Assembly: GCA_029309925.1 (NCBI GenBank)
Contig: JARKND010000005.1
Coordinates: 124,001 to 188,000, forward strand
Reading direction: 5' to 3'
DNA: 64,000 nucleotides
From: Fulvivirgaceae bacterium JP3-4
GTDB lineage: Bacteria > Bacteroidota > Bacteroidia > Cytophagales > Cyclobacteriaceae
Under the pieces are notes generated by a model. The model was not told the DNA's origin. It was given only the letters and a program-made list of their open reading frames with translations, and ran no database searches. This document shows positions 1-64,000 of this stretch, in pieces. The position numbers were made by a program, and so were the translations under genes. Each line of letters opens with the position of its first letter. Within the stretch, counting starts at the first letter, position 1.

Positions 1-1403
1 CCACGAGTCGATGCAGTGATGATTGCAACCTGCTCCTCAACCGGAACCGGTGCATACTGATCCTGCTTCAGGATCTCTGTATTTCTTCTACCGCGCTCGA
101 TAGTAAGCTTTGTCGCAGCGTCAAGATCAGAACCGAATTTCGCGAAAGCTTCAAGTTCGCGGAACTGAGCCTGGTCAAGCTTCAGCGTACCAGCAACTTT
201 CTTCATTGACTTGATCTGAGCAGAACCGCCCACGCGTGATACCGAGATACCAACGTTGATCGCAGGACGGATACCTGAGTTGAACAGGTTTGTTTCAAGG
301 AAGATCTGACCGTCAGTGATTGAGATCACGTTAGTCGGAATGTATGCAGAAACATCACCTGCCTGAGTTTCGATGATTGGAAGCGCAGTCAATGAGCCAC
401 CACCTTTTACCAAATGCTTGATAGAAGCAGGAAGGTCGTTCATGTTCTTTGCGATGCCATCGTTGTTGATGATCTTCGCAGCTCTCTCCAGAAGACGAGA
501 GTGAAGGTAGAACACGTCACCAGGATAAGCTTCACGTCCAGGAGGTCTTCTCAGAAGAAGAGATACTTCGCGGTAAGCAACGGCCTGCTTGGAAAGGTCA
601 TCATAAATAACGAGCGCTGGTCTTCCAGTGTCACGGAAGAATTCACCGATCGCTGCACCTGTGAAAGGCGCAAAGAACTGCATCGGAGCCGGATCTGAAG
701 CAGAAGCCGCAACGATAACAGTGTATGGCATTGCGCCAGCTTTCTCCAACGCTGCAGCTACGTTAGCTACAGTCGAGTTCTTCTGGCCGATAGCCACATA
801 GATACAAAGAACTGGCTGACCTTTTTCGTAAAATTCTTTTTGGTTAACGATCGCATCGAGTGCCACGGCAGTCTTACCTGTCTGGCGGTCACCGATGATC
901 AACTCGCGCTGACCACGTCCGATCGGAATCATCGAGTCGATCGCCTTGATACCGGTTTGCAACGGTTCGTTTACTGGCTGACGGAAGATTACGCCAGGAG
1001 CTTTTCTTTCCAATGGCATTTCATAAAGCTGACCTGCGATAGGACCTTTTCCATCCACGGGATTTCCAAGTGTATCCACAACACGGCCAAGCATTCCATC
1101 ACCAACTTTTACAGAGGCGATCTGTCCGGTGCGTTTTACCGTTGCACCTTCACGGATATCTTTATAGTCACCGAGCAATACGGCACCTACGTTGTCTTCT
1201 TCAAGGTTAAGAACCAATCCCTTAAGACCGGTTTCAAATTCGATCAGCTCACCAGCCTGTGCCTGGGATAAACCGTAAACACGTGCTACACCATCACCGA
1301 CTGTCAATACAGTACCGACTTCTTCGAGTTCGGCTTCGGTGCGTGCTTGCGAGAGTTGCTCGCGGAGGATTGCTGATACTTCTTCTGGTCTGATCTCTGC
1401 CAT
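1..1403 (-). CDS. atpA: F0F1 ATP synthase subunit alpha, 3' end cut by window edge
   Basis: Non-catalytic nucleotide-binding subunit of the F1 head, which with beta forms the hexamer that makes ATP from the proton gradient. The frame opens at an ATG (1401-1403), starts [13 protein letters not shown] and stays open to base 1, giving about 467 residues. The family is about 525 long, so roughly the last 60 are outside the window. A Walker A motif GDRQTGKTA lies near residue 170, and family-typical stretches such as [11 protein letters not shown] and [16 protein letters not shown] are present. It is the last visible gene of the operon, 12 nt after atpH. The plus-strand open frames across it are shadows of this gene. 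Very confident. Confidence 0.97.
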
Positions 1404-1415
1404 GGTATATCGAGA

Positions 1416-1976
1416 TTAAAATTCTTTGATATAAGGGTTCTGACTAAATTTAACTTTCAATGCTTTGAGCTTGTTGCTCAACGATGCGTCTATCTGACGA
1501 TCGCCAACCTTCAACACGAATCCACCGATCATGGAAGGATCAACCTTCTCGATCAGCTCGACCTGCTTCAGGTTGCTGTATTTTTTTACAAGGCCTTCAA
1601 ACTCTGCACGCAGCGCGGCATCCAATGGAGTTGCTGACGTTACGGTAGCTTTGCTGATGCCTTTGTATTCGTTGTATTGATTATGGAATTCCTTCGCGAT
1701 AGCAGGCAACAATGGCTCACGATTTTTGCGGGTGATAATGTCGAAGAATGACATTGTCAGGCTGTGAACCTTGCCTTTAAAAATTGCTGAGAGGATCGCA
1801 GACTTTTTGTCGTGAGGAATTACCGGGTTGCGCAGCATCAATGCGAAGTTCTTGTTCTCATCAACGGTCTTGCTGAAGAACAACATGTCGTTATGAACAT
1901 TGTCCAATGCCTTCTGCTCGATGGCGAGACCCAACAATGATTTAACGTATCGCGATGCGGCTTTTGAGTCTACCAT
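1416..1976 (-). CDS. atpH: F0F1 ATP synthase subunit delta
   Basis: Subunit delta (OSCP homologue) attaches the peripheral stalk to the top of the F1 head. The product has 186 residues, the normal family length, and is predicted all-helical at the N-terminus. It ends with the conserved delta C-terminal block (VDPSMIGGFVLKVGD, then DASLSNKLKALK). It starts at an ATG whose first base is 1976, one base after the atpF stop, so the two are probably translationally coupled. Gene order c-b-delta-alpha is the standard F0F1 order. No unusual residue was seen. Confidence 0.96.
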   Translation of the reverse strand: MVDSKAASRYVKSLLGLAIEQKALDNVHNDMLFFSKTVDENKNFALMLRNPVIPHDKKSAILSAIFKGKVHSLTMSFFDIITRKNREPLLPAIAKEFHNQYNEYKGISKATVTSATPLDAALRAEFEGLVKKYSNLKQVELIEKVDPSMIGGFVLKVGDRQIDASLSNKLKALKVKFSQNPYIKEF

Positions 1977-1977
1977 C

Positions 1978-2472
1978 TTAATTCGTCTTAAGATCTTTCA
2001 CGTATGATTCTACCAGATCCTTTTGAGCTTTATCGCTGGAAAGATTTTTCTTCATCAGCTTTTCTGCGATGTCGAGTGAGAACATCGCAACCTGGATCTT
2101 CACTTCTTTCAATGCAGCCTGCTTCTCAACGTTGATGGCAGCTTTTGCATCTTCAATGATCCTGTCGGCAGTTTTCTTGGCTTCAGCCTGTGCATCGTCC
2201 TTCATGCGGTTCGACACCTCGCGGGCCTCGCGAAGGATTCTGTCGCGCTCTTCACGCGCTTCCTTCAGCAATTTCTCATTATCGGAACGAAGCTGAGACA
2301 TCTCAAGTCTTGCTTTCTCGGCTGTGTCCAGTGCGTCCTGGATAGAACGTTCACGCTCTTTCAGTGAGCTGATGATCGGCTTCCATGCCAGTTGTGACAA
2401 CAAAAGAAACAACAGCACGAAGATGATAAGTTGCCAGATAATTAATCCTTCACCGGGGATAAGAAGATCCAT
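1978..2472 (-). CDS. atpF: F0F1 ATP synthase subunit b
   Basis: Peripheral-stalk subunit b. Residues about 5-27 form one hydrophobic membrane helix (GLIIWQLIIFVLLFLLL). The rest is a long charged helix rich in E, K, R and A, as expected for the dimeric coiled coil that reaches from the membrane to delta. Its 164 residues match the family. It lies between atpE and atpH. A 72-bp gap before it, on the atpE side, carries a strong hairpin (see 2503-2539), which is unusual because the other gaps from here to atpA are 1 and 12 nt. Confidence 0.96.
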   Translation of the reverse strand: MDLLIPGEGLIIWQLIIFVLLFLLLSQLAWKPIISSLKERERSIQDALDTAEKARLEMSQLRSDNEKLLKEAREERDRILREAREVSNRMKDDAQAEAKKTADRIIEDAKAAINVEKQAALKEVKIQVAMFSLDIAEKLMKKNLSSDKAQKDLVESYVKDLKTN

Positions 2473-2502
2473 AGTATATTTTTATCTAAGTAGTTTCAGT
2501 TT

Positions 2503-2539
2503 AAGGACTTGTCCGGCCAAGCGCCAAAGACAAGTCCTT
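2503..2539 (-). promoter_or_regulatory. Long perfect hairpin between atpE and atpF
   Basis: An 11-bp perfect inverted repeat (AAGGACTTGTC / GACAAGTCCTT) with a 15-nt loop lies a few bases after the atpE stop and upstream of atpF. On the transcribed (minus) strand it is not followed by a clear T-run, so it is not a classical terminator there. Inference: it may act as an RNA processing or stability element that raises the c-subunit message over the rest, since the c-ring needs about 8-15 copies. On the plus strand the hairpin is followed by a T-run and would resemble a terminator for antisense transcription. Confidence 0.5.
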
Positions 2540-2545
2540 GATTTT

Positions 2546-2839
<294 letters not shown>

Positions 2840-2840
2840 T

Positions 2841-2966
2841 CAAATGACGAATGTAGAATGACGAGTGACGAATGAACGTCTTTCTTCAACTAACTCTCCA
2901 ATTGGAAAGGGTATCTTTAAATGACTCGCTACGAATTTGGCATTCGTAATTCGTCATTCGTAATTC
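2841..2966. repeat. Period-7 inverted-arm repeat island (atpB-atpE gap)
   Basis: The left arm, about 2841-2877, is a degenerate tandem array of the 7-mer aatgacg. The right arm, about 2931-2966, is its inverted counterpart (attcgta-type 7-mers) and ends one base before the atpB stop codon. The core is about 53 bp. The element sits inside the ATP synthase transcript, so the mRNA would carry a long imperfect hairpin between atpB and atpE. No open frame or promoter was recognised. Confidence 0.7.
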
Positions 2967-4010
2967 TTAATGGTGATCATCATGGTGTTCGTGGTCCGCG
3001 ATCGCCATCCCGATGTAAAGCGATGAGAACAACGTGAACACATACGCCTGAATCCCTGCTACGAGCAATTCAATCAAGCTGATGAACAATATCATAATTG
3101 ACGATCCCGCTCCGATCCACACGCTGTGGAAAATGAACGCGAGACAGATCAAACTTAAAATCACAATGTGACCTGCAGTGATCGCCACAAAAAGACGAAC
3201 CATCAGCGAGATCGGCTTGGTGAAAATACCGATGATCTCAACAGGCAAAATGATAATGCGAAGCGGAAGCGGAACACCGGGCGTCCAGAAGATGTGCGAC
3301 CAGTAGCCCTTGTTTCCGTTTACGTTAGTGATGATGAAGGTAAGGATGGCAAGTACAAACGTTACAGCAATGTTTCCTGTAAGGTTAGCCGCGCCCGGAA
3401 GGAGACCGAGCAGGTTTCCAAAAAGGATAAAAAAGAAAAGCGTCAGCATGTATGGCAGAAACTTCTCGTAGCGCGGGCCGATGTTTGGCTTTACTACCTC
3501 ATCGCGAACGAAGAGGATAATAGGCTCCAGGAATGATTGAAGGCCGCTTGGCGCCTTACCTGCGTTTTTCTTGTATGCCTTACCAACTGCTGTAAATACT
3601 AATAAAAGAAGCGCTGCATTAATAAAGAGCATTGCTACGTTTTTGGTGATCGAGAGATCGAATACTTTATCGTGTGTACCAGCCAGGTAAATCTTATTGT
3701 GCTGAAGGCTGTATCCGTTGTAGTCAACGATGTTGTGGTGCTCATCATAAAAGTTCTTAGACGAGAATACATCCAGCCCTTTTTCAGACGAGTATACAAT
3801 GACGGGAAGGAAGATGGTTCCGTAGTGACCGTCCCACAGGTGCCATACGTGATCGTCCATCACGTGGTGAAGAATTACCTCACTCGCGTTAAATTTTTCC
3901 TGGGGCTCATCAGAGTCCCCGGACGCCTTAGCGTCAACCGAAAAAACGCCTGCAAAAAGCAGGGTCAGCAATAAAGAAAAACGGCTTATTTTATTGAAGA
4001 ATGCGGTCAT
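2967..4010 (-). CDS. atpB: F0F1 ATP synthase subunit a
   Basis: Membrane subunit a, which forms the two proton half-channels against the c-ring. The 347 residues exceed the roughly 270 of E. coli because of an N-terminal extension. This consists of a signal-peptide-like segment (residues about 10-28) followed by a roughly 100-residue, His/Asp-rich extracytoplasmic stretch (HHVMDDHVWHLWDGHYG), a layout seen in Bacteroidota. The essential arginine is in SLMVRLFVAITAG, and several transmembrane helices surround it. The C-terminus is His/Asp-rich (DHEHHDDHH). It starts at an ATG at 4010. Confidence 0.95.
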   Translation of the reverse strand: MTAFFNKISRFSLLLTLLFAGVFSVDAKASGDSDEPQEKFNASEVILHHVMDDHVWHLWDGHYGTIFLPVIVYSSEKGLDVFSSKNFYDEHHNIVDYNGYSLQHNKIYLAGTHDKVFDLSITKNVAMLFINAALLLLVFTAVGKAYKKNAGKAPSGLQSFLEPIILFVRDEVVKPNIGPRYEKFLPYMLTLFFFILFGNLLGLLPGAANLTGNIAVTFVLAILTFIITNVNGNKGYWSHIFWTPGVPLPLRIIILPVEIIGIFTKPISLMVRLFVAITAGHIVILSLICLAFIFHSVWIGAGSSIMILFISLIELLVAGIQAYVFTLFSSLYIGMAIADHEHHDDHH

Positions 4011-4102
4011 TTAGGCTGATTCTCAGGTTTTAAAAATCCGACCGCAAAGGTATTGATTATGACTCCAGAAAAAAATCTTTTAAAAACTTTTTGGGGCTAA
4101 TT

Positions 4103-4474
4103 TTAAGGCTCTTTCCGGCCTGAAATCCGGTGGTATAAAAAGCCGATTTCAATGCCTGTAAACAGGAAATATGTGCACATAAAAAACACCACATTTCCTA
4201 CGGCTGAGGCTTTGTCGCGCGAAATCATTACGAAGCAAAACACCAGCGATGCCAATAATTTTATAGTCATCGTCAACAGGTAAAGCTGTACGAAGTGAGA
4301 CGGCTTGTCAACGGTGTATAGATAGAAATAGATAACCACCGTGCTGACGGCCAGAAATATTAACGTAGGTAAATAAAAGCTTGGCCGCTCGAAGTAGCCG
4401 CGATCAGCGCCAAATAATACAAACGCCCAGACAACGCAGCAGGCAAGTATAATGGAGGTGAGGAATTTGATCAC
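4103..4474 (-). CDS. Small membrane protein of the ATP synthase operon, AtpI-like
   Basis: A 123-residue protein with four predicted membrane helices (about 4-22, 35-53, 63-82 and 90-112) and a basic C-terminus (HRISGRKEP). Position and topology match the AtpI-like proteins that precede atpB in many F0F1 operons and are thought to help c-ring assembly or stability. Sequence identity to AtpI was not recognised directly, so the call rests on context. Its ATG overlaps the stop of the upstream AtpZ-like gene by 4 nt, which suggests translational coupling. Confidence 0.6.
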   Translation of the reverse strand: MIKFLTSIILACCVVWAFVLFGADRGYFERPSFYLPTLIFLAVSTVVIYFYLYTVDKPSHFVQLYLLTMTIKLLASLVFCFVMISRDKASAVGNVVFFMCTYFLFTGIEIGFLYHRISGRKEP

Positions 4475-4713
4475 TGGGGACGATTGATGGAGCGGTAGAC
4501 CTGATACATGACACCGGCAAAGCCCAGCAGTCCGAGAACAATCATGAAGATCGGGAGTTTCATTTCAAGCCATCGATCGATCTTCGACCCGATCCAGCCG
4601 CAAACGAAAATAGCCCCAAGCAACTGCACGGCCAGGCCACTGTACTTTAAGTAACTGTTATATTGATTTAGCTTCTTGCGGGGTTGCTGAGAGGGATCTT
4701 GAGAGTCCGCCAT
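4471..4713 (-). CDS. AtpZ/AtpI-family protein
   Basis: An 80-residue protein with a polar N-terminus (residues 1-20), then two membrane helices (about 23-45 and 53-75) and the pattern GWIGSKIDRWLEMKLPIFMI. This pattern is characteristic of the AtpZ/AtpI F0F1-associated family, reported to help with Mg2+ handling or c-ring assembly. Its start lies 56 nt inside the 3' end of the bactofilin gene in another frame, and its stop overlaps the next start by 4 nt, so the run bactofilin, AtpZ-like, AtpI-like looks like one tightly coupled message. Confidence 0.7.
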   Translation of the reverse strand: MADSQDPSQQPRKKLNQYNSYLKYSGLAVQLLGAIFVCGWIGSKIDRWLEMKLPIFMIVLGLLGFAGVMYQVYRSINRPQ

Positions 4714-5098
4714 TTTCTGTGATTTTAATTTCCTTCACTGCAGCACCCATCTTACATGAACCATTGAAGACCGCACCCGGCTCCACCACGAGCTTGCCAG
4801 TCGAAATATCACCGTTCACAACTGCGGTGGCTTTCAAAACCAGAAGTTCAGCGATTTCAATTTTACCCTTCACCTCGCCTTCAATGTCTGCATTCTGCGA
4901 GGTTATGTTTCCATTGATCTGAGATGATGGCCCGATCGCAATTTTGGATTTTGACTTTACGTTACCGGTCACCTTCCCTTCGATGCGTATATTACCATAG
5001 GTCTCTACGTTGCCTTCCAGAAAGGTACCTTTCCCAATGGTGTTGCTTGAGTTGCTGATCTCTTCAGCTACGCGTTTTTCTTCTTTCGTTGTGAACAT
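4658..5098 (-). CDS. Bactofilin (polymer-forming cytoskeletal protein)
   Basis: A 146-residue protein of the bactofilin family, whose members polymerise into non-polar filaments and position cell-wall enzymes at the membrane. After a short tail, the core (about residues 20-120) is a run of right-handed beta-helix turns with the family pattern (IGKGTFLEGNVET, IRIEGKVTGNV, ADIEGEVKGKI). The start is the ATG at 5098. A longer in-frame opening from 5158 would only add non-conserved sequence. The gene upstream encodes an M23 peptidase, the classical bactofilin partner, 11 nt away. The last 56 nt overlap the next gene. Confidence 0.9.
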   Translation of the reverse strand: MFTTKEEKRVAEEISNSSNTIGKGTFLEGNVETYGNIRIEGKVTGNVKSKSKIAIGPSSQINGNITSQNADIEGEVKGKIEIAELLVLKATAVVNGDISTGKLVVEPGAVFNGSCKMGAAVKEIKITENGGLSRSLSATPQEAKSI

Positions 5099-5109
5099 AA
5101 TGGTTAAGT

Positions 5110-5973
5110 TTAAAAAGTGACGAATTCTTCTGGATTCAGTGAACTTCCGTTGTACCACAACTCAAAGTGAAGGTGCGGTCCGCTGGTCATTTCTCCACTG
5201 TTGCCAACGATAGAGATTATTTCGCCTGCGTTTACAAATGTACCAAGTTTTTTATAAAGTTCGGCATTGTGCTTATAGACCGAAATGAGGTTAGCGCTGT
5301 GTTGCACCATGAGAACGTAGCCGAAATCCTGCGTCCACGATGAGAATACCACGGTGCCATCGGCTATGCACTTGACGGGCTCATTTGTCTTCGCCACTAC
5401 GTCTACACCAAAGTGTCCCTTCTTGGCGTTGTAATGATCTGAAACGAAGCCATTGATCGGAGAAAAGAAGAAGGCTTCGGACAACTCGCGGTTACTAACC
5501 TTGGCAAGGGTAACTCCCGACATTTCTGTCATTTCAAATTCCTTTCTGAAGAGGGAGTCGCTCTGCTCGAGGTGCAATCTGCCGGGTCGATTTAATGACT
5601 GCGTTTCGCCCTTTAGAATTTCAGCAGGATCCTTAAAGTCACTTGTATCGCCACTAAGTACGCGCTGGAAGTTCGCGATGAAGCGATCCTTCCGGTCGAC
5701 CTCCTGTGCCAGGGAATCAACCTTCAGCGCAAGCCCGTATAACTGCTGGTTCAAGACCATCTGTTCGTACTTTGGATCGAACCACTTTTCGAGTACGGTT
5801 TCTACCAGCAGCAAACTGATCGCAAGAAAGAGGATGAAGATTAGAACGGAGAAAAGAATGATCTTCGAATAGGTAAACGCAACACTTGTCTTCTCAGCAA
5901 AATTCTCCTCGTTCCGGATGATCATCTGATAGCGAGTGGTAAGCCAACTGGACAGCGTCTTTTTCGGTCTCAT
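5110..5973 (-). CDS. M23-family (LytM) metallopeptidase, membrane-anchored
   Basis: A probable peptidoglycan endopeptidase of 287 residues. A basic cytoplasmic N-terminus (1-33) precedes a membrane helix (about 34-58) and a helical linker (60-110). The C-terminal LytM domain carries the zinc ligands HFGVD (His and Asp) and SGPHLHFE (HxH). All expected catalytic residues are visible, so the enzyme is probably active. It forms an operon with the bactofilin gene (11-nt gap), a pairing that controls cell shape in several bacteria. It is divergent from the SprE-like gene, with about 170 bp between the starts. Confidence 0.9.
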   Translation of the reverse strand: MRPKKTLSSWLTTRYQMIIRNEENFAEKTSVAFTYSKIILFSVLIFILFLAISLLLVETVLEKWFDPKYEQMVLNQQLYGLALKVDSLAQEVDRKDRFIANFQRVLSGDTSDFKDPAEILKGETQSLNRPGRLHLEQSDSLFRKEFEMTEMSGVTLAKVSNRELSEAFFFSPINGFVSDHYNAKKGHFGVDVVAKTNEPVKCIADGTVVFSSWTQDFGYVLMVQHSANLISVYKHNAELYKKLGTFVNAGEIISIVGNSGEMTSGPHLHFELWYNGSSLNPEEFVTF

Positions 5974-6142
5974 TTGATTTCTTCAGTTAGGTAGTCCGCA
6001 GTGCAAAAAGTTATTTCAGGCCGAATATCCCCGAAGCACACTGCCTTATTCGAAATATTCCGTTTTTTTGTAAAATTAGATATTCTGCCTGATTAAAATA
6101 TTGAATGTAGGATTTTTACGTTTTCTAGCAATACGGGGCCCT

Positions 6143-8722
6143 TTGAAAAATTACGCGCTTTATACTGTTCTTTTCTCTGCTGTCTGGATGATGTCATGCT
6201 CGCCCGAGCGCAACACCTGGACGAGTAAAGCCTATCATAATACAACGGCCCATTTCAACGGATATTGGTACGCCAACGAGGAAATCCGAAAGATCGAGAA
6301 GACGATTCTGGACGCCCAGGTGGATGACTATAATCGTATCCTGCGACTGTTCCCCACTTTCGATACCGCTATGGCAAGTGGCTATGACAAGGAAATCCAG
6401 GAGGCTATCAAGATGGCTTCACTGGCGATCCAGCGGCACCCGAACAGCAAATGGGTCGATGATGCATACATCCTTGTTGGGAAGGCGCGACATTACAGCC
6501 TGGATTGGGGAAATGCCATCCAGACTTTCAAGCATGTCAACTCAAAGAGCAAAGACAAAGATGCCCGCCACCTCGCCATCATTAATCTGATTCGTACATA
6601 CGTTGAGCATAAGGAATACAACAACGCGCAGGCAGCCATAGATTATCTCGCGAAGGCAAAGTTGAGCAAACTCAACGAAAAAAAATTCCTGCTCGAGAAA
6701 GCCTACTTCTATCAGGAATTGAAGGACTATGATAATATGGTTCGCAATCTGTCGGCAGCGGACAAGATGTTAAAGAAGAAAGATCATCGCGGACGCATCT
6801 ATTTTATCCTCGGACAGGTATACCAGGAGTTAGGTTTTGAAGCTGAGGCCTACAACTATTATAAAAAATGTCTGGGCACCAATCCCGAGTACGAAGTGGA
6901 TTTCTACGCACGTCTGTACATGGCACAGGTTACTGAGATTTCACGAAGCCGTGATATCAACAGCGCACGCAAATCTTTCCGAAAACTCCTGAAGGATTCA
7001 AAGAATAAAGAGTTTCACGATAAGATCTATTACGAGATGGGGATCTTCGAGCTGAAGCAGAAAAACCTGAATGAAGCGATTGCCAATTTCAAGCAATCCG
7101 TCAGGCGTGGAAATAACAGCAGGATCGATGGCGAAGCTTTCCTGCGACTCGGGGAAATCTACTATGACACGCTTAAAGATTATCGGCTGTCGCAGGCTTA
7201 CTACGATAGTGCGATCAATTCACTTCCTCCGGATTATGAAAATTATGCAGCGATCAAGACACGACAGGAAGTGTTGAATGAGTTTGTGACGCATCTGAAT
7301 ACTATCGAATGGCAGGACAGCCTGCTGAAACTATCATCGATGGATACTGCCCTCATCCGTGCGCGTGTCGAGTCCGTTGTGAATGAGCGTAAGAAGGAAG
7401 AAGAGGCCCGCGCTAAAAAGCGAAAACGCAATCGCGTTGAAATAACAACGCAGGAAAACATTTCGATTTTCGATAATGGTTCCGACAATACAGAAACGGT
7501 CGACTGGTACTTTGGTAATCCTTCTGCCATGGCGATCGGTCAGAACGAGTTTACGCGCATCTGGGGCACAATACGTCTTGAGGACAACTGGCGAAGGTCT
7601 TCGCGGGAAACCGGTCCGCAGATCGCGCAATCAAATGTTCCCAGCGATTCTGTGTCTACAGCCGCAGCTGAAGGCGGAGCGGAAACTGCAGCCGAGGATC
7701 CGGTAGCTGCCGAATATGACAGGCTTGTACAACAGATCCCTAAAACCGATGCCGACAAGCAGGCTGCCTATGACAAGATTGAGGAGGCTTACGTAAAACT
7801 TGGCGATATCTACTATTTCAAGCTTAAGGAAAATCAGAATGCTGCCGAAACTTATATCCGGCTGCTTTCGCGTTTTCCCGAGACCGAGCACGAGCCTGAA
7901 GTGCTGTACACACTCTACCTGATTCACAAAGACAGTGCGCAGGCCGAAGCGGAAAAATACGCCAGTCTGCTCACATCTAAATATCCGCAGTCAACGTATG
8001 CAAAAATTCTTGAGAATCCGGATTATCTGCATGAGTCGGGTCTTGCGGTAGAGAAACAGAAGGTGTTTTACAAAAAGGCCTATGAAGACTTCGGTGTTAA
8101 GAACTACATCGGTGCGGTCAACGCAATTGAAGAAGGATTGGCGCTGGGGGAAACTACTTTCACGCCTAACCTCAAACTACTTCGCGTGCTGATAATTGGC
8201 CAGACAGAAGACATTTCCAAATATCAGTTTGAACTGGAGCAATTTATAAAAGCGCACGAGACCAATACACTCGCAGCATACGCCAAAAAGCTCCTGGACA
8301 CTTCAAGACAGTTTCAGCAGGCCGAAGAGAAGAGACGAGGGATTCAATATGTTGCTTCGTTTGACGAGCCGCATTACTTCGTGGTAGTGCATCGCAGAAA
8401 AGACAAAATTGAATCGCTCATTACATCTTCCCTCGAAGCCTTTAATTCAAGGAATTTCCAAAATTCAGCGCTTAAAACCAGTAACCTGATCTTAAATGAG
8501 GATTATGGCATCACTTTCGTGGCGGATTTAAGTGGTAAAAGTGCGGCCGTAGACTATTTCAAAACATTCATCGAAAAGCGGTCCTCTATAACACCGCTGG
8601 GCAACTATAATTTCCATAATTTTGTAATCACCAAAAATAACTTCGACATTTTTTACCGAACTAAGGGCCTTGATGAGTACCTCCAATTCTTCGAAAAGAA
8701 CTACCAAGCGCAAAATCAGTGA
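6143..8722 (+). CDS. SprE/PorW-like TPR lipoprotein (type IX secretion, gliding)
   Basis: A large lipoprotein of about 859 residues. The signal peptide begins MKNYALYTV and has a lipobox ending in MMSC. The mature part starts with a conserved SprE/PorW-like segment (KAYHNTTAHFNGYWYANEE). Two blocks of tetratricopeptide repeats follow (about 60-390 and 540-700), separated by a charged, low-complexity linker (EERKKEEEARAKKRKRNR). SprE/PorW is needed for type IX secretion and gliding. No ATG gives a complete signal peptide. TTG codons at 6101 and 6143 are the options, and 6143 gives the cleaner signal peptide. It overlaps the PBP1A gene by 50 nt. Confidence 0.82.
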   Translation: MKNYALYTVLFSAVWMMSCSPERNTWTSKAYHNTTAHFNGYWYANEEIRKIEKTILDAQVDDYNRILRLFPTFDTAMASGYDKEIQEAIKMASLAIQRHPNSKWVDDAYILVGKARHYSLDWGNAIQTFKHVNSKSKDKDARHLAIINLIRTYVEHKEYNNAQAAIDYLAKAKLSKLNEKKFLLEKAYFYQELKDYDNMVRNLSAADKMLKKKDHRGRIYFILGQVYQELGFEAEAYNYYKKCLGTNPEYEVDFYARLYMAQVTEISRSRDINSARKSFRKLLKDSKNKEFHDKIYYEMGIFELKQKNLNEAIANFKQSVRRGNNSRIDGEAFLRLGEIYYDTLKDYRLSQAYYDSAINSLPPDYENYAAIKTRQEVLNEFVTHLNTIEWQDSLLKLSSMDTALIRARVESVVNERKKEEEARAKKRKRNRVEITTQENISIFDNGSDNTETVDWYFGNPSAMAIGQNEFTRIWGTIRLEDNWRRSSRETGPQIAQSNVPSDSVSTAAAEGGAETAAEDPVAAEYDRLVQQIPKTDADKQAAYDKIEEAYVKLGDIYYFKLKENQNAAETYIRLLSRFPETEHEPEVLYTLYLIHKDSAQAEAEKYASLLTSKYPQSTYAKILENPDYLHESGLAVEKQKVFYKKAYEDFGVKNYIGAVNAIEEGLALGETTFTPNLKLLRVLIIGQTEDISKYQFELEQFIKAHETNTLAAYAKKLLDTSRQFQQAEEKRRGIQYVASFDEPHYFVVVHRRKDKIESLITSSLEAFNSRNFQNSALKTSNLILNEDYGITFVADLSGKSAAVDYFKTFIEKRSSITPLGNYNFHNFVITKNNFDIFYRTKGLDEYLQFFEKNYQAQNQ

Positions 8723-11015
8723 TATCTTTCTACTGCAAAAGAGCTGGTTTCGCAAAACCGTAAAAGCAGTCTGGATATTGTTCTTTGCTTTTATTGTAGG
8801 CTTCCCATTATACATCCTTGCCGTTCAGTCAAACTTCCTCGGGCTGTTCGGTGAGATGCCAAGTCTCAAAGCCATCGAAAATCCCGAAAATGACCTCTCT
8901 TCGGAGCTTATTTCAGCCGATGGCGTATCGCTGGGAAAATACTTTACACTAAACAGAACGCAGGTATCGTACGATCAGCTGTCGCCTCATCTCGTAAACA
9001 CATTGCTGTACTCGGAAGACCATAGGTTTTATGACCACTCTGGAATGGACTTCTGGGCCTACATTCGGGTAGCATGGGGGTTGGTAACGTTCAATTCTGC
9101 AGGTGGTGGCAGTACGATCACACAGCAGCTCGCTAAAAACCTGTTCACACAAAACGCAGAGCTTGGTCTCGATGGCTCGATCGCCAAACTGGGAAAATAT
9201 CCAAGACGTATTGTTCAGAAAACGAAGGAGTGGATAATCTCGGTGAACCTCGAAAAGAATTTCACCAAAGAGGAAATTATTGCGATGTATCTGAACACTG
9301 CACCCTTCGGCTACAACACTTACGGAATCAAAGTTGCATCACAGACATACTTCGATAAGGAACCGGACAGCCTGAATATCCAGGAGTCGGCCGTGCTCGT
9401 GGGAATGCTGCAGGCGATTACGAGATTCAATCCGGTATCGAATCCAAAGAACTCCCTTTCAAAAAGAAATGAAGTTCTTGCAAAACTTTACCGCCATCAG
9501 TATATCGCTACCCGCGAGGCTTATGATTCAATCAGGAATCTTCCGATTGAACTTCGTTACAAAGCACAGGATCACAACGAAGGTCTTGCAACCTATTTCC
9601 GCAACGTGTTGCGCACATATCTGATGGCATGGTGCAAAGAGCATGGCTATGACCTATGGGAGTCGGGGTTGAAGATTTACACAACGATCGACAGCCGGAT
9701 GCAGAAGTTTGCAGAGGATGCGATGACTGAGCACATGGCAAAACTACAGGCAGAATTTGAAGCGCAGTGGAAGCTACGCGGCACGAACCCGTGGACTGAC
9801 CCAGACACACGCCAGGAAATAAAAGGCTTCCTCGAGAAAAAAATTAAGACAACCGACATTTACAAAAGCCTGGTTGAAAAATATGGCGAAGGAAACGACT
9901 CCGTCAAGATTGTGCTGAACACCAAAAAACCGATGCGCGTATTTTCTTATAAGGGAGAAAAAGATACACTCTTCAGCTTTATGGATTCGCTGCGCTACTA
10001 CAACTGGTTCCTTCAGTCGGGAATGATGTCGATGGATCCTGAGACTGGAGCGATCAAGGCGTGGGTGGGTGGTGTGAGCCACAAGTATTTCAAATTCGAT
10101 CACGTGAAGCAAGGCACACGCCAGGCAGGTTCAACTTTCAAGCCGTTTGTATATGGCAAGGCAATCGAAGAGGGATTCTCTCCGTGCTTTGAGCTGTATG
10201 ATATCTCTCCGACTATCAAAGTATCCGGGACAACATGGAATCCAAAAAATTCCCAGGAACCATACTTCGGGTCCGGACAAAAGGTGAGCTTGCGACTTGC
10301 AATGGCGCAATCACTCAACTCGGTCACCGCCCAGTTGATTGCCAAGCTTGGTCCAAATAACGTTGTCTCGTTCGCGCGTAACCTCGGCATCAAAAGTCCG
10401 CTGGACCCGGTAATGTCGTTGGCGCTTGGAACAAGTGACGTCACGCTATACGAGATGGTAGCCGCATATTGCAGCTTCGTAAATCAGGGCATTTATGTCG
10501 AGCCTTATTACATCACACGTATCGAGGATAAGAACGGAAACGTACTCGAGAACTTCGTTCCAAAGACGAAGCAGGCCATGGATGAGAAAACTGCCTACAA
10601 AATGGTATACATGCTGCAAGGTGGTGTTGAGCTTGAAGGGGGAACTTCGCGAGGGCTGAGTTATGTTTTGAAAACAGACAACGAGATTGGTGGAAAGACC
10701 GGTACGACAGACGATGCTTCGGATGGCTGGTACATGGGCATCACGCACAATCTGGTGTCTGGTGTTTGGGTTGGTGGAGATACGAGAAACATTCACTTCC
10801 CGACATGGTCATTCGGAGCGGGTTCGAAGAGTGCAAGGCCGATCTGGGACAAGTACATGGTGAAAGTGTACGAGCATCCTGAAGTAGGCTACGGCAAAGG
10901 TAAATTCAAGCGCCCTGCGTCAGGACTGGATATGACGCTCGATTGCGATCAGTATGCATCCTCCGATTCAACTCAGGTTGTAGAGCCGACTGAAATGACC
11001 TTTGACGACAACTGA
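8673..11015 (+). CDS. Penicillin-binding protein 1A (transglycosylase/transpeptidase)
   Basis: A class A bifunctional penicillin-binding protein (780 residues) that polymerises and cross-links peptidoglycan outside the inner membrane. A basic N-terminus is followed by one membrane helix (about 31-50). The glycosyltransferase 51 domain (about 75-250) has EDHRFYDHSGMD and GGGSTITQQLAKN. The transpeptidase domain (about 430-720) has the SxxK motif in AGSTFKPF, SxN in SLNSVT and KTG in GGKTGTT. All catalytic motifs are intact. The ATG at 8673 lies 50 nt inside the SprE-like gene, an unusually long overlap supported by the well-formed N-terminus. Confidence 0.95.
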   Translation: MSTSNSSKRTTKRKISDIFLLQKSWFRKTVKAVWILFFAFIVGFPLYILAVQSNFLGLFGEMPSLKAIENPENDLSSELISADGVSLGKYFTLNRTQVSYDQLSPHLVNTLLYSEDHRFYDHSGMDFWAYIRVAWGLVTFNSAGGGSTITQQLAKNLFTQNAELGLDGSIAKLGKYPRRIVQKTKEWIISVNLEKNFTKEEIIAMYLNTAPFGYNTYGIKVASQTYFDKEPDSLNIQESAVLVGMLQAITRFNPVSNPKNSLSKRNEVLAKLYRHQYIATREAYDSIRNLPIELRYKAQDHNEGLATYFRNVLRTYLMAWCKEHGYDLWESGLKIYTTIDSRMQKFAEDAMTEHMAKLQAEFEAQWKLRGTNPWTDPDTRQEIKGFLEKKIKTTDIYKSLVEKYGEGNDSVKIVLNTKKPMRVFSYKGEKDTLFSFMDSLRYYNWFLQSGMMSMDPETGAIKAWVGGVSHKYFKFDHVKQGTRQAGSTFKPFVYGKAIEEGFSPCFELYDISPTIKVSGTTWNPKNSQEPYFGSGQKVSLRLAMAQSLNSVTAQLIAKLGPNNVVSFARNLGIKSPLDPVMSLALGTSDVTLYEMVAAYCSFVNQGIYVEPYYITRIEDKNGNVLENFVPKTKQAMDEKTAYKMVYMLQGGVELEGGTSRGLSYVLKTDNEIGGKTGTTDDASDGWYMGITHNLVSGVWVGGDTRNIHFPTWSFGAGSKSARPIWDKYMVKVYEHPEVGYGKGKFKRPASGLDMTLDCDQYASSDSTQVVEPTEMTFDDN

Positions 11016-11017
11016 AA

Positions 11018-11149
11018 TCAGTAGGCAGTAGGCAAATAGCAATAGGCGACCTGGCTCACTAGAGGCTGCTTCCCGGAAGGCAGTTGACCGGCTTCAACGT
11101 CTGGTATCGGACCTTGCTTACTGCCACTTGCATACTGCCTACTATTCTG
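11018..11149. repeat. Period-7 inverted-arm repeat island (PBP1A-uvrC gap)
   Basis: The left arm (about 11018-11049) is four to five degenerate copies of the 7-mer cagtagg and begins right after the PBP1A stop. The right arm (about 11114-11149) is the inverted form (actgcct-type 7-mers). The core is about 64 bp. The island fills nearly the whole gap before uvrC. No coding potential or clear terminator is seen. Confidence 0.7.
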
Positions 11150-11181
11150 AAGGATTACAAACTAAGTCTTGACTACAAAAA

Positions 11182-13023
11182 ATGGCCGAAGTAAGAGAGG
11201 CTATTCAACGATTACCGGATTTACCTGGTGTATACAGGTTTTACAACGCAGACAATGAACTGATCTACGTTGGCAAGGCGAAGAACATCAAAAAACGTGT
11301 CAGCAGTTATTTTTCCAAAAGTGTAGGCATAAACCGCAAGACGTTGCGGCTTGTCTCAGAGATCATGAACATCGAGTATACGGTCTCCGACTCTGAGTTT
11401 GATGCGCTGTTGATGGAGAACAACTTCATCAAACAAAACCAGCCGAAGTACAATATCCTCCTCAAGGACGATAAAACCTTCCCTTACATCTGCATCATTA
11501 ACGAACGGTTTCCGAGAATCTACTATACGCGCAAATACGATCCTGCATTAGGTGAATATTTCGGGCCGTATTCAAGCGTTTCAGCGATGAAGAATGTTCT
11601 TGACCTGATTCACAAACTATATTCGATCCGCACGTGCAGCCTCCTCTTATCTCAGCAGAATATTGAACAGAACAAGTTCAAGCCGTGTCTTGAATTTCAT
11701 ATCGGCAATTGCAAGGCACCATGCATTGGCAACCAGACAGAAGAAAGTTACCTGGAGGAAATCGATCAGGCTCGCAATATTCTCAAAGGAAATCTGAGCA
11801 TCGTCTATCAGTATTTCCGCAAGGCAATGCAGGAGTCGTCTGCTAAGATGGAGTTCGAAAAAGCCCAGCGATTTCTCGATCGGCTCAATACACTCGAGCG
11901 CTTCCAGACGAAGTCGCTTGTTGTTAACCGTGATCTGACAGACACTGATGTGCTGACCATCTCAAGCATTCCGGAATATGCGTACGTCAACTACATCCAG
12001 ATAAAGGAAGGAGCGATAGTTTATTCAAAAACTGTTGAAATCAAGAAGAAGCTCGATGAGACAGACGAAGAAATTCTGAGCTTCGCAGCGCAGGAACTTC
12101 GCGTGGGAAACAACCCGGTAATTCTAAGCAACGTGGCCATCACACTGCTTGATGAAGAAGTTGAGAATGTAATTCCGAAGATCGGTGACAAGCGGAAGCT
12201 CATCAGCCTTTCGATCAAGAACGCGCTGGAGCTGCGGAAGGAAAAAGAGATTCTGCGCGAAGGCAAAAAATCGAAGCAGATGGAGACGCTTTCTATTTTG
12301 CAGAAAGATCTCCGCCTCCCTGCGCTGCCACTGATCATCGAGTGTTTTGACAATTCAAACTTCCAGGGAACTACACCGGTGGCTTCGATGGTGCGCTTCG
12401 AAAACGGCAAGCCCGACAAAAAAGGATACCGGCATTTCAACATCAAAACTGTTGAAGGACCGGATGACTTTGCCTCAATGAAAGAAATTGTTGGCAGGAG
12501 ATATAAGCGAATCCTCGATGAAGCAGGTCCGCTCCCTAACCTCATTCTCATCGATGGTGGTAAAGGGCAACTCAGCCACGCGTGCGAAGCGTTGAAAGAG
12601 CTTGACCTGTACGGAAAAATTCCGATTGTTGGTATCGCGAAGAAACTGGAAGAGATTTACTATCCGGAAGATCCAATTCCTTTGCACATCAACAAGAAAT
12701 CTCCGGGCCTTCTGCTCCTTCAGTACGTAAGAGATGAAGCGCACCGGTTTGCGATTACTTTTCATCGACAAAAACGAAGTAAGGCAACGATTAAAACCGG
12801 GCTCGAAGATTTCAAAGGGATAGGCAAAAGCACGGCTGACAAACTGTTGAGACATTTTAAATCTGTGAAGAAAATTAAGGAAGCATCGTTTGAAGAAATT
12901 GCCTCGGTGGTAGGAAACAAGAAAGCCGAAATCGTAAAAGGGCTGACTCAAACTGCAGATACATCCGCGAACGATGCAGGCGAAAGCGAGGAAGGAATAT
13001 CGAACAAGGAACAAGGAATGTAG
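11182..13023 (+). CDS. uvrC: Excinuclease ABC subunit C
   Basis: Nuclease of the UvrABC nucleotide-excision-repair system, which cuts on both sides of a DNA lesion. The 613 residues hold an N-terminal GIY-YIG domain (LPGVYRFY ... LIYVGKAKNIKKRVSSYF, residues about 12-45), a UVR motif (about 210-245), the RNase H-like endonuclease domain (about 370-530, LPLIIECFDNSN and LILIDGGKGQL) and C-terminal helix-hairpin-helix motifs (FKGIGKSTADKLL). The last residues (GISNKEQGM) are encoded by a heptamer array continuing into the gap, so the C-terminal tail is probably a repeat-derived addition. Confidence 0.96.
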   Translation: MAEVREAIQRLPDLPGVYRFYNADNELIYVGKAKNIKKRVSSYFSKSVGINRKTLRLVSEIMNIEYTVSDSEFDALLMENNFIKQNQPKYNILLKDDKTFPYICIINERFPRIYYTRKYDPALGEYFGPYSSVSAMKNVLDLIHKLYSIRTCSLLLSQQNIEQNKFKPCLEFHIGNCKAPCIGNQTEESYLEEIDQARNILKGNLSIVYQYFRKAMQESSAKMEFEKAQRFLDRLNTLERFQTKSLVVNRDLTDTDVLTISSIPEYAYVNYIQIKEGAIVYSKTVEIKKKLDETDEEILSFAAQELRVGNNPVILSNVAITLLDEEVENVIPKIGDKRKLISLSIKNALELRKEKEILREGKKSKQMETLSILQKDLRLPALPLIIECFDNSNFQGTTPVASMVRFENGKPDKKGYRHFNIKTVEGPDDFASMKEIVGRRYKRILDEAGPLPNLILIDGGKGQLSHACEALKELDLYGKIPIVGIAKKLEEIYYPEDPIPLHINKKSPGLLLLQYVRDEAHRFAITFHRQKRSKATIKTGLEDFKGIGKSTADKLLRHFKSVKKIKEASFEEIASVVGNKKAEIVKGLTQTADTSANDAGESEEGISNKEQGM

Positions 13024-13109
13024 AATCTAGAATTTCGAGCCGCAAAGCTTCCTAAAACCCACTTCGACATTCACAATTCTCTGTTGACTCTTCGACATTC
13101 AATTTCTTG
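12991..13109. repeat. Period-7 inverted-arm repeat island running into the uvrC 3' end
   Basis: The left arm (about 12991-13039) is a run of 7-mers of the type gaacaag/gaatgta. It starts inside the uvrC coding region and crosses the stop codon (13021-13023). The right arm (about 13061-13109) is the inverted form (cgacatt/caatttc-type 7-mers). The core is about 20 bp. A terminator hairpin follows directly. Confidence 0.65.
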
Positions 13110-13112
13110 AAA

Positions 13113-13150
13113 CAAAAAAAAGAGAGGCTTTCGACCTCTCTTTTCTTTTT
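13113..13150. terminator. Bidirectional intrinsic terminator, uvrC / gldN
   Basis: Stem AGAGAGG / CCTCTCT, extended by A-T pairs, with a 7-nt loop, an A-run on the left and a T-run on the right. It lies between the convergent genes uvrC (plus) and gldN (minus) and can end transcription from both sides. Confidence 0.85.
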
Positions 13151-13165
13151 TATGCCTTGTTCGGA

Positions 13166-14113
13166 TTAGAATTCCCAAAGGTTGTGCTCTTTCTCCATCA
13201 TCTTGATCTCTTCCCACTCGCCAGCCCAAACAGATTCCTGGTAAGGTCTGCCGTTAGCTAAGTAAACATCAAGCAAGCTTTCGTTGTCAGGGTTCTGCAC
13301 TTTCGTGATCGGACCCCAGAACAGGCGAAGCAGGAATGCATCTGCAAAGTTCTTGTTCTGCGCAGTGTTCTGTCTGTTGAACCAAACTGCCTTCTTTGGA
13401 TGTGCGCGGAAGATCTTCTCAACATCCTTGTATTTCAACCAACCGAGTGATTTGTTGAAGCCAGTCTGTGAGTTTTTCGATCCAGGGATTACAAGCTCAA
13501 TGGCCTGAATGTCATAATACACCCTTGATCTTCTTCTGTCGAAAATCACATCTTCCATGAGCGTCAGGTTGCTGATGTCACCAGCAAGGAAATTCAAAGC
13601 CTTACCTTCGGAGGTTACAGCCCAGTTATCCGTAGCGGTCTCAGGGTTAGAACCTTTGCTATCGTTCAACGCGCGGTAGTTCTTACCGTTATATGTAACG
13701 ATATCTTCAGTGTAGAAGTCCTGAGTTGGATTCCATGTTGGATATTCAACAGACCCCTGTTGCTGTAGTCCTTTCATGAAATCATCCTTGCTCATCTTTG
13801 TTGTCAGTGAATCGCTGGTGTAAACATCCACCAGTTCGCCTGACATGATAGCGTCCATGAGAAGTTTGCTGATCTCACCATTCTTCGAGAAGAAACCTTT
13901 GTTCTGCTTTTCAGCTAGGTCAACGGCTCTCCACAAACGCACCTTGTAGTGCTGTTCGTAAAGGGGGATCGGGTTGATAGAGTTTGGATTGTACTGCTCC
14001 TCCATCTCCTCCTGGAAGGCCTGATTTACTTCAGTAGACTCAACTTCGGCCTGAGCAAAAGCCAGCGTTGACGCCACTGAGAAAAGACCTGCAAAGATTA
14101 ATTTCATTTTCAT
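13166..14113 (-). CDS. gldN: Gliding motility / type IX secretion protein GldN (PorN)
   Basis: Periplasmic component of the type IX secretion core that forms a ring with GldK under the outer membrane. The 315-residue product has a Sec signal peptide (MKMKLIFAGLFSVAST ... AFAQ). The family-typical body includes LYEQHYKVRLWRAVDLAEKQN (21 residues shown to 20 only in part) around residue 50 and EDVIFDRRRSRVYYDIQAIE around residue 190. It is the last gene of the porP-gldK-gldL-gldM-gldN run, 9 nt after gldM, and is followed by a strong terminator. Length and order match the Flavobacterium johnsoniae operon. Confidence 0.93.
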   Translation of the reverse strand: MKMKLIFAGLFSVASTLAFAQAEVESTEVNQAFQEEMEEQYNPNSINPIPLYEQHYKVRLWRAVDLAEKQNKGFFSKNGEISKLLMDAIMSGELVDVYTSDSLTTKMSKDDFMKGLQQQGSVEYPTWNPTQDFYTEDIVTYNGKNYRALNDSKGSNPETATDNWAVTSEGKALNFLAGDISNLTLMEDVIFDRRRSRVYYDIQAIELVIPGSKNSQTGFNKSLGWLKYKDVEKIFRAHPKKAVWFNRQNTAQNKNFADAFLLRLFWGPITKVQNPDNESLLDVYLANGRPYQESVWAGEWEEIKMMEKEHNLWEF

Positions 14114-14122
14114 TCTATCGAA

Positions 14123-15712
14123 TTAATTAATGTTCACCTGAATTACACCATTTGAACCTTTGATCGCCACTTTCTCTTCCTTGTCAGTGAATGTTCTGCG
14201 GATGGCGTCCTTAACCACGAAGATTACACGGTAGCCAGGTTTTGCCTGATTCTGCCATGCTCCGAGGTCAGGGCTTCCATTACCTGCACGCATAGATGCT
14301 GCTGGCGTAGGACCGCTACCCATTGTCACTTCCATTTCCTTGATGTTATAGCGAGCATCTTTCGGAACTTCTTCCTTAAAGTTTTCATCTGGCTCAACAA
14401 CAATTCTCAAGCTTCTCAACTGGTTCGCCTTGATACCTTGTCTGAGATCAACTGGCGTGTTGCCGATCATTGCAACGAACCGTGGTTCCGGGATGTTCTT
14501 CACATCGAACGGTTGAGTGCCGATAAGGGTACCACCGTTGCTAACACCGATCTGAATTTTCCGCTGGCTGGGAATGATAACCACTTTACCAGGCTTGTCG
14601 CCTTTTCTCACTTCAGCACCAGTCGATGTGAAGGAAGGGTTGTAGTTTGTTCCGAGAGCCGGCACTTCAATCGTCACGCTGTTACCGCAGTTCATGTATA
14701 GCGTTGGCGCATTACCAGTCGTGACCTTGATCGTTGGCTGTGCTACCTTATACTGAATAACTTCAGTCAATGTAGTATCAGGCAACTCGATCTTGGCGGT
14801 GTAGCTCTTGGTCGCGAAACCATTTGCATCATATCCACCACCCTGCGCTACAAATTTGATCTTACCCATTTTTACACCGGTAGGATCGTTGAAGAGCTCA
14901 AGTTTCTGACCGTCTTTGTACATGGTCGGTGTGAATGCTGATGAAGAAGCTGAGATAAAAAGATCTGCTTCATAGGTTGCACCAGCTGCCACGATCGATT
15001 CCTTTGCACGCACCATTGGTACGATGTTATCAAAGCTTACATTACCAACGCCAGCATCCTCCAATAATTTTGCAAGTGCCTTGCTTTCATACTCGAGAAG
15101 CTCAGTTTCCATCTGGGTCACAGATGCAAGCGCAGCAATCACAGGCGTATTTTCGAAAGTAAATGTGAGGAAGTCCTTGTTAGCATGATCTTCATCTTTT
15201 GCAAACACAGGGATATCCTTAGGCGCTTTTGCAAGCGTAGGGAATTCTTTTGAAGTGAGACCCGTGAGTGCCTGAAGCTGTTTCACGTAGTCATTCAACA
15301 GCGCTTCAAAATCCTTTCCCTGCTTCTGGGAGATCATCATTGTCGCCACCTTTGAGCTGTGGTCATTGATGAGTTTTTCATCGATTTCCTGAGTTCCGGA
15401 AAGTTGTTTCATTTCCTTTTTGAGGGCATCGATCTTTGTGAGGGTTGCTGCCGTAAGTTCTCTGACCTTCTCCGCGTTTTCACGGGCGCGAATTACGTCT
15501 GCGCGCGGGCTTTTACCAGCCTCTTTGATGATCGCTTTAAGCGCATCACCGTTCTTCTTGTCAGTTGCGTCCGACAGCTCCTCCAACGTTTCGTAAATAA
15601 TCGCAAACTTTTCGAGTACTGCGTTACTTACCTGCAAGGCCAGAAGCGCGGTGAGTACCAAGTACATCATACCGATCATCTTCTGCCTGGGTGTTTCCTT
15701 ACCGCCTGCCAT
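14123..15712 (-). CDS. gldM: Gliding motility / type IX secretion protein GldM (PorM)
   Basis: Inner-membrane protein that, with GldL, forms the proton-driven rotary motor of type IX secretion and gliding and reaches across the periplasm. The 529 residues start with the short conserved cytoplasmic stretch MAGGKETPRQKMIGMMY. One membrane helix follows (about 15-37, LVLTALLALQVSNAVL), then a helical region and beta-rich periplasmic domains (about 220-515). The N-terminal pattern is diagnostic. It lies 43 nt after gldL and 9 nt before gldN. Confidence 0.95.
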   Translation of the reverse strand: MAGGKETPRQKMIGMMYLVLTALLALQVSNAVLEKFAIIYETLEELSDATDKKNGDALKAIIKEAGKSPRADVIRARENAEKVRELTAATLTKIDALKKEMKQLSGTQEIDEKLINDHSSKVATMMISQKQGKDFEALLNDYVKQLQALTGLTSKEFPTLAKAPKDIPVFAKDEDHANKDFLTFTFENTPVIAALASVTQMETELLEYESKALAKLLEDAGVGNVSFDNIVPMVRAKESIVAAGATYEADLFISASSSAFTPTMYKDGQKLELFNDPTGVKMGKIKFVAQGGGYDANGFATKSYTAKIELPDTTLTEVIQYKVAQPTIKVTTGNAPTLYMNCGNSVTIEVPALGTNYNPSFTSTGAEVRKGDKPGKVVIIPSQRKIQIGVSNGGTLIGTQPFDVKNIPEPRFVAMIGNTPVDLRQGIKANQLRSLRIVVEPDENFKEEVPKDARYNIKEMEVTMGSGPTPAASMRAGNGSPDLGAWQNQAKPGYRVIFVVKDAIRRTFTDKEEKVAIKGSNGVIQVNIN

Positions 15713-15755
15713 ATTCGTTTAGTATTTGAATATCGTTATTAAGAAAATCAACTAA

Positions 15756-16571
15756 TTATTTTGCGCCACCTCTCATGGCAGTGAGCATGCTGCCATAGAC
15801 GTTGTTGAGCGCAGTAAGATTGTCAGTGAGCTTACCAAGTTCTGTGGTGAACTTTGTAGTGTTCTCACCAACCTTAGAAAGACCATTCATTGCTCCCGTG
15901 AGGCTTTCGTAGAACTTGTTCATGTTCTTCACGTGGCTGTCTGCGTCCTTCAACTCCATTTCATACACAGAGTTAAGTGCCGCAAGGTTCTTCGTTACCT
16001 TCTGAACCTGTGAATGATATTCACCTGCATCCTTAGAAGCCTCTGACATCGATCCAACCGCTTTGATCGCTACATCGTAAGACTTGTTCATTTCAGTCAA
16101 AGCTTTAGAAGCTGTCTGAACGTTCTTCGCGTATTCGTTTGTAGCAACAGCAGCGTCAGAAAGTGTATTCATTTTCTTTGCTGATTCAGCAAGGTTGTTC
16201 AAACCTTTGCCAAGGCTATCCAGAAGCTCAGGACCGATCTTCGCTTTTTCAAGCGACACATCAAGTTGCTGAGTAAGGGAGGCTGTTGGCTTGTTAGAGA
16301 TACGGGGAGCTGCAGCAGGTCCTTCATATTCGTCAGCTAATTCAGGGTAAACTTTTGACCAGTCAACTTCATTGTGAGGCGGTTCGAATGCGCTCAAGAA
16401 GAAAATTCCAGCTTCAACCGAAAGACCAATCATCAACATTTCATCCGCACCTGGCATGTGCAGGATCTTGAACAACGCACCAATAATCACGACTGCAGCA
16501 CCAATACCGTAAACTTTCGGCATGATGGTTTTGTAGAGAAGCGCAGTAAATCCGCCTTTTTTCTTGCTCAT
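15756..16571 (-). CDS. gldL: Gliding motility / type IX secretion protein GldL (PorL)
   Basis: Stator partner of GldM. The 271-residue product has two N-terminal membrane helices (about 20-38 and 45-62). The second helix carries a glutamate (Glu53 in GLSVEAGIFF) where GldL has the charged residue needed for proton transfer. After FEPPHNEVDW comes a cytoplasmic, mostly helical coiled-coil tail (about 100-265) ending in a Gly-rich tip (MRGGAK). It starts at an ATG at 16571, 74 nt after gldK. Length and layout agree with GldL from gliding Bacteroidota. Confidence 0.94.
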   Translation of the reverse strand: MSKKKGGFTALLYKTIMPKVYGIGAAVVIIGALFKILHMPGADEMLMIGLSVEAGIFFLSAFEPPHNEVDWSKVYPELADEYEGPAAAPRISNKPTASLTQQLDVSLEKAKIGPELLDSLGKGLNNLAESAKKMNTLSDAAVATNEYAKNVQTASKALTEMNKSYDVAIKAVGSMSEASKDAGEYHSQVQKVTKNLAALNSVYEMELKDADSHVKNMNKFYESLTGAMNGLSKVGENTTKFTTELGKLTDNLTALNNVYGSMLTAMRGGAK

Positions 16572-16645
16572 TTTAGTAAGGTTTTAAGTTTATATTCCTT
16601 TTTGCTTAGTAGTTACTTATTAAATATAGTCAGGCTGTTACAGTA

Positions 16646-17731
16646 TTAAAACTCCTGACCTGAAGAGCGACCGAGGTGCGTGAGTGCACAACGGAAGCCA
16701 ATATACGCACGCGTAGAGTCTTTAAATTCGTACGTCCGTGTACCTGTTTCGAGGTAGTATGCAACGTCTTTCCATGATCCACCGCGAACAACTTTCTTCG
16801 GAGGGACACGCGGATTGTAGCGACTGCTTTCTGGATTTGTACGCTCATCAATGTATTGTGGGTTCAAATCCCATACAGTTGGAACAGAAGCCGGGTTAAA
16901 GTCATCGAGGCACCACTCGGAAACATTTCCTGCCATGTCGAACAATCCGTAGTCATTAGGGAAGTAAGCCTGCACCGGAGATGTATAAGCAAATCCGTCA
17001 TCATAAAAGTTTCCGCGACCCGGCTTAAAGTTTGCGAGCATACATCCTTTTGAGTTACGGATGTAAGGGTTACCCCATGGATACTTCGCCATATCGCGAC
17101 CGCCACGTGCTGCGTATTCCCACTCAGCCTCGGAAGGCAGGCGGAACTCAGGCATCGGGAAGTCACCAACGCTCTTTCTGTAGTCATTCAGGTAAGCTGT
17201 TCTCCACTTGCCGAAGAACACTGCTGCATCCCAGTTAACACCTACAACCGGATAGTCATCGTATCCAGGGTGCCAGTAGTAGTAATCCTGAATCGGATCA
17301 CCCATGTGGTGAGCAAAGTCTTTCACCCAGGCTGTTGTGTCAGGGTAATACGCCTGTCTGAATGTTTCAGGATCTACAGTTTCAAAACCTTCGATGGTAC
17401 CATTGTCAACCAGGAAGAAGTTTGTAAACTGGCGGTATTCGTTATTGGTGATTTCGGTATCATCCATGAAGAATGAACCGATGGTAACTTGCTTGTTGTA
17501 GTTGATCTGAGTAGATGCAGGATCTTCATCCGCCTGACCCATGTGGAACGTACCGGCCGGGATTGGCACCATACCATAAGGTATAGTCATCACCCATCCT
17601 TCTCGTCCTGGAACGCCAACCAGTTCACCCTGGTCGCCTCCGCGTTTGCCGCCCAGGCCAAGCAGACCACAAGCACTGGCAAGAGCGCCTGCGAGGACAA
17701 TCACTAGCTTTAAAGAAACCGATCTATTCAT
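16646..17731 (-). CDS. gldK: Gliding motility / type IX secretion lipoprotein GldK (PorK)
   Basis: Outer-membrane-associated lipoprotein that forms the GldK-GldN ring of the type IX system. The signal peptide ends in a lipobox (ALASAC). From about residue 50 the protein is a formylglycine-generating-enzyme-like (FGE-sulfatase) domain: MVPIPAGTFHMGQ, then EFRLPSEAEWEYAARGG, DMAGNVSEWCLDDF and IGFRCAL. GldK uses this fold structurally and is not known to act as an enzyme. It comes first in the gldKLMN run. A candidate promoter with a small palindrome sits in the 111-bp gap upstream. Confidence 0.94.
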   Translation of the reverse strand: MNRSVSLKLVIVLAGALASACGLLGLGGKRGGDQGELVGVPGREGWVMTIPYGMVPIPAGTFHMGQADEDPASTQINYNKQVTIGSFFMDDTEITNNEYRQFTNFFLVDNGTIEGFETVDPETFRQAYYPDTTAWVKDFAHHMGDPIQDYYYWHPGYDDYPVVGVNWDAAVFFGKWRTAYLNDYRKSVGDFPMPEFRLPSEAEWEYAARGGRDMAKYPWGNPYIRNSKGCMLANFKPGRGNFYDDGFAYTSPVQAYFPNDYGLFDMAGNVSEWCLDDFNPASVPTVWDLNPQYIDERTNPESSRYNPRVPPKKVVRGGSWKDVAYYLETGTRTYEFKDSTRAYIGFRCALTHLGRSSGQEF

Positions 17732-17761
17732 ATACTATGTGCTAAGTAAGGATTCAGACTC

Positions 17762-17780
17762 GAAAGATAAGGTATTACCT
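17762..17780 (-). promoter_or_regulatory. Candidate gldK promoter -7 element with adjacent palindrome
   Basis: On the minus strand TATCTTTC (17762-17769), one mismatch from the Bacteroidota -7 consensus TAnnTTTG, lies about 30 nt upstream of the gldK start. It abuts an 11-bp palindrome AGGTATTACCT (17770-17780), placed where a repressor could act. No clear -33 element was seen, so support is modest. Confidence 0.3.
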
Positions 17781-17842
17781 ATATTTTTAAAAATTGCTTA
17801 ACAAAATCCACAAAAACCCAAAATATTCTATCAACTGGCCGG

Positions 17843-18802
17843 TTAATGACGATATCGAGGCGTCCGGACGACCTTTTTGCCGCTGTTTATCGTCACGGGC
17901 AACTGGTAGCTCACCATCAACTCGTGCGAAAAGTTTTCTTTCGCTTCCTGATCCTTCACAACAACATCTATGGCGTAGCCAAATCTTAATGACCGGTCTT
18001 TCAGGAAGCTGTAGCCCAAAAGAACGTTTGCAGCCTCTGATTGTCTAAACGCTAAGCCGCCCCACATCTTATCTTTCAGGGTGGCAATTATTCCCAGATC
18101 GAAAGAATATTCTTTAAAATCTGTTTTAACCAGGACGGTTGGATTGATCTTGAGGTCAAAGTTGACTTCATAATAATATCCGGCAGTCAGGTTCATGTGG
18201 TTCTGCAGTGCGTTGCGTGCCTGGCTCACACCGAAATCGAACTCGGCTTTCGTGAGGTGATTCATACCAATGCCGACATAGTATTTTTCAGCGCGGTAAA
18301 AAACGCCAACACCAACGTCAGGACGGATTTGAGAATCTTTGCCAGATTTTCCAGCAAGCAATGGATCGTCAGGCTGGATGGCGCGATACATTTCATAATC
18401 GATTGCCTGCGAGTAAGCGCCTACTTTAATACCGAAACTTAATTTTGAATCTTTGATACCCAGGTGATAAGCATACATGGCCTGGAGCTCATTGTTCGTT
18501 TGCGGGCCGAGGCGGTCAGATGTGATGTATCCTCCAAATCCACTCTTCAGTTTGTAGATAGGTGTGTTAAAACTCACCATGCTTGTTGCAGGTGCACCTC
18601 CGTCACCAAAACTCGACTGGTAGCCCAACCATTGCGCACGGTGAAACACAGTGACCTGTGTAATCCCATCCACACCAGCATACGCAGGAGTAAGGAAGAG
18701 GTTGTTGAACATGTACTGCGTAAACTGAGGATCCTGTTGAGCATGGGTCGGCATGGTCAGGCTGAGGATAAGCAGAGCAGTATAAAAAGTGCGCTTCAGC
18801 AT
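17843..18802 (-). CDS. PorP/SprF-family outer-membrane protein
   Basis: The 319-residue product has a signal peptide (MLKRTFYTALLIL ... THAQQ). The PorP/SprF hallmark follows at once (DPQFTQYMFNNLFLTPAYAG), with alternating beta-strand patterns to the C-terminus, consistent with a small outer-membrane barrel. Family members anchor type IX cargo or filament adhesins at the cell surface. Its place directly before gldK matches the porP-porK-porL-porM-porN order. The ATG at 18802 was chosen over an upstream TTG because it gives a proper signal peptide. Whether it is PorP itself or an SprF paralogue cannot be settled here. Confidence 0.9.
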   Translation of the reverse strand: MLKRTFYTALLILSLTMPTHAQQDPQFTQYMFNNLFLTPAYAGVDGITQVTVFHRAQWLGYQSSFGDGGAPATSMVSFNTPIYKLKSGFGGYITSDRLGPQTNNELQAMYAYHLGIKDSKLSFGIKVGAYSQAIDYEMYRAIQPDDPLLAGKSGKDSQIRPDVGVGVFYRAEKYYVGIGMNHLTKAEFDFGVSQARNALQNHMNLTAGYYYEVNFDLKINPTVLVKTDFKEYSFDLGIIATLKDKMWGGLAFRQSEAANVLLGYSFLKDRSLRFGYAIDVVVKDQEAKENFSHELMVSYQLPVTINSGKKVVRTPRYRH

Positions 18803-18914
18803 TAAGGTGAAAAAATAGGATTTAAAGTAAGCCTTTTTTTTCGAGACTTTCAACGGGGATGTAATTAAAGTGTAATTAATGTAACACTTTGCTAATCTCC
18901 AATGAATGAAGGCT

Positions 18915-19691
18915 TTATTTTATCCCGTTTGCTTTTTTGATGTACAACTCCAACGCACCTGTCATCGATGGCGCATTGGGCAGAGGTGCTTCAATATCAA
19001 GGATTAAGCCTGCATCCTTTACCGCTTTCGCAGTAGTAGGACCAAACGCAGCAATGCGTGTATTATTTTGCTTGAATTCGGGGAAATTTACTAGCAGAGA
19101 ATTTATACCTGACGGACTGAAGAACGCGAGTATGTCATAGAACACTTCTTTGAGATCTGAGAGGTCAGCTGCCACGGTGTGGTAGATGATCGCTTCGGTA
19201 TACTGGAACCCGTTGTCCTTTAAAAAATCTGGGATGTCATTCTTGCGAATGTCAGAGCAAGGGAAAAGGTACTTTTCGTTCTTATGCTTCTTCAAAATTT
19301 CCAGGAGGTCCTGCGCTGTTTTCAGACCTGTGAAAATTTTTCGTTTGCGGATAACGATATATTTCTGAAGATAGTTGGAAGTCTGCTCGGAGATACAAAA
19401 GTATTTCATCTCTGCCGGCATTTCTATTTTCAGCTCCTGGCAGATATGAAAGAAATGATCGACAGCATTCCTGCTGGTGAAGATGATCGCGGTGTGATTG
19501 AGGATCTCGATTTTTTGCTTTCGGAATTCTTTTACCGGAACCGGCTCCACCTGAATAAACGGACGAAAGTCAATCTTTAGGTTGAATTTTTCAGCAAGTT
19601 TTAAGTAAGGAGAATTTGCATCAGCAGGAGCCTCTTGGGTCACCAGGATGCTTTTTACCTTACGCATCCTGTCAGTAGCGATTTCACTCAT
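18915..19691 (-). CDS. hemD: Uroporphyrinogen-III synthase
   Basis: Haem-pathway enzyme that closes hydroxymethylbilane into uroporphyrinogen III with inversion of ring D. The 258-residue product shows the weakly conserved two-lobed HemD pattern: IIFTSRNAVDHFF near residue 70, LFPCSDIRKND near 145, ILAFFSPSGINSLL near 190 and IAAFGPTTAKAVKDAG near 215. It lies 25 nt after the DUF4271 gene on the same strand, probably in one operon. Another haem-related gene, hemW, is divergent across the same promoter region. Confidence 0.88.
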   Translation of the reverse strand: MSEIATDRMRKVKSILVTQEAPADANSPYLKLAEKFNLKIDFRPFIQVEPVPVKEFRKQKIEILNHTAIIFTSRNAVDHFFHICQELKIEMPAEMKYFCISEQTSNYLQKYIVIRKRKIFTGLKTAQDLLEILKKHKNEKYLFPCSDIRKNDIPDFLKDNGFQYTEAIIYHTVAADLSDLKEVFYDILAFFSPSGINSLLVNFPEFKQNNTRIAAFGPTTAKAVKDAGLILDIEAPLPNAPSMTGALELYIKKANGIK

Positions 19692-19716
19692 ATCAGCACG
19701 TAGACAAAAAATTATT

Positions 19717-20808
19717 CTATTGGAAGAGTACCTTGATTGTGATTAGCAACGGTATCAATTCGGTGGCACAAATGTACGAAAATAAATGAAACATCGAGTG
19801 CTCCGTTTTGCCGTTAAGTTTCATGAACACAATAAATATCCAGCCGATCAGCGTTGCCACAATCAGCGAAAGAAACCCTACGAAAATTGTCTCGCTCTGG
19901 CCCCGGAGGATGTAGTAAGAGAACGCAATAGTCGTTGCGCCTCCAAATACAATCAGCATTAAACGCACCCAGTTAAAAAAATGCACGCGCGCCAATCCTT
20001 TCATGTTGAACAGACGCGTGACAATAAAAACGACCACGATCTTGAGAAGGAAAAGTCCGAGAATAAAGGTTGAGAGTTTTATCCACTGCCACACAATTCC
20101 CCCGAAGCTGTCAGCCTGAAACTTCAGCGGCAGTGCATATGCATCGGGGAGATTATAAAGCGTGATCAAAAGATACAATGCGAGTAACATGCTGCAGCCA
20201 ACATAAAACTGAAAATTATTGCTGCTCGTCAGCCGCGCGTTTGATTGTGCATCGTCCGCTTCTCGTGGCGAAAAAATCTTAATAACCGAAAAATAATCGG
20301 AAGCTAGCTTTGGGTTGAGCTGGCTGATCACCAAAAAGAAAATGATGATCAGGAGACCGGAGAGGATGACGAAATCTTTGAAGTCACTTGCCGGCCGGTA
20401 AGGTGGTCCGCTATCTCCACTTCGCACGTTCAGTTTAGAGATGTAAGTGCGCAGTTCGCGGGGGTTAATTTGCTCCTGGTAGATACACGCGATGATCTTG
20501 CCGGCAGCATGCTTCGCTGCCAGACTGTCGATTGAAAAGCCAACGCCTCCGGAAAATTCGCCCGACAACTTTCCGTTCAGAAACAGAAAATACGGACTCG
20601 ATGATTCAATATTTAACTCACCACCGGGATACTTTCCGGCTTCCACTATGAAGTACAGTGTTCTGGCCGTTGCATCCTGATCAAAGGCAACATAATCTCC
20701 GTCTCTGTGTTGAAGCCATTCCGGCTGAAGGTCGAGAATGCTCGATTGACCAAACGAAAGATTACAAGTTGTGGTTATCAGGATCAGGTAAAAAATTATC
20801 CGGCTCAT
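19717..20808 (-). CDS. DUF4271 membrane protein
   Basis: A 363-residue protein with a signal peptide (MSRIIFYLILITTT ... SFGQ) and an extracytoplasmic beta-rich region (about 25-150). At least six membrane helices fill the C-terminal half (for example FVILSGLLIIIFFLVIS and FVGFLSLIVATLIGWIFIV). The overall form fits the DUF4271 family of Bacteroidota, whose function is unknown. It sits directly upstream of hemD, as often seen in this phylum. The start is the ATG at 20808. A longer opening to 20931 runs through the hemW start and is unlikely. Confidence 0.75.
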   Translation of the reverse strand: MSRIIFYLILITTTCNLSFGQSSILDLQPEWLQHRDGDYVAFDQDATARTLYFIVEAGKYPGGELNIESSSPYFLFLNGKLSGEFSGGVGFSIDSLAAKHAAGKIIACIYQEQINPRELRTYISKLNVRSGDSGPPYRPASDFKDFVILSGLLIIIFFLVISQLNPKLASDYFSVIKIFSPREADDAQSNARLTSSNNFQFYVGCSMLLALYLLITLYNLPDAYALPLKFQADSFGGIVWQWIKLSTFILGLFLLKIVVVFIVTRLFNMKGLARVHFFNWVRLMLIVFGGATTIAFSYYILRGQSETIFVGFLSLIVATLIGWIFIVFMKLNGKTEHSMFHLFSYICATELIPLLITIKVLFQ

Positions 20809-20813
20809 TCCTG

Positions 20814-20821
20814 CAAAACTA
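20814..20821 (-). promoter_or_regulatory. Candidate -7 element, DUF4271-hemD operon
   Basis: TAGTTTTG on the minus strand fits TAnnTTTG exactly and ends only 5 nt before the ATG at 20808, implying a message with almost no 5' leader. The -33 region is weak. It lies back to back with the hemW promoter. Confidence 0.4.
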
Positions 20822-20827
20822 ATTGAA

Positions 20828-20859
20828 TTGTATTCATTGTTGAAATGAACGTAAGTTTG
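20828..20859 (+). promoter_or_regulatory. hemW promoter
   Basis: TTG (20828-20830), a 21-nt spacer, then TAAGTTTG (20852-20859), a close match to the Bacteroidota sigma-A promoter (TTTG / TAnnTTTG). It ends 9 nt before the hemW ATG at 20869 and overlaps the alternative ATG at 20845, which argues against that earlier start. Confidence 0.6.
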
Positions 20860-20868
20860 CTTGATTTT

Positions 20869-21999
20869 ATGGCAGGAATTTATTTTCACATACCGTTTTG
20901 TAAACAAGCTTGTCGTTACTGCGACTTTCATTTTTCGACTAACCGTTCGATCCAGACGGAAATGGTAGCGGGCATGCGTACGGAGCTACGGTTGCAGCGC
21001 GATTACCTTGGCGGTGAAAAAATCGAAACGATTTATTATGGGGGAGGAACACCTTCTCTTCTTAATGGTGGAGAACTGAAGTCGCTGCTCGAGGATGTGC
21101 ATTCATTGTTTCAGGTTTCTGGTACGGCCGAGGTCACGCTCGAAGCCAACCCTGACGACCTCACTGCTGTTAAGTTACGAGAACTGCGCGACTCTGGTGT
21201 CAATCGACTGAGTATTGGCATCCAATCCTTCCAGGACTCTGTGCTCGCGTTTCTCAATCGCGCACATAATTCAACGAGTGCCTTTGAATGTGTAGACGCC
21301 AGCCGCAACGTTGGTTTTAACAATATCAGCATTGATCTCATATACGCGATTCCCGGGCAGACTGAAAGGGAGTGGATTGAAAATATCCGGCACGCGGTTG
21401 CGCTTAATCCCGAACACATTTCTGCATACAATCTCACGATCGAGCCGCAGACTGTGTTTGGCAATTGGAACAAAAAAGGGCGGCTTTCACCGATGCCGGA
21501 TGATCATGCTGCGCACCAGCTTGAACTCCTCATCGAAGTCCTTGGTGATGCCGGCTACCAGCAATACGAGGTTTCAAATTTTGCAAAGCCAGGCTTTGAA
21601 TCGCGGCACAACAGCAGTTACTGGCAACGCAGGAAATACCTTGGCATTGGACCTAGTGCACACTCGTACAATGGAAAGTCGCGGCAGTTCAATATCCGGA
21701 ACAATCATCTCTACGTAAAATCGCTTAAGGAAGGAAACTTACCTTTCGAACATGAAGTGTTGACGCGCGATGACCAGGTGAATGAATATCTCCTCACTAC
21801 CCTTCGCACGCGCTGGGGTGCAGACCTTGAAGTTATGATTCACGACTACCACTATGATCTGCTCGAAGAACAAAAAGATTATATCAACACGCTGGTTTCG
21901 AAGGAACTGGCCGTTATCGAAGGTCATTCGTTGAAGCTCACACCGAAAGGTAAAATGATGGCAGACAGAATTTCGTCAGACCTTTTTTTAATTTCCTAA
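20869..21999 (+). CDS. hemW: HemW-family radical SAM protein
   Basis: HemW is a radical-SAM haem chaperone related to oxygen-independent coproporphyrinogen oxidase (HemN) and often misnamed as it. The 376-residue product opens MAGIYFHIPFCKQ. The Cx3CxxC cluster motif (CKQACRYC) binds the [4Fe-4S] centre, followed by YYGGGTPSLL, TLEANPDDL, GVNRLSIGIQSF and ISAYNLTIEP, all typical of HemW. The extra N-terminal cysteine present in true HemN is absent. The ATG at 20869 is preferred over one at 20845 because a promoter -7 element lies between them. Confidence 0.92.
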   Translation: MAGIYFHIPFCKQACRYCDFHFSTNRSIQTEMVAGMRTELRLQRDYLGGEKIETIYYGGGTPSLLNGGELKSLLEDVHSLFQVSGTAEVTLEANPDDLTAVKLRELRDSGVNRLSIGIQSFQDSVLAFLNRAHNSTSAFECVDASRNVGFNNISIDLIYAIPGQTEREWIENIRHAVALNPEHISAYNLTIEPQTVFGNWNKKGRLSPMPDDHAAHQLELLIEVLGDAGYQQYEVSNFAKPGFESRHNSSYWQRRKYLGIGPSAHSYNGKSRQFNIRNNHLYVKSLKEGNLPFEHEVLTRDDQVNEYLLTTLRTRWGADLEVMIHDYHYDLLEEQKDYINTLVSKELAVIEGHSLKLTPKGKMMADRISSDLFLIS

Positions 22000-22053
22000 A
22001 GCTGTATTGTTTCGTTATCCTTTTCGTATTTTTCGCATTGCTAAATCAACCCC

Positions 22054-22422
22054 ATGAAGTCTGCTGAAGAAAAGAAGGTCTACATGCTTCTGAAGTCTGT
22101 GATCTTTCATTATCACGGTCTGGATGAAGACGAAAAAGTAGACCTCGAAAGAACAGCAGAAGAGCTTGACGCGCGGGATGAACACAAGTGGGCACTTGAC
22201 TTCATTGCCGAAGATTACCTGACTGCTTTTGAGCGCGCACGCACCTACCTCAACAACATTATTGGCGATTATCCAAAAAACAAACGCATTGATCTGATCC
22301 ACATGGTCTGGCAGGCGAACAACCTGAAAGGCTATGTGACGGAAATGGAAGCTACCGCGATGCTGAAGCTGGCGAAGGATTGGAATGTGCAGAAGGAGAT
22401 GATTGAGCTCGTGCTTAAATAG
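22054..22422 (+). CDS. Small helical protein of unknown function (TerB-like?)
   Basis: A 122-residue acidic, all-helical soluble protein without signal peptide or membrane segment. The C-terminal half (IDLIHMVWQANNLKGYVTEM, then EATAMLKLAKDW) vaguely recalls the TerB/DjlA-type helical fold, in which an acidic residue near a Gly precedes a conserved Glu, but this is a weak impression. It stands alone, 54 nt after hemW and before a repeat island. Real gene: good length, ordinary composition, ATG start. Function not recognised. Confidence 0.65.
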   Translation: MKSAEEKKVYMLLKSVIFHYHGLDEDEKVDLERTAEELDARDEHKWALDFIAEDYLTAFERARTYLNNIIGDYPKNKRIDLIHMVWQANNLKGYVTEMEATAMLKLAKDWNVQKEMIELVLK

Positions 22423-22456
22423 CGCTTCAGAACCTCAACTGTATCCGGACGTGACC

Positions 22457-22645
22457 GGGCTGCAAGTTACACGCTGCAAGCTTCAAGCCTGGACATCCCA
22501 ACTTTAAATTTCCGGACTTTGAAGTCGCACTGAATAGACTTGTAGCTTGAAGCTTGCGGCTTGCAGCTACTCCTTCACGCCTGGAAGTCAAAGTTTGAAT
22601 TACCATCACAGAGACGTGAAGCGTGTGGCGTGCAGCGTGAAGCGT
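22457..22645. repeat. Compound period-7 repeat island (two different words)
   Basis: Arm 1 (about 22457-22490, 7-mers of type gctgcaa/gcttcaa) has an inverted partner at about 22541-22570 (gcttgaa/gcttgca). A second array (about 22614-22645) uses another word, gcgtgaa/gcgtgtg/gcgtgca, with a short inverted match (cttcacgc) near 22573. The second array touches the stop codon of the GH130-like gene (22645). About 190 bp in all; no gene seen. Confidence 0.65.
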
Positions 22646-23760
22646 TAATCCTTGACGGCTACCGCTATCTTCGAATCCGCTGTTCCATAGTAAAGAAACC
22701 ACTTCCCCTGAAACGGCACCAGTCCTTCAAGGAAGCAAACCCGATTCACCTGCCCTGTGATTTCATAGTCTTTGTCAGGACGCATAAAATCTTTTTCGAG
22801 GCGGTCGATCAATTTTGATGGATCATTTTTATCGAAGAGTGCCTGGCCTGCGCAATATGCTCCTTTCGGTATGGCAGGGTCACCGACCGAATCATGATTC
22901 ATGCTGTTGTAGATCAGAAGAATTCCTTTCTGGTGCGACAATGCATATGGTCCGCTCTCCACGAGTCGGCTGTCGAAATATTTTTCACGAGGCTTGAGAA
23001 CGGAAAGCAGTTTACCATTCTCTTCAAGTGGCGTCCAGTGGATGAGGTCATCGGAGGTTGCCATAAAAAGATCAGTGTCTCCGAAGTACATCCAGTATTT
23101 GCCGTTGATCTTTTTTGCAACGATGCGCGATCCGTTCTGCTCCGCGACAATGGCTCCCGACTTGCTCCACGTATCCTTATATTTTCCGCGCAACACCAGG
23201 CCGTGTTTGGTCCAGGTCTTCAGATCTGGTGAAGATGCAACGAGCAGTCGTGCGGTCTGGCCGTCATAACCGGTATACGTGAGAATATATTTTCCGTCTT
23301 CACTTTCAACTACGCGCGGATCTTCTACGCCTCCCTCCCATTCGTAAATTTTGAGACTGTCGTTGGAGGGGAAAAAGACGGGCTCTTTCATTTTCGTGAA
23401 GTGTAAACCATCATCGCTCACGGCAAGTCCGAGGCGCGACACCCCGGCATGTTTTCCTACTTTGTCTTCAGCCCTGAACAACAAATAAACTTTATTGTCG
23501 CGGACAATAGCCGCAGGATTGAACACGTCTTTTTCATCCCATTTGACCTGGCGTTTCCAGATGGGATCGCGGAATGTATTTTCGCCTGGCAGCAAAACGG
23601 GGTTGACGCTATCGACTTTTACAAAAGGTAACATCGCCCATGAAGTATCGCGTGCCGGCACGGAAGCTTGCGTTTCTTCGGTTGCTGTTTTTTTCTGGCA
23701 GGAGAACAGCGCAGATGAAAAAAGAAAGAGCAATACGACCGCTTTAGTAATTCGATGCAT
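22645..23760 (-). CDS. GH130-like glycosidase/phosphorylase lipoprotein
   Basis: A 371-residue lipoprotein (signal peptide to lipobox LFSC) with a five-bladed beta-propeller pattern: FRDPIWKRQVKWDEKDVFNP, VYLLFRAED, GGVEDPRVVESEDGKYILTY and WFLYYGTADSKIAVA. The motifs FNPAA, FRAED and EDPR resemble GH130, a family of mannoside phosphorylases and hydrolases, with a related GH43/68 fold as the alternative. Members near here act on beta-mannosides, but the substrate cannot be read from sequence. It probably faces the periplasm or outer membrane. No susC/susD or other glycan genes are next to it. Confidence 0.75.
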   Translation of the reverse strand: MHRITKAVVLLFLFSSALFSCQKKTATEETQASVPARDTSWAMLPFVKVDSVNPVLLPGENTFRDPIWKRQVKWDEKDVFNPAAIVRDNKVYLLFRAEDKVGKHAGVSRLGLAVSDDGLHFTKMKEPVFFPSNDSLKIYEWEGGVEDPRVVESEDGKYILTYTGYDGQTARLLVASSPDLKTWTKHGLVLRGKYKDTWSKSGAIVAEQNGSRIVAKKINGKYWMYFGDTDLFMATSDDLIHWTPLEENGKLLSVLKPREKYFDSRLVESGPYALSHQKGILLIYNSMNHDSVGDPAIPKGAYCAGQALFDKNDPSKLIDRLEKDFMRPDKDYEITGQVNRVCFLEGLVPFQGKWFLYYGTADSKIAVAVKD

Positions 23761-23816
23761 GATTTGTATATTTCGCAGTTAAGTTTCGTACAGCAGTACG
23801 ACTTCACAATTTAGAA

Positions 23817-23824
23817 TAGATTTG
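23817..23824 (+). promoter_or_regulatory. Candidate -7 element, LOG-family gene
   Basis: TAGATTTG fits TAnnTTTG and lies about 42 nt before the ATG at 23867. No clear -33 element at the right distance, so support is limited. Confidence 0.3.
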
Positions 23825-23866
23825 CGATCAATCAACCAAATGACCCCCTGCCACGCAGAATTTTTT

Positions 23867-24619
23867 ATGAAAACAAGGAAGAAAAAAATAGATGACGACC
23901 TTTTACAGAAAGCATTAGAAGAAGAGAACCGGATCCGGACAGCTTTCAAGGATAAAGACTGGGCTGAGATCAAAGGTGCGAACAGCTGGATGATCTTCAA
24001 GGTGATGTCGGAATTTGTTGAGGGTATGGAAAAGCTCGCCAAGATCGGTCCATGTGTGACGATCTTCGGTTCTGCGCGCACAAAACCTTCAAACGTCTAC
24101 TACAAGATGGCGGAAGAAATTGCCTTCAAACTTGTACAGCACGGCTATGGTGTGATCACCGGTGGCGGTCCAGGTATCATGGAGGCTGGTAACAAAGGCG
24201 CGCATCGTGCCGGAGGAAAGTCGGTGGGGTTGAATATTTTTCTCCCGTTCGAGCAGGCCGGAAACATTTACATCGACAAGGACAAACTGATCACGTTTGA
24301 TTATTTCTTCGTACGGAAAGTCATGTTCGTGAAATATTCGCAGGGATTTATCGTGATGCCGGGAGGATTCGGTACGCTGGACGAACTCACCGAAGCGCTG
24401 ACGCTGATCCAGACGAAAAAGATCGGACGTTTCCCGATTGTCATGGTTGGAAAGAAATACTGGTCGGGTCTCGTTGACTGGATCAAGAAGGTTCTGATCA
24501 CTGAAAAGATGATCAATGGCGAGGACATGAATTTATTCAGCGTTGTTGATACACCGGAAGATGCTGTGAAGGTGATCGATGAATTCTACTCAAAGTATTT
24601 GCTGTCACCAAACTTCTGA
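23867..24619 (+). CDS. LOG-family protein (TIGR00730-type nucleotide phosphoribohydrolase)
   Basis: A 250-residue Rossmann-like protein of the LOG family, whose characterised members cleave cytokinin riboside monophosphates or other nucleoside monophosphates to free base and ribose 5-phosphate. Both active-site motifs are present: GGGPGIMEAGNKGA (about residue 100) and PGGFGTLDELTE (about residue 163). An N-terminal helical extension (1-60) precedes FGSARTKP, as in the longer bacterial subgroup. The ATG at 23867 is preferred. The frame is open to a TTG at 23822 that overlaps the candidate promoter. The physiological substrate is unknown. Confidence 0.88.
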   Translation: MKTRKKKIDDDLLQKALEEENRIRTAFKDKDWAEIKGANSWMIFKVMSEFVEGMEKLAKIGPCVTIFGSARTKPSNVYYKMAEEIAFKLVQHGYGVITGGGPGIMEAGNKGAHRAGGKSVGLNIFLPFEQAGNIYIDKDKLITFDYFFVRKVMFVKYSQGFIVMPGGFGTLDELTEALTLIQTKKIGRFPIVMVGKKYWSGLVDWIKKVLITEKMINGEDMNLFSVVDTPEDAVKVIDEFYSKYLLSPNF

Positions 24620-24691
24620 TGTGTGCCGGAGCAGGGCATGATTATAACGGTAGGCATACCCGCTATCATCAGACATTAAAAATTTTAGCTC

Positions 24692-25630
24692 ATGAAGGAT
24701 CTGAACACATTTTTGGGGATTTCGTGCCTCATTATTTTGTTCGCATATATTGTTTTTAACGAAAGTCGGGATCATACATCACCAACAATGATGTCCGATG
24801 AGGAAGTTGCTGCACCGGAATATGTGATGGATGACAGTCCTCTTCCTGCGATATCGTTTGACGTTCCTGAAAACGCAACGTTCGCGGGTGAGCCCATGCC
24901 GTTGCACCTGCCTGATGTAAAAGAACGCCTTGATAAAGAGCTCCAGATCAACACCTATTTTCACAGTAACACGATCTTCCTCATCAAACGCGCAAAGCGC
25001 TGGCTGCCGCAGATCGAGAAGATCCTGAAAGAACACAACATCCCCGAAGACTTTAAATATCTTCCGCTGATTGAAAGCAACCTCATGAACGTTATCTCTC
25101 CAGCGGAGGCGGTGGGCTACTGGCAAATTCTCAAAACGTCTGGAAAGGAATTCGGGCTCGAGATCTCCAATGAAGTGGATGAACGCTATGATCCGTTGAA
25201 GGCTACGGTAGCAGCCTGCAAATATCTGAACCAGGCTTATCGCAAGTTTGGAAGCTGGACACTGGTTGCTGCATCCTACAACCGCGGAATGGCCGGCATC
25301 GAGCGCGCGATCGAAAATCAGGGAGAAAAAAATTATTACGACCTCTTCCTCAATGAAGAAACTTCGCGCTATGTTTTCAGGATTGTGGCGATCAAGGAGA
25401 TCATTGAAAATCCTTCGCGATATGGATTTCGGGTGAATCCAAAGCACATGTACCAGGAAGAAGCATTGCGCTACGTTGAAGTTGACGAGACGGTAAAAGA
25501 TCTTGTTGCTTTCGCGAAACAAAATGGAAGCAATTACAAGCTGATCAAGAGACATAATCCGTGGTTGAGAGATGACAGGCTCACGGTGAAGAAAGGGAAG
25601 CGGTATCGGATTGCTATTCCTGGTAACTAA
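24692..25630 (+). CDS. Membrane-anchored lytic transglycosylase (SLT/GH23)
   Basis: A peptidoglycan-cleaving lytic transglycosylase of 312 residues. An N-terminal hydrophobic segment (about 7-22) acts as anchor or uncleaved signal. After a linker, the SLT domain spans about 105-250. The catalytic Glu is in LPLIESNL, with EAVGYWQIL replacing the common GLWQF, and AASYNRGMAGIERA. The C-terminal part (about 255-312) resembles a single degenerate LysM-like segment ending RYRIAIPGN. MltD-type proteins usually have more LysM repeats, so this is a short form. A heptamer repeat array begins right after the stop. Confidence 0.85.
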   Translation: MKDLNTFLGISCLIILFAYIVFNESRDHTSPTMMSDEEVAAPEYVMDDSPLPAISFDVPENATFAGEPMPLHLPDVKERLDKELQINTYFHSNTIFLIKRAKRWLPQIEKILKEHNIPEDFKYLPLIESNLMNVISPAEAVGYWQILKTSGKEFGLEISNEVDERYDPLKATVAACKYLNQAYRKFGSWTLVAASYNRGMAGIERAIENQGEKNYYDLFLNEETSRYVFRIVAIKEIIENPSRYGFRVNPKHMYQEEALRYVEVDETVKDLVAFAKQNGSNYKLIKRHNPWLRDDRLTVKKGKRYRIAIPGN

Positions 25631-25631
25631 G

Positions 25632-25805
25632 TAAGATTTAAGATTTAAGATTTAAGATTTAAGATTTAAGATTTAAGATTTTAGATTTAAGATTTTAGAT
25701 TTGGTGCCTGGTCATTCGTTTGCCAACAACATTGACGAATAATTTAATGATGGATAATCGTCCGCAAGGCGCGGACTAAAATCTAAAATCTCAAATCTCA
25801 ATTCA
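25632..25805. repeat. AT-rich period-7 inverted-arm repeat island
   Basis: The left arm (about 25632-25703) is the cleanest array in the window: about ten copies of the 7-mer taagatt (variants ttagatt), the first ones perfect. The right arm (about 25777-25805) is the inverted form (taaaatc/tcaaatc). The core is about 73 bp and contains a small hairpin, GTCCGC / GCGGAC (25760-25776). The right arm ends about 12 nt before the next start codon. Confidence 0.85.
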
Positions 25806-25817
25806 TAAATCGTTCTC

Positions 25818-26579
25818 ATGAGGCCTTACATACTTGCGGAAAATAACTGGAAAACAGTAAAGGAAACGGACTACAAACTCGCTGTTCTTCCTTGGGGTGC
25901 TACCGAAGCACACAATTATCATTTGCCTTACGGGACGGACATCATCGAAGCCGAACAAGTTGCTGCCGAGGCGGCTCGTATTGCGTGGGACAAAGGAATA
26001 AAGCTCACTGTACTTCCCGCTATTCCGTTTGGTGTGAATACGGGCCAGTTCGATGTGAAGCTCGACATGAACATGAACCCCAGCACACAACTCGCGGTGC
26101 TGCGCGATGTGGTTGATGTATTGAATCGCCAGGGGATTTACAAGCTGATCATTTTAAACAGTCATGGCGGAAATGATTTCCGTACCATGATACGGGAACT
26201 TGGCCTTCAGTATCCGAAAATGTTTCTGTGTTCGTGCAACTGGTATCAGTCTGTTGATCAGAAAGAATTTTTTGAAAATAAAGATGACCATGCCGGTGAA
26301 ATGGAAACGAGTGTGATCATGCATCTCACACCTCACCTGGTCCGACCCCTGTCGGAGGCGGGTGACGGTGCCGCGAAAAAATTCCGCATCAGCGCCATCC
26401 GCGAAGGCTGGGCATGGGCAGAACGAAAGTGGCTGCAGGTAACAAAAGACACAGGCGTTGGTGATCCGCGCAAAGCATCCGCTGAGAAAGGACAGCGTTA
26501 CTTCAAAGCGGTGACAGAAAAGGTCGCCAACTTTTTTGCTGAAGTGGCGACCACTGACAATAATGATCTTTATTCCTGA
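25818..26579 (+). CDS. Creatininase-family metal-dependent amidohydrolase
   Basis: A 253-residue protein of the creatininase / mycofactocin MftE-like family. These are binuclear-metal hydrolases acting on amides such as creatinine, or on formamides in flavin and riboflavin-like pathways. Metal-ligand motifs are visible: GATEAHNYHLPYGTDI (residues about 28-43), NSHGGN (about 112) and DDHAGEMETS (about 155). They are complete, so an active enzyme is likely, but nothing nearby indicates the substrate. Its 3' end overlaps that of the convergent scpA gene by 10 bp. Confidence 0.85.
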   Translation: MRPYILAENNWKTVKETDYKLAVLPWGATEAHNYHLPYGTDIIEAEQVAAEAARIAWDKGIKLTVLPAIPFGVNTGQFDVKLDMNMNPSTQLAVLRDVVDVLNRQGIYKLIILNSHGGNDFRTMIRELGLQYPKMFLCSCNWYQSVDQKEFFENKDDHAGEMETSVIMHLTPHLVRPLSEAGDGAAKKFRISAIREGWAWAERKWLQVTKDTGVGDPRKASAEKGQRYFKAVTEKVANFFAEVATTDNNDLYS

Positions 26580-27358
26580 TTGACCGGGTTTGCTTCTGCA
26601 GAAGCTGTCTCCGCCTGGTGGGGCAGAACCCAGAAATTATTGTAGCCTTCTCCAACCTGGATGCTGATGTGCTGCAATGCAAGCATTTCGAGGATCGCCA
26701 GGAAGTTGAAGATAAGACCAAGTCTCGATGGATACATGTCAAGCAACTCTGTAAAAGCAATGCGTGAACGCTTGCCGAGTTCCTCCACCAAAAACTTCTT
26801 CTGACCTTCTACGGTATATGGATAGGTGATGACCTGGTGAACCGGTTTATTCTTTTCCGCTTCAAAACGCTTCATACACTTTTCGAAGACGGTCATCAGC
26901 TTAAACACAGTTACATCCTGAAGTTCAGCCTCCACGTTTGTGCTTTCAGCCAGCGCTTTCAATTCCTTCATCAGGTTTCCGCGCTTCTCTTTCATCAGCT
27001 CGTTCTCTTCCATTTTGTGGAAGTTGTCGACTACTGACTTGTACTTCTTGTATTCAAGAAGGTGTTTTACGAGCTCCTCGCGAGGGTCGATCTCATTTCC
27101 CTGCTCGTCAAGCTGCGGGCGAGGCAACAGCATCTTCGATTTGATGCGCATCAACGTTGCGGCAACCAGGATAAATTCACTGGCCACTTCAATATTCAGC
27201 GTTTCCATGTGATGCACATATTCGAGGAAATCGTTGGTGATCGTGGCGATCGGAATGTCATATATGTCGAGCTCATCGCGTTCAATAAAGAACAACAGAA
27301 GATCGAACGGACCTTCAAAAAGCGGCAGTTTTACCTCAAAATTTTCTTGTGACACCAT
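26570..27358 (-). CDS. scpA: Segregation and condensation protein A
   Basis: Kleisin subunit of the SMC-ScpAB condensin, which organises and segregates the chromosome. The 262-residue product starts MVSQENFEVKLPLFEGP, continues with the conserved FDLLLFFIERDELDIYDI and LVAATLMRIKSKMLLPRP (residues about 75-92), and has a C-terminal winged-helix-like region. The ATG at 27358 was chosen because the in-frame extension to 27370 begins with a TTG inside the likely promoter. scpB is not next to it. It is divergent from dxs with 142 bp between starts. Confidence 0.92.
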   Translation of the reverse strand: MVSQENFEVKLPLFEGPFDLLLFFIERDELDIYDIPIATITNDFLEYVHHMETLNIEVASEFILVAATLMRIKSKMLLPRPQLDEQGNEIDPREELVKHLLEYKKYKSVVDNFHKMEENELMKEKRGNLMKELKALAESTNVEAELQDVTVFKLMTVFEKCMKRFEAEKNKPVHQVITYPYTVEGQKKFLVEELGKRSRIAFTELLDMYPSRLGLIFNFLAILEMLALQHISIQVGEGYNNFWVLPHQAETASAEANPVNQE

Positions 27359-27367
27359 AGGGAGGCA

Positions 27368-27375
27368 CAAATTTA
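27368..27375 (-). promoter_or_regulatory. Candidate scpA -7 element
   Basis: TAAATTTG on the minus strand fits TAnnTTTG and ends 9 nt from the ATG at 27358, implying a very short 5' leader. No good -33 element was found. Confidence 0.35.
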
Positions 27376-27500
27376 TTTATAATCTCTCAAAATCCTTGGA
27401 GACGCAAGAAATAAGTAATTTTGTTGATTAGTGGGGCTTGGAAGCTGTCAGGAAACACTTACCTTAATTTGCTGTTTATTTAGAAATAACGGATTCGACC

Positions 27501-29423
27501 ATGCTTATTACCCCGGGTAAACTTTTAGCCCAAATCAACAGTCCTGATGACGTCAAAAAATTAGATCAGGTTCAACTGGTGCAGCTTTGCGAGGAACTGC
27601 GACAATTTATAATCGATAATGTATCTGTATACGGTGGCCATTTCGGGGCTAGCCTGGGGGTGGTTGAGCTTACCGTTGCGCTGCACTATGTTTTCAATAC
27701 GCCTAAAGATCAGCTCGTGTGGGATGTGGGGCACCAGGCGTACGGACATAAGATTCTCACCGGTAGAAAAGAAGTTTTTCACACCAACAGACTTTACAAC
27801 GGCTTGTCCGGATTCCCTAAGATGAAGGAAAGTCCTTACGATGCATTCGGTGTCGGTCATTCCTCTACATCTGTATCCGCAGCGTTGGGGATGGCGGTTG
27901 CGTCAAAGTATTACCAGGACAACGAGCGTCAGCACATTGCAGTGATTGGTGATGGTGCCATGACAGGCGGAATCGCGTTCGAAGGAATGAACCATGCAGG
28001 CGTCTCTGACACAAACCTGCTGATCATTCTCAACGACAACTGCATGTCGATCGATCCCAATGTGGGTGCGCTAAAAGATTATCTTACCGATATCACAACT
28101 TCGCGCACTTATAACAAACTGAAGGATGATGTCTGGAAATTGCTTGGTAAACTTTCAACATTTGGAAAGAGTGCACAGGAAATCGCATCGAAAGTAGAGA
28201 CTGGCATCAAGTCAACCTTGTTAAGCCAGAGTAACTTTTTCGAGTCACTCAACCTTCGCTATTTCGGACCAGTAGATGGTCACGATGTTGATCACCTTGT
28301 GACAATCCTAAACGATCTCAAGAATATAAAAGGGCCAAAAATTCTTCACTGTGTAACCGTCAAAGGGAAAGGTTATGGCCCAGCAGAAAAAGGCAACGCC
28401 ACGACATGGCATGCACCCGGAACTTTTGACAAGATCTCGGGCGAAATTCACAAGAAGGTATACGAAAGACCACAGGCGCCAAAGTATCAGGACGTGTTTG
28501 GTCATACACTGGTTGAACTCGCGAAGGCAAACGATAAGATCATGGGTATCACACCAGCGATGCCTTCAGGATCTTCGATGAACATTATGATGAAGGAGAT
28601 GCCTGACCGTGCGTTTGATGTAGGCATAGCAGAGCAGCATGCTGTGACTTTTTCGGCCGGTCTTGCCACACAGGGATTGATTCCGTTCTGTAATATTTAC
28701 AGTTCGTTCATGCAGCGCGCCTACGACCAGGTGATCCATGATGTTTGTATTCAGGATCTGCCCGTGAATTTCTGTCTCGACCGTGCTGGCTTCGCTGGCG
28801 CAGACGGACCGACACACCATGGTGCCTATGACATTTCTTATTTCCGCTGCCTGCCCAATATGATTGTTTCGGCTCCGATGAACGAGGCCGAATTGCGGAA
28901 CCTGATGTATACCGCGCAACTGCCTCGCAAAGGCGGTGCGTTCAGCATTCGTTATCCGCGGGGCCAGGGTGTGATGCCGCAGTGGAGAACACCGATGGAA
29001 GAAGTCAGGATCGGCACCGGACGCAAGATTCGCGATGGTGAAGATGTTGCGGTACTCACGATCGGGCACATAGGCAACTACGTGGTTGAGGTGGCAGAAA
29101 GACTTTCAAAGCGAAATATTGAAATCGCCCACTACGATATGCGATTCGTTAAACCGATTGATGAAGAAAGGCTTCATGAGGTTTTTGCGAGATACAGGAA
29201 AGTGATCACCGTTGAAGACGGATGTCTGCAGGGTGGTTTTGGTTCCGCTGTGCTCGAGTTCATGGCTGACAACAACTACTTCGCAGAAGTAAAACGCCTC
29301 GGAATTCCGGACCGTATTGTGGAGCATGGTGAGCAAATTGAACTGCACCGGGAATGTGGATTCGATCCCGAAGGTATTGAGAGAACGGTTGTTGAGCTGT
29401 TGGAATCTGTGACGAAAATGTAA
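27501..29423 (+). CDS. dxs: 1-deoxy-D-xylulose-5-phosphate synthase
   Basis: Thiamine-diphosphate enzyme that condenses pyruvate with glyceraldehyde 3-phosphate, the entry step of the MEP isoprenoid pathway. The 640 residues show VWDVGHQAYGHKILTGR (about 75), the ThDP/Mg motif GDGAMTGGIAFEGMN (about 150), and the pyrimidine-domain stretch DVGIAEQHAVTFSAGLA (about 373), then DRAGFAGADGPTHHG. Length is as expected. Start ATG at 27501. The stop overlaps the start of the next gene by one base, so the hydrolase downstream is probably co-translated. Confidence 0.97.
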   Translation: MLITPGKLLAQINSPDDVKKLDQVQLVQLCEELRQFIIDNVSVYGGHFGASLGVVELTVALHYVFNTPKDQLVWDVGHQAYGHKILTGRKEVFHTNRLYNGLSGFPKMKESPYDAFGVGHSSTSVSAALGMAVASKYYQDNERQHIAVIGDGAMTGGIAFEGMNHAGVSDTNLLIILNDNCMSIDPNVGALKDYLTDITTSRTYNKLKDDVWKLLGKLSTFGKSAQEIASKVETGIKSTLLSQSNFFESLNLRYFGPVDGHDVDHLVTILNDLKNIKGPKILHCVTVKGKGYGPAEKGNATTWHAPGTFDKISGEIHKKVYERPQAPKYQDVFGHTLVELAKANDKIMGITPAMPSGSSMNIMMKEMPDRAFDVGIAEQHAVTFSAGLATQGLIPFCNIYSSFMQRAYDQVIHDVCIQDLPVNFCLDRAGFAGADGPTHHGAYDISYFRCLPNMIVSAPMNEAELRNLMYTAQLPRKGGAFSIRYPRGQGVMPQWRTPMEEVRIGTGRKIRDGEDVAVLTIGHIGNYVVEVAERLSKRNIEIAHYDMRFVKPIDEERLHEVFARYRKVITVEDGCLQGGFGSAVLEFMADNNYFAEVKRLGIPDRIVEHGEQIELHRECGFDPEGIERTVVELLESVTKM

Positions 29424-30193
29424 TGACGTCCATCTACTATCGGGAATTGGGAACGGGGTTCCCTGTGGTATTGATCCACGGGTTTCCATTTACGAGTCGA
29501 ATATGGGACTCATTCGCCCAAAAACTTTCCACAGATTTTCATGTGCTTACCCCGGACTTGCCAGGCTTCGGTAATTCTGGTTTTCCTTCCGAGAAACTTT
29601 CAATCGGTTCCGTTGCATCGATTCTCATTGAATGGCTTCGTGAAAACGGTATTACAAGATCTATCGTCATTGGCCATTCGCTGGGCGGATACGTGACGTT
29701 AGCGATGGCGAGACAAGCTCCCGAATTATTTGCTGCTATTGGTCTCTTTCACTCAACCGCTTCCGCGGATTCAGACGAAAAAAAAGAATCGCGCAACAAG
29801 GTGATCGACTTCATTGATAAGAACGGAGTCGAAAAGTTTACCTCGAATTTTATCAGCCCCCTGTTCGCTGATCCGCAGCACCATTCCATCAACGACATTC
29901 GAAACATTGCGGTTCAGGCGAAGGAAGATGCTGTGAAGGCTTACACACTCGCGATGCGCGATCGGGCGGACAGCATTTCACTTTTAAGTGAAATTCATAA
30001 GCCGGTATTATTCATTGCAGGAGAAAAAGATGCTGGAATTCCGGTGGATGCGGTGAAGAAGCAGGCACATCTTAACCCGAGCAGTGAACTCCACATCCTC
30101 CCTGGCGTGGCACATATGGGTATGGTTGAGAGTGAGAATCAAACACTTGAAATCGTACGAAGATTTATTAAAAAATTTGGAGTTACTTCCTGA
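29423..30193 (+). CDS. Alpha/beta-fold hydrolase
   Basis: A 256-residue cytosolic alpha/beta hydrolase. An oxyanion-hole motif is in VVLIHGFPFTS (residue about 15). The nucleophile elbow GHSLGG places the catalytic Ser near residue 88. The acid is likely Asp in AGEKDAGIPVDA (about 212) and the base His in GVAHMGMVE (about 236). The triad is complete. Fold members include esterases, haloperoxidases and C-C hydrolases, and the substrate cannot be assigned. It is coupled to dxs by a one-base stop/start overlap, though no functional link to isoprenoid synthesis is known to me. Confidence 0.85.
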   Translation: MTSIYYRELGTGFPVVLIHGFPFTSRIWDSFAQKLSTDFHVLTPDLPGFGNSGFPSEKLSIGSVASILIEWLRENGITRSIVIGHSLGGYVTLAMARQAPELFAAIGLFHSTASADSDEKKESRNKVIDFIDKNGVEKFTSNFISPLFADPQHHSINDIRNIAVQAKEDAVKAYTLAMRDRADSISLLSEIHKPVLFIAGEKDAGIPVDAVKKQAHLNPSSELHILPGVAHMGMVESENQTLEIVRRFIKKFGVTS

Positions 30194-30317
30194 TAATTCC
30201 CTGTATTAAAAACCTCTGTGAAATTTGATTTTTAGAATTTCAGGGGAATTGTTAACTTGATCTTCGTTTTATCGATTATTCCTCCAGTGATCTGTAGGTA
30301 AAGTTAAAACAGGACCA

Positions 30318-30325
30318 TATATTTG
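30318..30325 (+). promoter_or_regulatory. Candidate -7 element for the zinc-ribbon membrane protein
   Basis: TATATTTG fits TAnnTTTG and lies 38 nt upstream of the ATG at 30364. The -33 region is poor. The rest of the 170-bp gap shows no further feature. Confidence 0.4.
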
Positions 30326-30363
30326 CTACAGTGGACAAAAAATAACCTTACCATACCCCTACC

Positions 30364-31095
30364 ATGGACTACACAACTTGGAATGAAATGGCAAAGAATA
30401 TCGCTTATGGAGCTTGGGCGATTGCCGTGTTGATCGTGATCGGTCACATAATCAGGCTGGCTACGATGAGTGATGCCAAGACGAAGTATGATTTTATCAA
30501 CAGGAGTGAGATCATGACGCTGTGGATTGCATCAATAATCCTGATTACTGGTTGTTGTTTTTTCGCCAATTCAAATGTTACGGAGTTCACCCCCCTATGG
30601 ATCTTCGTACGTGTTTTCACCACGATCTCAATGGGTATGATCGTAGGTTTGATCGTTCAGAACCTGCTAAAATTCTACTACCCGTTCTTTATCGAAAAGC
30701 GATTGAAGGAACTGCGTTATAAGCCACGGATCTCCCCGAAGACTGGTAAGGCAATGAAGCTTCTGAGCGAAGATGAAGAAGATGCTTACCTCGATGAAGG
30801 TATGCAGGCTGAAGAGAATGTATTCTCAATCGACTATGATGTATGGAAGGATGAAGAAACCGGGTACGTTAAGATTGAAAAGTATTCTGGTCATCTCCAC
30901 GCATTGCAGTGCCCTGAGTGTAACTACCAAACCTTCAAAGTTGTGCGCGAGGAAGTTTTGAAAGTAGCTACTCCTGCTGAAGAAGGCGAGTTGCTCAAGC
31001 ACTACCAGTGCGGCTACTGCGGATATAAGGCTAAGAAAGCCGTTACCCTCAGAATTTCTCAGAAATTCGAAGAATCAACTGCGGCAACTGCTTAA
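30364..31095 (+). CDS. Membrane protein with C-terminal zinc ribbon, function unknown
   Basis: A 243-residue protein with three predicted N-terminal membrane helices (about 14-33, 48-66 and 77-105), then a charged cytoplasmic linker with an acidic patch (SEDEEDAYLDEG). The C-terminal domain has two CxxC pairs (CPEC near 183 and CGYC near 217), forming a likely zinc ribbon. Topology suggests a membrane-tethered, cytoplasmic zinc-binding module. I recall similar unnamed proteins in Bacteroidota but no function. It is monocistronic, with its own promoter candidate and terminator. Confidence 0.7.
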   Translation: MDYTTWNEMAKNIAYGAWAIAVLIVIGHIIRLATMSDAKTKYDFINRSEIMTLWIASIILITGCCFFANSNVTEFTPLWIFVRVFTTISMGMIVGLIVQNLLKFYYPFFIEKRLKELRYKPRISPKTGKAMKLLSEDEEDAYLDEGMQAEENVFSIDYDVWKDEETGYVKIEKYSGHLHALQCPECNYQTFKVVREEVLKVATPAEEGELLKHYQCGYCGYKAKKAVTLRISQKFEESTAATA

Positions 31096-31116
31096 GTTCG
31101 ATCTTACTGATAAAGA

Positions 31117-31147
31117 AAAAACCCAGTTGTGAGACTGGGTTTTTTTA
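31117..31147. terminator. Bidirectional intrinsic terminator
   Basis: Stem AAAAACCCAGT / ACTGGGTTTTT, loop TGTGAG, followed by a T-run. It lies between the zinc-ribbon gene (plus) and the convergent 84-residue gene (minus). Confidence 0.88.
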
Positions 31148-31181
31148 TTGTCGTTTCGGTGAGATTGTTCTACAATTTTAG

Positions 31182-31436
31182 TCACAGAAGGTCCACAGGC
31201 AGTTTGATCTGATCAGAGTAAAACTTCATCCGGGTGTGATTGGTGTCTAGCACACTGATCTTCTCTATCGATGCCATCTTGTGGTTCACAAACACTTCGA
31301 GGTAGAAGTTGCCCAGGAGATAGAGGTTCACTTTGTAAGCATAATACCGGATCGCCATCACGAACGTTCCATTTTCATAGAGCGTGCTGATCTTCTTCTC
31401 CAGCGAAAGCTTATTAAAATCTTCCCTCCTAATCAT
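31182..31436 (-). CDS. Small hypothetical protein
   Basis: An 84-residue soluble protein beginning MIRREDFNKLSLEKKIS, mixed alpha/beta, with aromatic-rich strands in the middle (YYAYKVNLYLLGNFYLEVF) and a C-terminus ending LPVDLL. No signal peptide, metal motif or known domain recognised. Composition and frame look genuine, and it is convergent with the preceding gene across a terminator. A purine-rich AGGAGGG lies just inside the coding region rather than upstream and so is not a ribosome-binding site for this start. Confidence 0.6.
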   Translation of the reverse strand: MIRREDFNKLSLEKKISTLYENGTFVMAIRYYAYKVNLYLLGNFYLEVFVNHKMASIEKISVLDTNHTRMKFYSDQIKLPVDLL

Positions 31437-31543
31437 ATCGAAACATAGAGAAAAAATAAGGCCAATTCAATATTGACTTACTCAGCGTTTTTTTGTTTTC
31501 TATGAAACTCACCCGAACTGGACATGTACTGCTGGTTAAAATA

Positions 31544-31668
31544 ACAGTCACTAGTCACTGGTCATTAGTCATTAGGAATATCGGTCAGATTCAAACTAAT
31601 ATCAGCGAATACTCATTGGAGTTTAAAGACTCGCCCTGGTTGCTAGTGACTAATGACTAATGACTAAA
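31544..31668. repeat. Period-7 inverted-arm repeat island, type example
   Basis: The left arm (about 31544-31575) is four to five 7-mers of type tagtcac/tagtcat. The right arm (about 31641-31668) is the exact inverted form (taatgac/tagtgac). The core is about 65 bp with no repeats. The gap lies upstream of the 84-residue gene and downstream of tRNA-His, so it is expressed, if at all, only by read-through. Confidence 0.85.
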
Positions 31669-31671
31669 ATG

Positions 31672-31698
31672 AAAAAGCTTCCTTTTGGGAAGCTTTTT
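31672..31698. terminator. Intrinsic terminator downstream of tRNA-His
   Basis: Stem AAAAAGCTTCC / GGAAGCTTTTT with a 5-nt loop, 12 nt beyond the tRNA 3' end on the minus strand and rich in T on either side. Confidence 0.85.
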
Positions 31699-31709
31699 TC
31701 ATTTTTAAG

Positions 31710-31784
31710 GGTGAAAGATGGGGCTCGAACCCACGACCCCCAGAATCACAATCTGGTGCTCTAACCAACTGAGCTACATCCACC
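31710..31784 (-). tRNA. tRNA-His (GTG)
   Basis: Read on the minus strand, a full cloverleaf: D-arm (TAGCTCAGTTGGTTAGAGC), anticodon stem CCAGA / TCTGG with loop TTGTGAT (anticodon GTG), variable loop, and T-arm GTGGG-TTCGAGC-CCCAT. The extra G at position -1 facing C73, the identity mark of tRNA-His, is present. The acceptor stem has one T-T mismatch and one G-T pair. CCA is not encoded. Confidence 0.95.
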
Positions 31785-31801
31785 ATGTTCCTTACCAATA
31801 G

Positions 31802-31818
31802 TCCCGATGCTATCGGGA
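31802..31818. repeat. Short perfect hairpin upstream of tRNA-His
   Basis: TCCCGAT / ATCGGGA with a 3-nt loop, 18 bp upstream of the tRNA on its 5' side. The same stem core (CCCGAT / ATCGGG) recurs at 38934-38953 with a different loop. Function unknown; it could be a tRNA leader hairpin or a small dispersed palindrome. Confidence 0.5.
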
Positions 31819-31871
31819 TGGAAAGGGATTGCAAATTTAGGCATGCAGGCCATATTTACAACATTAAAAAT

Positions 31872-33209
31872 CTAATACCGTTCAAAAACCAGTCGCTTGC
31901 CCTTTTCAGACTCATCTAAAACGCCATTGTCATAAGCCAGATGGCCTGAAACAAAGGTTTGCGCCACCCTCGACCGGAACTGATGACCTTCAAAAGGAGA
32001 CCATCCGCATTTTGCCAGAATATTGTCTTTCTGCACGGTCCACGGCCTGTTCAAATCGACCACGACTACATCGGCATAATACCCTTCGCGGATAAAACCG
32101 CGTTTCGAAATCTGGTAAAGAATTGCGGGGTTGTGCGCCATCTTCTGAACAATTCTTTCGAGGCTGATTTTTCCCTGATGAAAGAAATCAAGCATTGCCA
32201 CGAGGCTGTGCTGCACCAACGGCCCACCGGAAGGCGCTTTGAAGTAAGTGTTATTTTTTTCTTCGATGGTATGCGGTGCGTGATCGGTTGCAATAACATC
32301 GATTCGATCATCAAGCAGCGCCTGGAAAATAGCGGCCTGGTCATTTTTAGTTTTGATAGCAGGGTTCCACTTGATGAACATTCCCTTCGTTGCGTAATCA
32401 CTGTCGTTAAACCATAAGTGATGGACGCAGGCTTCGGCAGTGATCTTCTTTTTTTCCAAAGGGATAGAATTGTCGAACAGTGCAGTCTCTTTTGCTGTTG
32501 AGATGTGCAGGATGTGCAGTCTCGTGCCGTGTTTCTTAGCCAGGGCCACAGCAAAGGATGATGAGAGATAACATCCCTCCTCGCTTCTGATCTGCGGGTG
32601 ACATTCGATCGGAACATTCTCGCCATAGCGCTCCTTAAATATCTCTGTATTCCTGCGGATGGTCGGCTCATGCTCGCAGTGCGTAGCAATGAGTGACGGG
32701 AACTTCGAGAAAAAGCCCTCCAGCGTCTTTTCGTTATCAACGAGCAGATTGCCGGTCGATGATCCCATGAAGATTTTCAATCCGCAGACGTTGTTCACAT
32801 CCGTCTTCAGAACCTCCTCGAGATTGTCGTTGGCAGCACCGATATAAAACGAATAGTTCGCCAGCGCATTCTTCGAGGCGATGTCATATTTCTGTTCTAG
32901 CAATTCATGGGTGAAGGTTGGCGGACTGGTGTTCGGCATCTCCATAAAACTAGTCACACCTCCCGCGACAGCGGCACGGGACTCTGAATAGATATTTCCT
33001 TTGTGTGTCAGACCGGGTTCGCGGAAATGCACCTGATCATCGATGGCGCCCGGAAGAAGGTGCTTGCCTTTCGCATCGATCACCGTTGCATTGCTTTCAG
33101 AGATATCAGACGCAATCTTTTCAATAAACTGTCCCCTGATCAGAACATCGCCCTGAAAGACCTTACCTTCATTGACTATATTTGCGTTCTTGATGAGAAA
33201 TTTCTTCAT
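31872..33209 (-). CDS. pyrC: Dihydroorotase
   Basis: Zinc amidohydrolase of de novo pyrimidine synthesis that interconverts carbamoyl-aspartate and dihydroorotate. The 445 residues form a TIM barrel with DDQVHFREPGLTHKG (about 57), the carboxylated-lysine segment GLKIFMGSSTGN (about 147), THCEHE (about 180), HILHIS (about 236) and the catalytic Asp in ATDHAPH (about 306). The first metal His of the usual HxH is Gln (QVH); I recall this in other Bacteroidota dihydroorotases, so it is probably a lineage trait. A related hydantoinase or allantoinase is less likely given FREPG. Confidence 0.9.
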   Translation of the reverse strand: MKKFLIKNANIVNEGKVFQGDVLIRGQFIEKIASDISESNATVIDAKGKHLLPGAIDDQVHFREPGLTHKGNIYSESRAAVAGGVTSFMEMPNTSPPTFTHELLEQKYDIASKNALANYSFYIGAANDNLEEVLKTDVNNVCGLKIFMGSSTGNLLVDNEKTLEGFFSKFPSLIATHCEHEPTIRRNTEIFKERYGENVPIECHPQIRSEEGCYLSSSFAVALAKKHGTRLHILHISTAKETALFDNSIPLEKKKITAEACVHHLWFNDSDYATKGMFIKWNPAIKTKNDQAAIFQALLDDRIDVIATDHAPHTIEEKNNTYFKAPSGGPLVQHSLVAMLDFFHQGKISLERIVQKMAHNPAILYQISKRGFIREGYYADVVVVDLNRPWTVQKDNILAKCGWSPFEGHQFRSRVAQTFVSGHLAYDNGVLDESEKGKRLVFERY

Positions 33210-33213
33210 AGGT

Positions 33214-33221
33214 CAAAAATA
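33214..33221 (-). promoter_or_regulatory. Candidate pyrC -7 element
   Basis: TATTTTTG on the minus strand fits TAnnTTTG but ends only 4 nt before the pyrC ATG, and it lies in the 21-bp gap between two divergent starts. If real, the transcript would be leaderless. No -33 match. Confidence 0.25.
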
Positions 33222-33230
33222 AGTTCTAAA

Positions 33231-34487
33231 GTGTCAGCTGCTCCGTCTTTTGAAAATTTTAATCTTAACCGCCAGCTGTTAAACGCTGTGTCAGAAGCGG
33301 GCTTTGAAGCACCAACGGAAATTCAGCAGAAAGCAATCCCGTTGATTCTCGGAGGCCAGGAACTTATTGGCATCGCGCAAACCGGAACAGGCAAGACCGC
33401 AGCCTATGCGTTGCCTCTGCTGATGAAAGTGAAGTACGCGCAAGGTAAGGACCCAAGAGCGCTCATACTGGCGCCAACGAAAGAACTCACTATTCAAATT
33501 TCAGAGCACATTTCGAACCTGGCAAAGTACACTGACCTGAGAATTTTTCCGCTGTATGGCGGTGTGGGGCCAACCCAGCAGATTCAGGCCATTCAAAACG
33601 GTGTTGATATTCTAATCGCTACACCAGGCAGGTTTATGGAACTCTATCTGAAAGGAGAACTTCCCACAAAACTCATCAAGACCCTGGTACTCGATGAAGC
33701 GGATCGAATGATGGACATGGGGTTCATGCACCAGCTCCGCAAAATTTTTGAAGTAATTCCGAGTAAGCGCCAGAATCTGTTATTCTCTGCAACATTTTCG
33801 GAGCGGGTTGAACACCTCTCAAAAGAATTTCTGGAATTTCCTGTGAAGATTGAAGTGACACCGCAGGCAACAGCGGCATCGAAGGTCGAGCAGGTGCTGT
33901 ACAAAATTCCCAACCTCAAAACGAAGATCAACTTCCTTGAATATCTTCTCGTGAATGAAGAAGAATTTAACCGCGTGCTTGTGTTTACCCGGACGAAAGA
34001 AGTCGCCAATAATATTTTCAAATATCTTGAGCGAAAGGAAATCGGACCGGCACGGGTAATTCATTCCAACAAAGATCAGAATACACGCATCAATGCGGTC
34101 AATGATTTTAAAGACGGCAAGCTGCGCGTGCTTGTATCAACCGATGTGACAGCGCGCGGAATTGATGTCACAAAAGTTTCGCATGTCATCAACTTTGATG
34201 TGCCCATTCTTTACGAAGACTATGTTCACAGGATCGGCAGGACGGGCAGGGCGTTCCAGGAAGGAAAGGCAATCACGTTTGCCACAGACGCTGAGCTGTA
34301 TCACATCCAAAAAATTCAAAAGCTGATCCGTGAAACAATTCCCGTCAAGGCACTTCCTGGTGACGTGGAGATTGAGGAGACGCCAAAGTACGAAGCGAAA
34401 GACATGGCGCGGGAGATCGATGCGCAGAAGCGGAAGGAGGATCCAACGTTCAAAGGAGCTTTCCACGAACGCAAGCGAAAAAAATAA
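33231..34487 (+). CDS. DEAD-box RNA helicase
   Basis: ATP-dependent RNA helicase of 418 residues with all core motifs: Q-motif (FENFNLNRQLLNAV ... PTEIQQKAIP), AQTGTGKTAAYALP, PTKELTIQ, ATPGRFME, LDEADRMMDMGFMHQ, SATF, and in lobe 2 VLVSTDVTARGIDV and HRIGRTGRAFQEG. A short basic C-terminus ends in RKRKK. No ATG is available near the first conserved residue. The GTG at 33231 fits best, because the frame continuing up to 33003 runs antisense through pyrC. This leaves just 21 bp to the divergent pyrC start. Confidence 0.9.
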   Translation: MSAAPSFENFNLNRQLLNAVSEAGFEAPTEIQQKAIPLILGGQELIGIAQTGTGKTAAYALPLLMKVKYAQGKDPRALILAPTKELTIQISEHISNLAKYTDLRIFPLYGGVGPTQQIQAIQNGVDILIATPGRFMELYLKGELPTKLIKTLVLDEADRMMDMGFMHQLRKIFEVIPSKRQNLLFSATFSERVEHLSKEFLEFPVKIEVTPQATAASKVEQVLYKIPNLKTKINFLEYLLVNEEEFNRVLVFTRTKEVANNIFKYLERKEIGPARVIHSNKDQNTRINAVNDFKDGKLRVLVSTDVTARGIDVTKVSHVINFDVPILYEDYVHRIGRTGRAFQEGKAITFATDAELYHIQKIQKLIRETIPVKALPGDVEIEETPKYEAKDMAREIDAQKRKEDPTFKGAFHERKRKK

Positions 34488-34510
34488 CGATGGCGGACAC
34501 GGGTATCAAT

Positions 34511-35482
34511 TTAGGAGACGCTGATAATTACACTTCCCTTTTTTAATCCTTGCTCTACGTACCGGTGCGCCTCAGCCGTTTCTTCAAGCGGGTAAATACG
34601 ATCAATAACCGGCTTGACCTTACCACTTTCAACAAGGCTGGCGAGATAGTTCAGGTCTTTTTCGTTATCTGCCGCCAATGCAAATTTCACTTTTTTGGAA
34701 GATGTCAGTTCAATCCAAACCCCCCGCAGCATTCGCAACGGGTCAGTGTTCGCCATGAGATAATAACCGCTACGCGTTAGTGAACGAATACATTTTGAAA
34801 AATCTGATCCGTAAACATTGTCAAAGATCACATCGTATTTTTTACCGGTTGTTGAAAAATCTTCTGATGTATAATCGATTACATGATCAGCGCCTATCGA
34901 CCGGAGCATTTCCAGTTTACCCGTATGGTCAACAGCGGTAACTTCAGCACCGTAGAATTTCGCAAGGATGACGCCCCAGGTACCAATACTTCCTCCAGCG
35001 CCAATGACGAGAACTTTCTGCCCGGGAACGATTCCCGCCATCCGAAGAAAATGCAGCGCATTGATTCCGCCAACCGGGATCGTTACGACATCTTCAAAAG
35101 ACACAGATTTTGGTTTCCTTCCCGGCATCGGCCGGATTGAACGGCAAACGTATTCAGCATTGCCACCGAATGTCATCCCGGTCATTCCGAAAATTTCGTC
35201 ACCGACCTTCAGCGTGTCAACTTTGCTGCCCACTGCTTCCACAACACCAGCGAACTCCATTCCGGGTATCAATCGTTTCGGTTTCCGATAGCCTGTAAGT
35301 AAACGGACCGGAAATCGCGTCCATGCAGGCAACGTGAGCGTGCGGATCTCGCAGTCGCCAAACGTTGTGGTTGATACTTTGACGCGGACTAATACCTCGT
35401 GAGGTTTTGGTGTTGGTTTTTCCAGATCAACGAGCCTGAGCGTTTCTGGTGGACCGTATTGCGTACAGAGAATCGCTTTCAT
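34511..35482 (-). CDS. MDR-superfamily NAD(P)-dependent oxidoreductase (quinone reductase-like)
   Basis: A 323-residue medium-chain dehydrogenase/reductase. The N-terminal GroES-like catalytic domain (MKAILCTQYGPPETL, PGMEFAGVVEAVG, VGDEIFGMTG) is followed by a Rossmann domain with AGGSIGTWGV near residue 150 and YLMANTDP near 240. The structural-zinc cysteines and catalytic-zinc ligands of true alcohol dehydrogenases are not seen, which points to a zinc-independent quinone or enone reductase. The ATG at 35482 was chosen; the longer frame to 35638 reads through a heptamer repeat island. It is convergent with the helicase gene, 23 bp apart. Confidence 0.85.
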   Translation of the reverse strand: MKAILCTQYGPPETLRLVDLEKPTPKPHEVLVRVKVSTTTFGDCEIRTLTLPAWTRFPVRLLTGYRKPKRLIPGMEFAGVVEAVGSKVDTLKVGDEIFGMTGMTFGGNAEYVCRSIRPMPGRKPKSVSFEDVVTIPVGGINALHFLRMAGIVPGQKVLVIGAGGSIGTWGVILAKFYGAEVTAVDHTGKLEMLRSIGADHVIDYTSEDFSTTGKKYDVIFDNVYGSDFSKCIRSLTRSGYYLMANTDPLRMLRGVWIELTSSKKVKFALAADNEKDLNYLASLVESGKVKPVIDRIYPLEETAEAHRYVEQGLKKGSVIISVS

Positions 35483-35551
35483 TGTACCAGTTAGTCGCAG
35501 GCGGACAGAAAAAGTTACAAGGGCTTTTCGGGAAGCAGTTTTGACGTGGGA

Positions 35552-35637
35552 AATAGCTACAAGCTGCAAGTCTATGCGGTAGGCTATCAAGGTTTGATGC
35601 GAGGGCTTGAAGCTTGCAGCTTGAGGCTTGAAGCTCA
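35552..35637. repeat. Period-7 inverted-arm repeat island
   Basis: The right arm (about 35604-35637) is five 7-mers of type gcttgaa/gcttgca/gcttgag. The shorter left arm (about 35552-35571, gctacaa/gctgcaa) is its inverted form. The core is about 32 bp. The word resembles that of arm 1 in the 22457-22570 island. It lies between rho and the downstream oxidoreductase gene. Confidence 0.7.
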
Positions 35638-35650
35638 CAAGTTAAGAAAC

Positions 35651-35678
35651 AAAAAAGCCGCCCACGGGGACGGCTTTT
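35651..35678 (-). terminator. Intrinsic terminator of rho
   Basis: Stem AAAAGCCG / CGGCTTTT continuing through a CCC/GGG pairing with one bulged A. On the minus strand it is followed by six T. It lies 20 nt after the rho stop. Confidence 0.8.
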
Positions 35679-35697
35679 CTATTAGAGTAATCTCTGA

Positions 35698-37302
35698 TTA
35701 TCCATTCATCGACAACAAGAACTCTTCGTTGTTTCTCGTGCCTTTCATCTTGCTCAGGAGGAATTCCATTGCTTCGTTTGAGTTCATGTCGCTCATGAAC
35801 TTGCGCAGGATCCATACGCGCTGAAGTTCGTCTTCTCTCATCAGCAGGTCTTCTCTGCGTGTTCCCGAAGCCGGAACATCGATCGCAGGGTAAACGCGCT
35901 TGTTCGAAAGCTTGCGGTCCAGCTGCAATTCCATGTTACCTGTACCTTTGAATTCTTCAAAGATAACTTCATCCATCTTCGAACCGGTATCGATAAGTGC
36001 TGTCGCGATGATCGTTAATGAACCACCGTTCTCAACGTTACGCGCTGCACCGAAGAAACGTTTTGGCTTGTGAAGCGCATTTGCATCCACACCACCGGAA
36101 AGGATCTTACCAGAGGAAGGAACAACGGTATTGTAAGCGCGGGCAAGACGAGTGATCGAATCCAAAAGGATAACCACATCGTGACCACACTCCACCATTC
36201 GCTTTGCTTTCTCAAGAACGATGCTTGAAACTTTCACGTGGCGCTCTGCCTGCTCATCGAAAGTTGAAGCGATTACTTCAGCCTTTACGCTGCGGGCCAT
36301 GTCGGTAACTTCCTCGGGACGTTCGTCAATCAGCAACACGATCAGGTAAACTTCTGGATGGTTTTCAGCAATCGCGTTCGCAATCTGCTTTAACAAAACT
36401 GTTTTACCTGTTTTAGGCTGTGCTACGATCATACCACGCTGACCTTTACCAATCGGTGCGAAAAGATCAAGGATACGCGTTGACATGTTATCAGGCGTAG
36501 TGCTCAATTTCAGTTTCTCTTCTGGGAAAAGTGGTGTGAGGTATTCGAATGCCACACGGTCGCGGATCTCTTCTGTTGTTTTACCGTTAACGGATTCAAC
36601 TTTCAGCAACGCAAAATATTTTTCACCCTCTTTTGGCGGACGGATAAGTCCTTTCACTGTATCACCAGTCTTCAGACCAAACAATTTGATCTGCGAAGGA
36701 GAAACGTAGATATCATCAGGGCTGGCGAGATAGTTATAATCCGAAGAGCGGAGGAAGCCGTATCCGTCCTGCATGATTTCAAGTGCGCCTTCATTGCTGA
36801 TGGCACCATCGAAATCGCGAATGTTAGGACGCGGCTGCTGCTGTTGTCCGCGGTCTTCGCGAGGTTCTCTGTTCTCGCGTCCTTCACGGCCTTCGCGGGC
36901 CTCGCGTGGTTCTCGTTCTCTTGCAGGCGCTTCGAACAGCGGAGCTTCAGTTTTATCTTCAGACGACTCTTCTTCAAACTTAGTTGAAGGTGAATCGAAG
37001 TCAACGTTTATAGATTCAAGTAGTTCATCGGACGAGAGTTCAGCTTCAGGTTTTGGAGCAGTAGGTGTTACGTTCTCACGTCTGCGTGGACGCATTTTAC
37101 GTTCACCTTGTTCGCCTTCATTGGCAGGGGCTGCCTTCTTTTGCGCGGGAGCTGCATCACCACCGGACACAGCCTGTTGGTCGAGAATCTTGTAGATAAG
37201 ATCCTGCTTGGCAAGCTTCTTAGCGTTCTTCACGCCCATCCCCTCAGCGATTTCTTTCAATTCAGAAAGAAGTCTGACGTTCAGATCATCAATCGTGTAC
37301 AT
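35698..37302 (-). CDS. rho: Transcription termination factor Rho with large disordered insert
   Basis: Hexameric RNA-dependent ATPase that ends transcription. The 534 residues exceed the E. coli 419. After the N-terminal Rho domain ([15 protein letters not shown], 1-45) comes a charged, low-complexity insert (about 48-165). It has an acidic middle and an R/E/G-rich stretch of imperfect repeats ([19 protein letters not shown]). Then follow the RNA-binding domain (about 170-240) and the ATPase core, with Walker [14 protein letters not shown] near 295 and the conserved RRxDLLM (RREDLLM). Such inserts are known in Bacteroidota Rho and were linked to condensate formation in Bacteroides. Confidence 0.96.
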
Positions 37303-37543
37303 GTGTATTTAAAAAAATTGATTGTTTTTGATATAAAATTGCGAGTTGTAAAATCAGTAGGCCTGAAAACTAGATCATCAATACGGAAAGTGTTGAGGTA
37401 AAAAGTTTGAAAGCAAAAACCGGATTATTCAGAGGGCTTGAGATAAGCCGAATGATGATGCAATTATAGGCTAAAAATCGACATTATCAAACCCCCGAAA
37501 ATATTTTATTGCCCCTCGTTCAGGGCTGGCAATCCAAAAGATT

Positions 37544-37551
37544 TATTTTTG
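37544..37551 (+). promoter_or_regulatory. Candidate serS -7 element
   Basis: TATTTTTG fits TAnnTTTG and lies 25 nt before the serS ATG. The upstream -33 region is only partial (TTCAG). The rest of the 274-bp rho-serS divergent gap presumably also holds the rho promoter, which was not located with confidence. Confidence 0.4.
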
Positions 37552-37576
37552 AACTCATTTAACAAACAAAAAAAGT

Positions 37577-38851
37577 ATGCTACAGGTTTCCGCCATTCGG
37601 GAAGATCGTGAAAAGGTAATCAGGGGATTGAAAAAGAGACGCTTAAAGTCGATTGAGGAGTCGCTGGACCGCATACTGTCGCTTGATCAGAAACGCAGGC
37701 AAACACAACAGCAGCAGGACGCGCTCCTTGCAGAGAGCAATTCGCTCGCGAAGGAGATTGGCGCGTTGATGAAAGCCGGTAAGAAGGACGATGCTGAAAA
37801 AATGAAGGCGCGCACTGCTGAACTGAAAAAACAGATCGCAGAACTTGGACCTGTGCTCGCACAGACGGAGGATGAATTGCAGAAACTTCTGTACAGCATT
37901 CCGAACGTTCCACACGAAAGTGTGCCGGACGGTGGTGGCCCTGACGACAACATCAAAGTTCACGAGTGGGGCACAATTCCTACACTTGGCAAAGAGGCTG
38001 TGCCGCACTGGGACCTGATCAAAAAATACGACATCATTGACTTCGACCTGGGCAACAAGATTTCAGGAGCGGGCTTTCCTGTCTACAAGGGAAAAGGTGC
38101 GAAGCTGCAGCGTGCCCTCATTAACTTTTTTCTCGATGAAGCTGAGAAGCAGGGCTACCGCGAAATACAGCCACCAATTGTTGTGAACGAAGCATCCGGC
38201 TACGGCACAGGTCAGCTTCCCGACAAAGAAGGACAGATGTATCACATGCAGATCGACAATTTGTATTTAATTCCTACTGCAGAAGTACCGATCACAAACC
38301 TTTACAGGGATGTGATGGTGAATGATGACGAATTGCCGATCAAGAACGTTGGCTATACGCCATGCTTTCGGAGAGAAGCGGGAAGCTGGGGAGCGCACGT
38401 GAGAGGATTGAATCGTCTTCATCAGTTTGACAAAGTTGAGATCGTACAAATCCGAAAACCGGAAGACTCCTATAACGCACTTGACGAAATGTGTGCTTAT
38501 GTGCAAAGCCTCCTCGAGAAGTTAGAGTTGCCTTACCGCAAGCTCCTGTTATGCGGTGGTGACATGGGTGTAAACTCAGCCCTGACGTTTGACATGGAAG
38601 TGTACGCTGCAGCACAGGCTCGCTGGCTGGAAGTGAGCTCAGTCAGCAACTTTGAAACTTTTCAGGCGAATCGTTTGAAACTGCGTTATAAGAATAAAGA
38701 TGGGAAAACGCAGTTGCTTCACACGCTCAATGGAAGTGCACTCGCGCTTCCGCGGATCGTTGCCGGAATTCTTGAAAACAATCAGACACCAGAAGGCATT
38801 AAAATTCCTAAAGTGCTGGTGAAGTATACCGGTTTCGATGTCATCAACTAA
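37577..38851 (+). CDS. serS: Serine-tRNA ligase
   Basis: Class II aminoacyl-tRNA synthetase that charges tRNA-Ser and tRNA-Sec precursors with serine. The 424 residues start with the long antiparallel coiled coil that grips the tRNA (about 25-105). The catalytic domain then has motif 1 around GYREIQPPIVVNE, motif 2 (FRREAGSWGAHVRGLNRLHQ, about 270) and motif 3 (NGSALALPRIVAGILEN, about 390). TAEVPITN is the serine-binding segment. It starts at an ATG preceded by an A-rich stretch, typical of Bacteroidota start regions that lack a Shine-Dalgarno. Confidence 0.97.
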   Translation: MLQVSAIREDREKVIRGLKKRRLKSIEESLDRILSLDQKRRQTQQQQDALLAESNSLAKEIGALMKAGKKDDAEKMKARTAELKKQIAELGPVLAQTEDELQKLLYSIPNVPHESVPDGGGPDDNIKVHEWGTIPTLGKEAVPHWDLIKKYDIIDFDLGNKISGAGFPVYKGKGAKLQRALINFFLDEAEKQGYREIQPPIVVNEASGYGTGQLPDKEGQMYHMQIDNLYLIPTAEVPITNLYRDVMVNDDELPIKNVGYTPCFRREAGSWGAHVRGLNRLHQFDKVEIVQIRKPEDSYNALDEMCAYVQSLLEKLELPYRKLLLCGGDMGVNSALTFDMEVYAAAQARWLEVSSVSNFETFQANRLKLRYKNKDGKTQLLHTLNGSALALPRIVAGILENNQTPEGIKIPKVLVKYTGFDVIN

Positions 38852-38870
38852 AATCCATAACCGATAAGGT

Positions 38871-38953
38871 CGCCACGAAGGCGCAAAGAAACGCAACGAA
38901 CGCCTGGCGAGCTTTGCGCCTTCTTTGCGTTCCCCCGATATGAAACAATCGGG
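38871..38953. repeat. Inverted-arm repeat (period about 7) plus CCCGAT hairpin
   Basis: The left arm (about 38871-38901, cacgaaggcgcaaag-type words) and the inverted right arm (about 38910-38932, ctttgcgccttc) are separated by only about 8 bp. Directly after comes a hairpin CCCGAT / ATCGGG (38934-38953, 8-nt loop), the same stem as at 31802. It is downstream of serS and could act as its transcript end, although there is no T-run. Confidence 0.6.
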
Positions 38954-39010
38954 ATCTACGATTTGGGGTTCTGCATTTGATAAGTATATTCAACCGTATA
39001 TTCATTCGTC

Positions 39011-41140
39011 ATGAAACTTCATCACATCATTTTCTGTTTGGCAATCATGCTGTCATCGTGCTCAAATCCGAAAGAAACAACTACCACATTATATCCATCT
39101 ACAAAAAAAGTCGACACCGTAGACACTTACCATGGCGTTGAGGTGAGTGATCCGTATCGCTGGCTTGAAGACGACCGCAGCGATGAAACCGCTGAATGGG
39201 TTAAATCTCAAAACGAGATCACATTCGGGTACCTCAATCAGATCCAGTATCGCGACAAGCTGAAAAAACGCCTTGAGGAAATGTGGAACTATCCGAAGTA
39301 CTCAGCGCCCTTTAAGACTGAAGGCAGGTATTTCTTCTACAAGAATAACGGTCTCCAGAATCAGTTCGTCCTGTACTCTCAAAAGACATTGTCAGACGAA
39401 CCTGAAGTTATCCTGGACCCCAACACCTGGTCAAAAGATGGAACTGTCTCACTGAGTGGATTAGGTGTTTCGGCTGACGGAAAATATCTCGCATACACTT
39501 CTTCAGTATCGGGCTCAGACTGGAACAAGATCAAGATTATGGATCTCGATTCAAAGCAGCTTTTAACGGATTCTATTGAGTGGGTAAAATTCTCGGGGAT
39601 CTCGTGGAAAGGAAATGGATTTTACTACAGTCGTTACGACAAGCCAAAAGGAAGTGATCTCTCAACAAAAAATGAATTCCATAAATTATTTTATCACAAA
39701 GTAGGCGATGATCAAAGCAAAGATCAATTGGTATACGAGGACAAGACTGCTCCCCAACGAAATTTCTATGCAGGGACAACAGAAGATGAACGTTTTCTAA
39801 TCGTCAATGGATCTGAAGGTACAAGCGGAAACATGCTTCTTGTTAAAGACCTGTCGAAATCAAATGCACCATTCGTTACGCTGGTGGATGATTTCAAGAA
39901 TGACCACGCTGTTATCGAAAATGAAGGTGACGAACTTTTTATCCTCACCAACCTGAATTCACCTAACAAGCGAATAGTTAAGACTACGCTTGACAAACCA
40001 AAGCCCGACCAATGGGTTGATGTTGTTGCAGAGACTGAGAACAGAATTGAGAACGCTTCCGTTATCGGAGGAAAACTTTTTGTGGAGTACCTGGTTGATG
40101 CCAGTGACAGGATTTTCATTTATGACCTCAAAGGAAAAAAGACTGGCGAGGTAAAACTTCCAGCGATCGGTTCCGTTGCATTTGGCGGCCGGAAAAAAGA
40201 CACTGAATGTTTTTACACATTCACATCGTTCACGTTCCCCTCGACAGTTTATCGCTACGATGTTGTGAAGAATACTTCCGAGGTCTATAAAAAACCAGAG
40301 ATCAAATTCAATCCCGAAGACTTCGAAACCAAACAGGTTTTCTACACGAGCAAAGACGGGACGAAGGTTCCGATGTTTATCGTACACAAGAAAGGCCTCG
40401 AGCTAAACGGAAATAATCCGACCTATCTGTACAGCTACGGAGGGTTTGACATATCGATGACACCGGGCTTCAGCATCTCGCAGCTTGTGTGGCTCGAGAA
40501 CGGAGGAATCTTTGCGCAGCCATCGATCCGTGGCGGAGGCGAATACGGGGAGAAGTGGCACAAAGGGGGCATGCTTCTCAACAAGCAAAATGTGTTCGAT
40601 GATTTTATCGCTGCCGCAGAATACCTGATCAAAGAAAAATACACTTCACCAGGGAGGCTTGCCATTGCTGGTGGTTCGAATGGTGGACTTCTGGTTGGCG
40701 CAGCGATGACGCAACGTCCTGATCTTTTCAAGGTGGCATTGCCTGCAGTAGGCGTGATGGACATGCTTCGCTATGAAAAATTTACGATCGGATGGGCATG
40801 GGCAACCGAATATGGATCCGTGAAAGACCCCGAACATTTCAAAAACCTGATGAAGTACTCACCGCTTCACAATATCCGCGAAGGCGTGGAGTATCCCGCA
40901 ACAATGGTCACAACAGCAGATCATGACGATCGTGTTGTTCCTGCACACTCATTCAAATTCGCTGCAACACTCCAGGAAAAATACAAGGGGAATAATCCCG
41001 TAATGATCCGCATCGAGACGAAGGCTGGTCATGGCGCAGGAAAGCCAACAGCCAAGGTAATTGAGGAAGCCGTTGACAAATTTGCTTTTGCGTGGTACAA
41101 TATGAATTATGTGCCTCCGATCGCGAAAGATGACATGTAA
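39011..41140 (+). CDS. Prolyl oligopeptidase family serine protease (S9A), lipoprotein
   Basis: A 709-residue secreted lipoprotein (lipobox MLSSC) of the prolyl oligopeptidase family, which cleaves short peptides after proline. The mature N-terminus shows the S9A signature VEVSDPYRWLEDDRS. A seven-bladed beta-propeller covers about 90-420 and the alpha/beta-hydrolase domain about 430-700. Catalytic residues: Ser in GGSNGG (about 557), Asp in DHDDRVVP (about 640) and His in AGHGAGKP (about 676). All are intact, so it is probably an active periplasmic or surface peptidase. It is monocistronic. Confidence 0.93.
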   Translation: MKLHHIIFCLAIMLSSCSNPKETTTTLYPSTKKVDTVDTYHGVEVSDPYRWLEDDRSDETAEWVKSQNEITFGYLNQIQYRDKLKKRLEEMWNYPKYSAPFKTEGRYFFYKNNGLQNQFVLYSQKTLSDEPEVILDPNTWSKDGTVSLSGLGVSADGKYLAYTSSVSGSDWNKIKIMDLDSKQLLTDSIEWVKFSGISWKGNGFYYSRYDKPKGSDLSTKNEFHKLFYHKVGDDQSKDQLVYEDKTAPQRNFYAGTTEDERFLIVNGSEGTSGNMLLVKDLSKSNAPFVTLVDDFKNDHAVIENEGDELFILTNLNSPNKRIVKTTLDKPKPDQWVDVVAETENRIENASVIGGKLFVEYLVDASDRIFIYDLKGKKTGEVKLPAIGSVAFGGRKKDTECFYTFTSFTFPSTVYRYDVVKNTSEVYKKPEIKFNPEDFETKQVFYTSKDGTKVPMFIVHKKGLELNGNNPTYLYSYGGFDISMTPGFSISQLVWLENGGIFAQPSIRGGGEYGEKWHKGGMLLNKQNVFDDFIAAAEYLIKEKYTSPGRLAIAGGSNGGLLVGAAMTQRPDLFKVALPAVGVMDMLRYEKFTIGWAWATEYGSVKDPEHFKNLMKYSPLHNIREGVEYPATMVTTADHDDRVVPAHSFKFAATLQEKYKGNNPVMIRIETKAGHGAGKPTAKVIEEAVDKFAFAWYNMNYVPPIAKDDM

Positions 41141-41141
41141 A

Positions 41142-41175
41142 AGGCTACAAGCTCCAGGCTACAAGCTGCAGGCTT
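41142..41175. repeat. Single period-7 array after the prolyl oligopeptidase gene
   Basis: Four to five 7-mers of type gctacaa/gctccag/gctgcag, starting just after the stop codon. No inverted partner is obvious in the 89-bp gap, so this is a one-armed form. The word is related to those at 22457 and 35552. Confidence 0.6.
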
Positions 41176-41229
41176 TGAGTGCCGTTTGAAAGTTTGCCGC
41201 AACAAATTTATTGTGTTTAAATCCCCGCT

Positions 41230-41706
41230 ATGGAAATTGAGATTCGCGAAGGAAAAAAAGAAGATCTGCCACGTGTGCTCGAACTCATTAAGGAGCTTGC
41301 GTTGTATGAGCGCGCACCACATGAGGTGATCAACACCGTTGAAAAAATGGAAGAAGACGGCTTTGGCAGCAATCCGATCTTCGGCTTCTACGTTGCAGAG
41401 CGTGATGGAACGATCATTGGCCTTTCGTTATACTACTGGCGTTACTCCACCTGGAAAGGGAAACGACTTTATCTGGAAGACATTATTGTCACGGAAAGTG
41501 AACGCGGCAAAGGAGCTGGGAAACTTTTGTTCGACCGCACCATGCAAAAAGCGCTTGATGAAAAATGCTCAGGTATGATGTGGCAGGTGCTGGAGTGGAA
41601 TGAGCCAGCCATCAACTTCTACAAAAAGTACGGAGCAAAACTCGATGACGAGTGGACGAACTGCAACCTGGAGGCAGCGCAGATAAGGGACATTCTGAAG
41701 AAATAA
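41230..41706 (+). CDS. GNAT-family N-acetyltransferase
   Basis: A 158-residue acyl-CoA N-acyltransferase. The GNAT core is visible: beta1 MEIEIREGKKED, the acetyl-CoA-binding loop with VTESERGKGAGKLLF (R/QxxGxG/A, about residues 100-114) and the C-terminal segment WNEPAINFYKKYGAKL typical of the spermidine/spermine acetyltransferase-like branch. The substrate may be a diamine or a related amine, but this is only by resemblance. ATG start at 41230. Flanked by repeat islands on both sides. Confidence 0.9.
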   Translation: MEIEIREGKKEDLPRVLELIKELALYERAPHEVINTVEKMEEDGFGSNPIFGFYVAERDGTIIGLSLYYWRYSTWKGKRLYLEDIIVTESERGKGAGKLLFDRTMQKALDEKCSGMMWQVLEWNEPAINFYKKYGAKLDDEWTNCNLEAAQIRDILKK

Positions 41707-41718
41707 GTCACCGGGTGA

Positions 41719-41873
41719 GGCGATGGGTGTTGGCCATGGGACCGCTATGGCTGTTGGCTATGGCCATGGCTAATTCAATAATTAATGATCAATAATCAAT
41801 TACGGACGCGAAGAGTAAACCTTCGCTGCTCCATTTGTGATTTGGTCATTTAATTATTGGTTATTTTTCAATC
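41719..41873. repeat. Compound period-7 repeat island
   Basis: A G/C-rich array (about 41719-41772, 7-mers like tggctat/tggccat) is followed at once by an AT-rich array (about 41773-41800, type taatcaa/tgatcaa). After a core of about 32 bp an inverted AT-rich arm follows (about 41833-41873, ttattgg/ttatttt). The last arm runs up to the stop codon of the DUF4286 gene at 41868. Confidence 0.65.
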
Positions 41874-42173
41874 TATTTCCTCCAGCAGCGTCATGAACGT
41901 AACGTGCCTGTTCGCAAACTTCTTCTTGTGGTCTTCAATTAAGACAGGCGCGAAGATTTCCAGATATTGATTCAGGTGGTCGATCGTTTTTGCAAAGTAC
42001 TGCACGGAATACGAAACGGTTCCATCTTCTTGATCGTGAAGAACTTTATACATTTTATTTGAGACAAACATGCCCGTTCTCAGCACCGCAGGGATATGCT
42101 TTTCCTTCATGTAGTGAAGCCATTCATTTTCAATTTCCTTATCGATACCGATCGTGACGTTGTACAATAGCAT
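41868..42173 (-). CDS. DUF4286 family protein
   Basis: A 101-residue soluble protein of the DUF4286 family, common in Bacteroidota. The ferredoxin-like alpha/beta pattern is clear: MLLYNVTIGIDKEIENEW (residues 1-18), a helix with HYMKEKHIPAVLRTG, YSVQYFAKTIDHLNQYLE and the C-terminal NRHVTFMTLLEEI. The fold recalls dimeric alpha-beta-barrel or antibiotic-monooxygenase-like domains, but no function is established. Start ATG at 42173. The 114-bp gap upstream to the TonB-receptor gene has no recognised promoter. Confidence 0.8.
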   Translation of the reverse strand: MLLYNVTIGIDKEIENEWLHYMKEKHIPAVLRTGMFVSNKMYKVLHDQEDGTVSYSVQYFAKTIDHLNQYLEIFAPVLIEDHKKKFANRHVTFMTLLEEID

Positions 42174-42287
42174 AGATCAAAGGTAACATTTTAAAAAGGG
42201 CCGCAAGGCGCGACAGTTCAATAAAAAGTTTGATTTTACGCAACAATTGTCAGCAGCTTTTGTTTTCCATGTGCTGAAATTCAAATC

Positions 42288-44714
42288 ATGTTCATCAATC
42301 GATTAATTGTCCCTCTCCAACTTGTTATTTTCTTCCTGCTTGCCGGAGTAGCTGTATCCGCACAAACAGGTGAGATCCGTGGGAAGATCACGAACAAAGT
42401 AAACGGGGAGGCAGTTAGTTTCGCGAACGTGCTCATTCAGGGGACACTGCTTGGAGCCAGTTGTGACGAACAAGGAACATACCGCATCACAGGCCTCGCG
42501 CCCGGTCAATACAATATCGAAGCTTCTTACATCGGTTTCAGGAAAGCTGTAGTATTCGAAGTGCAGGTAACGAATGCAAGACCCGCGATCGTAGACTTTG
42601 CCCTCGAAGAAGAAAGCCAGGAGCTTGAGACGGTAGAGATCAATGCATCGAATACTTTTTTCAAGACTGATGAATCTCCGCTGTCACTGAGAACGATCGG
42701 AACCACTGAAATCAAAAGAACACCTGGCGGTAACCGTGACATTTCAAAAGTAGTTCGTTCATTACCCGGTGTTGCGTCTCCGCCATCTTTCAGAAATGAC
42801 ATTATCATTCGCGGTGGCGCGCCAAGTGAAAATACCTTTTACCTTGACGGCATTCAGATTCCTGTGATCAACCACTTTCAGACGCAGGGCTCCTCGGGCG
42901 GGCCGGTAGGGATCATCAATGTTGATCTGCTGAAGGAAGTGAATTTTTATTCGGGTGCCTTTCCTGCCAACCGGGGAAATACATTGAGTTCGGTCTTCGA
43001 TTTTCAGCTGAAAGACGGGCGGAACGACAAGTGGACTGCCAACGGAATAGTTGGTGCGACTGATCTCGGGTTAACATTCGAAGGCCCGGTCTCTCAAAAT
43101 TCGAGCCTTGCATTTTCAGCGCGAAGATCGTATCTGAAATTTTTGTTCAGTCTCTTTAACCTTCCCTTCCTGCCGGTTTACAATGACGTTCAATTCAAGT
43201 ACAAGATCAATTTATCGGAAAAGGACAAGCTCACGTTTCTCGGGATCGGAGCGATCGATGATTTTTCTTTAAACAAAGAAGCTCCGGCCAACGCTGAAAC
43301 GGAAGCAGACCGCGAAGAAGCTCAGTATATATTGAACATTATCCCGGTTTCAAAACAATGGAATTACACTGCTGGTGTGAAGTACGAACATTTCCGATCG
43401 AATGCCACTACATCAGTGATACTAAGCACCAATCATCTCAACAATGAGTCAGTGAAATATTTTCAAAATGATGAGTCCGATCCTTCGAACCTGATCCAGG
43501 ATTACAATTCACAGGAGCGTGAAATTAAGTTCCGCGTTGAGGACTATGTGGTGGTTGGCAACAGGAAGATCAACTACGGAATTGCAGCGGAGCGGGCGCT
43601 TTACACGACACGTGACTTTACAAAAATCGTCACACAGCTTGGCGCTACAACACGCGACTACAGTTCAAATCTCACACTGATCAAGTATGGTGCATTCGGC
43701 CAGTATAGCAACAGCTATTTCGATGAGTCGCTTGTGCTATCGGTCGGGCTGAGAGCGGACGGAAACAACTACTCCTCAGAAATGAATAATGCCCTTGAGC
43801 AGCTTTCTCCGCGGCTGTCTGCTTCTTATAAACTCACTCCGCAAATTTTTGCAAACTTCAATACCGGGATGTATTATCAGCTTCCGGCTTACACTGTGCT
43901 CGGCTTCAGGGATGATACGGGCACTCTGGTCAACAAAGAAAACAAAGTGACATACATTCAGAGCAAGCATCTCGTGTCCGGACTGGAATTCAACCTGCCG
44001 AAGAATTCCCGTCTGACAATTGAGGGTTTCTACAAATGGTATGACAACTACCCGTTCCTGCTGGAGGATTCAATTTCACTTGCTAACCTCGGAGCAGATT
44101 TTGGAATTATCGGTAACGCACCGGTGACGTCAGGTTCAAAAGGAAGGAGCTACGGAGCAGAATTCCTCCTGCAGCAAAAACTATATAACGGTTTCTATGG
44201 TTTGCTCTCTTACACGTGGGTTCGCAGCGAGTTTGAAGACAAAAACGGAAAACTCGTTCCTTCGTCATGGGATAGTCAGCACCTTGTTAGTCTTACAGGC
44301 GGAAAACGCTTCGGAAAAAACTGGGAGCTTGGTCTTCGCTGGTTGTTTACAGGAGGCGCACCCTACACGCCTTACAATTTACAGGCGACAGTGCTGAAGC
44401 AAAACTGGGATGTGCGTCCATTCGGAGTACCGGACTACAACGAACTCAATACACGCAGGATCAAACCGTTTCACCAGCTGGATCTGCGGATCGATAAAAA
44501 GTATTTTTTCGCTAAGTGGAGTCTGGATGTGTACTTCGATGTACAGAACGCCTACAATTACGTGACGAAGTTTGCTGACAACATAGACGTGCAAAAAAAT
44601 GCGTCAGGTCAGCCGATTGAAGATCCTGACAATACTGGATATTATCAGCCAAAGTTTATACAAAACACCTATGGCAACGTGTTACCTACCATAGGTGTGA
44701 TTGTTGAATTGTAA
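42288..44714 (+). CDS. TonB-dependent outer-membrane receptor
   Basis: An 808-residue outer-membrane protein that imports a substrate with energy from TonB. The signal peptide ends near VSAQ (about 28). A carboxypeptidase-D-like regulatory domain follows (about 30-110, GEIRGKITNKVNGEAVSFAN), then the plug (about 120-230, IIIRGGAPSENTFYLDGIQI) and a 22-stranded barrel with alternating strands to the C-terminus, which ends in an aromatic-free VGVIVEL-like strand. There is no SusD partner or regulator beside it, so the ligand cannot be inferred; an iron chelate or a cofactor is possible. Confidence 0.92.
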   Translation: MFINRLIVPLQLVIFFLLAGVAVSAQTGEIRGKITNKVNGEAVSFANVLIQGTLLGASCDEQGTYRITGLAPGQYNIEASYIGFRKAVVFEVQVTNARPAIVDFALEEESQELETVEINASNTFFKTDESPLSLRTIGTTEIKRTPGGNRDISKVVRSLPGVASPPSFRNDIIIRGGAPSENTFYLDGIQIPVINHFQTQGSSGGPVGIINVDLLKEVNFYSGAFPANRGNTLSSVFDFQLKDGRNDKWTANGIVGATDLGLTFEGPVSQNSSLAFSARRSYLKFLFSLFNLPFLPVYNDVQFKYKINLSEKDKLTFLGIGAIDDFSLNKEAPANAETEADREEAQYILNIIPVSKQWNYTAGVKYEHFRSNATTSVILSTNHLNNESVKYFQNDESDPSNLIQDYNSQEREIKFRVEDYVVVGNRKINYGIAAERALYTTRDFTKIVTQLGATTRDYSSNLTLIKYGAFGQYSNSYFDESLVLSVGLRADGNNYSSEMNNALEQLSPRLSASYKLTPQIFANFNTGMYYQLPAYTVLGFRDDTGTLVNKENKVTYIQSKHLVSGLEFNLPKNSRLTIEGFYKWYDNYPFLLEDSISLANLGADFGIIGNAPVTSGSKGRSYGAEFLLQQKLYNGFYGLLSYTWVRSEFEDKNGKLVPSSWDSQHLVSLTGGKRFGKNWELGLRWLFTGGAPYTPYNLQATVLKQNWDVRPFGVPDYNELNTRRIKPFHQLDLRIDKKYFFAKWSLDVYFDVQNAYNYVTKFADNIDVQKNASGQPIEDPDNTGYYQPKFIQNTYGNVLPTIGVIVEL

Positions 44715-44721
44715 ATTTTGC

Positions 44722-46164
44722 TTAGTAATTTTTGATATCGAAATTCAGTCCTCCCAGCTTATCGCCACCAGAATGATTGTGCTTTTTTGCTGGTGACTGT
44801 TGTGCTGCAGGCGTCCGAGCCCACTGTTTTTTCCGATCGCCACTTTTACTCTGGTTATTGTTTCCGCCCGAAGCCTTGTTGCCGTTCCGGTTCTCGTTGT
44901 TGTTGCCACTTCTGCGCTGATTGCTGTTGCTCTTTGCTCCATTGCCTCTTCGATGCGCATTGTTGTTTGGATGACGGCCTGGTGTATTGGCAACCTTATG
45001 CAATTCACGCTGATGCGATGGCATTTCGCTCATTGGATAAGGATTATCTGACATCACCGGTACTTTTTTCCCAATGAGTTTTTGGATGTCATTCAGAAAT
45101 TCCTTTTCCTCCTCATCACAAAACGAAATTGCAATTCCACTCGCACCTGCTCTTCCCGTTCTTCCGATCCGATGAACGTAAGTTTCCGGAACGTTCGGGA
45201 TTTCGTAGTTGATCACATATGACAATTCATCGATATCAATTCCACGTGCTGCAATGTCAGTTGCCACCAGCACGCGAAGTTTTCCGTCTTTGAAAGCCTT
45301 CAGTGCGTTTTGTCTCGCGTTTTGCGATTTGTTGCCGTGAATGGCCATTGTGGGAATTCCGAGCTTCGTCAGATCTTTCGACACCCGATCTGCTCCATGT
45401 TTTGTTCTTGTGAACACGAGTGCAGATTCGATCGACTTATCTTTCAGCACATGAAGCAAGAGTTTCCTCTTGTCGTTCTTTTCAACGAAGTAAACTCCCT
45501 GCGTTACTTTTTCTGCGGTTGAAGAAACCGGGGTGACTTCAACGCGTTCAGGGTTCGTCAGGATGCTGCTCGAAAGTTTCTTGATTTCGTCTGGCATTGT
45601 AGCCGAGAAGAAAAGTGTCTGACGTTTTGCAGGAATTTTTGCGATGATCTTTTTAACATCATGAATGAATCCCATATCGAGCATGCGATCCGCTTCGTCA
45701 AGTACAAAGATCTTCAAATGCTGAAGATTTATATAACGCTGATCTATCAGGTCGAGCAAACGTCCTGGTGTTGCGATCAGAATATCAACGCCTGCCCTGA
45801 GCGCATCGGTCTGTGATTTCTGAGAAACGCCACCGAAAATTACGGTGTGCTTTAACTTCAGAAATTTGCCGTAAGCGGCAAAGCTTTCTCCGATCTGGAT
45901 AGCCAGTTCGCGTGTTGGTGTTAATATCAAAGTTTTTATTCCAGCCGGTCCCTTCTTATACAGCTCATCCTGGTGAAGAAGCTGCAAAATCGGAATCGCG
46001 AAAGCGGCAGTCTTTCCTGTGCCGGTTTGTGCGCATCCCAGCAAGTCCTTCCGCTGAAGGATAATGGGTATCGACCTTTCCTGGATTGGCGTTGGCGTGG
46101 TATAACCTTCTGCCTTCAACGCAGCGCGTATCGGGTCAATCAGTTCTAATTTTTCAAATGACAT
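44722..46164 (-). CDS. RhlE-like DEAD-box RNA helicase with disordered tail
   Basis: A 480-residue RNA helicase of the RhlE branch. Motifs: FEKLELIDPIRAAL with PTPIQERSIP (Q-motif), AQTGTGKTAAFAIP, PTRELAIQIGE, LDEADRMLDMGFIHD, SATMP, and in lobe 2 VLVATDIAARGIDID and HRIGRTGRAG. After about residue 390 comes a basic tail rich in N, G, R and S (NNNAHRRGNGAKSNSNQRRS), typical of cold-adapted or ribosome-assembly helicases that bind RNA or condense with it. Start ATG at 46164. It is convergent with the TonB-receptor gene (7 bp apart). Confidence 0.93.
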   Translation of the reverse strand: MSFEKLELIDPIRAALKAEGYTTPTPIQERSIPIILQRKDLLGCAQTGTGKTAAFAIPILQLLHQDELYKKGPAGIKTLILTPTRELAIQIGESFAAYGKFLKLKHTVIFGGVSQKSQTDALRAGVDILIATPGRLLDLIDQRYINLQHLKIFVLDEADRMLDMGFIHDVKKIIAKIPAKRQTLFFSATMPDEIKKLSSSILTNPERVEVTPVSSTAEKVTQGVYFVEKNDKRKLLLHVLKDKSIESALVFTRTKHGADRVSKDLTKLGIPTMAIHGNKSQNARQNALKAFKDGKLRVLVATDIAARGIDIDELSYVINYEIPNVPETYVHRIGRTGRAGASGIAISFCDEEEKEFLNDIQKLIGKKVPVMSDNPYPMSEMPSHQRELHKVANTPGRHPNNNAHRRGNGAKSNSNQRRSGNNNENRNGNKASGGNNNQSKSGDRKKQWARTPAAQQSPAKKHNHSGGDKLGGLNFDIKNY

Positions 46165-46219
46165 CTAATGTGAATGTGTTTAATTTCGCCCGAATTGGGC
46201 ATTATTCAGGTGTGCACGG

Positions 46220-46227
46220 CAAAGATA
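46220..46227 (-). promoter_or_regulatory. Candidate promoter -7 element of the RhlE-like gene
   Basis: TATCTTTG on the minus strand fits TAnnTTTG, 55 nt before the ATG. The leader it would give contains a short palindrome GCCCGAATTGGGC (about 46187-46199). A -33 element is not clear. Confidence 0.4.
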
Positions 46228-46252
46228 CGCCTATTTAATCGAATTACCTATG

Positions 46253-46702
46253 TCAGGCAAACTGCCCGACTTTGTAGGTTTTATTTCCGAATGAAAAAGT
46301 ATCGCCTGATTTCAACCCGATCAGCCTGGAACCGATCGGACTTTGTGCAGAAACTACAGCGAAGCTCTTATCTTCTATCACCACTAACCCAACACTGATG
46401 GCAAGGAAAAAGTTGCCCTGGTCAGTAAATACAAGACTGCCGTTCTGGATCTTAAGCGGCTGAATCTCGATATTAATCGAGTCGAGTATCTTCTTTTGTT
46501 TCAGCGCTTCTTCGAGTTGAGTTGCATTCTTTTCAATTTCCAGTTGCATCATCGCGCGACCAGTTTCATACTTGTCGCCAGCGCTGCTTTTGGTTTCGTC
46601 ATTTGCGGATTCCTGCGCCACGCGAATGGCTTCACGCGCGGCATCGATTCTTTTGTCGAGAAAGTCAATACAATATTGATACAGTTTTCGCTTGATGTTC
46701 AT
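46253..46702 (-). CDS. GreA/GreB-like protein (unlinked paralogue)
   Basis: A 149-residue protein with an N-terminal helical hairpin or coiled coil (about 1-75, rich in E, K, A and Q) and a C-terminal beta domain (about 85-149, IGSRLIGLKSGDTFSFGN), the architecture of transcript-cleavage factor GreA. The acidic tip (DDE) that GreA inserts into the RNA polymerase channel is not evident, so cleavage activity is doubtful. Similar proteins are often wrongly named 3-oxoacyl-ACP synthase in Bacteroidota. Its ATG shares a base with the stop of the upstream dehydrogenase gene, so the two are co-translated. Confidence 0.65.
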   Translation of the reverse strand: MNIKRKLYQYCIDFLDKRIDAAREAIRVAQESANDETKSSAGDKYETGRAMMQLEIEKNATQLEEALKQKKILDSINIEIQPLKIQNGSLVFTDQGNFFLAISVGLVVIEDKSFAVVSAQSPIGSRLIGLKSGDTFSFGNKTYKVGQFA

Positions 46703-47919
46703 TATGCAGACTCATTAACATAGTCCTGCAAGTACTCAAAGTGCGAAGTCAGTTTTCCGCCATCAGCAATTGTTGCCCGCGCAATTACTCCATCTTCATC
46801 TTTACCGAGAAGCATTGGCAATACACGATCGATCAGGTCGCGGCCAAATTCTTCGGAAGCACTCCGCGGCAGTTCACACGGAAGGTTATCGATCGCCATC
46901 ACCGTAAAATTGCTGTCGGAGCTGAGAGCAGGCTTCACAGAATCTGTCGCAGGATCATAGTCGTAAATGGGATCGACAATAGAACTTGCCTTCTTTGTAC
47001 TTGGAACCGATCCGTTGATATCGCAGGTAATATCAGCGATCACCTTCACTTTAAAGTCCTTTAAAAGCATGTCCTCCCTTGTGAAAAGCACGGGCGCCTT
47101 TGGATTCCAGTACGCACCCGCCATCAGTATGTCTGCAACTTTGGTGTAGTCCTTGAAATAAGATTCATACCGCTCGGGATATTTGTGAAACTCTTCTCGA
47201 TTAAAATGCCCGCCTTCTTTTCTCCGATGATAGTCTGCACTGCTCAACTGCACATAAACAGGCTCATCAAAATTCATTTCAAGAAAAAGCTGAGGACTCA
47301 CCTTGCGAATTCCAGCGCTGTCCAATGTCTCCATCGAACCCTTGCCGACACGGCCCGCACCGGTCAGGATAATTTTCACAGGAGGCAGATTTACTTTTCG
47401 TAACTCAAGTTTAAGGTCGTTTACATCAAAGCATTCAAAAGCTCTTCTCAGCGAAAATAAATTGAAGCGTTTCCCGTACGTCCACAACCCATTGTATGCT
47501 CCAACAATTCCTGCATATCGCCCGAAGGCTACAAGGCGGTTTCCGTTTCGGTCTTTCAATACTTCATAGTCGATGAGCCGGATTTTTTTCTTCAGCACCT
47601 CCTGAAGCAACTTTCGGTTGTAAGGTTGTTTTTTGATGGTGTGAGAAAAAAACAGATACGTTTTATCAGCAATCAACTGGTCGATCGGAACTTCCTTAAT
47701 ACCCATGAGGATATGACAATCGTCAACTTTTGGCTGCACTGCAATGTCAAGTTCACGATATTCATCATCCTTAAAACAACGGACAGGGCTTTCCTGGCAA
47801 ACAACTTTCACGTGCGGATAGCGCTGTTCAATTTCTTCGGTCTGCAGCGGAGTAAAGGGGACGCGTTTGTCCGGTGGATTCTTGCCTTCGCGGATGAGGC
47901 TGATTTTCGTTTGACTCAT
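46702..47919 (-). CDS. Alanine/saccharopine-dehydrogenase-like NAD(P) oxidoreductase
   Basis: A 405-residue protein of the alanine dehydrogenase / pyridine nucleotide transhydrogenase fold. The N-terminal catalytic lobe (SLIREGKNPPDKRVPFTP; ILMGIKEVP) is followed by a Rossmann lobe with GAGRVGKGSMETL (about residue 185) and DITCDINGSVPSTKKAS (about 295), a stretch characteristic of lysine-forming saccharopine dehydrogenases of the LYS1 type. No neighbouring lysine genes support a lysine role, so the substrate is unsure. Start ATG at 47919. It is coupled to the GreA-like gene by a one-base overlap. Confidence 0.78.
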   Translation of the reverse strand: MSQTKISLIREGKNPPDKRVPFTPLQTEEIEQRYPHVKVVCQESPVRCFKDDEYRELDIAVQPKVDDCHILMGIKEVPIDQLIADKTYLFFSHTIKKQPYNRKLLQEVLKKKIRLIDYEVLKDRNGNRLVAFGRYAGIVGAYNGLWTYGKRFNLFSLRRAFECFDVNDLKLELRKVNLPPVKIILTGAGRVGKGSMETLDSAGIRKVSPQLFLEMNFDEPVYVQLSSADYHRRKEGGHFNREEFHKYPERYESYFKDYTKVADILMAGAYWNPKAPVLFTREDMLLKDFKVKVIADITCDINGSVPSTKKASSIVDPIYDYDPATDSVKPALSSDSNFTVMAIDNLPCELPRSASEEFGRDLIDRVLPMLLGKDEDGVIARATIADGGKLTSHFEYLQDYVNESA

Positions 47920-47932
47920 GGGTTCTGTTTGT

Positions 47933-47940
47933 CAAAAATA
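47933..47940 (-). promoter_or_regulatory. Candidate -7 element for the dehydrogenase/GreA-like operon
   Basis: TATTTTTG on the minus strand fits TAnnTTTG and ends 13 nt before the ATG at 47919. No convincing -33 element. Confidence 0.35.
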
Positions 47941-47977
47941 AAAATTCTTAACAAACAGATGAAGTTCTGTTGAACTG

Positions 47978-48144
47978 ACCGCGTAACATTGCGCTCATTG
48001 GGCCATAGCGGTAAAGCGACATGATAACCCTCTGTTCCATTTGAAACAAGAGTGCCTCTTGGTGTGCAGCTTTGTTCGAAATGCCTTCGGCTTATCGGAT
48101 TTTTCTTTACCGCTCTGCCGCGATGTACGCTATGTTGCGCGATG
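47978..48144. repeat. Period-9 inverted-arm repeat island
   Basis: The left arm (about 47978-48016) and right arm (about 48105-48144) are inverted, matching at about 25 of 33 aligned bases. Each arm can be cut into four degenerate 9-mers of type acatagcgt. The core is about 88 bp. It takes up most of the 249-bp gap between the dehydrogenase start and the DinB-family stop, which otherwise holds only the promoter candidate. Confidence 0.65.
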
Positions 48145-48168
48145 AATATACCAGGAAAACTTTGCGTT

Positions 48169-48738
48169 TTAGATTGCAAGTATGGGTTGAGATGAGCTCT
48201 TATGAACTAATGCGTTCTCGGCCTGAATCAAATGACGCTGCTCGTGGACGATAACGAACTCAAGAGTTTCTGCGATGTTCATTTTGAGCAGTTTGAAAAA
48301 CTCGACTGGAACAACAGCCTTCGATATGTTTAGTGAAGATGCCTTTTCGATCATCCGAAGGATGCGTTGCTGATCGTTTAGAAATGTTGCGAGGACATCT
48401 GTCGTGAGTTTGCTCTTCGAAGGAATCATCTTCTTAAAAGTCTTTTGCTTTTTGGTGTTGGAGGGATGCATCATCGCGATAGACTTTTTTCCGATCCACG
48501 TATATTTGACTTCCTGCGGCTGAGTCTGAGCTGCATTATTGATTGCGGTCTCCAGAGCCGTGAGATAATATTGACTGTAGAGATTCAGGTGCTCGAAACA
48601 TTCCAGGACGCTCCACTTCTCGCTCGTTGGTTTGAAGTTGAGCTGTGCCTCGGGCAGTGACTTGAATTTTGTTTCTACGTCCCGGATGATCGTTTGCGTT
48701 TGGTCTTTCAGTTGGTGGAGTAATGTTGTTGTTTTCAT
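48169..48738 (-). CDS. DinB-family protein
   Basis: A 189-residue four-helix-bundle protein of the DinB/YfiT-like superfamily, whose members are metal-dependent thiol S-transferases or hydrolases. The typical signatures are visible: SEKWSVLECFEHLNLYSQ (residues about 38-55, with one metal His) and a C-terminal VIVHEQRHLIQAENAL (about 162-177, with two His), giving the usual three-His site. No signal peptide. It has no obvious partner gene, and the substrate thiol is unknown. Start ATG at 48738. The 284-bp gap upstream holds a repeat island. Confidence 0.85.
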   Translation of the reverse strand: MKTTTLLHQLKDQTQTIIRDVETKFKSLPEAQLNFKPTSEKWSVLECFEHLNLYSQYYLTALETAINNAAQTQPQEVKYTWIGKKSIAMMHPSNTKKQKTFKKMIPSKSKLTTDVLATFLNDQQRILRMIEKASSLNISKAVVPVEFFKLLKMNIAETLEFVIVHEQRHLIQAENALVHKSSSQPILAI

Positions 48739-48799
48739 ACTGTCTGTTTACGCAAAGGAAAAAGATCCGTTTCTAAAAAAACTTGACGGGGATCAAGAA

Positions 48800-49008
48800 A
48801 ATGTGCTCAGGTGCCCATGTGTTCATGTGTTAATGTGCTAGGTGTTCATGTGTTAGTGTGTTAATGTGTGAATGTTTGGCGGATGATCATTCGTTGGTAT
48901 CGGTAGATGGCGTCACTTTTATACCCGTATTTAAATATTCGCGACATTACATGGTTGGCGTGATACCTCGTAAACGCTGACATGAGCACATGAGTACACG
49001 ACCACATG
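48800..49008. repeat. Period-8 inverted-arm repeat island
   Basis: The left arm (about 48800-48874) is about nine degenerate copies of the 8-mer atgtgtta/atgtgttc. The right arm (about 48979-49008) has four copies of the inverted 8-mer acatgagc/acatgcgc. The core is about 104 bp. It occupies nearly the whole gap between the DinB-family start (48738) and the Crp/Fnr stop (49023). Both arms share the non-standard period, which shows that the arms evolve together. Confidence 0.8.
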
Positions 49009-49022
49009 CGCAGAGGAAGGAG

Positions 49023-49598
49023 TTACACCAACTTTATCCGGCTGAGGGTTTCGGGGCTCATGCGGAGATAGGAGGCGATATACTTTCGTGGAATGATCTG
49101 AAAAATATGCGGGCTCCGGTCCATCAGGCGTTTGTAACGTTCTTCCGGTGTGAACGTCAGCATTTCAACCTCTCGCTCGATCTTTCCTACCAAAGCTTCT
49201 TCCTCAAGCATACGCCAGGCCGTCTCAACATCATGGTGGTCGCCAAACAGCGCATAGAAGTCAGATCGCCTTATAAATTTCAATGCGGTAGATGTCAGTG
49301 CCTGGATCGCATAGTCAGAGGGTTGCTGACGGATGAAAGATGGATATGAACAGATGAGATTATGGTCGTAAGCAAAGCCGGCACAGATCTCTTCATCCTT
49401 TACGGGATAAAAAATTCGCATGCTGCCCGACATGACGTAGTAAAGATTCGTTTCAATTTGACCTTTTGAAACAAGAAAGTCATTCCGTTTCAATTGAACA
49501 GAATGACTCCATTTTTTCAGCAACGCAGCAACTGCCGCGTCAGAAAGTTTCTGCTTGGAATTGAAGATCGAAATAATTTTCGACTGCCAATCTTCCAT
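49023..49598 (-). CDS. Crp/Fnr-family transcriptional regulator
   Basis: A 191-residue regulator. The cyclic-nucleotide-binding-like beta-barrel spans about 20-115 (LKRNDFLVSKGQIETNLYYV). A dimer helix follows (about 120-145) and a C-terminal HTH region with YIASYLRMSPETLSRIKLV. The arginine and Ser/Thr that bind cAMP in E. coli Crp are not clearly present, so the effector is unknown. The length is short but usual for the Bacteroidota form, which ends just after the recognition helix. Its ATG is 2 nt after the AIM24-family gene, so it is probably co-transcribed with it and the M14 peptidase. Confidence 0.9.
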   Translation of the reverse strand: MEDWQSKIISIFNSKQKLSDAAVAALLKKWSHSVQLKRNDFLVSKGQIETNLYYVMSGSMRIFYPVKDEEICAGFAYDHNLICSYPSFIRQQPSDYAIQALTSTALKFIRRSDFYALFGDHHDVETAWRMLEEEALVGKIEREVEMLTFTPEERYKRLMDRSPHIFQIIPRKYIASYLRMSPETLSRIKLV

Positions 49599-49600
49599 CA

Positions 49601-50374
49601 CTAGCGTTCGAGTAAACTTCCCAGTAACGATCCGCCTTCTTTACCTGAGTTTCCTCCATACGGTGCAAGGGCCTGAATCAGTTTTCGTATCGGCATCGAC
49701 TGCAGCCATACTTTTCCTGTTCCTCTCAGAGTCGCAAGGAAAATTCCTTCGCCACCAAAGATCATGGAACGAAGACCGCCACTGGCCTGAACGTCAAAGT
49801 CGATGTGTGATTCGAAAGCGACAACACATCCCGTATCAACTCTTAATGTTTCATTGTTAAGTGTTCGCTCGATAACAACACCACCAGCATGCACAAAAGC
49901 TTTTCCATCGCCCTGAAGTTTTTGCAGGATAAATCCTTCGCCTCCAACAAGACCTGAACCGATCTTCTTATTGAATGTGATTGAAACTTTAGTTCCGAAA
50001 GCTGCGCACAGGAATCCATCTTTCTGCACAATCAGCTCATTGTTCGGACTTGTCGCCAGGTCGATCGGAATTACGGTTCCGGGATACGGTGCCGAGAAGC
50101 CGACTTTCGCTTTCCTGTTTCCACGGTTAGTGAAGTGCGTCATGAAAAGCGACTCGCCTGTAAGAATTCGGCTCCCTGCAGAAAGCAGTTTATCAAACAG
50201 ACCTTGGTTCGCATTTGATCCGTCACCCATTTTTGCTTCGAAGGTAATGCCGTCCTCCATAAACAACATGGCACCAGCCTCTGCGATAACAGTTTCCATC
50301 GGATCCAATTCCACTTCAACAATCTGGATGCTCTCTCCTTTTATTTGATAGTCGATAACGTGTGATCTGCTCAT
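49601..50374 (-). CDS. AIM24 / TIGR00266 family protein
   Basis: A 257-residue beta-rich protein of the AIM24 (TIGR00266) family with repeated strands and Gly-rich turns. Signatures: [20 protein letters not shown] (residues about 19-38), [15 protein letters not shown] (about 72) and [21 protein letters not shown] (about 210; shown only in part by its key residues GGEG and GTG). No signal peptide. Function in bacteria is unknown; the mitochondrial relative is involved in inner-membrane architecture. Middle gene of the M14-AIM24-Crp run. Confidence 0.85.
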
Positions 50375-50398
50375 GCGTATTAAAAGTTTGTTGGGTTA

Positions 50399-52021
50399 TT
50401 AATAGTATTTAAAAACGGGATAGACCACCGTCTTGTTGTCAGCTTTTTGCTTTTCGATGTAGGAATCGAAAAAATTCCAGTTCACCAGGCCATCGTCAGA
50501 TTGCGGCTCGAGAAGATAAAATATAAAATTCGCCAGCGGTTGCGCAAGGTCAACAACGTAATCGCCCTTCTTAAATTTCCGGCTCTGTGACCTGAACTCA
50601 CCGGAAAGCGTGGCCATAAAGTGACCTTCAAACTTTCGCTGCGATTTTTTCAACTCTGCGATTTCAAACACATCGCCTTTGTAAGAAGTGGCTTTAGTTA
50701 ATTGATCGACTTTAACACCATGTTTACGCAAGTGCTCTGCAACAAAAGCAAACTCTGCAGGAATGATGTATCCGCGGGGTAATGTTGACTCCACTTCTGC
50801 TTGAAAAGTGCCGTAATACTTTACCGAATCAAAAGTCACAACATTTCCTGATCGCTTGAACTCCGTTTTGCCATCCGCTTTTTTTGTCGCAACATAGTCG
50901 TAGGTACGGAAGTCGTTCAGTATTTCATTCGATACCATCTTGAATCGAACGCCTTTCTTAACTTTCCCTGAGTTTTGCTTCACATTGTTGATCGCGTCTT
51001 CCTCCGCCTTTCTGTTGATTGCAACAATTTCCCTGGCGTGCGAATTTGTGTACTCCAGTATTTCTGTCACAAATGCATATGTAGAATAAATGCGCTGATA
51101 AAAACGCTCGTGCGAAAAAGCTTCGCTGAGGATCGCCATCCGGTTGCGCAAACCGAACTGATTCACGAGGTAACGCGGATGGTGATTGTAGGTGTAGAAG
51201 TTCTTTAACGGCCAGCCTTCACGAAGATCATAATCACCATACGGGCCGAAGAACAATCCATATTTCTGCCCGGCCGTCTTTGTAATATCCTTCAGCATCT
51301 TGTTGTTGACGAACTCGTAAGGACCAGCTTCTCCCGCATAATGGTAGCTCGGTGCCCATGTCAGCGAGTATGCATGCCAGGTTCCGTTGGTGGTATGCAG
51401 ATCGACAAACATTTGAGGATCCCACTTCGTGATGATGTTGGTGATGAGCCCCTGCGTCTCCGGGGTTTCCATCTTGACGCCATCGCGATTCAGATCGAGT
51501 CCCTGGCTGTTTTCACGGATACCAATTTCTAACGGACTATCTTCCTGTGATGGGCGCCTTCCTTGTTCCATCTTGTCGTTGCTATCCGTATTGTAAATGG
51601 GCGCAAACAGGATTATCTGGTTTTCGAGCAGACGCTTTTTATTTCCGAGCAGGATGTCGCGCATCAGCATCATAACAGCTTCCTTGCCTTCGACTTCGCC
51701 TGCGTGAATATTTCCCTGAATATAAATGACAGGTCTTCCACTGGCGGCTGCCTCTGAAGGTGTACTTATTTTTGATGATGCGAGCACAACCAGAGGGATG
51801 TCTTTGCCCTCCGGACTTTTGCCCATCGAAATGACGTGCGCATTCGGAGCCATGGGCGTGATCGCAGAAATGAATTGCATTACCTCTGCATACGTGGAGG
51901 TTTTGATGAAATCAGTTTTTTCGGGTGTGAGAATCAGCGACTCAGGCCATTGCTGTTGCGCGGGCGAAACTGTGATAACAGAGAAGAGTATTATGCTGCA
52001 AAGAAGTAGCTTGATTTTCAT
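50399..52021 (-). CDS. Secreted M14-family zinc carboxypeptidase
   Basis: A 540-residue secreted metallopeptidase (signal peptide MKIKLLLCSIILF ... SPAQ) of the M14 family. Zinc ligands are in NIHAGEVEGKE (HxxE, about residue 103) and DLHTTNG (about 203), with LDLNRDG (about 170) contributing substrate contacts. The Glu in ILSEAFSH (near 295) is a likely catalytic base. The C-terminal part (about 340-540) is an extra domain without recognised function. No type IX C-terminal domain is visible, so it is probably periplasmic. It heads an operon with the AIM24-family and Crp/Fnr genes (24-nt gap). Confidence 0.88.
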   Translation of the reverse strand: MKIKLLLCSIILFSVITVSPAQQQWPESLILTPEKTDFIKTSTYAEVMQFISAITPMAPNAHVISMGKSPEGKDIPLVVLASSKISTPSEAAASGRPVIYIQGNIHAGEVEGKEAVMMLMRDILLGNKKRLLENQIILFAPIYNTDSNDKMEQGRRPSQEDSPLEIGIRENSQGLDLNRDGVKMETPETQGLITNIITKWDPQMFVDLHTTNGTWHAYSLTWAPSYHYAGEAGPYEFVNNKMLKDITKTAGQKYGLFFGPYGDYDLREGWPLKNFYTYNHHPRYLVNQFGLRNRMAILSEAFSHERFYQRIYSTYAFVTEILEYTNSHAREIVAINRKAEEDAINNVKQNSGKVKKGVRFKMVSNEILNDFRTYDYVATKKADGKTEFKRSGNVVTFDSVKYYGTFQAEVESTLPRGYIIPAEFAFVAEHLRKHGVKVDQLTKATSYKGDVFEIAELKKSQRKFEGHFMATLSGEFRSQSRKFKKGDYVVDLAQPLANFIFYLLEPQSDDGLVNWNFFDSYIEKQKADNKTVVYPVFKYY

Positions 52022-52082
52022 CTTTTGAATTTAGGAAGATGAAAATGATGCTATTGCGTTTTTATTCCAACAAAAGAAGGGA

Positions 52083-52298
52083 TTATTTTTTCTTCTTCTT
52101 ACCCTTTATTTCCTCGTGGTCATCACGTTCAGCGAGCTTCTTATCGTCCACGTTCTCGTTAAGGAACTTGTTGATCTTTTCGATGTTCATGCTCGACTTG
52201 ATCTCTCCGAATGAATCGATAGAAATATCAAAGCCCTCGAGTTCTTTGTGAACTTTGGGCTTTGGCTTATGTTTCTTTGGTGACTCTTGCTTTGACAT
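52083..52298 (-). CDS. Small charged hypothetical protein
   Basis: A 71-residue very charged protein: a basic N-terminus (SPKKHKPKPKVHKELEG), a short middle motif GFDISIDSFGEIKSSMNIEK, and an acidic segment before a poly-lysine end (KGKKKKK). No hydrophobic core, so probably largely disordered, perhaps binding nucleic acid. I recall similar short proteins in Bacteroidota but no function. Its ATG is 8 nt after the gltX stop and it is likely transcribed with gltX. It is not a shadow: composition and placement fit a genuine gene. Confidence 0.65.
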   Translation of the reverse strand: MSKQESPKKHKPKPKVHKELEGFDISIDSFGEIKSSMNIEKINKFLNENVDDKKLAERDDHEEIKGKKKKK

Positions 52299-52306
52299 AT
52301 CTTAAT

Positions 52307-53842
52307 TTACGATTTTTTTACCGGTAAAGTTTTCACGGCATGATCAATGCGCGATACGACTTCGTTTTTACCGATAATTTCCATGATCATCATCAGGTCA
52401 GGGCCGCCTCCTGCACCTGTAATTGATAATCGCAGTGCCTGAAGGATTTTTCCTGCTCCGATATTCAAGGCTGCTGTTACTTCGTCCAATGTCGTCTTTG
52501 CAATGTTGGCGTCAAAGGCAGAAAGTTTGCTGACGGCATCGCGGTAAGCGCTTAGAACTTTCACGGCTTCGTCATTCCACTTCTTGCTGACAACACCTTC
52601 ATCAAACTTCTCAGGTGCCTGGAAGAAAAATCTCCCGTGCTCCCAGAAATCTTTCGGGAACGTAACACGTTCCTTCATCACCCCTGCAATCGTCACGGCT
52701 TTCTCCTCGCTGCAGGAAATATTTTCCTTCTTCAGTGACTCCAAAAGAAACTGTGCCAGTTCCTTGTCGGACTTTGCACGGAGATACTGCTGGTTGAACC
52801 ATTGCGCTTTATGAAAATCAAATTTCGCACCAGCCTTATTGATGCGCTCCAATTGAAAAGCTTCCGTCAGCTGCTCCAGTGAAAATATCTCTTGTGTCGT
52901 ACCAGGATTCCAGCCCAGAAACGCGAGGAAATTCAACAACGCATCAGGGAGGTATCCGGCTTCGCGATAACCAACTGCAACTTCGCCTGTGTTAGGATCC
53001 CTCCATGTCAACGGGAAAATCGGGAAACCAAGCTGGTCCGCATCGCGCTTGCTCAGCTTGCCATTGCCATCCGGCTTCAATAACAAAGGCAGGTGTGCAA
53101 ACTGCGGCATCACATCTTCCCACCCAAAATATTTATACAAGAGCACGTGCAGCGGTGCAGAGGGCAACCATTCTTCACCGCGAATCACGTGAGAAATTTT
53201 CATCAGGTAATCATCCACTACGTTAGCCAGGTGGTAGGTTGGCATTCCATCAGACTTCATCAACACTTTGTCATCGATTTGCGATGAATGCACGGTCACC
53301 CATCCGCGGATCAAATCATTCAACCGGATCTCTTCTTTTCGCGGAACCTTCAGACGAATCACGTAAGGTGTTCCTCCGTCAATAAGTTTCTTCACTTCGT
53401 CTTTGCTCAACGTAAGTGAATTTTTCATTTGCATCCGGGTGATGGCGTTGTATTGTGGCGTATCAACACCTGCGGTCTTCAAACGCTCACGCATCTGATC
53501 GAGTTCTTCTGCAGTATCAAAAGCGTAGTACGCATGATCCGCATCGATAAGCTGCTGGGCGTATTGCTTGTATATCGATTGACGTTCTGACTGGCGATAC
53601 GGAGCATGAGGTCCGCCAACACCCGCACCCTCATCGATCGTGATGCCCACCCATTTCAGCGATTCAATTATGTACTCTTCTGCTCCGGGAACGTAGCGCG
53701 TCTGATCTGTGTCCTCAATTCGCAGGATCATCGTGCCCTTGGTCTGACGGGCGAGTAAAAAATTGTATAAAGCTGTTCTGACGCCTCCAATGTGGAGCGC
53801 ACCGGTAGGACTAGGGGCAAAACGTACGCGTACTTCTCTCAT
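52307..53842 (-). CDS. gltX: Glutamate-tRNA ligase
   Basis: Class I aminoacyl-tRNA synthetase for tRNA-Glu. The 511 residues hold the HIGH-type motif TGALHIGGVRTALYN (about 12), the zinc-region/insert area, and a KMSKS equivalent GKLSKRDAD (about 270). The anticodon-binding helical domain fills the C-terminal third. ATG at 53842, 20 nt after the -7 element of a good promoter. Whether this form also charges tRNA-Gln cannot be read from the sequence. The small 52083 gene is probably in the same transcript. Confidence 0.97.
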   Translation of the reverse strand: MREVRVRFAPSPTGALHIGGVRTALYNFLLARQTKGTMILRIEDTDQTRYVPGAEEYIIESLKWVGITIDEGAGVGGPHAPYRQSERQSIYKQYAQQLIDADHAYYAFDTAEELDQMRERLKTAGVDTPQYNAITRMQMKNSLTLSKDEVKKLIDGGTPYVIRLKVPRKEEIRLNDLIRGWVTVHSSQIDDKVLMKSDGMPTYHLANVVDDYLMKISHVIRGEEWLPSAPLHVLLYKYFGWEDVMPQFAHLPLLLKPDGNGKLSKRDADQLGFPIFPLTWRDPNTGEVAVGYREAGYLPDALLNFLAFLGWNPGTTQEIFSLEQLTEAFQLERINKAGAKFDFHKAQWFNQQYLRAKSDKELAQFLLESLKKENISCSEEKAVTIAGVMKERVTFPKDFWEHGRFFFQAPEKFDEGVVSKKWNDEAVKVLSAYRDAVSKLSAFDANIAKTTLDEVTAALNIGAGKILQALRLSITGAGGGPDLMMIMEIIGKNEVVSRIDHAVKTLPVKKS

Positions 53843-53861
53843 TTTCTGACTCTAAAAAGAG

Positions 53862-53891
53862 CAAAGGTAAAAGGATTTTGCGCGGACACAA
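53862..53891 (-). promoter_or_regulatory. gltX promoter
   Basis: On the minus strand TTG (53889-53891), a 19-nt spacer, and TACCTTTG (53862-53869) match the Bacteroidota TTTG / TAnnTTTG promoter, ending 19 nt from the gltX ATG. Confidence 0.65.
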
Positions 53892-53913
53892 TGTTACCTG
53901 CTATCTATAAAAA

Positions 53914-53948
53914 GGCATTGGGAATTGGGCATTAGGCATTGGGAAATG
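53914..53948. repeat. Period-7 array upstream of gltX
   Basis: Five degenerate 7-mers of type gcattgg/gaattgg/gcattag. A clear full inverted arm is missing. The rest of the gap (to 54056) has a partial inverted match (near 54039-54053) and a hairpin TCCCGCG / CGCGGGA (54020-54036). The array lies behind the gltX promoter, away from the gene. Confidence 0.6.
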
Positions 53949-54056
53949 CAGCTGCGCTTAGCGAGGGATATTTGATGATATCCATCACACCCGGCTCGAT
54001 GCTCGTAGCTTGTCGAAGATCCCGCGCCTCGCGGGAAAGCTTGCAGCTATTTCCAG

Positions 54057-54437
54057 CTATTTTACCGCTATACACGAAATCTCCACATTCACATCCTTCG
54101 GCAAGCGGCTCACTTCGACTGTTTCGCGTGCTGGTGGCTGCTGTTGGAAAAACTGGCCGTAGATCTCGTTCACTTTAGGAAAGTTGTTCATGTCTTTCAG
54201 AAAAATCGAACTCTTCACAACGTTGCCGAAATCCATTCCCGCAGCTTTCAGGATGTGCCTGATATTTTCCATCACCTGCTTTGTTTCAACCTGAATGTCT
54301 GAGTTCAGAATATTGCCACTTGATTTCTGGATAGCAATCTGGCCACTGATAAAAAGCATATTTCCTGCCTGAACAGCCTGGCTGTATGGACCGATAGGTT
54401 CCGGAGCATCTGCGGAATAGACAACTGATTTTGCCAT
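54057..54437 (-). CDS. ridA: RidA-family protein
   Basis: A 126-residue Rid (YjgF/YER057c/UK114) protein. It is a trimeric imine/enamine deaminase that hydrolyses reactive 2-aminoacrylate from PLP enzymes. The family blocks are present: APEPIGPYSQAVQAGNMLF (residues about 11-29), GQIAIQKSSGN and VVKSSIFLKDMNNFPKVNE with Arg105-type PPARETVEV, and ISCIAVK at the end. The ATG at 54437 gives the normal length. The open extension to 54554 would enter the divergent gene's leader and is not conserved. Confidence 0.93.
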   Translation of the reverse strand: MAKSVVYSADAPEPIGPYSQAVQAGNMLFISGQIAIQKSSGNILNSDIQVETKQVMENIRHILKAAGMDFGNVVKSSIFLKDMNNFPKVNEIYGQFFQQQPPARETVEVSRLPKDVNVEISCIAVK

Positions 54438-54503
54438 GATTTTGAGTTTACCGTTTAGTATTTGGCCAAAAATAGGTATATCTGCAAAATCATTTACACC
54501 CGT

Positions 54504-55181
54504 ATGCGGATTTTGATCGTTGGTGACGAAAGCCATGCAGAAGAATGCAGGCAAAAGCTTGGATCATCTCACTCCTTTGCTGTTGCTCCCGACCATACGA
54601 CACTGCGGAAACGCTTTCCTGAGCAAGATGTGATTTTCGACTTCATCATCGATGAAGATCCTGAGGAGTTCAGTGTGTATGCGGATGAAAACTGCGTGGT
54701 GTTCTTCAACACAGCGAAAATTAATCTGGCTGCTTTTGCTTTTTCGAATGCCCGCGAATTCAAGTGCACAGTTTTCGGATTTAACGGGCTTCCAACTTTT
54801 TTCAACCGCCCGATCCTCGAGGTTTCATGTTTGCGGCAAGCAGACATCATGAAACTTAGTTCCATGATGAAAAACCTGGGCACAGAATTTCGTGTTGTGG
54901 ATGACCGGGTTGGATTGGTAACACCACGCGTGATCTGCATGATCATCAACGAAGCCTACTATACCATTCAGGAAGGAACAGCAACACGAGAGGATATCGA
55001 TATAGCGATGAAGCTCGGCACCAATTATCCTTACGGGCCCTTCGAATGGTGTCAACGCATCGGCATCAGCCATGTTTATGAATTGCTCGAAGCAGTTTAT
55101 GATGACACAAAGGACGAGCGCTACAAAATCTGTCCGTTGTTGAAGAGAGAGTATTTGCTGCAAGTGGATGTTGACCGGTGA
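54504..55181 (+). CDS. 3-hydroxyacyl-CoA-dehydrogenase-like protein with degenerate active site
   Basis: A 225-residue protein whose C-terminal half (about 135-215) is clearly the HCDH C-terminal helical domain (VGLVTPRVICMIINEAYYTI, then EDIDIAMKLGTNYPYGPFEW). The N-terminal half should be the NAD-binding Rossmann domain but is reduced. It starts MRILIVGDESHAEE without the GxGxxG dinucleotide loop. The segment equivalent to the catalytic-His motif (usually HFFNP) reads GLPTFFNRP with no His. It may be a pseudoenzyme or a binding protein rather than a dehydrogenase. The ATG at 54504 was chosen over an upstream TTG at 54462. Confidence 0.72.
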   Translation: MRILIVGDESHAEECRQKLGSSHSFAVAPDHTTLRKRFPEQDVIFDFIIDEDPEEFSVYADENCVVFFNTAKINLAAFAFSNAREFKCTVFGFNGLPTFFNRPILEVSCLRQADIMKLSSMMKNLGTEFRVVDDRVGLVTPRVICMIINEAYYTIQEGTATREDIDIAMKLGTNYPYGPFEWCQRIGISHVYELLEAVYDDTKDERYKICPLLKREYLLQVDVDR

Positions 55182-55198
55182 CCGGATACCGGTCGTAA
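55172..55198. repeat. Period-7 array overlapping the 3' end of the HCDH-like gene
   Basis: Three to four 7-mers of type gaccggt/gaccgga/taccggt begin within the last codons (VDR) of the gene and run past the stop at 55181. They are self-complementary (ACCGGT) and could fold on themselves. The neighbouring gap is only 24 bp. Confidence 0.55.
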
Positions 55199-55205
55199 CC
55201 TGCAA

Positions 55206-56891
55206 CTATTTAGGCTTTTGCGTTTTCACGAGCTTCTGTAACGCTCTTACCATGTTACGTGAAGTGTCGACATCGTTGATCACAAAGTCAATCTTCGCAG
55301 TATAAGGCATGATCTTTCCGTCTTTGTAAAACTTGATGATCTTGCCTTTAAAGTCGGTCTCCATCGAAACATACAACCATTTTCCTCTTACTTCGACTTC
55401 GACTGTCAGCGGGCTGATGTCGGCCATGTTGAATTCGTAAACTTCTTCGGCTCCGCTGCCTTTGGCATTTACTTCCGTGCGCGTGTATTTCACTTTATTG
55501 AATTTCCCTGGCTCCACTCCTTCGAAAGTCTGTTTGTATGTTGTTTCATCGAGTGATACGTCCTTGATGTTTTTTGTGATCCAGCTGAAAATTCCCGCTG
55601 CATCGTTTCCGAAAGGTTCTTTGTAGGAAGCTTTACATTTCTCAACAGCTTTGTCAATTGCAACCTTCGCCCTACGCGCATTTTCAACGTTCGGCATATA
55701 AATCCTGATGGAATTGTCGTAAGCCTTGAACTTGTCATTTTCGGTATCCATGATGAGCTTTTTACCTTCGTTTGTTTTGATTTCGACAAACATGCGGTCG
55801 CCACTTACATCGATGGTGCTGCCAATCGAATTGATATCGAGCCAGTTGAACTTATAAACATTCTTTGTTGAGCTTTTCGGATCTTTTTCAATCTGCGTAA
55901 ACTGGCAGAGGCACGTAGTTTCGATGGACTGCGAGATCTCTTTTGTTCCGATCGTGATATTTGTTGTTAGGGCAGCGAGCTTTGCCAGTGCGTCCTTCTC
56001 GGATGCCGGGCCAGGAATGTCCGCCTTTACTTTTTCAATGGCCAGCGGGGCGGCTAATGCAAGAACGGTTTTAAGATCACGTGCATCATCAACGCTGTTT
56101 GTATTAATCACCAGGTCGTTGATAAATGGTTTTACTTCACCGTTGCGCGTCACCGAAATAAACTTCGCATCCTGAAGGGTCTCAAACTCAACTCCGAAGC
56201 GGTTGCCAGTAATTTTGTAATTGATCCGGTTTGGATTGATATCGGCAAGATTAAAACTATAGATCTCCTCGACTGATGTTTTGGCATCAGCTTCCACCAG
56301 GGTAAATTTTAGTGTTCCAACTTTCTCGCCTTTAACAACTTTCTGCTTGTAGGATTTTGGTCCGATCGTGACGTCCTTTACGTTTGTCGTGAGCCAGTTG
56401 GCCATTGCATCATAGCCTGTAAGTTTGAGACGGCTTGCCATCACTTTCTCTGCAGAAGGAATTGCCTTTTTGATGGCTTCGCTGATCAGCCTGGCATTCT
56501 CGATATCTTTGGCAATGATGAGTGCCTGGTCATCGTAAGCCTGAACCTCCTCGTTTTTATACACCTTTACGAGCTTCTGCTTATTCTTTACCGCCAGAAC
56601 AACATTGATCAGGTCTTTCTGCGTAAGCTCACGCACGGCATACGGATCGAGATCGGAAACGTTAACCTCATACTTGTAATTAACCCGATTGCCTTTCGAG
56701 TCAATCTCATCATAGCTGTATTGAATAACAGCAGGTTGAATAAAAGTATACTTGGCCTCATAGGTTTTGGACGATGCCTGCACGGGTCCAATCGCCTTCT
56801 GAAGGGTAGCGTTCATGGCCGTCAGTTCCGGACTTTGGGCTGCAAGAGAGATAGATAAGCAGGAGAAAAGTAATACAAGCAGGGATTTCAT
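55206..56891 (-). CDS. Secreted protein with four copies of an unknown domain
   Basis: A 561-residue exported protein (signal peptide MKSLLVLLFSCLSI ... AAQS). After the signal the sequence folds into four tandem copies of a roughly 130-residue unit, about 25-150, 155-290, 300-420 and 425-555. Each has a beta-rich part with EEIYSFNLADINPNRI-type motifs (VYxFNxxDIxP), then VxGxxxxVxxxT, xxxYxxxIxIxxxDVxxAR and a closing helix. The repeat suggests a beta-alpha-beta fold and duplication. Not recognised as a known family. Own promoter candidate at 56911; on this strand upstream is glmS with its terminator. Confidence 0.8.
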   Translation of the reverse strand: MKSLLVLLFSCLSISLAAQSPELTAMNATLQKAIGPVQASSKTYEAKYTFIQPAVIQYSYDEIDSKGNRVNYKYEVNVSDLDPYAVRELTQKDLINVVLAVKNKQKLVKVYKNEEVQAYDDQALIIAKDIENARLISEAIKKAIPSAEKVMASRLKLTGYDAMANWLTTNVKDVTIGPKSYKQKVVKGEKVGTLKFTLVEADAKTSVEEIYSFNLADINPNRINYKITGNRFGVEFETLQDAKFISVTRNGEVKPFINDLVINTNSVDDARDLKTVLALAAPLAIEKVKADIPGPASEKDALAKLAALTTNITIGTKEISQSIETTCLCQFTQIEKDPKSSTKNVYKFNWLDINSIGSTIDVSGDRMFVEIKTNEGKKLIMDTENDKFKAYDNSIRIYMPNVENARRAKVAIDKAVEKCKASYKEPFGNDAAGIFSWITKNIKDVSLDETTYKQTFEGVEPGKFNKVKYTRTEVNAKGSGAEEVYEFNMADISPLTVEVEVRGKWLYVSMETDFKGKIIKFYKDGKIMPYTAKIDFVINDVDTSRNMVRALQKLVKTQKPK

Positions 56892-56904
56892 TGGTCTGGT
56901 GAAT

Positions 56905-56938
56905 TTGTACCAAAGGTATTTAATACACTTCGGTACAA
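56905..56938 (-). promoter_or_regulatory. Promoter with flanking inverted repeat, four-repeat protein gene
   Basis: TACCTTTG (56911-56918, minus strand) matches TAnnTTTG and lies 19 nt before the ATG. A 7-bp perfect inverted repeat TTGTACC (56905-56911) / GGTACAA (56932-56938) flanks it with a 20-nt gap, and the outer half contains TTG at about the -33 position (17-nt spacing). It may be an operator for a dimeric regulator. Confidence 0.45.
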
Positions 56939-56989
56939 TTATTCAAAAGCGGCCGTAAACTTACTTGCTAGTCCTTTCGAACTACTGCT

Positions 56990-57022
56990 AAAAAAGAAAA
57001 GCAACCATGATCGGTTGCTTTT
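56990..57022 (-). terminator. Intrinsic terminator of glmS
   Basis: Stem AAAAGCAACC / GGTTGCTTTT with 6-nt loop; on the minus strand followed by a T-rich run. It lies 28 nt after the glmS stop. Confidence 0.88.
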
Positions 57023-57050
57023 GGAATTACTTCATCATTAGATCGTGTTG

Positions 57051-58886
57051 CTACTCAACTGTTACTGATTTCGCTAGGTTTCTTGGCTGATCAACATTGC
57101 AACCTCTCATCACCGCTATGTGATATGACAGAAGCTGAAGCGGAATTACGGAAACCATTGGCATGAGCGCCTCATGAACTGCGGGGACTTCGATCGTAAA
57201 TTCAGCCATCTTTGCGATGTGCTTGTCGCCTTTCGTCACCACAGCAATTACCCGCCCCTTTCGTGCCTTTACCTCCTGAATGTTCGAAACTATTTTCTCG
57301 TACGAGCTGTCCTGCGTTGCAATAAACACAACTGGCATCTCCTCATCGATGAGAGCGATTGGTCCATGCTTCATCTCCGCAGCGGGATAACCCTCAGCGT
57401 GGATGTAAGAAATTTCTTTCAGTTTGAGCGCTCCTTCCAGTGCAACCGGGAAGTTGTATCCGCGGCCAAGGTAAAGGAAGTTCGTTGCGTCTTTGAACGT
57501 TTCGGAAATCTCTTTAATCTGGTCGTTCAGCTTCAATACTTCTGCGACTTTTGCCGGAATGTTTTCCAGTTCAGTAAGCATCTCGTGCAGCTTCTGCTCG
57601 GTGATCGTTCCTTTTTTGTTGGCAACAATCAGGGCGATCATGTTAAGCACGGTGAGCTGTGCTGTAAATGCTTTAGTACTTGCCACACCAATCTCTGGTC
57701 CGGCATGCGTGTACGCGCCAGCGTGTGTCGCTCTTGGAATGGAAGAACCAACAACATTACACACACCAAAAATTATTGCACCTTTAGATTTCGCCATTTC
57801 GATGGCTGCCAGCGTATCAGCAGTCTCTCCCGACTGTGAGATCGCAATCAATACATCGCCTTCGCGGATTACGGGGTTCCTGTAACGGAACTCCGAAGCA
57901 TATTCGACTTCGACCGGAATGCGGCAGAATTCTTCAAAGAAATATTCGGCAACGAGGCCGGCATGCCATGATGTACCGCACGCCACGATGAGTATGCGGT
58001 CAGCGTTAACAAGTTTGTTCACATATTCCCGAAGACCGCCAAGCACGAGTCTGCCTGACTTCGAGTCAAGACGACCTCTCATACAATCGCTGATGGACCT
58101 GGGTTGCTCAAAAATTTCCTTGAGCATGAAATGTTCGTAGCCGCCTTTTTCAATCGCCTCAAGTTCCAGGTCGATTGTCTGGATGTAGGGACTCAATGGA
58201 AGGTTCGCTGTATTTTTAATGCTCAGTTTTCCATCGTTGACCACTGCAATTTCCTGATCGTTCAGGTATACAACTTCATTCGTGTATTCAATAATCGGTG
58301 TGGCATCCGAGGCCAGGAAAAATTCATCTTTTCCAACACCTACAACCAGTGGGCTACCCTTTCGCGCTGCAACCAGCAAGTCCGGATCTTCGAGTGACAT
58401 GATCACAATCGCATACGCTCCGACAACTTTTGTAAGCGCCAAACGCACAGCTTCATCAAGCGAACAGTTCTCTTTCTCCTTGATATCTTCAATAAAATGG
58501 ATGAAAACTTCCGTATCTGTTTCGCTTTTGAACGTGTGACCTTTGTTGATCAACTCCTGTTTAAGACTTGAATAGTTTTCTATGATTCCGTTATGAATGA
58601 TCGCAAGCTTGCCTGTAGATGAGTAGTGCGGATGAGCATTTACATCATTTGGCTCACCGTGTGTGGCCCAGCGCGTGTGGCCAATGCCGATGGTGCTATT
58701 GAGATTCTTGCCTTTTACAAATTCCTCCAGTTCGGAAACTTTTCCTTTTTTCTTGTAGACATTAAGTCCACCGTTGAGGAGCGCAATTCCCGCGCTGTCA
58801 TATCCCCGATATTCCAGTCGCTTCAGGCCTTTGATGATCACCTCATGAGCCTGACGATGGCCAACGTACGCAACTATACCGCACAT
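57051..58886 (-). CDS. glmS: Glutamine-fructose-6-phosphate aminotransferase (isomerising)
   Basis: Makes glucosamine 6-phosphate from fructose 6-phosphate and glutamine, the first step to UDP-GlcNAc for wall and outer-membrane glycans. The 611 residues begin MCGIVAYVGHRQA, exposing the N-terminal nucleophile Cys2 of the glutaminase domain, which extends to about 240. Two SIS sugar-isomerase domains follow (CGTSWHAGLVAEYFFE near 303, SQSGETADTLAAIEMAK near 350). It ends in PRNLAKSVTVE. Start ATG at 58886, 6 nt after the DUF4270 gene. No glmS ribozyme-like leader was seen. Confidence 0.97.
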   Translation of the reverse strand: MCGIVAYVGHRQAHEVIIKGLKRLEYRGYDSAGIALLNGGLNVYKKKGKVSELEEFVKGKNLNSTIGIGHTRWATHGEPNDVNAHPHYSSTGKLAIIHNGIIENYSSLKQELINKGHTFKSETDTEVFIHFIEDIKEKENCSLDEAVRLALTKVVGAYAIVIMSLEDPDLLVAARKGSPLVVGVGKDEFFLASDATPIIEYTNEVVYLNDQEIAVVNDGKLSIKNTANLPLSPYIQTIDLELEAIEKGGYEHFMLKEIFEQPRSISDCMRGRLDSKSGRLVLGGLREYVNKLVNADRILIVACGTSWHAGLVAEYFFEEFCRIPVEVEYASEFRYRNPVIREGDVLIAISQSGETADTLAAIEMAKSKGAIIFGVCNVVGSSIPRATHAGAYTHAGPEIGVASTKAFTAQLTVLNMIALIVANKKGTITEQKLHEMLTELENIPAKVAEVLKLNDQIKEISETFKDATNFLYLGRGYNFPVALEGALKLKEISYIHAEGYPAAEMKHGPIALIDEEMPVVFIATQDSSYEKIVSNIQEVKARKGRVIAVVTKGDKHIAKMAEFTIEVPAVHEALMPMVSVIPLQLLSYHIAVMRGCNVDQPRNLAKSVTVE

Positions 58887-58892
58887 AATTTT

Positions 58893-60374
58893 CTAGTTAG
58901 GAGTTGTAGTGAGAGTAGGTTTAGTATAATAGATCCTAAGTTTCAGATTTTCTGCATTGAAAACAGTTCTGGAAACGCTGTTCGATATCGGAGGCGCAAG
59001 CGGATACAGTCCAAGATAATTCAAGCGCGTTTCGTTGATGCCGTCCGCATCCTGGCTGTACTTCAAAAGCTCCTGGAAAAACAGGGTGAAATTACCGCCA
59101 TACCTTCCACTGCTATATCGGAGGGCAGCTACTTCTGCGCTGAATTCTTGTTTTACAAAATAGTGCTTCCCGTCAACAATCAGCACACCGTTTTGGTTTG
59201 ATTGGGTAAGGTTGTAGGGCACCATCGCTGCGCGGTCTGTTGCCGCCACTGCATAATTCGTGAACTGATTGTTTCCATTCATTATCTTCAATGCCAGTTC
59301 TGAAATGGCAGGCGCTTGCGGGGGTGATTCGACACCGTCTATGACGATTGATGCTTCGTTGACGAGCACATTTCCAACTGTGTCAGCGAAAGCGTAGAAA
59401 TTTGACAGATCAATCTTGGTGACAACAGGATTTCCACTTTGAACATAGCGAATACCGGTACTGGAAGGCGCTGAAATATTTTGATACGGTGCTGCGCCTG
59501 AAAATTCGGTACCGGAACGTTCAACATCGATCTTGGTAAAACTTGGAATGTTAAATCCGTAGGTTCGCGACAAGGTATCTTTGACAGCACCGTTGACGAG
59601 CGTTCTGTAGTGCACCGTGACTGCGCTGAAGTTATTCAGTATCCTGATTCCGAGGATGCCATTGCTTTCAGTTGGAATCAGAGCGATGCCGCGAACGGCA
59701 TTCAGGAATTCGCGGTACTGCACATTGGCAGAAAGTGTGGAGCTCGAAATGAAATTATACTGCTTGGAAAGGTTGAATATTTTACGACCCAGTTCATCAC
59801 TCAACCTTGCGCGCGCTACGAGCGTGTCCTGTTGCGCAGCCGGAAGATTCGATTGCTTTATCAGGCTATCAAGGTGTACCTTTACGCTTGCGGTCGCCAT
59901 TGGCGTTGGGTTGTATGCGATACCGGGGTGATTGAACCTGTAACGGAAGACAGAGCGCCTGTCAAGTGAATCAGTTAGTTCATGAATAGCAAATTTTTCT
60001 GTTGTCTCCCCTGTGAAACCATAGCCGTAAAAATTGTAGCGCAGGCTGATCGTGAGAGAATCAAACAGCGCATCGGAAGGAATCTGAGTTGCCTGTGCAG
60101 GATAGATTTGCAGATACGACTGTGCCTGAACATTGCCCAGGCGGCTATCCTTGTACTTGCCCAGCAACAATACCGCAGCACCGTTTTTGTTATCAGTGAT
60201 GGTGGAGTCGATCAGCAGCGAACTGGAAGTCAGTGGAATTTCAACGAATGATACGTTGAATTTTGGAACCGGGTTCTTGAACCCGAGTATTGAATTTTCA
60301 TCTTCACAAGAGAAAAAAAATAAGGCAACTGCCACGAACGACAGTTGCCTTAAGCTCTTAGCCCACAAGTTCAT
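58893..60374 (-). CDS. DUF4270 lipoprotein
   Basis: A 493-residue exported lipoprotein (signal peptide MNLWAKSLRQLSF ... ALFFFSC, lipobox FFSC) of the DUF4270 family, found across Bacteroidota. The mature part is beta-rich with no known catalytic motif, and the function is unknown. The ATG at 60374 is inside the last codons of the glycogen-synthase-like gene (17-nt overlap). A textbook terminator hairpin covers codons 8-18 of this gene, and its T-run encodes the hydrophobic core of the signal peptide. It lies 6 nt before glmS. Confidence 0.85.
   Translation of the reverse strand: MNLWAKSLRQLSFVAVALFFFSCEDENSILGFKNPVPKFNVSFVEIPLTSSSLLIDSTITDNKNGAAVLLLGKYKDSRLGNVQAQSYLQIYPAQATQIPSDALFDSLTISLRYNFYGYGFTGETTEKFAIHELTDSLDRRSVFRYRFNHPGIAYNPTPMATASVKVHLDSLIKQSNLPAAQQDTLVARARLSDELGRKIFNLSKQYNFISSSTLSANVQYREFLNAVRGIALIPTESNGILGIRILNNFSAVTVHYRTLVNGAVKDTLSRTYGFNIPSFTKIDVERSGTEFSGAAPYQNISAPSSTGIRYVQSGNPVVTKIDLSNFYAFADTVGNVLVNEASIVIDGVESPPQAPAISELALKIMNGNNQFTNYAVAATDRAAMVPYNLTQSNQNGVLIVDGKHYFVKQEFSAEVAALRYSSGRYGGNFTLFFQELLKYSQDADGINETRLNYLGLYPLAPPISNSVSRTVFNAENLKLRIYYTKPTLTTTPN
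60311..60352 (-). terminator. Intrinsic-terminator-like hairpin inside DUF4270 coding region
   Basis: Perfect 11-bp stem TAAGGCAACTG (60321-60331) / CAGTTGCCTTA (60342-60352) with a 10-nt loop, followed on the minus strand by eight T. It begins 5 nt after the stop of the glycogen-synthase-like gene and lies within codons 8-18 of the DUF4270 gene. Confidence 0.75.
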
Positions 60375-61158
60375 TATAGAGATTGTAGTAGGATTCGGTG
60401 TAGTTTTCGTTTTGAATGGTCTCAACTTTTTTCTCTTTCATTTTCTTGAAGAGTGCGTCAAGCTTTTTATTATCTCCAGCCACAGTGACGGCATCAGAGA
60501 ACTCCACGCCTAACTTGATGAAGCCTTCATAATCAGCGCTCTTCAGATTGCCAAGCATGTTGTCTTCGATGTCCATCATCTTCACCTTGTCCATAATATT
60601 GCCTTTGAACTTATGGCTGAAGTGGTTGTTGTAAATCGTGAACACAGTCTTTGCATTTTTGAACAACGGATCATTCTTGTATGTAGTCTTCAGGTACAAC
60701 GGAATGAAACTTGTGATCCAGTCGTTGCAGTGTACTACATCAGGAGCCCATCCCAGTTTGCGCACGGTTTCAATAACGCCCTTGCAGAAAAATATTGCAC
60801 GCTCGTCATTGTCTTCGTAGAAATTATTTTCCTTGTCCTGGAACACAGACTTGCGGTGGAAATAATCTTCGTTGTCGATAAAGTACACCTGAAGTTTTGC
60901 ATTTGGAATCGATGCAACCTTGATGATCAATGGCTTTTCCTCATCACCTACCGAAATATTAATCCCTGAAAGCCTGACTACTTCATGCAGCCTGTTCTTG
61001 CGCTCGTTAATGATTCCAAATCTTGGAACCAGAATACGGATCTCCATACCTCTCTCCTGCATAGCCTGAGGAAGTTTCCGCACAAAATCAGCTACCTCGG
61101 AAGTCTGCAGGAAGGGGTTGATCTCACTGGCTACATAAAGAATACGGATTTTCGACAT
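60358..61158 (-). CDS. Glycogen/starch-synthase-like protein, N-terminal domain only
   Basis: A 266-residue protein equal to the GT5 catalytic N-terminal domain of glycogen synthase (MSKIRILYVASEINPFL, residues 1-17; GWAPDVVHCNDWITSFIPL near 133; TVFTIYNNHFSHKFKG near 168). It ends where the GT1-like second domain, which holds the catalytic EXE and part of the ADP-glucose site, should begin. The usual KTGGL substrate motif at residue about 18 is replaced by QTSEV. So classic glycogen-synthase chemistry seems unlikely. Similar short proteins are, as I recall, in the same panC-DUF4270-glmS neighbourhood in other Bacteroidota. ATG at 61158 chosen. Confidence 0.85.
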   Translation of the reverse strand: MSKIRILYVASEINPFLQTSEVADFVRKLPQAMQERGMEIRILVPRFGIINERKNRLHEVVRLSGINISVGDEEKPLIIKVASIPNAKLQVYFIDNEDYFHRKSVFQDKENNFYEDNDERAIFFCKGVIETVRKLGWAPDVVHCNDWITSFIPLYLKTTYKNDPLFKNAKTVFTIYNNHFSHKFKGNIMDKVKMMDIEDNMLGNLKSADYEGFIKLGVEFSDAVTVAGDNKKLDALFKKMKEKKVETIQNENYTESYYNLYNELVG

Positions 61159-61195
61159 ATCGTTGAATTTTAAAGTAGAACGGAAATTAGAGCCA

Positions 61196-61226
61196 CAAAA
61201 GTACAAATAATTAGGCCCGTATTCAA
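61196..61226 (-). promoter_or_regulatory. Promoter of the glycogen-synthase-like/DUF4270/glmS unit
   Basis: On the minus strand TTG (61224-61226), 20-nt spacer, TACTTTTG (61196-61203), an excellent match to the Bacteroidota consensus. It ends 37 nt before the ATG at 61158. Back to back with the panC promoter. Confidence 0.65.
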
Positions 61227-61246
61227 CATATTTTGACTTTTCCCTA

Positions 61247-61254
61247 TATCTTTG
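61247..61254 (+). promoter_or_regulatory. panC promoter -7 element
   Basis: TATCTTTG fits TAnnTTTG, 24 nt before the panC ATG at 61279. The -33 region shows only a partial match (TTC). Confidence 0.45.
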
Positions 61255-61278
61255 CGACCCTTTGCCAAACGGCCAAAA

Positions 61279-62136
61279 ATGGAGATTTTCAAGGAAATTA
61301 GCCCTTTAAAAGCCTTTTTAAGGGATGTCAGGAAGGCCGGTAAAACAATCGGGTTAGTACCCACAATGGGCGCATTACATCGCGGCCACCTGTCGCTGAT
61401 CAGCGCCTCAAAAGCGGCAAATGATGTTACGGTAAGTACAGTTTTTGTCAATCCTACGCAGTTCAATAACCCCGCTGATCTGTTGAATTATCCACGGACT
61501 CTTGATAAAGACACTGAAATGCTCAAAGAAGTTCGTTGTGATGTGCTGTTTGCCCCCGAAACGAATGAAATATATCCCACAACCTCGACTATCAAGCTCG
61601 ACTTTGGGCATCTCGATAAAGTGATGGAAGGCAAATTCCGACCGGGGCACTTCAGCGGAGTCGGACTTGTCGTTTCAAAGCTTTTCCACATTGTTGAGCC
61701 TGACAACGCATATTTCGGTCAGAAGGACTGGCAGCAATTCGCAGTGATCACGAGGTTGGTAGAAGAGTTGAATTTTCCGCTCAAACTGCATAGCATACCC
61801 ACGCTTCGCGAGCCGGATGGCCTGGCATTGTCATCCCGTAATCTGCGCCTGTCATCCTCGCAACGAAAATTAGCGACAGTGTTTTACCGCGCGCTGCAAT
61901 TCGCCCAGCAGGCACTTCAACAAAAGGGTGACATCAAGAGGGTAAAAACGCAGGTGGCCGAGTTGGTCGCGCGTGAAGACGGTGTAAAACTTGAATACTT
62001 TGAAATAGCCGACAGCAAAAACTTAAATGTTTTAGAAAACGTTGATAAGGCGAACCAGCCAATCCTGTGTATTGCAGGGTTTGTTGGGGAAGTGCGATTG
62101 ATTGACAACATGTTCTTATATAACACAAACGAATGA
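61279..62136 (+). CDS. panC: Pantothenate synthetase
   Basis: Joins pantoate and beta-alanine with ATP, the last step of pantothenate (coenzyme A precursor) synthesis. The 285 residues contain the ATP-binding HxGH-type motif TMGALHRGHLSLI (about 32-44), VSTVFVNPTQFN (about 55), FRPGHFSGVGLVVSKLF (about 120), FGQKDWQQ (about 150) and the KMSKS-like LALSSRNLRLSS (about 185). The ATG at 61279 is used; a TTG at 61252 falls in the -7 element. panD follows 66 nt downstream and supplies the beta-alanine, so the two work in sequence. Confidence 0.96.
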   Translation: MEIFKEISPLKAFLRDVRKAGKTIGLVPTMGALHRGHLSLISASKAANDVTVSTVFVNPTQFNNPADLLNYPRTLDKDTEMLKEVRCDVLFAPETNEIYPTTSTIKLDFGHLDKVMEGKFRPGHFSGVGLVVSKLFHIVEPDNAYFGQKDWQQFAVITRLVEELNFPLKLHSIPTLREPDGLALSSRNLRLSSSQRKLATVFYRALQFAQQALQQKGDIKRVKTQVAELVAREDGVKLEYFEIADSKNLNVLENVDKANQPILCIAGFVGEVRLIDNMFLYNTNE

Positions 62137-62151
62137 TTTTGGGCCAGGGCC

Positions 62152-62193
62152 ATGCCGTTTGCGAAGTACCTCAAAAAAGAGATAGACCAGTGA
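62152..62193 (+). CDS. Possible 13-residue open frame before panD
   Basis: An ATG (62152) opens a 13-codon frame, MPFAKYLKKEIDQ, ending in TGA at 62193, 9 nt before the panD start. It is too short to judge by composition. It might be a small translated leader or chance. Basic/acidic mix, no regulatory peptide signature. Confidence 0.2.
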   Translation: MPFAKYLKKEIDQ

Positions 62194-62202
62194 TTGATTG
62201 TT

Positions 62203-62550
62203 ATGCGAATTGAAGTATTGAAATCAAAGATCCATCGCGCGAAAATTACGCAGGCGGAATTGCATTATGTAGGCAGCATTGCAATTGACGAAGACCTGAT
62301 GGATGCAGCGAACCTGATCGAAGGTGAAAAAGTCACGGTCGTTAATATTAACAACGGAGAACGCCTTGACACCTATGTCATCAAAGGCGAGCGTGGCTCC
62401 GGAAGCATCACACTTAATGGCCCCGCAGCGCGTAAGGCACAGGTTGGTGACATTGTGATCATCATCTCATACGCTTCCATGAAGTTTGAAAAAGCAAAAA
62501 AATTCAAGCCTACAATCATTTTTCCTACCCCGGATAACAAATTGTCTTAA
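62203..62550 (+). CDS. panD: Aspartate 1-decarboxylase
   Basis: Pyruvoyl enzyme that makes beta-alanine from aspartate for pantothenate. The 115-residue proenzyme has the self-cleavage site Gly-Ser in [11 protein letters not shown] (residues about 22-32), which yields the pyruvoyl group. [21 protein letters not shown] (21 residues, described only by its key NGPAAR) lies near 70, and [12 protein letters not shown] near 52. The length matches. The ATG at 62203 is preferred over an in-frame TTG at 62194. Coupled with panC in one operon. Confidence 0.95.
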
Positions 62551-62581
62551 CTTCGGCTCACTTTTTTTCTAAAACCTGAGC

Positions 62582-63619
62582 GTGTCGCCAAAATTAAAAA
62601 CTGCTCTACAGTACATCATCATTTTCACCGCTACTGTGGTGCTTATCTGGTTTTCCCTAAGAGGGCTTACCGTTGCAGAAGGTGAAGACAAATGGGGATT
62701 TCTTCTCCGTACATGGGAACAGGCGAATAAAGGATGGCTTCTCGCGATGGCCGCGATTGCCGTCCTCAGCCACGTTATTCGTGCTGAACGCTGGCGAATG
62801 CTTTTGGTGCCTACCGGTCACACCACAAAACTCAGCTATAGCTTTCTTTCACTGATGGTCGGCTATCTCGTCAATCTCGTCATTCCGAGGGGTGGGGAAG
62901 TATCGCGCTGTTACAATCTTTACAAACTCGACAAGACCCCTGTTGAAATGTCTTTCGGTACAGTGGTCGTAGAGCGCATCGTTGATGTTATCTGCCTTGT
63001 TGCACTGATTGGAATTTCTTTCTTCGTTGAATCAGAGAAACTCTTCTCATTCATCGATACACTTCCAATCGGAACAGATCAGTCTTCAAAATTTAAGACG
63101 CTGGCAATTATCGGGGTCGTGTTTGTTGTGCTGATGGTGGGATTATTCTTCGTTCTCAAGCGAAACAAACGCATCAGCACTTTTCTCAAAAAGACCTGGG
63201 ACGGATTTAAAGACGGACTTCTTTCCGTTTTCCGGCTTGAACGCAAGGGACTCTTCATTTTTTATTCGATCATTATCTGGGCACTTTATTTTGCGATGAG
63301 CTACACGGTGATCCTGGCGTTTCCGCAAACAGCGCATTTGGGCGTAAGTGCAGTGCTAAGTCTTTTCGCCATCGGATCGATTGCCATGGCAGTCCCGCTC
63401 CCGGGCGGCACCGGCTCATATCATGTTTTGGTTCCACAAGGTCTCGTATTTCTGTATGGAATTGCTCAGGCTGACGCCATAGCATTCACATTCATCTTCC
63501 ACGGCTGGCAAACGGCTATCATGATCGTTGGTGGAGCAATTTCTCTGATTGTGACCTCCATAGTGGTGAAGAAAAACAACGCGGAAGTCAAAACAAATCC
63601 TACCGCCCAACGTCTTTAA
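62582..63619 (+). CDS. YbhN/UPF0104-like membrane protein (LPG synthase TM region)
   Basis: A 345-residue integral membrane protein with about seven to eight predicted helices. It resembles the AglD/YbhN (UPF0104) family: the N-terminal SHVIRAERWRMLL, the loop VIPRGGEVSRCYNL (about 105), VVVERIVDVICLV (about 128) and PLPGGTGSYH near 275. The family is the membrane part of lysylphosphatidylglycerol synthases and related lipid flippase-like proteins, but the catalytic C-terminal domain is absent here. The start is GTG at 62582, as no ATG fits. Placed 31 nt after panD, as often in Bacteroidota. Confidence 0.82.
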   Translation: MSPKLKTALQYIIIFTATVVLIWFSLRGLTVAEGEDKWGFLLRTWEQANKGWLLAMAAIAVLSHVIRAERWRMLLVPTGHTTKLSYSFLSLMVGYLVNLVIPRGGEVSRCYNLYKLDKTPVEMSFGTVVVERIVDVICLVALIGISFFVESEKLFSFIDTLPIGTDQSSKFKTLAIIGVVFVVLMVGLFFVLKRNKRISTFLKKTWDGFKDGLLSVFRLERKGLFIFYSIIIWALYFAMSYTVILAFPQTAHLGVSAVLSLFAIGSIAMAVPLPGGTGSYHVLVPQGLVFLYGIAQADAIAFTFIFHGWQTAIMIVGGAISLIVTSIVVKKNNAEVKTNPTAQRL

Positions 63620-63727
63620 TAACACAGCCAAATCGTTGAAAACGTGCGCTTGATGTCGTTTTGTCAGGGAATCTGTTTGGCTCAAAGGTTGTTATTATCC
63701 TAACTTGAAACAAAAAATATCTATACT

Positions 63728-64000
63728 ATGGGTTTTGGTGCTTTAATTATTGGTCTTGTTTTCATGGCGATCGGCTGGATGGTCAGCTCGCGCCTGAAAA
63801 GCAAATTCCGTGAATACTCTCAGATACATTTAACGCGTGATCTTACCGGTGCTGAAATTGCAAGGCTTATGCTTGCAGACAACGGTCTCAGTGACGTGCA
63901 GGTAATTAGTGTTGAAGGTCAGCTGACCGATCACTATAACCCGGCAAACAAAACCGTTAACCTGAGCCAGGAAGTATACCACGGACGGAATGCTGCGGCT
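63728..64000 (+). CDS. YugP-type zinc metallopeptidase, cut by right edge
   Basis: Only the first 91 residues are in the window. The start MGFGALIIGLVFMAIGW gives an N-terminal membrane helix. It is followed by LTGAEIARLMLADNGLSDV and LTDHYNPANKTVNLSQEVYHGRN, the usual N-terminal part of the YugP (Zn_peptidase_2) family of membrane-bound zinc proteases. The HExxH metal motif should lie beyond the edge. Frame remains open to base 64000. The 108-bp gap before it has no clear promoter. Confidence 0.85.
   Translation, partial: MGFGALIIGLVFMAIGWMVSSRLKSKFREYSQIHLTRDLTGAEIARLMLADNGLSDVQVISVEGQLTDHYNPANKTVNLSQEVYHGRNAAA

What the first reader, a model, noticed from the sequence alone, without database searches (positions are those of the whole stretch)
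31544..31668. A family of locus-specific short-period inverted-arm repeats fills many intergenic gaps
At least twelve gaps (2841, 11018, 12991, 22457, 25632, 31544, 35552, 38871, 41142, 41719, 47978, 48800, 53914, 55172) contain degenerate tandem arrays of a short word. Most come in two arms that are inverted copies of each other around a 10-100 bp core. The word differs at each site, but the period is mostly 7 and the architecture is the same. This does not fit transposition of one mobile family; it suggests local generation, for example snap-back or slipped-strand synthesis, or a common origin followed by diversification. Heptamer tandem repeats (STRR) are known in cyanobacteria, but I do not recall an account of inverted-arm versions in Cytophagales-like Bacteroidota.
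Basis: partly seen in the sequence, partly recalled or inferred. Interest (0 to 1): 0.8.

Follow-up and report, generated by a model that had tools for sequence, protein, structure and literature searches.

The report
Hairpin elements with paired heptad arms
The odd repeat islands between this bacterium's genes look like gene-less copies of small hairpin-shaped insertion elements, some of which carry the gene known from inserts in bacterial ribosomal RNA; their two arms change sequence over evolution while staying mirror copies of each other.

Summary
In 864 kb of this genome, 60 intergenic period-7 arrays occur against 0.2 in shuffles, and long-loop inverted arms in 53 of 301 gaps, against 1.7 in shuffles for all loops. 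All 12 S23p genes (23S rRNA intervening-sequence protein, PF05635) found in this genome lie between inverted arms, as do 4 of 5 GxxExxY nuclease genes. Of 200 small ORFs one does, itself an S23p gene. Over all loci sampled, 51 of 61 dereplicated S23p sites have such arms, in Bacteroidota, Cyanobacteriota, Bacillota, Patescibacteria and others. The island at 31544 has the arm word of the S23p element at C1:2823353. Nostoc plasmids show filled, gene-less and empty versions of one site. At conserved sites the word often changes between species while both arms stay complementary. I read the islands as gene-less members of an IVS-like class of hairpin insertion elements. How they move, and whether RNase III processes them, was not tested. 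Nine library searches gave no earlier account.

The parts
31544..31668 (.). Island named in the finding: heptad arms AGTCACT/AGTCATT at 31552-31578 and inverted at 31640-31666, 61-base core
   Evidence: RNA fold z -5.73; arms match S23p element at C1:2823353, score 20.6
31672..31699 (.). Separate terminator-like hairpin with a T tract next to the island (read by eye)
   Evidence: position; sequence
2844..2971 (.). Island, word AATGACG/ATTCGTA, arms 2844-2874 and 2941-2971; the stretch shown is 171 bases here, 41 in G001 and 75 in G002, which lack the arms
   Evidence: matches S23p element L079 (21.2)
11020..11143 (.). Island, word AGTAGGC, arms 11020-11047 and 11116-11143
   Evidence: best match of S23p element L070 (12.6)
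12995..13100 (.). Degenerate island GAACAAG, arms 12995-13033 and 13069-13100
   Evidence: matches arms of S23p element L078 (23.2 and 16.6)
22465..22645 (.). Island(s), words GCTTGCA and CGTGAAG, arms 22465-22488 and 22545-22568, further array 22615-22645
25632..25811 (.). Island, word TAAGATT (10 copies), arms 25649-25684 and 25776-25811; absent in G001; G002 has an inverted pair with another word (CGAGATACGAAGTACG, 13.8) in the same gap
35555..35635 (.). Island, word GCTTGAA/GCTTGCA
38871..38929 (.). Inverted arms of CGAAGGCGCAAAG type, by eye nearest to words seen at GxxExxY genes
   Evidence: match to L084 only 10.6
41142..41174 (.). Single arm, word GCTACAA (14-base row)
41775..41871 (.). 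Weak pair, word ATCAATA
48800..49012 (.). Octad island, arms 48801-48828 and 48980-49007
53914..53945 (.). Single arm, word ATTGGGA
55172..55193 (.). Weak single array, word TGACCGG

Best explanation
The islands are gene-less members of a class of small IVS-like insertion elements. A full element is: 5' arm of degenerate 7-8-base repeats, a short leader, an ORF of roughly 110-160 codons (S23p four-helix bundle; or, with other words and longer periods, the GxxExxY PD-(D/E)XK nuclease), a short trailer, and a 3' arm that is the inverted copy of the 5' arm. In RNA or single-stranded DNA the arms can pair into a long hairpin. Shown here: the architecture, its linkage to the two genes, word sharing between gene-bearing and gene-less forms, presence and absence at the same site, joint turnover of the arms, and S23p lying mostly in sense with the upstream gene. 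Inferred: (0) that the gaps are transcribed; (1) as in ribosomal IVSs, RNase III cuts the hairpin out of host transcripts, which would make insertion into operons tolerable; (2) the arms stay matched because one arm is recopied from the other by template switching in the folded hairpin (quasipalindrome correction, recalled) with slippage, helped by selection for pairing; (3) S23p or GxxExxY assists mobility or maintenance, also of gene-less copies. The strand-transfer enzyme is unknown.
For: 12 of 12 own S23p genes bracketed; of 200 small ORFs one reaches 14 with flanking arms, and it is an S23p gene; in a wider control 5 of 575 genes under 1500 bases, that gene included. Four of 5 own GxxExxY genes; GxxExxY loci in all 19 of 32 at 14 or more against 6 of 252 swapped pairs, and 19 of 32 against 0 of 252 at 16. 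S23p loci 74 of 93 against 12 of 456 swapped and 0 of 93 shuffled; 51 of 61 after dereplication; 19 of 22 with a non-Bacteroidota label; second sample 17 of 27 against 10 of 210. Arm period 7 in 51 and 8 in 10 of 74. Own S23p arms match own gene-less islands (median 18.7, n=12) better than foreign ones do (11.6, n=57), p=0.003. Filled, gene-less and empty versions of one site. Upstream gene co-directional in 49 of 50 dereplicated loci with arms. Arms of one locus pair better than arms of different species at the same site in 39 of 50 pairs. Left arm richer in AG than CT: S23p 51 to 13 (10 ties), GxxExxY 17 to 2, periodic gene-less islands 20 to 3 of 29.
Against: Ten of 27 S23p loci in the second sample and 13 of 32 GxxExxY loci score under 14. 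No constant target duplication: none seen at site 2, a possible 4-base one in a composite insert (by eye). No transposase was seen inside the elements and no reverse transcriptase in this genome passes the family cut-off. In 11 of 50 orthologous pairs, at flank identities from 66 to 98%, cross-species pairing is as good or better. Orientation bias is weaker in the second sample (14 of 17 with arms, 6 of 10 without) and in the first sample S23p loci without arms show it too (17 of 19). The own-against-foreign word test may partly reflect base composition. At Nostoc site 1 about 40 bases of the empty-site sequence are missing in the filled plasmids, so it is not a clean insertion. Transcription and RNase III processing are untested.
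Confidence: 0.66

Rival explanations
1. Purely local mutation: slippage makes heptad arrays and snap-back copying makes the inverted arm at each gap, with no element and no protein involved.
For: Words turn over in place and both arms change together; at gap 25632 the sister genome G002 has an inverted pair with another word.
Against: Does not predict the bracketing of S23p and GxxExxY genes, shared words with gene-bearing elements, common polarity or the 27 further matches of one arm.
Confidence: 0.13
2. Host RNA signals: the hairpins are terminators, attenuators or RNase III processing sites kept by selection for mRNA control.
For: Strong folds (z -2.4 to -5.7 in seven islands); arrays are rarer in divergent gaps, 7 of 56 against 71 of 243.
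Against: The window's islands are missing from the same gaps in two congeneric genomes (ten gaps looked at in G001, nine in G002); the island at 31544 lies beside a separate terminator-like hairpin.
Confidence: 0.11
3. REPIN-like elements mobilised by RAYT (Y1 transposase).
For: Paired inverted repeats in gaps; five Y1_Tnp genes in the genome.
Against: None of the 5 Y1_Tnp genes is bracketed by such arms, against 12 of 12 S23p genes, though single arrays lie within 550 bases of two of them (L063, L067).
Confidence: 0.06
4. Arms and S23p are only neighbours: S23p genes insert into repeat-rich gaps that already held inverted heptads.
For: Inverted-arm gaps without S23p are commoner than S23p genes.
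Against: Arms begin within about 260 bases of the ORF in the 12 own elements and mostly much closer; the seven empty sites read (L171, L172, L175-L178, L180) hold no arms by eye.
Confidence: 0.04

Closest known systems
23S rRNA intervening sequences (IVS) with an S23p ORF
   Same: Inverted-repeat stem around an S23p ORF; Coxiella's IVS has three tandem heptamers and a degenerate fourth just before the ORF, with the RNase III site at the first (PMC4990558, passages read)
   Different: None of 20 scanned loci holds rRNA; here both arms are periodic and word-specific, gene-less forms are common, and another gene (GxxExxY) can fill the slot
Cyanobacterial STRR and Xanthomonas/Nostoc GGGAATC-type heptamers
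   Same: Intergenic tandem heptamers; 70 and 75 convergent inverted pairs in two Xanthomonas strains (PMC4692102, passages); TAACTGA repeats in Cyanobacteria, Bacteroidetes and Beggiatoaceae (PMC4679880, passages). The STRR name itself is recalled
   Different: In the passages read they are discussed as quadruplex-forming or regulatory; neither text contains the searched words S23 or four helix
Foldback transposons (Drosophila FB, Galileo; recalled, no call)
   Same: Long terminal inverted repeats built of short tandem repeats, with or without a central gene
   Different: Eukaryotic; no related transposase known here; arm words differ between copies
REPIN/RAYT and bacterial MITEs
   Same: Short non-autonomous inverted-repeat elements in gaps
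   Different: No RAYT gene bracketed by these arms; arms are tandem and hypervariable
Diversity-generating retroelement accessory protein Avd
   Same: Weak match of one of five scanned S23p proteins to bAvd and Avd models, below their cut-offs; homology discussed in PMC10053308 (passages)
   Different: No reverse transcriptase over the cut-off in this genome

Membership tests
23S rRNA IVS | Lies inside an rRNA gene | tested here: not met
   Rfam scan: no match of any family in 20 S23p loci (one of the 12 own loci among them); only a tRNA in the window
23S rRNA IVS | Inverted repeats forming a long terminal stem | tested here: met
23S rRNA IVS | S23p ORF in the loop of full-length copies | tested here: met
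   12 of 12 own PF05635 matches, 10 of them over the cut-off; the window islands themselves carry none
23S rRNA IVS | Excised from RNA by RNase III | not testable with these tools
   needs RNA data
STRR / heptamer repeats | Intergenic tandem heptamers above chance | tested here: met
REPIN/RAYT | Repeats associated with a Y1 (RAYT) transposase gene | tested here: not met
   0 of 5 Y1_Tnp genes bracketed
MITE of a DDE insertion sequence | Constant target-site duplication | tested here: inconclusive
   none visible at site 2, possible 4-base duplication in one composite insert (by eye)
MITE of a DDE insertion sequence | Related autonomous transposase with the same ends | not tested
   no DDE family was searched; bracketed genes found are S23p and GxxExxY
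Diversity-generating retroelement | Reverse transcriptase gene | tested here: not met
   one RVT_1 match, below cut-off, in the own genome
Foldback transposon | Terminal inverted repeats built of short tandem repeats (definition recalled) | tested here: met
Foldback transposon | Transposase of the FB/Galileo kind | not tested
   no such family was searched

The most novel reading that the evidence does not exclude
A very widespread, so far unnamed class of bacterial mobile elements whose ends are not fixed sequences but hypervariable 7-8-base tandem arms that evolve in concert as mirror copies; 23S rRNA intervening sequences, heptamer repeats of cyanobacteria and xanthomonads, orphan four-helix-bundle genes and GxxExxY genes would all be parts of this one class.
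Probability: 0.5. Interest if true: 0.92.

Novelty: new variant of a known kind. Interest (0 to 1): 0.82.

Why it matters
It ties together three loose ends: what intergenic heptamer repeats are, where ribosomal IVSs come from, and why the small S23p and GxxExxY genes turn up sporadically in many copies (S23p in 45 of 61 Bacteroidota genomes searched, up to 16 matches in one). It also gives a natural case of two DNA arms that keep matching while their sequence turns over, which makes template-switch copying and selection for pairing testable.

Tried and rejected
RAYT/REPIN origin: five Y1_Tnp loci checked, none bracketed by heptad arms. Reverse-transcriptase-driven mobility from within the genome: no RT over the cut-off. 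Placement inside rRNA: none in 20 loci. Known RNA family at the islands: only tRNA-His in the window. A shared core: the 27 other genome matches of the 31544 island lie within its bases 1-41 or 100-125, that is, on the arms. Third cargo gene: a 235-codon ORF at C1:377473 has long flanking arms (26.6) but its translation did not look like an element gene (by eye, no family search). S23p in phages: no match with one S23p query. I first took the shared Flavobacteriia locus for gmk-nadD from a paper table; translation and Pfam of one locus showed enoyl-CoA hydratase and thiolase genes, and blastn offsets put S23p in either of two gaps.

Limits of the tests: searches take the single best inverted pair in the region, so a weaker flanking pair behind a stronger non-flanking one is not seen; the printed coordinates do flank the matched domain in all 12. 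In one search, 5 of 98 loci too near a contig end were dropped. In one search, 2 of 34 were dropped, 2 of 29, 2 of 24 non-Bacteroidota loci. Those 22 include two Calothrix plasmids of one strain and two Nostoc plasmids with the same insertion. Gene calls in scripts are longest-ORF calls, not an annotation. (350-base windows, 86 loci) had no null; the null is. Orthologous pairs are not independent. Junctions were read by eye.

Full report
What is there. The island at 31544-31668 has a left arm of AGTCACT/AGTCATT heptads and a right arm that is its inverted copy, 61 bases apart. As RNA it folds to -43.4 kcal/mol, z -5.73, none of 200 shuffles as good; a nearby control stretch gives z 0.04. I fetched 800 kb more of the same genome. 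In the 864 kb, identity at lag 7 in gaps is 0.279 against 0.260 shuffled and 0.244 in coding DNA, with echoes at 14 and 21 and a smaller peak at 8. Arrays at threshold 11: period 7, 60 against 0.2 shuffled; period 8, 19 against 0.1; period 9, none. Inverted arms scoring 13 or more: 73 of 301 gaps, 53 with a loop of at least 20, against 1.7 per 301 shuffled; direct pairs 29 against 1.0.

The words form families. The 31544 island has 27 other matches in the genome, all within bases 1-41 or 100-125 of its 125, so on the arms, not the core. So neither 'one family' nor 'a new word at each site' is right.

The link to two genes. The genome holds 12 matches to PF05635 (S23p, 23S rRNA intervening-sequence protein), 10 over the family cut-off. 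All 12 lie between inverted arms, scores 14.8 to 32.0, each with at least one period-7 or -8 row nearby. Among 200 ORFs of 270-600 bases in the 864 kb, one has flanking arms of 14 or more, and it is one of these S23p genes; among 575 genes under 1500 bases, five do, that one included. Five PF13366 (GxxExxY) genes exist; four lie between arms of other words (CTCTGCG, CTCCGCG, CTTGGTG types; scores 23.8 to 36.6) and one does not. Of five S23p and two GxxExxY proteins scanned, all match their NCBIfam model over the cut-off; L078 is below the Pfam cut-off. Solved relatives are 2rld and 2gsc.

Beyond this genome. Those 74 have best period 7 in 51, 8 in 10, 6 or 9 in 3, none in 10; shuffled arms show any period in 6 of 74. 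One locus per shared-flank cluster: 51 of 61, own loci included. With a non-Bacteroidota label: 19 of 22, including KSB1, Bacillota, Omnitrophota, Planctomycetota, SAR324, Patescibacteria, Chloroflexota, Xanthomonas, Atribacterota, Cyanobacteriota and Gemmatimonadota; misses are Treponema, one Omnitrophota and Balneolota. A second, family-model sample of 61 Bacteroidota genomes found S23p in 45; of 27 scorable best loci 17 have arms, against 10 of 210 swapped. So arms are usual, not universal. GxxExxY was found in 29 of 61 genomes; 19 of 32 loci have arms of 14 or more, against 6 of 252 swapped; of those 19, 14 show a period, from 6 to 11 and most often 8 to 10.

Gene-less islands and gene-bearing elements are one kind. 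In this genome the arms of the 12 S23p elements match 34 gene-less periodic islands (from the 864 kb) with median best score 18.7; arms of 57 S23p loci from elsewhere reach 11.6 (p=0.003). Base composition may add to this. The best match of the S23p element at C1:2823353 is the island of this finding. Three GxxExxY elements match gene-less islands at 21.8 to 27.8, the fourth at 10.6; 15 foreign ones have median 10.4. The degenerate island at 12995-13100 matches both arms of S23p element L078. Polarity agrees: the left arm has more AG than CT in 51 against 13 S23p loci, 17 against 2 GxxExxY loci, and 20 against 3 periodic islands.

Insertion and absence. Nostoc plasmids: between a TraM-like gene and a hypothetical gene, two plasmids hold the S23p element (L168, L169), three read sites hold nothing (L171, L172, L175), one holds a gene-less insert with the same left junction and a related word (L173), and one holds a composite insert with another word (L174). 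Calothrix: on two plasmids of one strain the element starts directly after the stop codon of an integrase gene and ends just before the homologous start of the next gene; four relatives have no insert there (L176-L178, L180) and one has another gene (L179). BLAST found 30 and 44 records for these two regions; I read ten besides the filled ones. In the window, two congeneric genomes keep most of the gene order. At ten of the named gaps in G001 and nine in G002, the window's island is absent; at 25632 G002 has an inverted pair with another word, and at 38871 both have inverted repeats of other sequence.

Arms change together. Several S23p genes share a site in a fatty-acid operon (enoyl-CoA hydratase, thiolase). 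Over 16 loci of this operon, which use two neighbouring gaps, left and right arms of the same locus pair with mean score 17.0, arms from different loci with 9.6; the own partner is the best in 11 of 16 rows. Two Pontibacter species at one site score 20.6 and 22.0 within, 8.0 and 8.0 across. Over 50 orthologous pairs: 17.3 within, 12.4 across, within better in 39 (pairs not independent). In four of the five closest pairs (81% flank identity or more) there is no difference, as expected if words drift slowly. The S23p tree does not make this operon's copies one clade (8 changes, at least 3 forced by well supported branches; few columns), so some were replaced or moved.

Orientation. With arms, the upstream gene is on the same strand in 72 of 73 loci, 49 of 50 after dereplication (p=2.5e-8 against 473 of 717 genes in this genome), and 14 of 17 in the second sample. 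Loci without arms: 17 of 19 and 6 of 10, so this may be a trait of S23p genes rather than of the arms. Gaps with period 7/8 arrays are less often divergent (7 of 56 against 71 of 243, p=0.011). This fits elements that live inside transcripts, but no RNA data were seen.

Mechanism. Shown: arms that can pair, linked genes, presence and absence, joint turnover, mostly sense placement. Inferred: processing by RNase III as in Coxiella's IVS, where heptamers precede S23p and the cut lies at the first (PMC4990558, passages); maintenance by template switching between arms (quasipalindrome correction, recalled); help from S23p, a distant relative of the retroelement protein Avd (PMC10053308, passages). 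No transposase or RT candidate was found in the searches made.

Literature. Nine searches of the open library on heptamers, S23p, four-helix bundle, IVS, GxxExxY, STRR and foldback repeats showed no paper joining heptad arms with S23p or GxxExxY, apart from the heptamers inside Coxiella's IVS; two of these calls listed only the top 25 to 30 of 43 and 138 papers, and I judged listings by title and abstract start. Closest: inverted heptamer pairs in Xanthomonas (PMC4692102, passages), TAACTGA repeats (PMC4679880, passages), heptanucleotide repeats and paired sites in Geobacter (PMC2700814, passages). Most subscription papers are not in that library.

Verdict. A real feature, better explained as gene-less members of an IVS-like element class than as local accidents; the moving mechanism remains open.

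Noticed in passing
window 47967-48154: A long, non-periodic inverted repeat (CATAGCGGTAAAG type); by eye a similar pair lies upstream of the unbracketed GxxExxY gene L083, so it looks like a separate repeat family.
   Followed up: partly
L072, L073, L075, L078, L079, L081 leaders: A GATGC motif recurs in the leader before the ORF start in five S23p and one GxxExxY element; in L081 it could pair with GCATC just before the start codon.
   Followed up: no
fatty-acid operon loci such as L097, L098, L103, L156: S23p sits in either of two neighbouring gaps of the same operon in related Bacteroidota, a possible insertion hot spot.
   Followed up: partly
L064 and L065 (Y1 transposase loci): Y1 transposase genes with nearby GGCTCCTGGCGGAGCC-like and CCGGCTTAAG-like inverted repeats, probably ordinary REP-type repeats.
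   Followed up: partly
L029:17473-18180 (G000:C1:377473-378180): A 235-codon ORF between long inverted arms of CTTGGTGT type (score 26.6); the arms resemble GxxExxY-type words though the ORF does not look like either element gene.
   Followed up: partly
L236: An S23p locus with an in-frame stop and a very long period-7 array (score 143), a possible runaway expansion.
   Followed up: no
S23p against GxxExxY loci: Arm period seems tied to the gene: mostly 7 for S23p, 8 to 10 for GxxExxY.
   Followed up: partly
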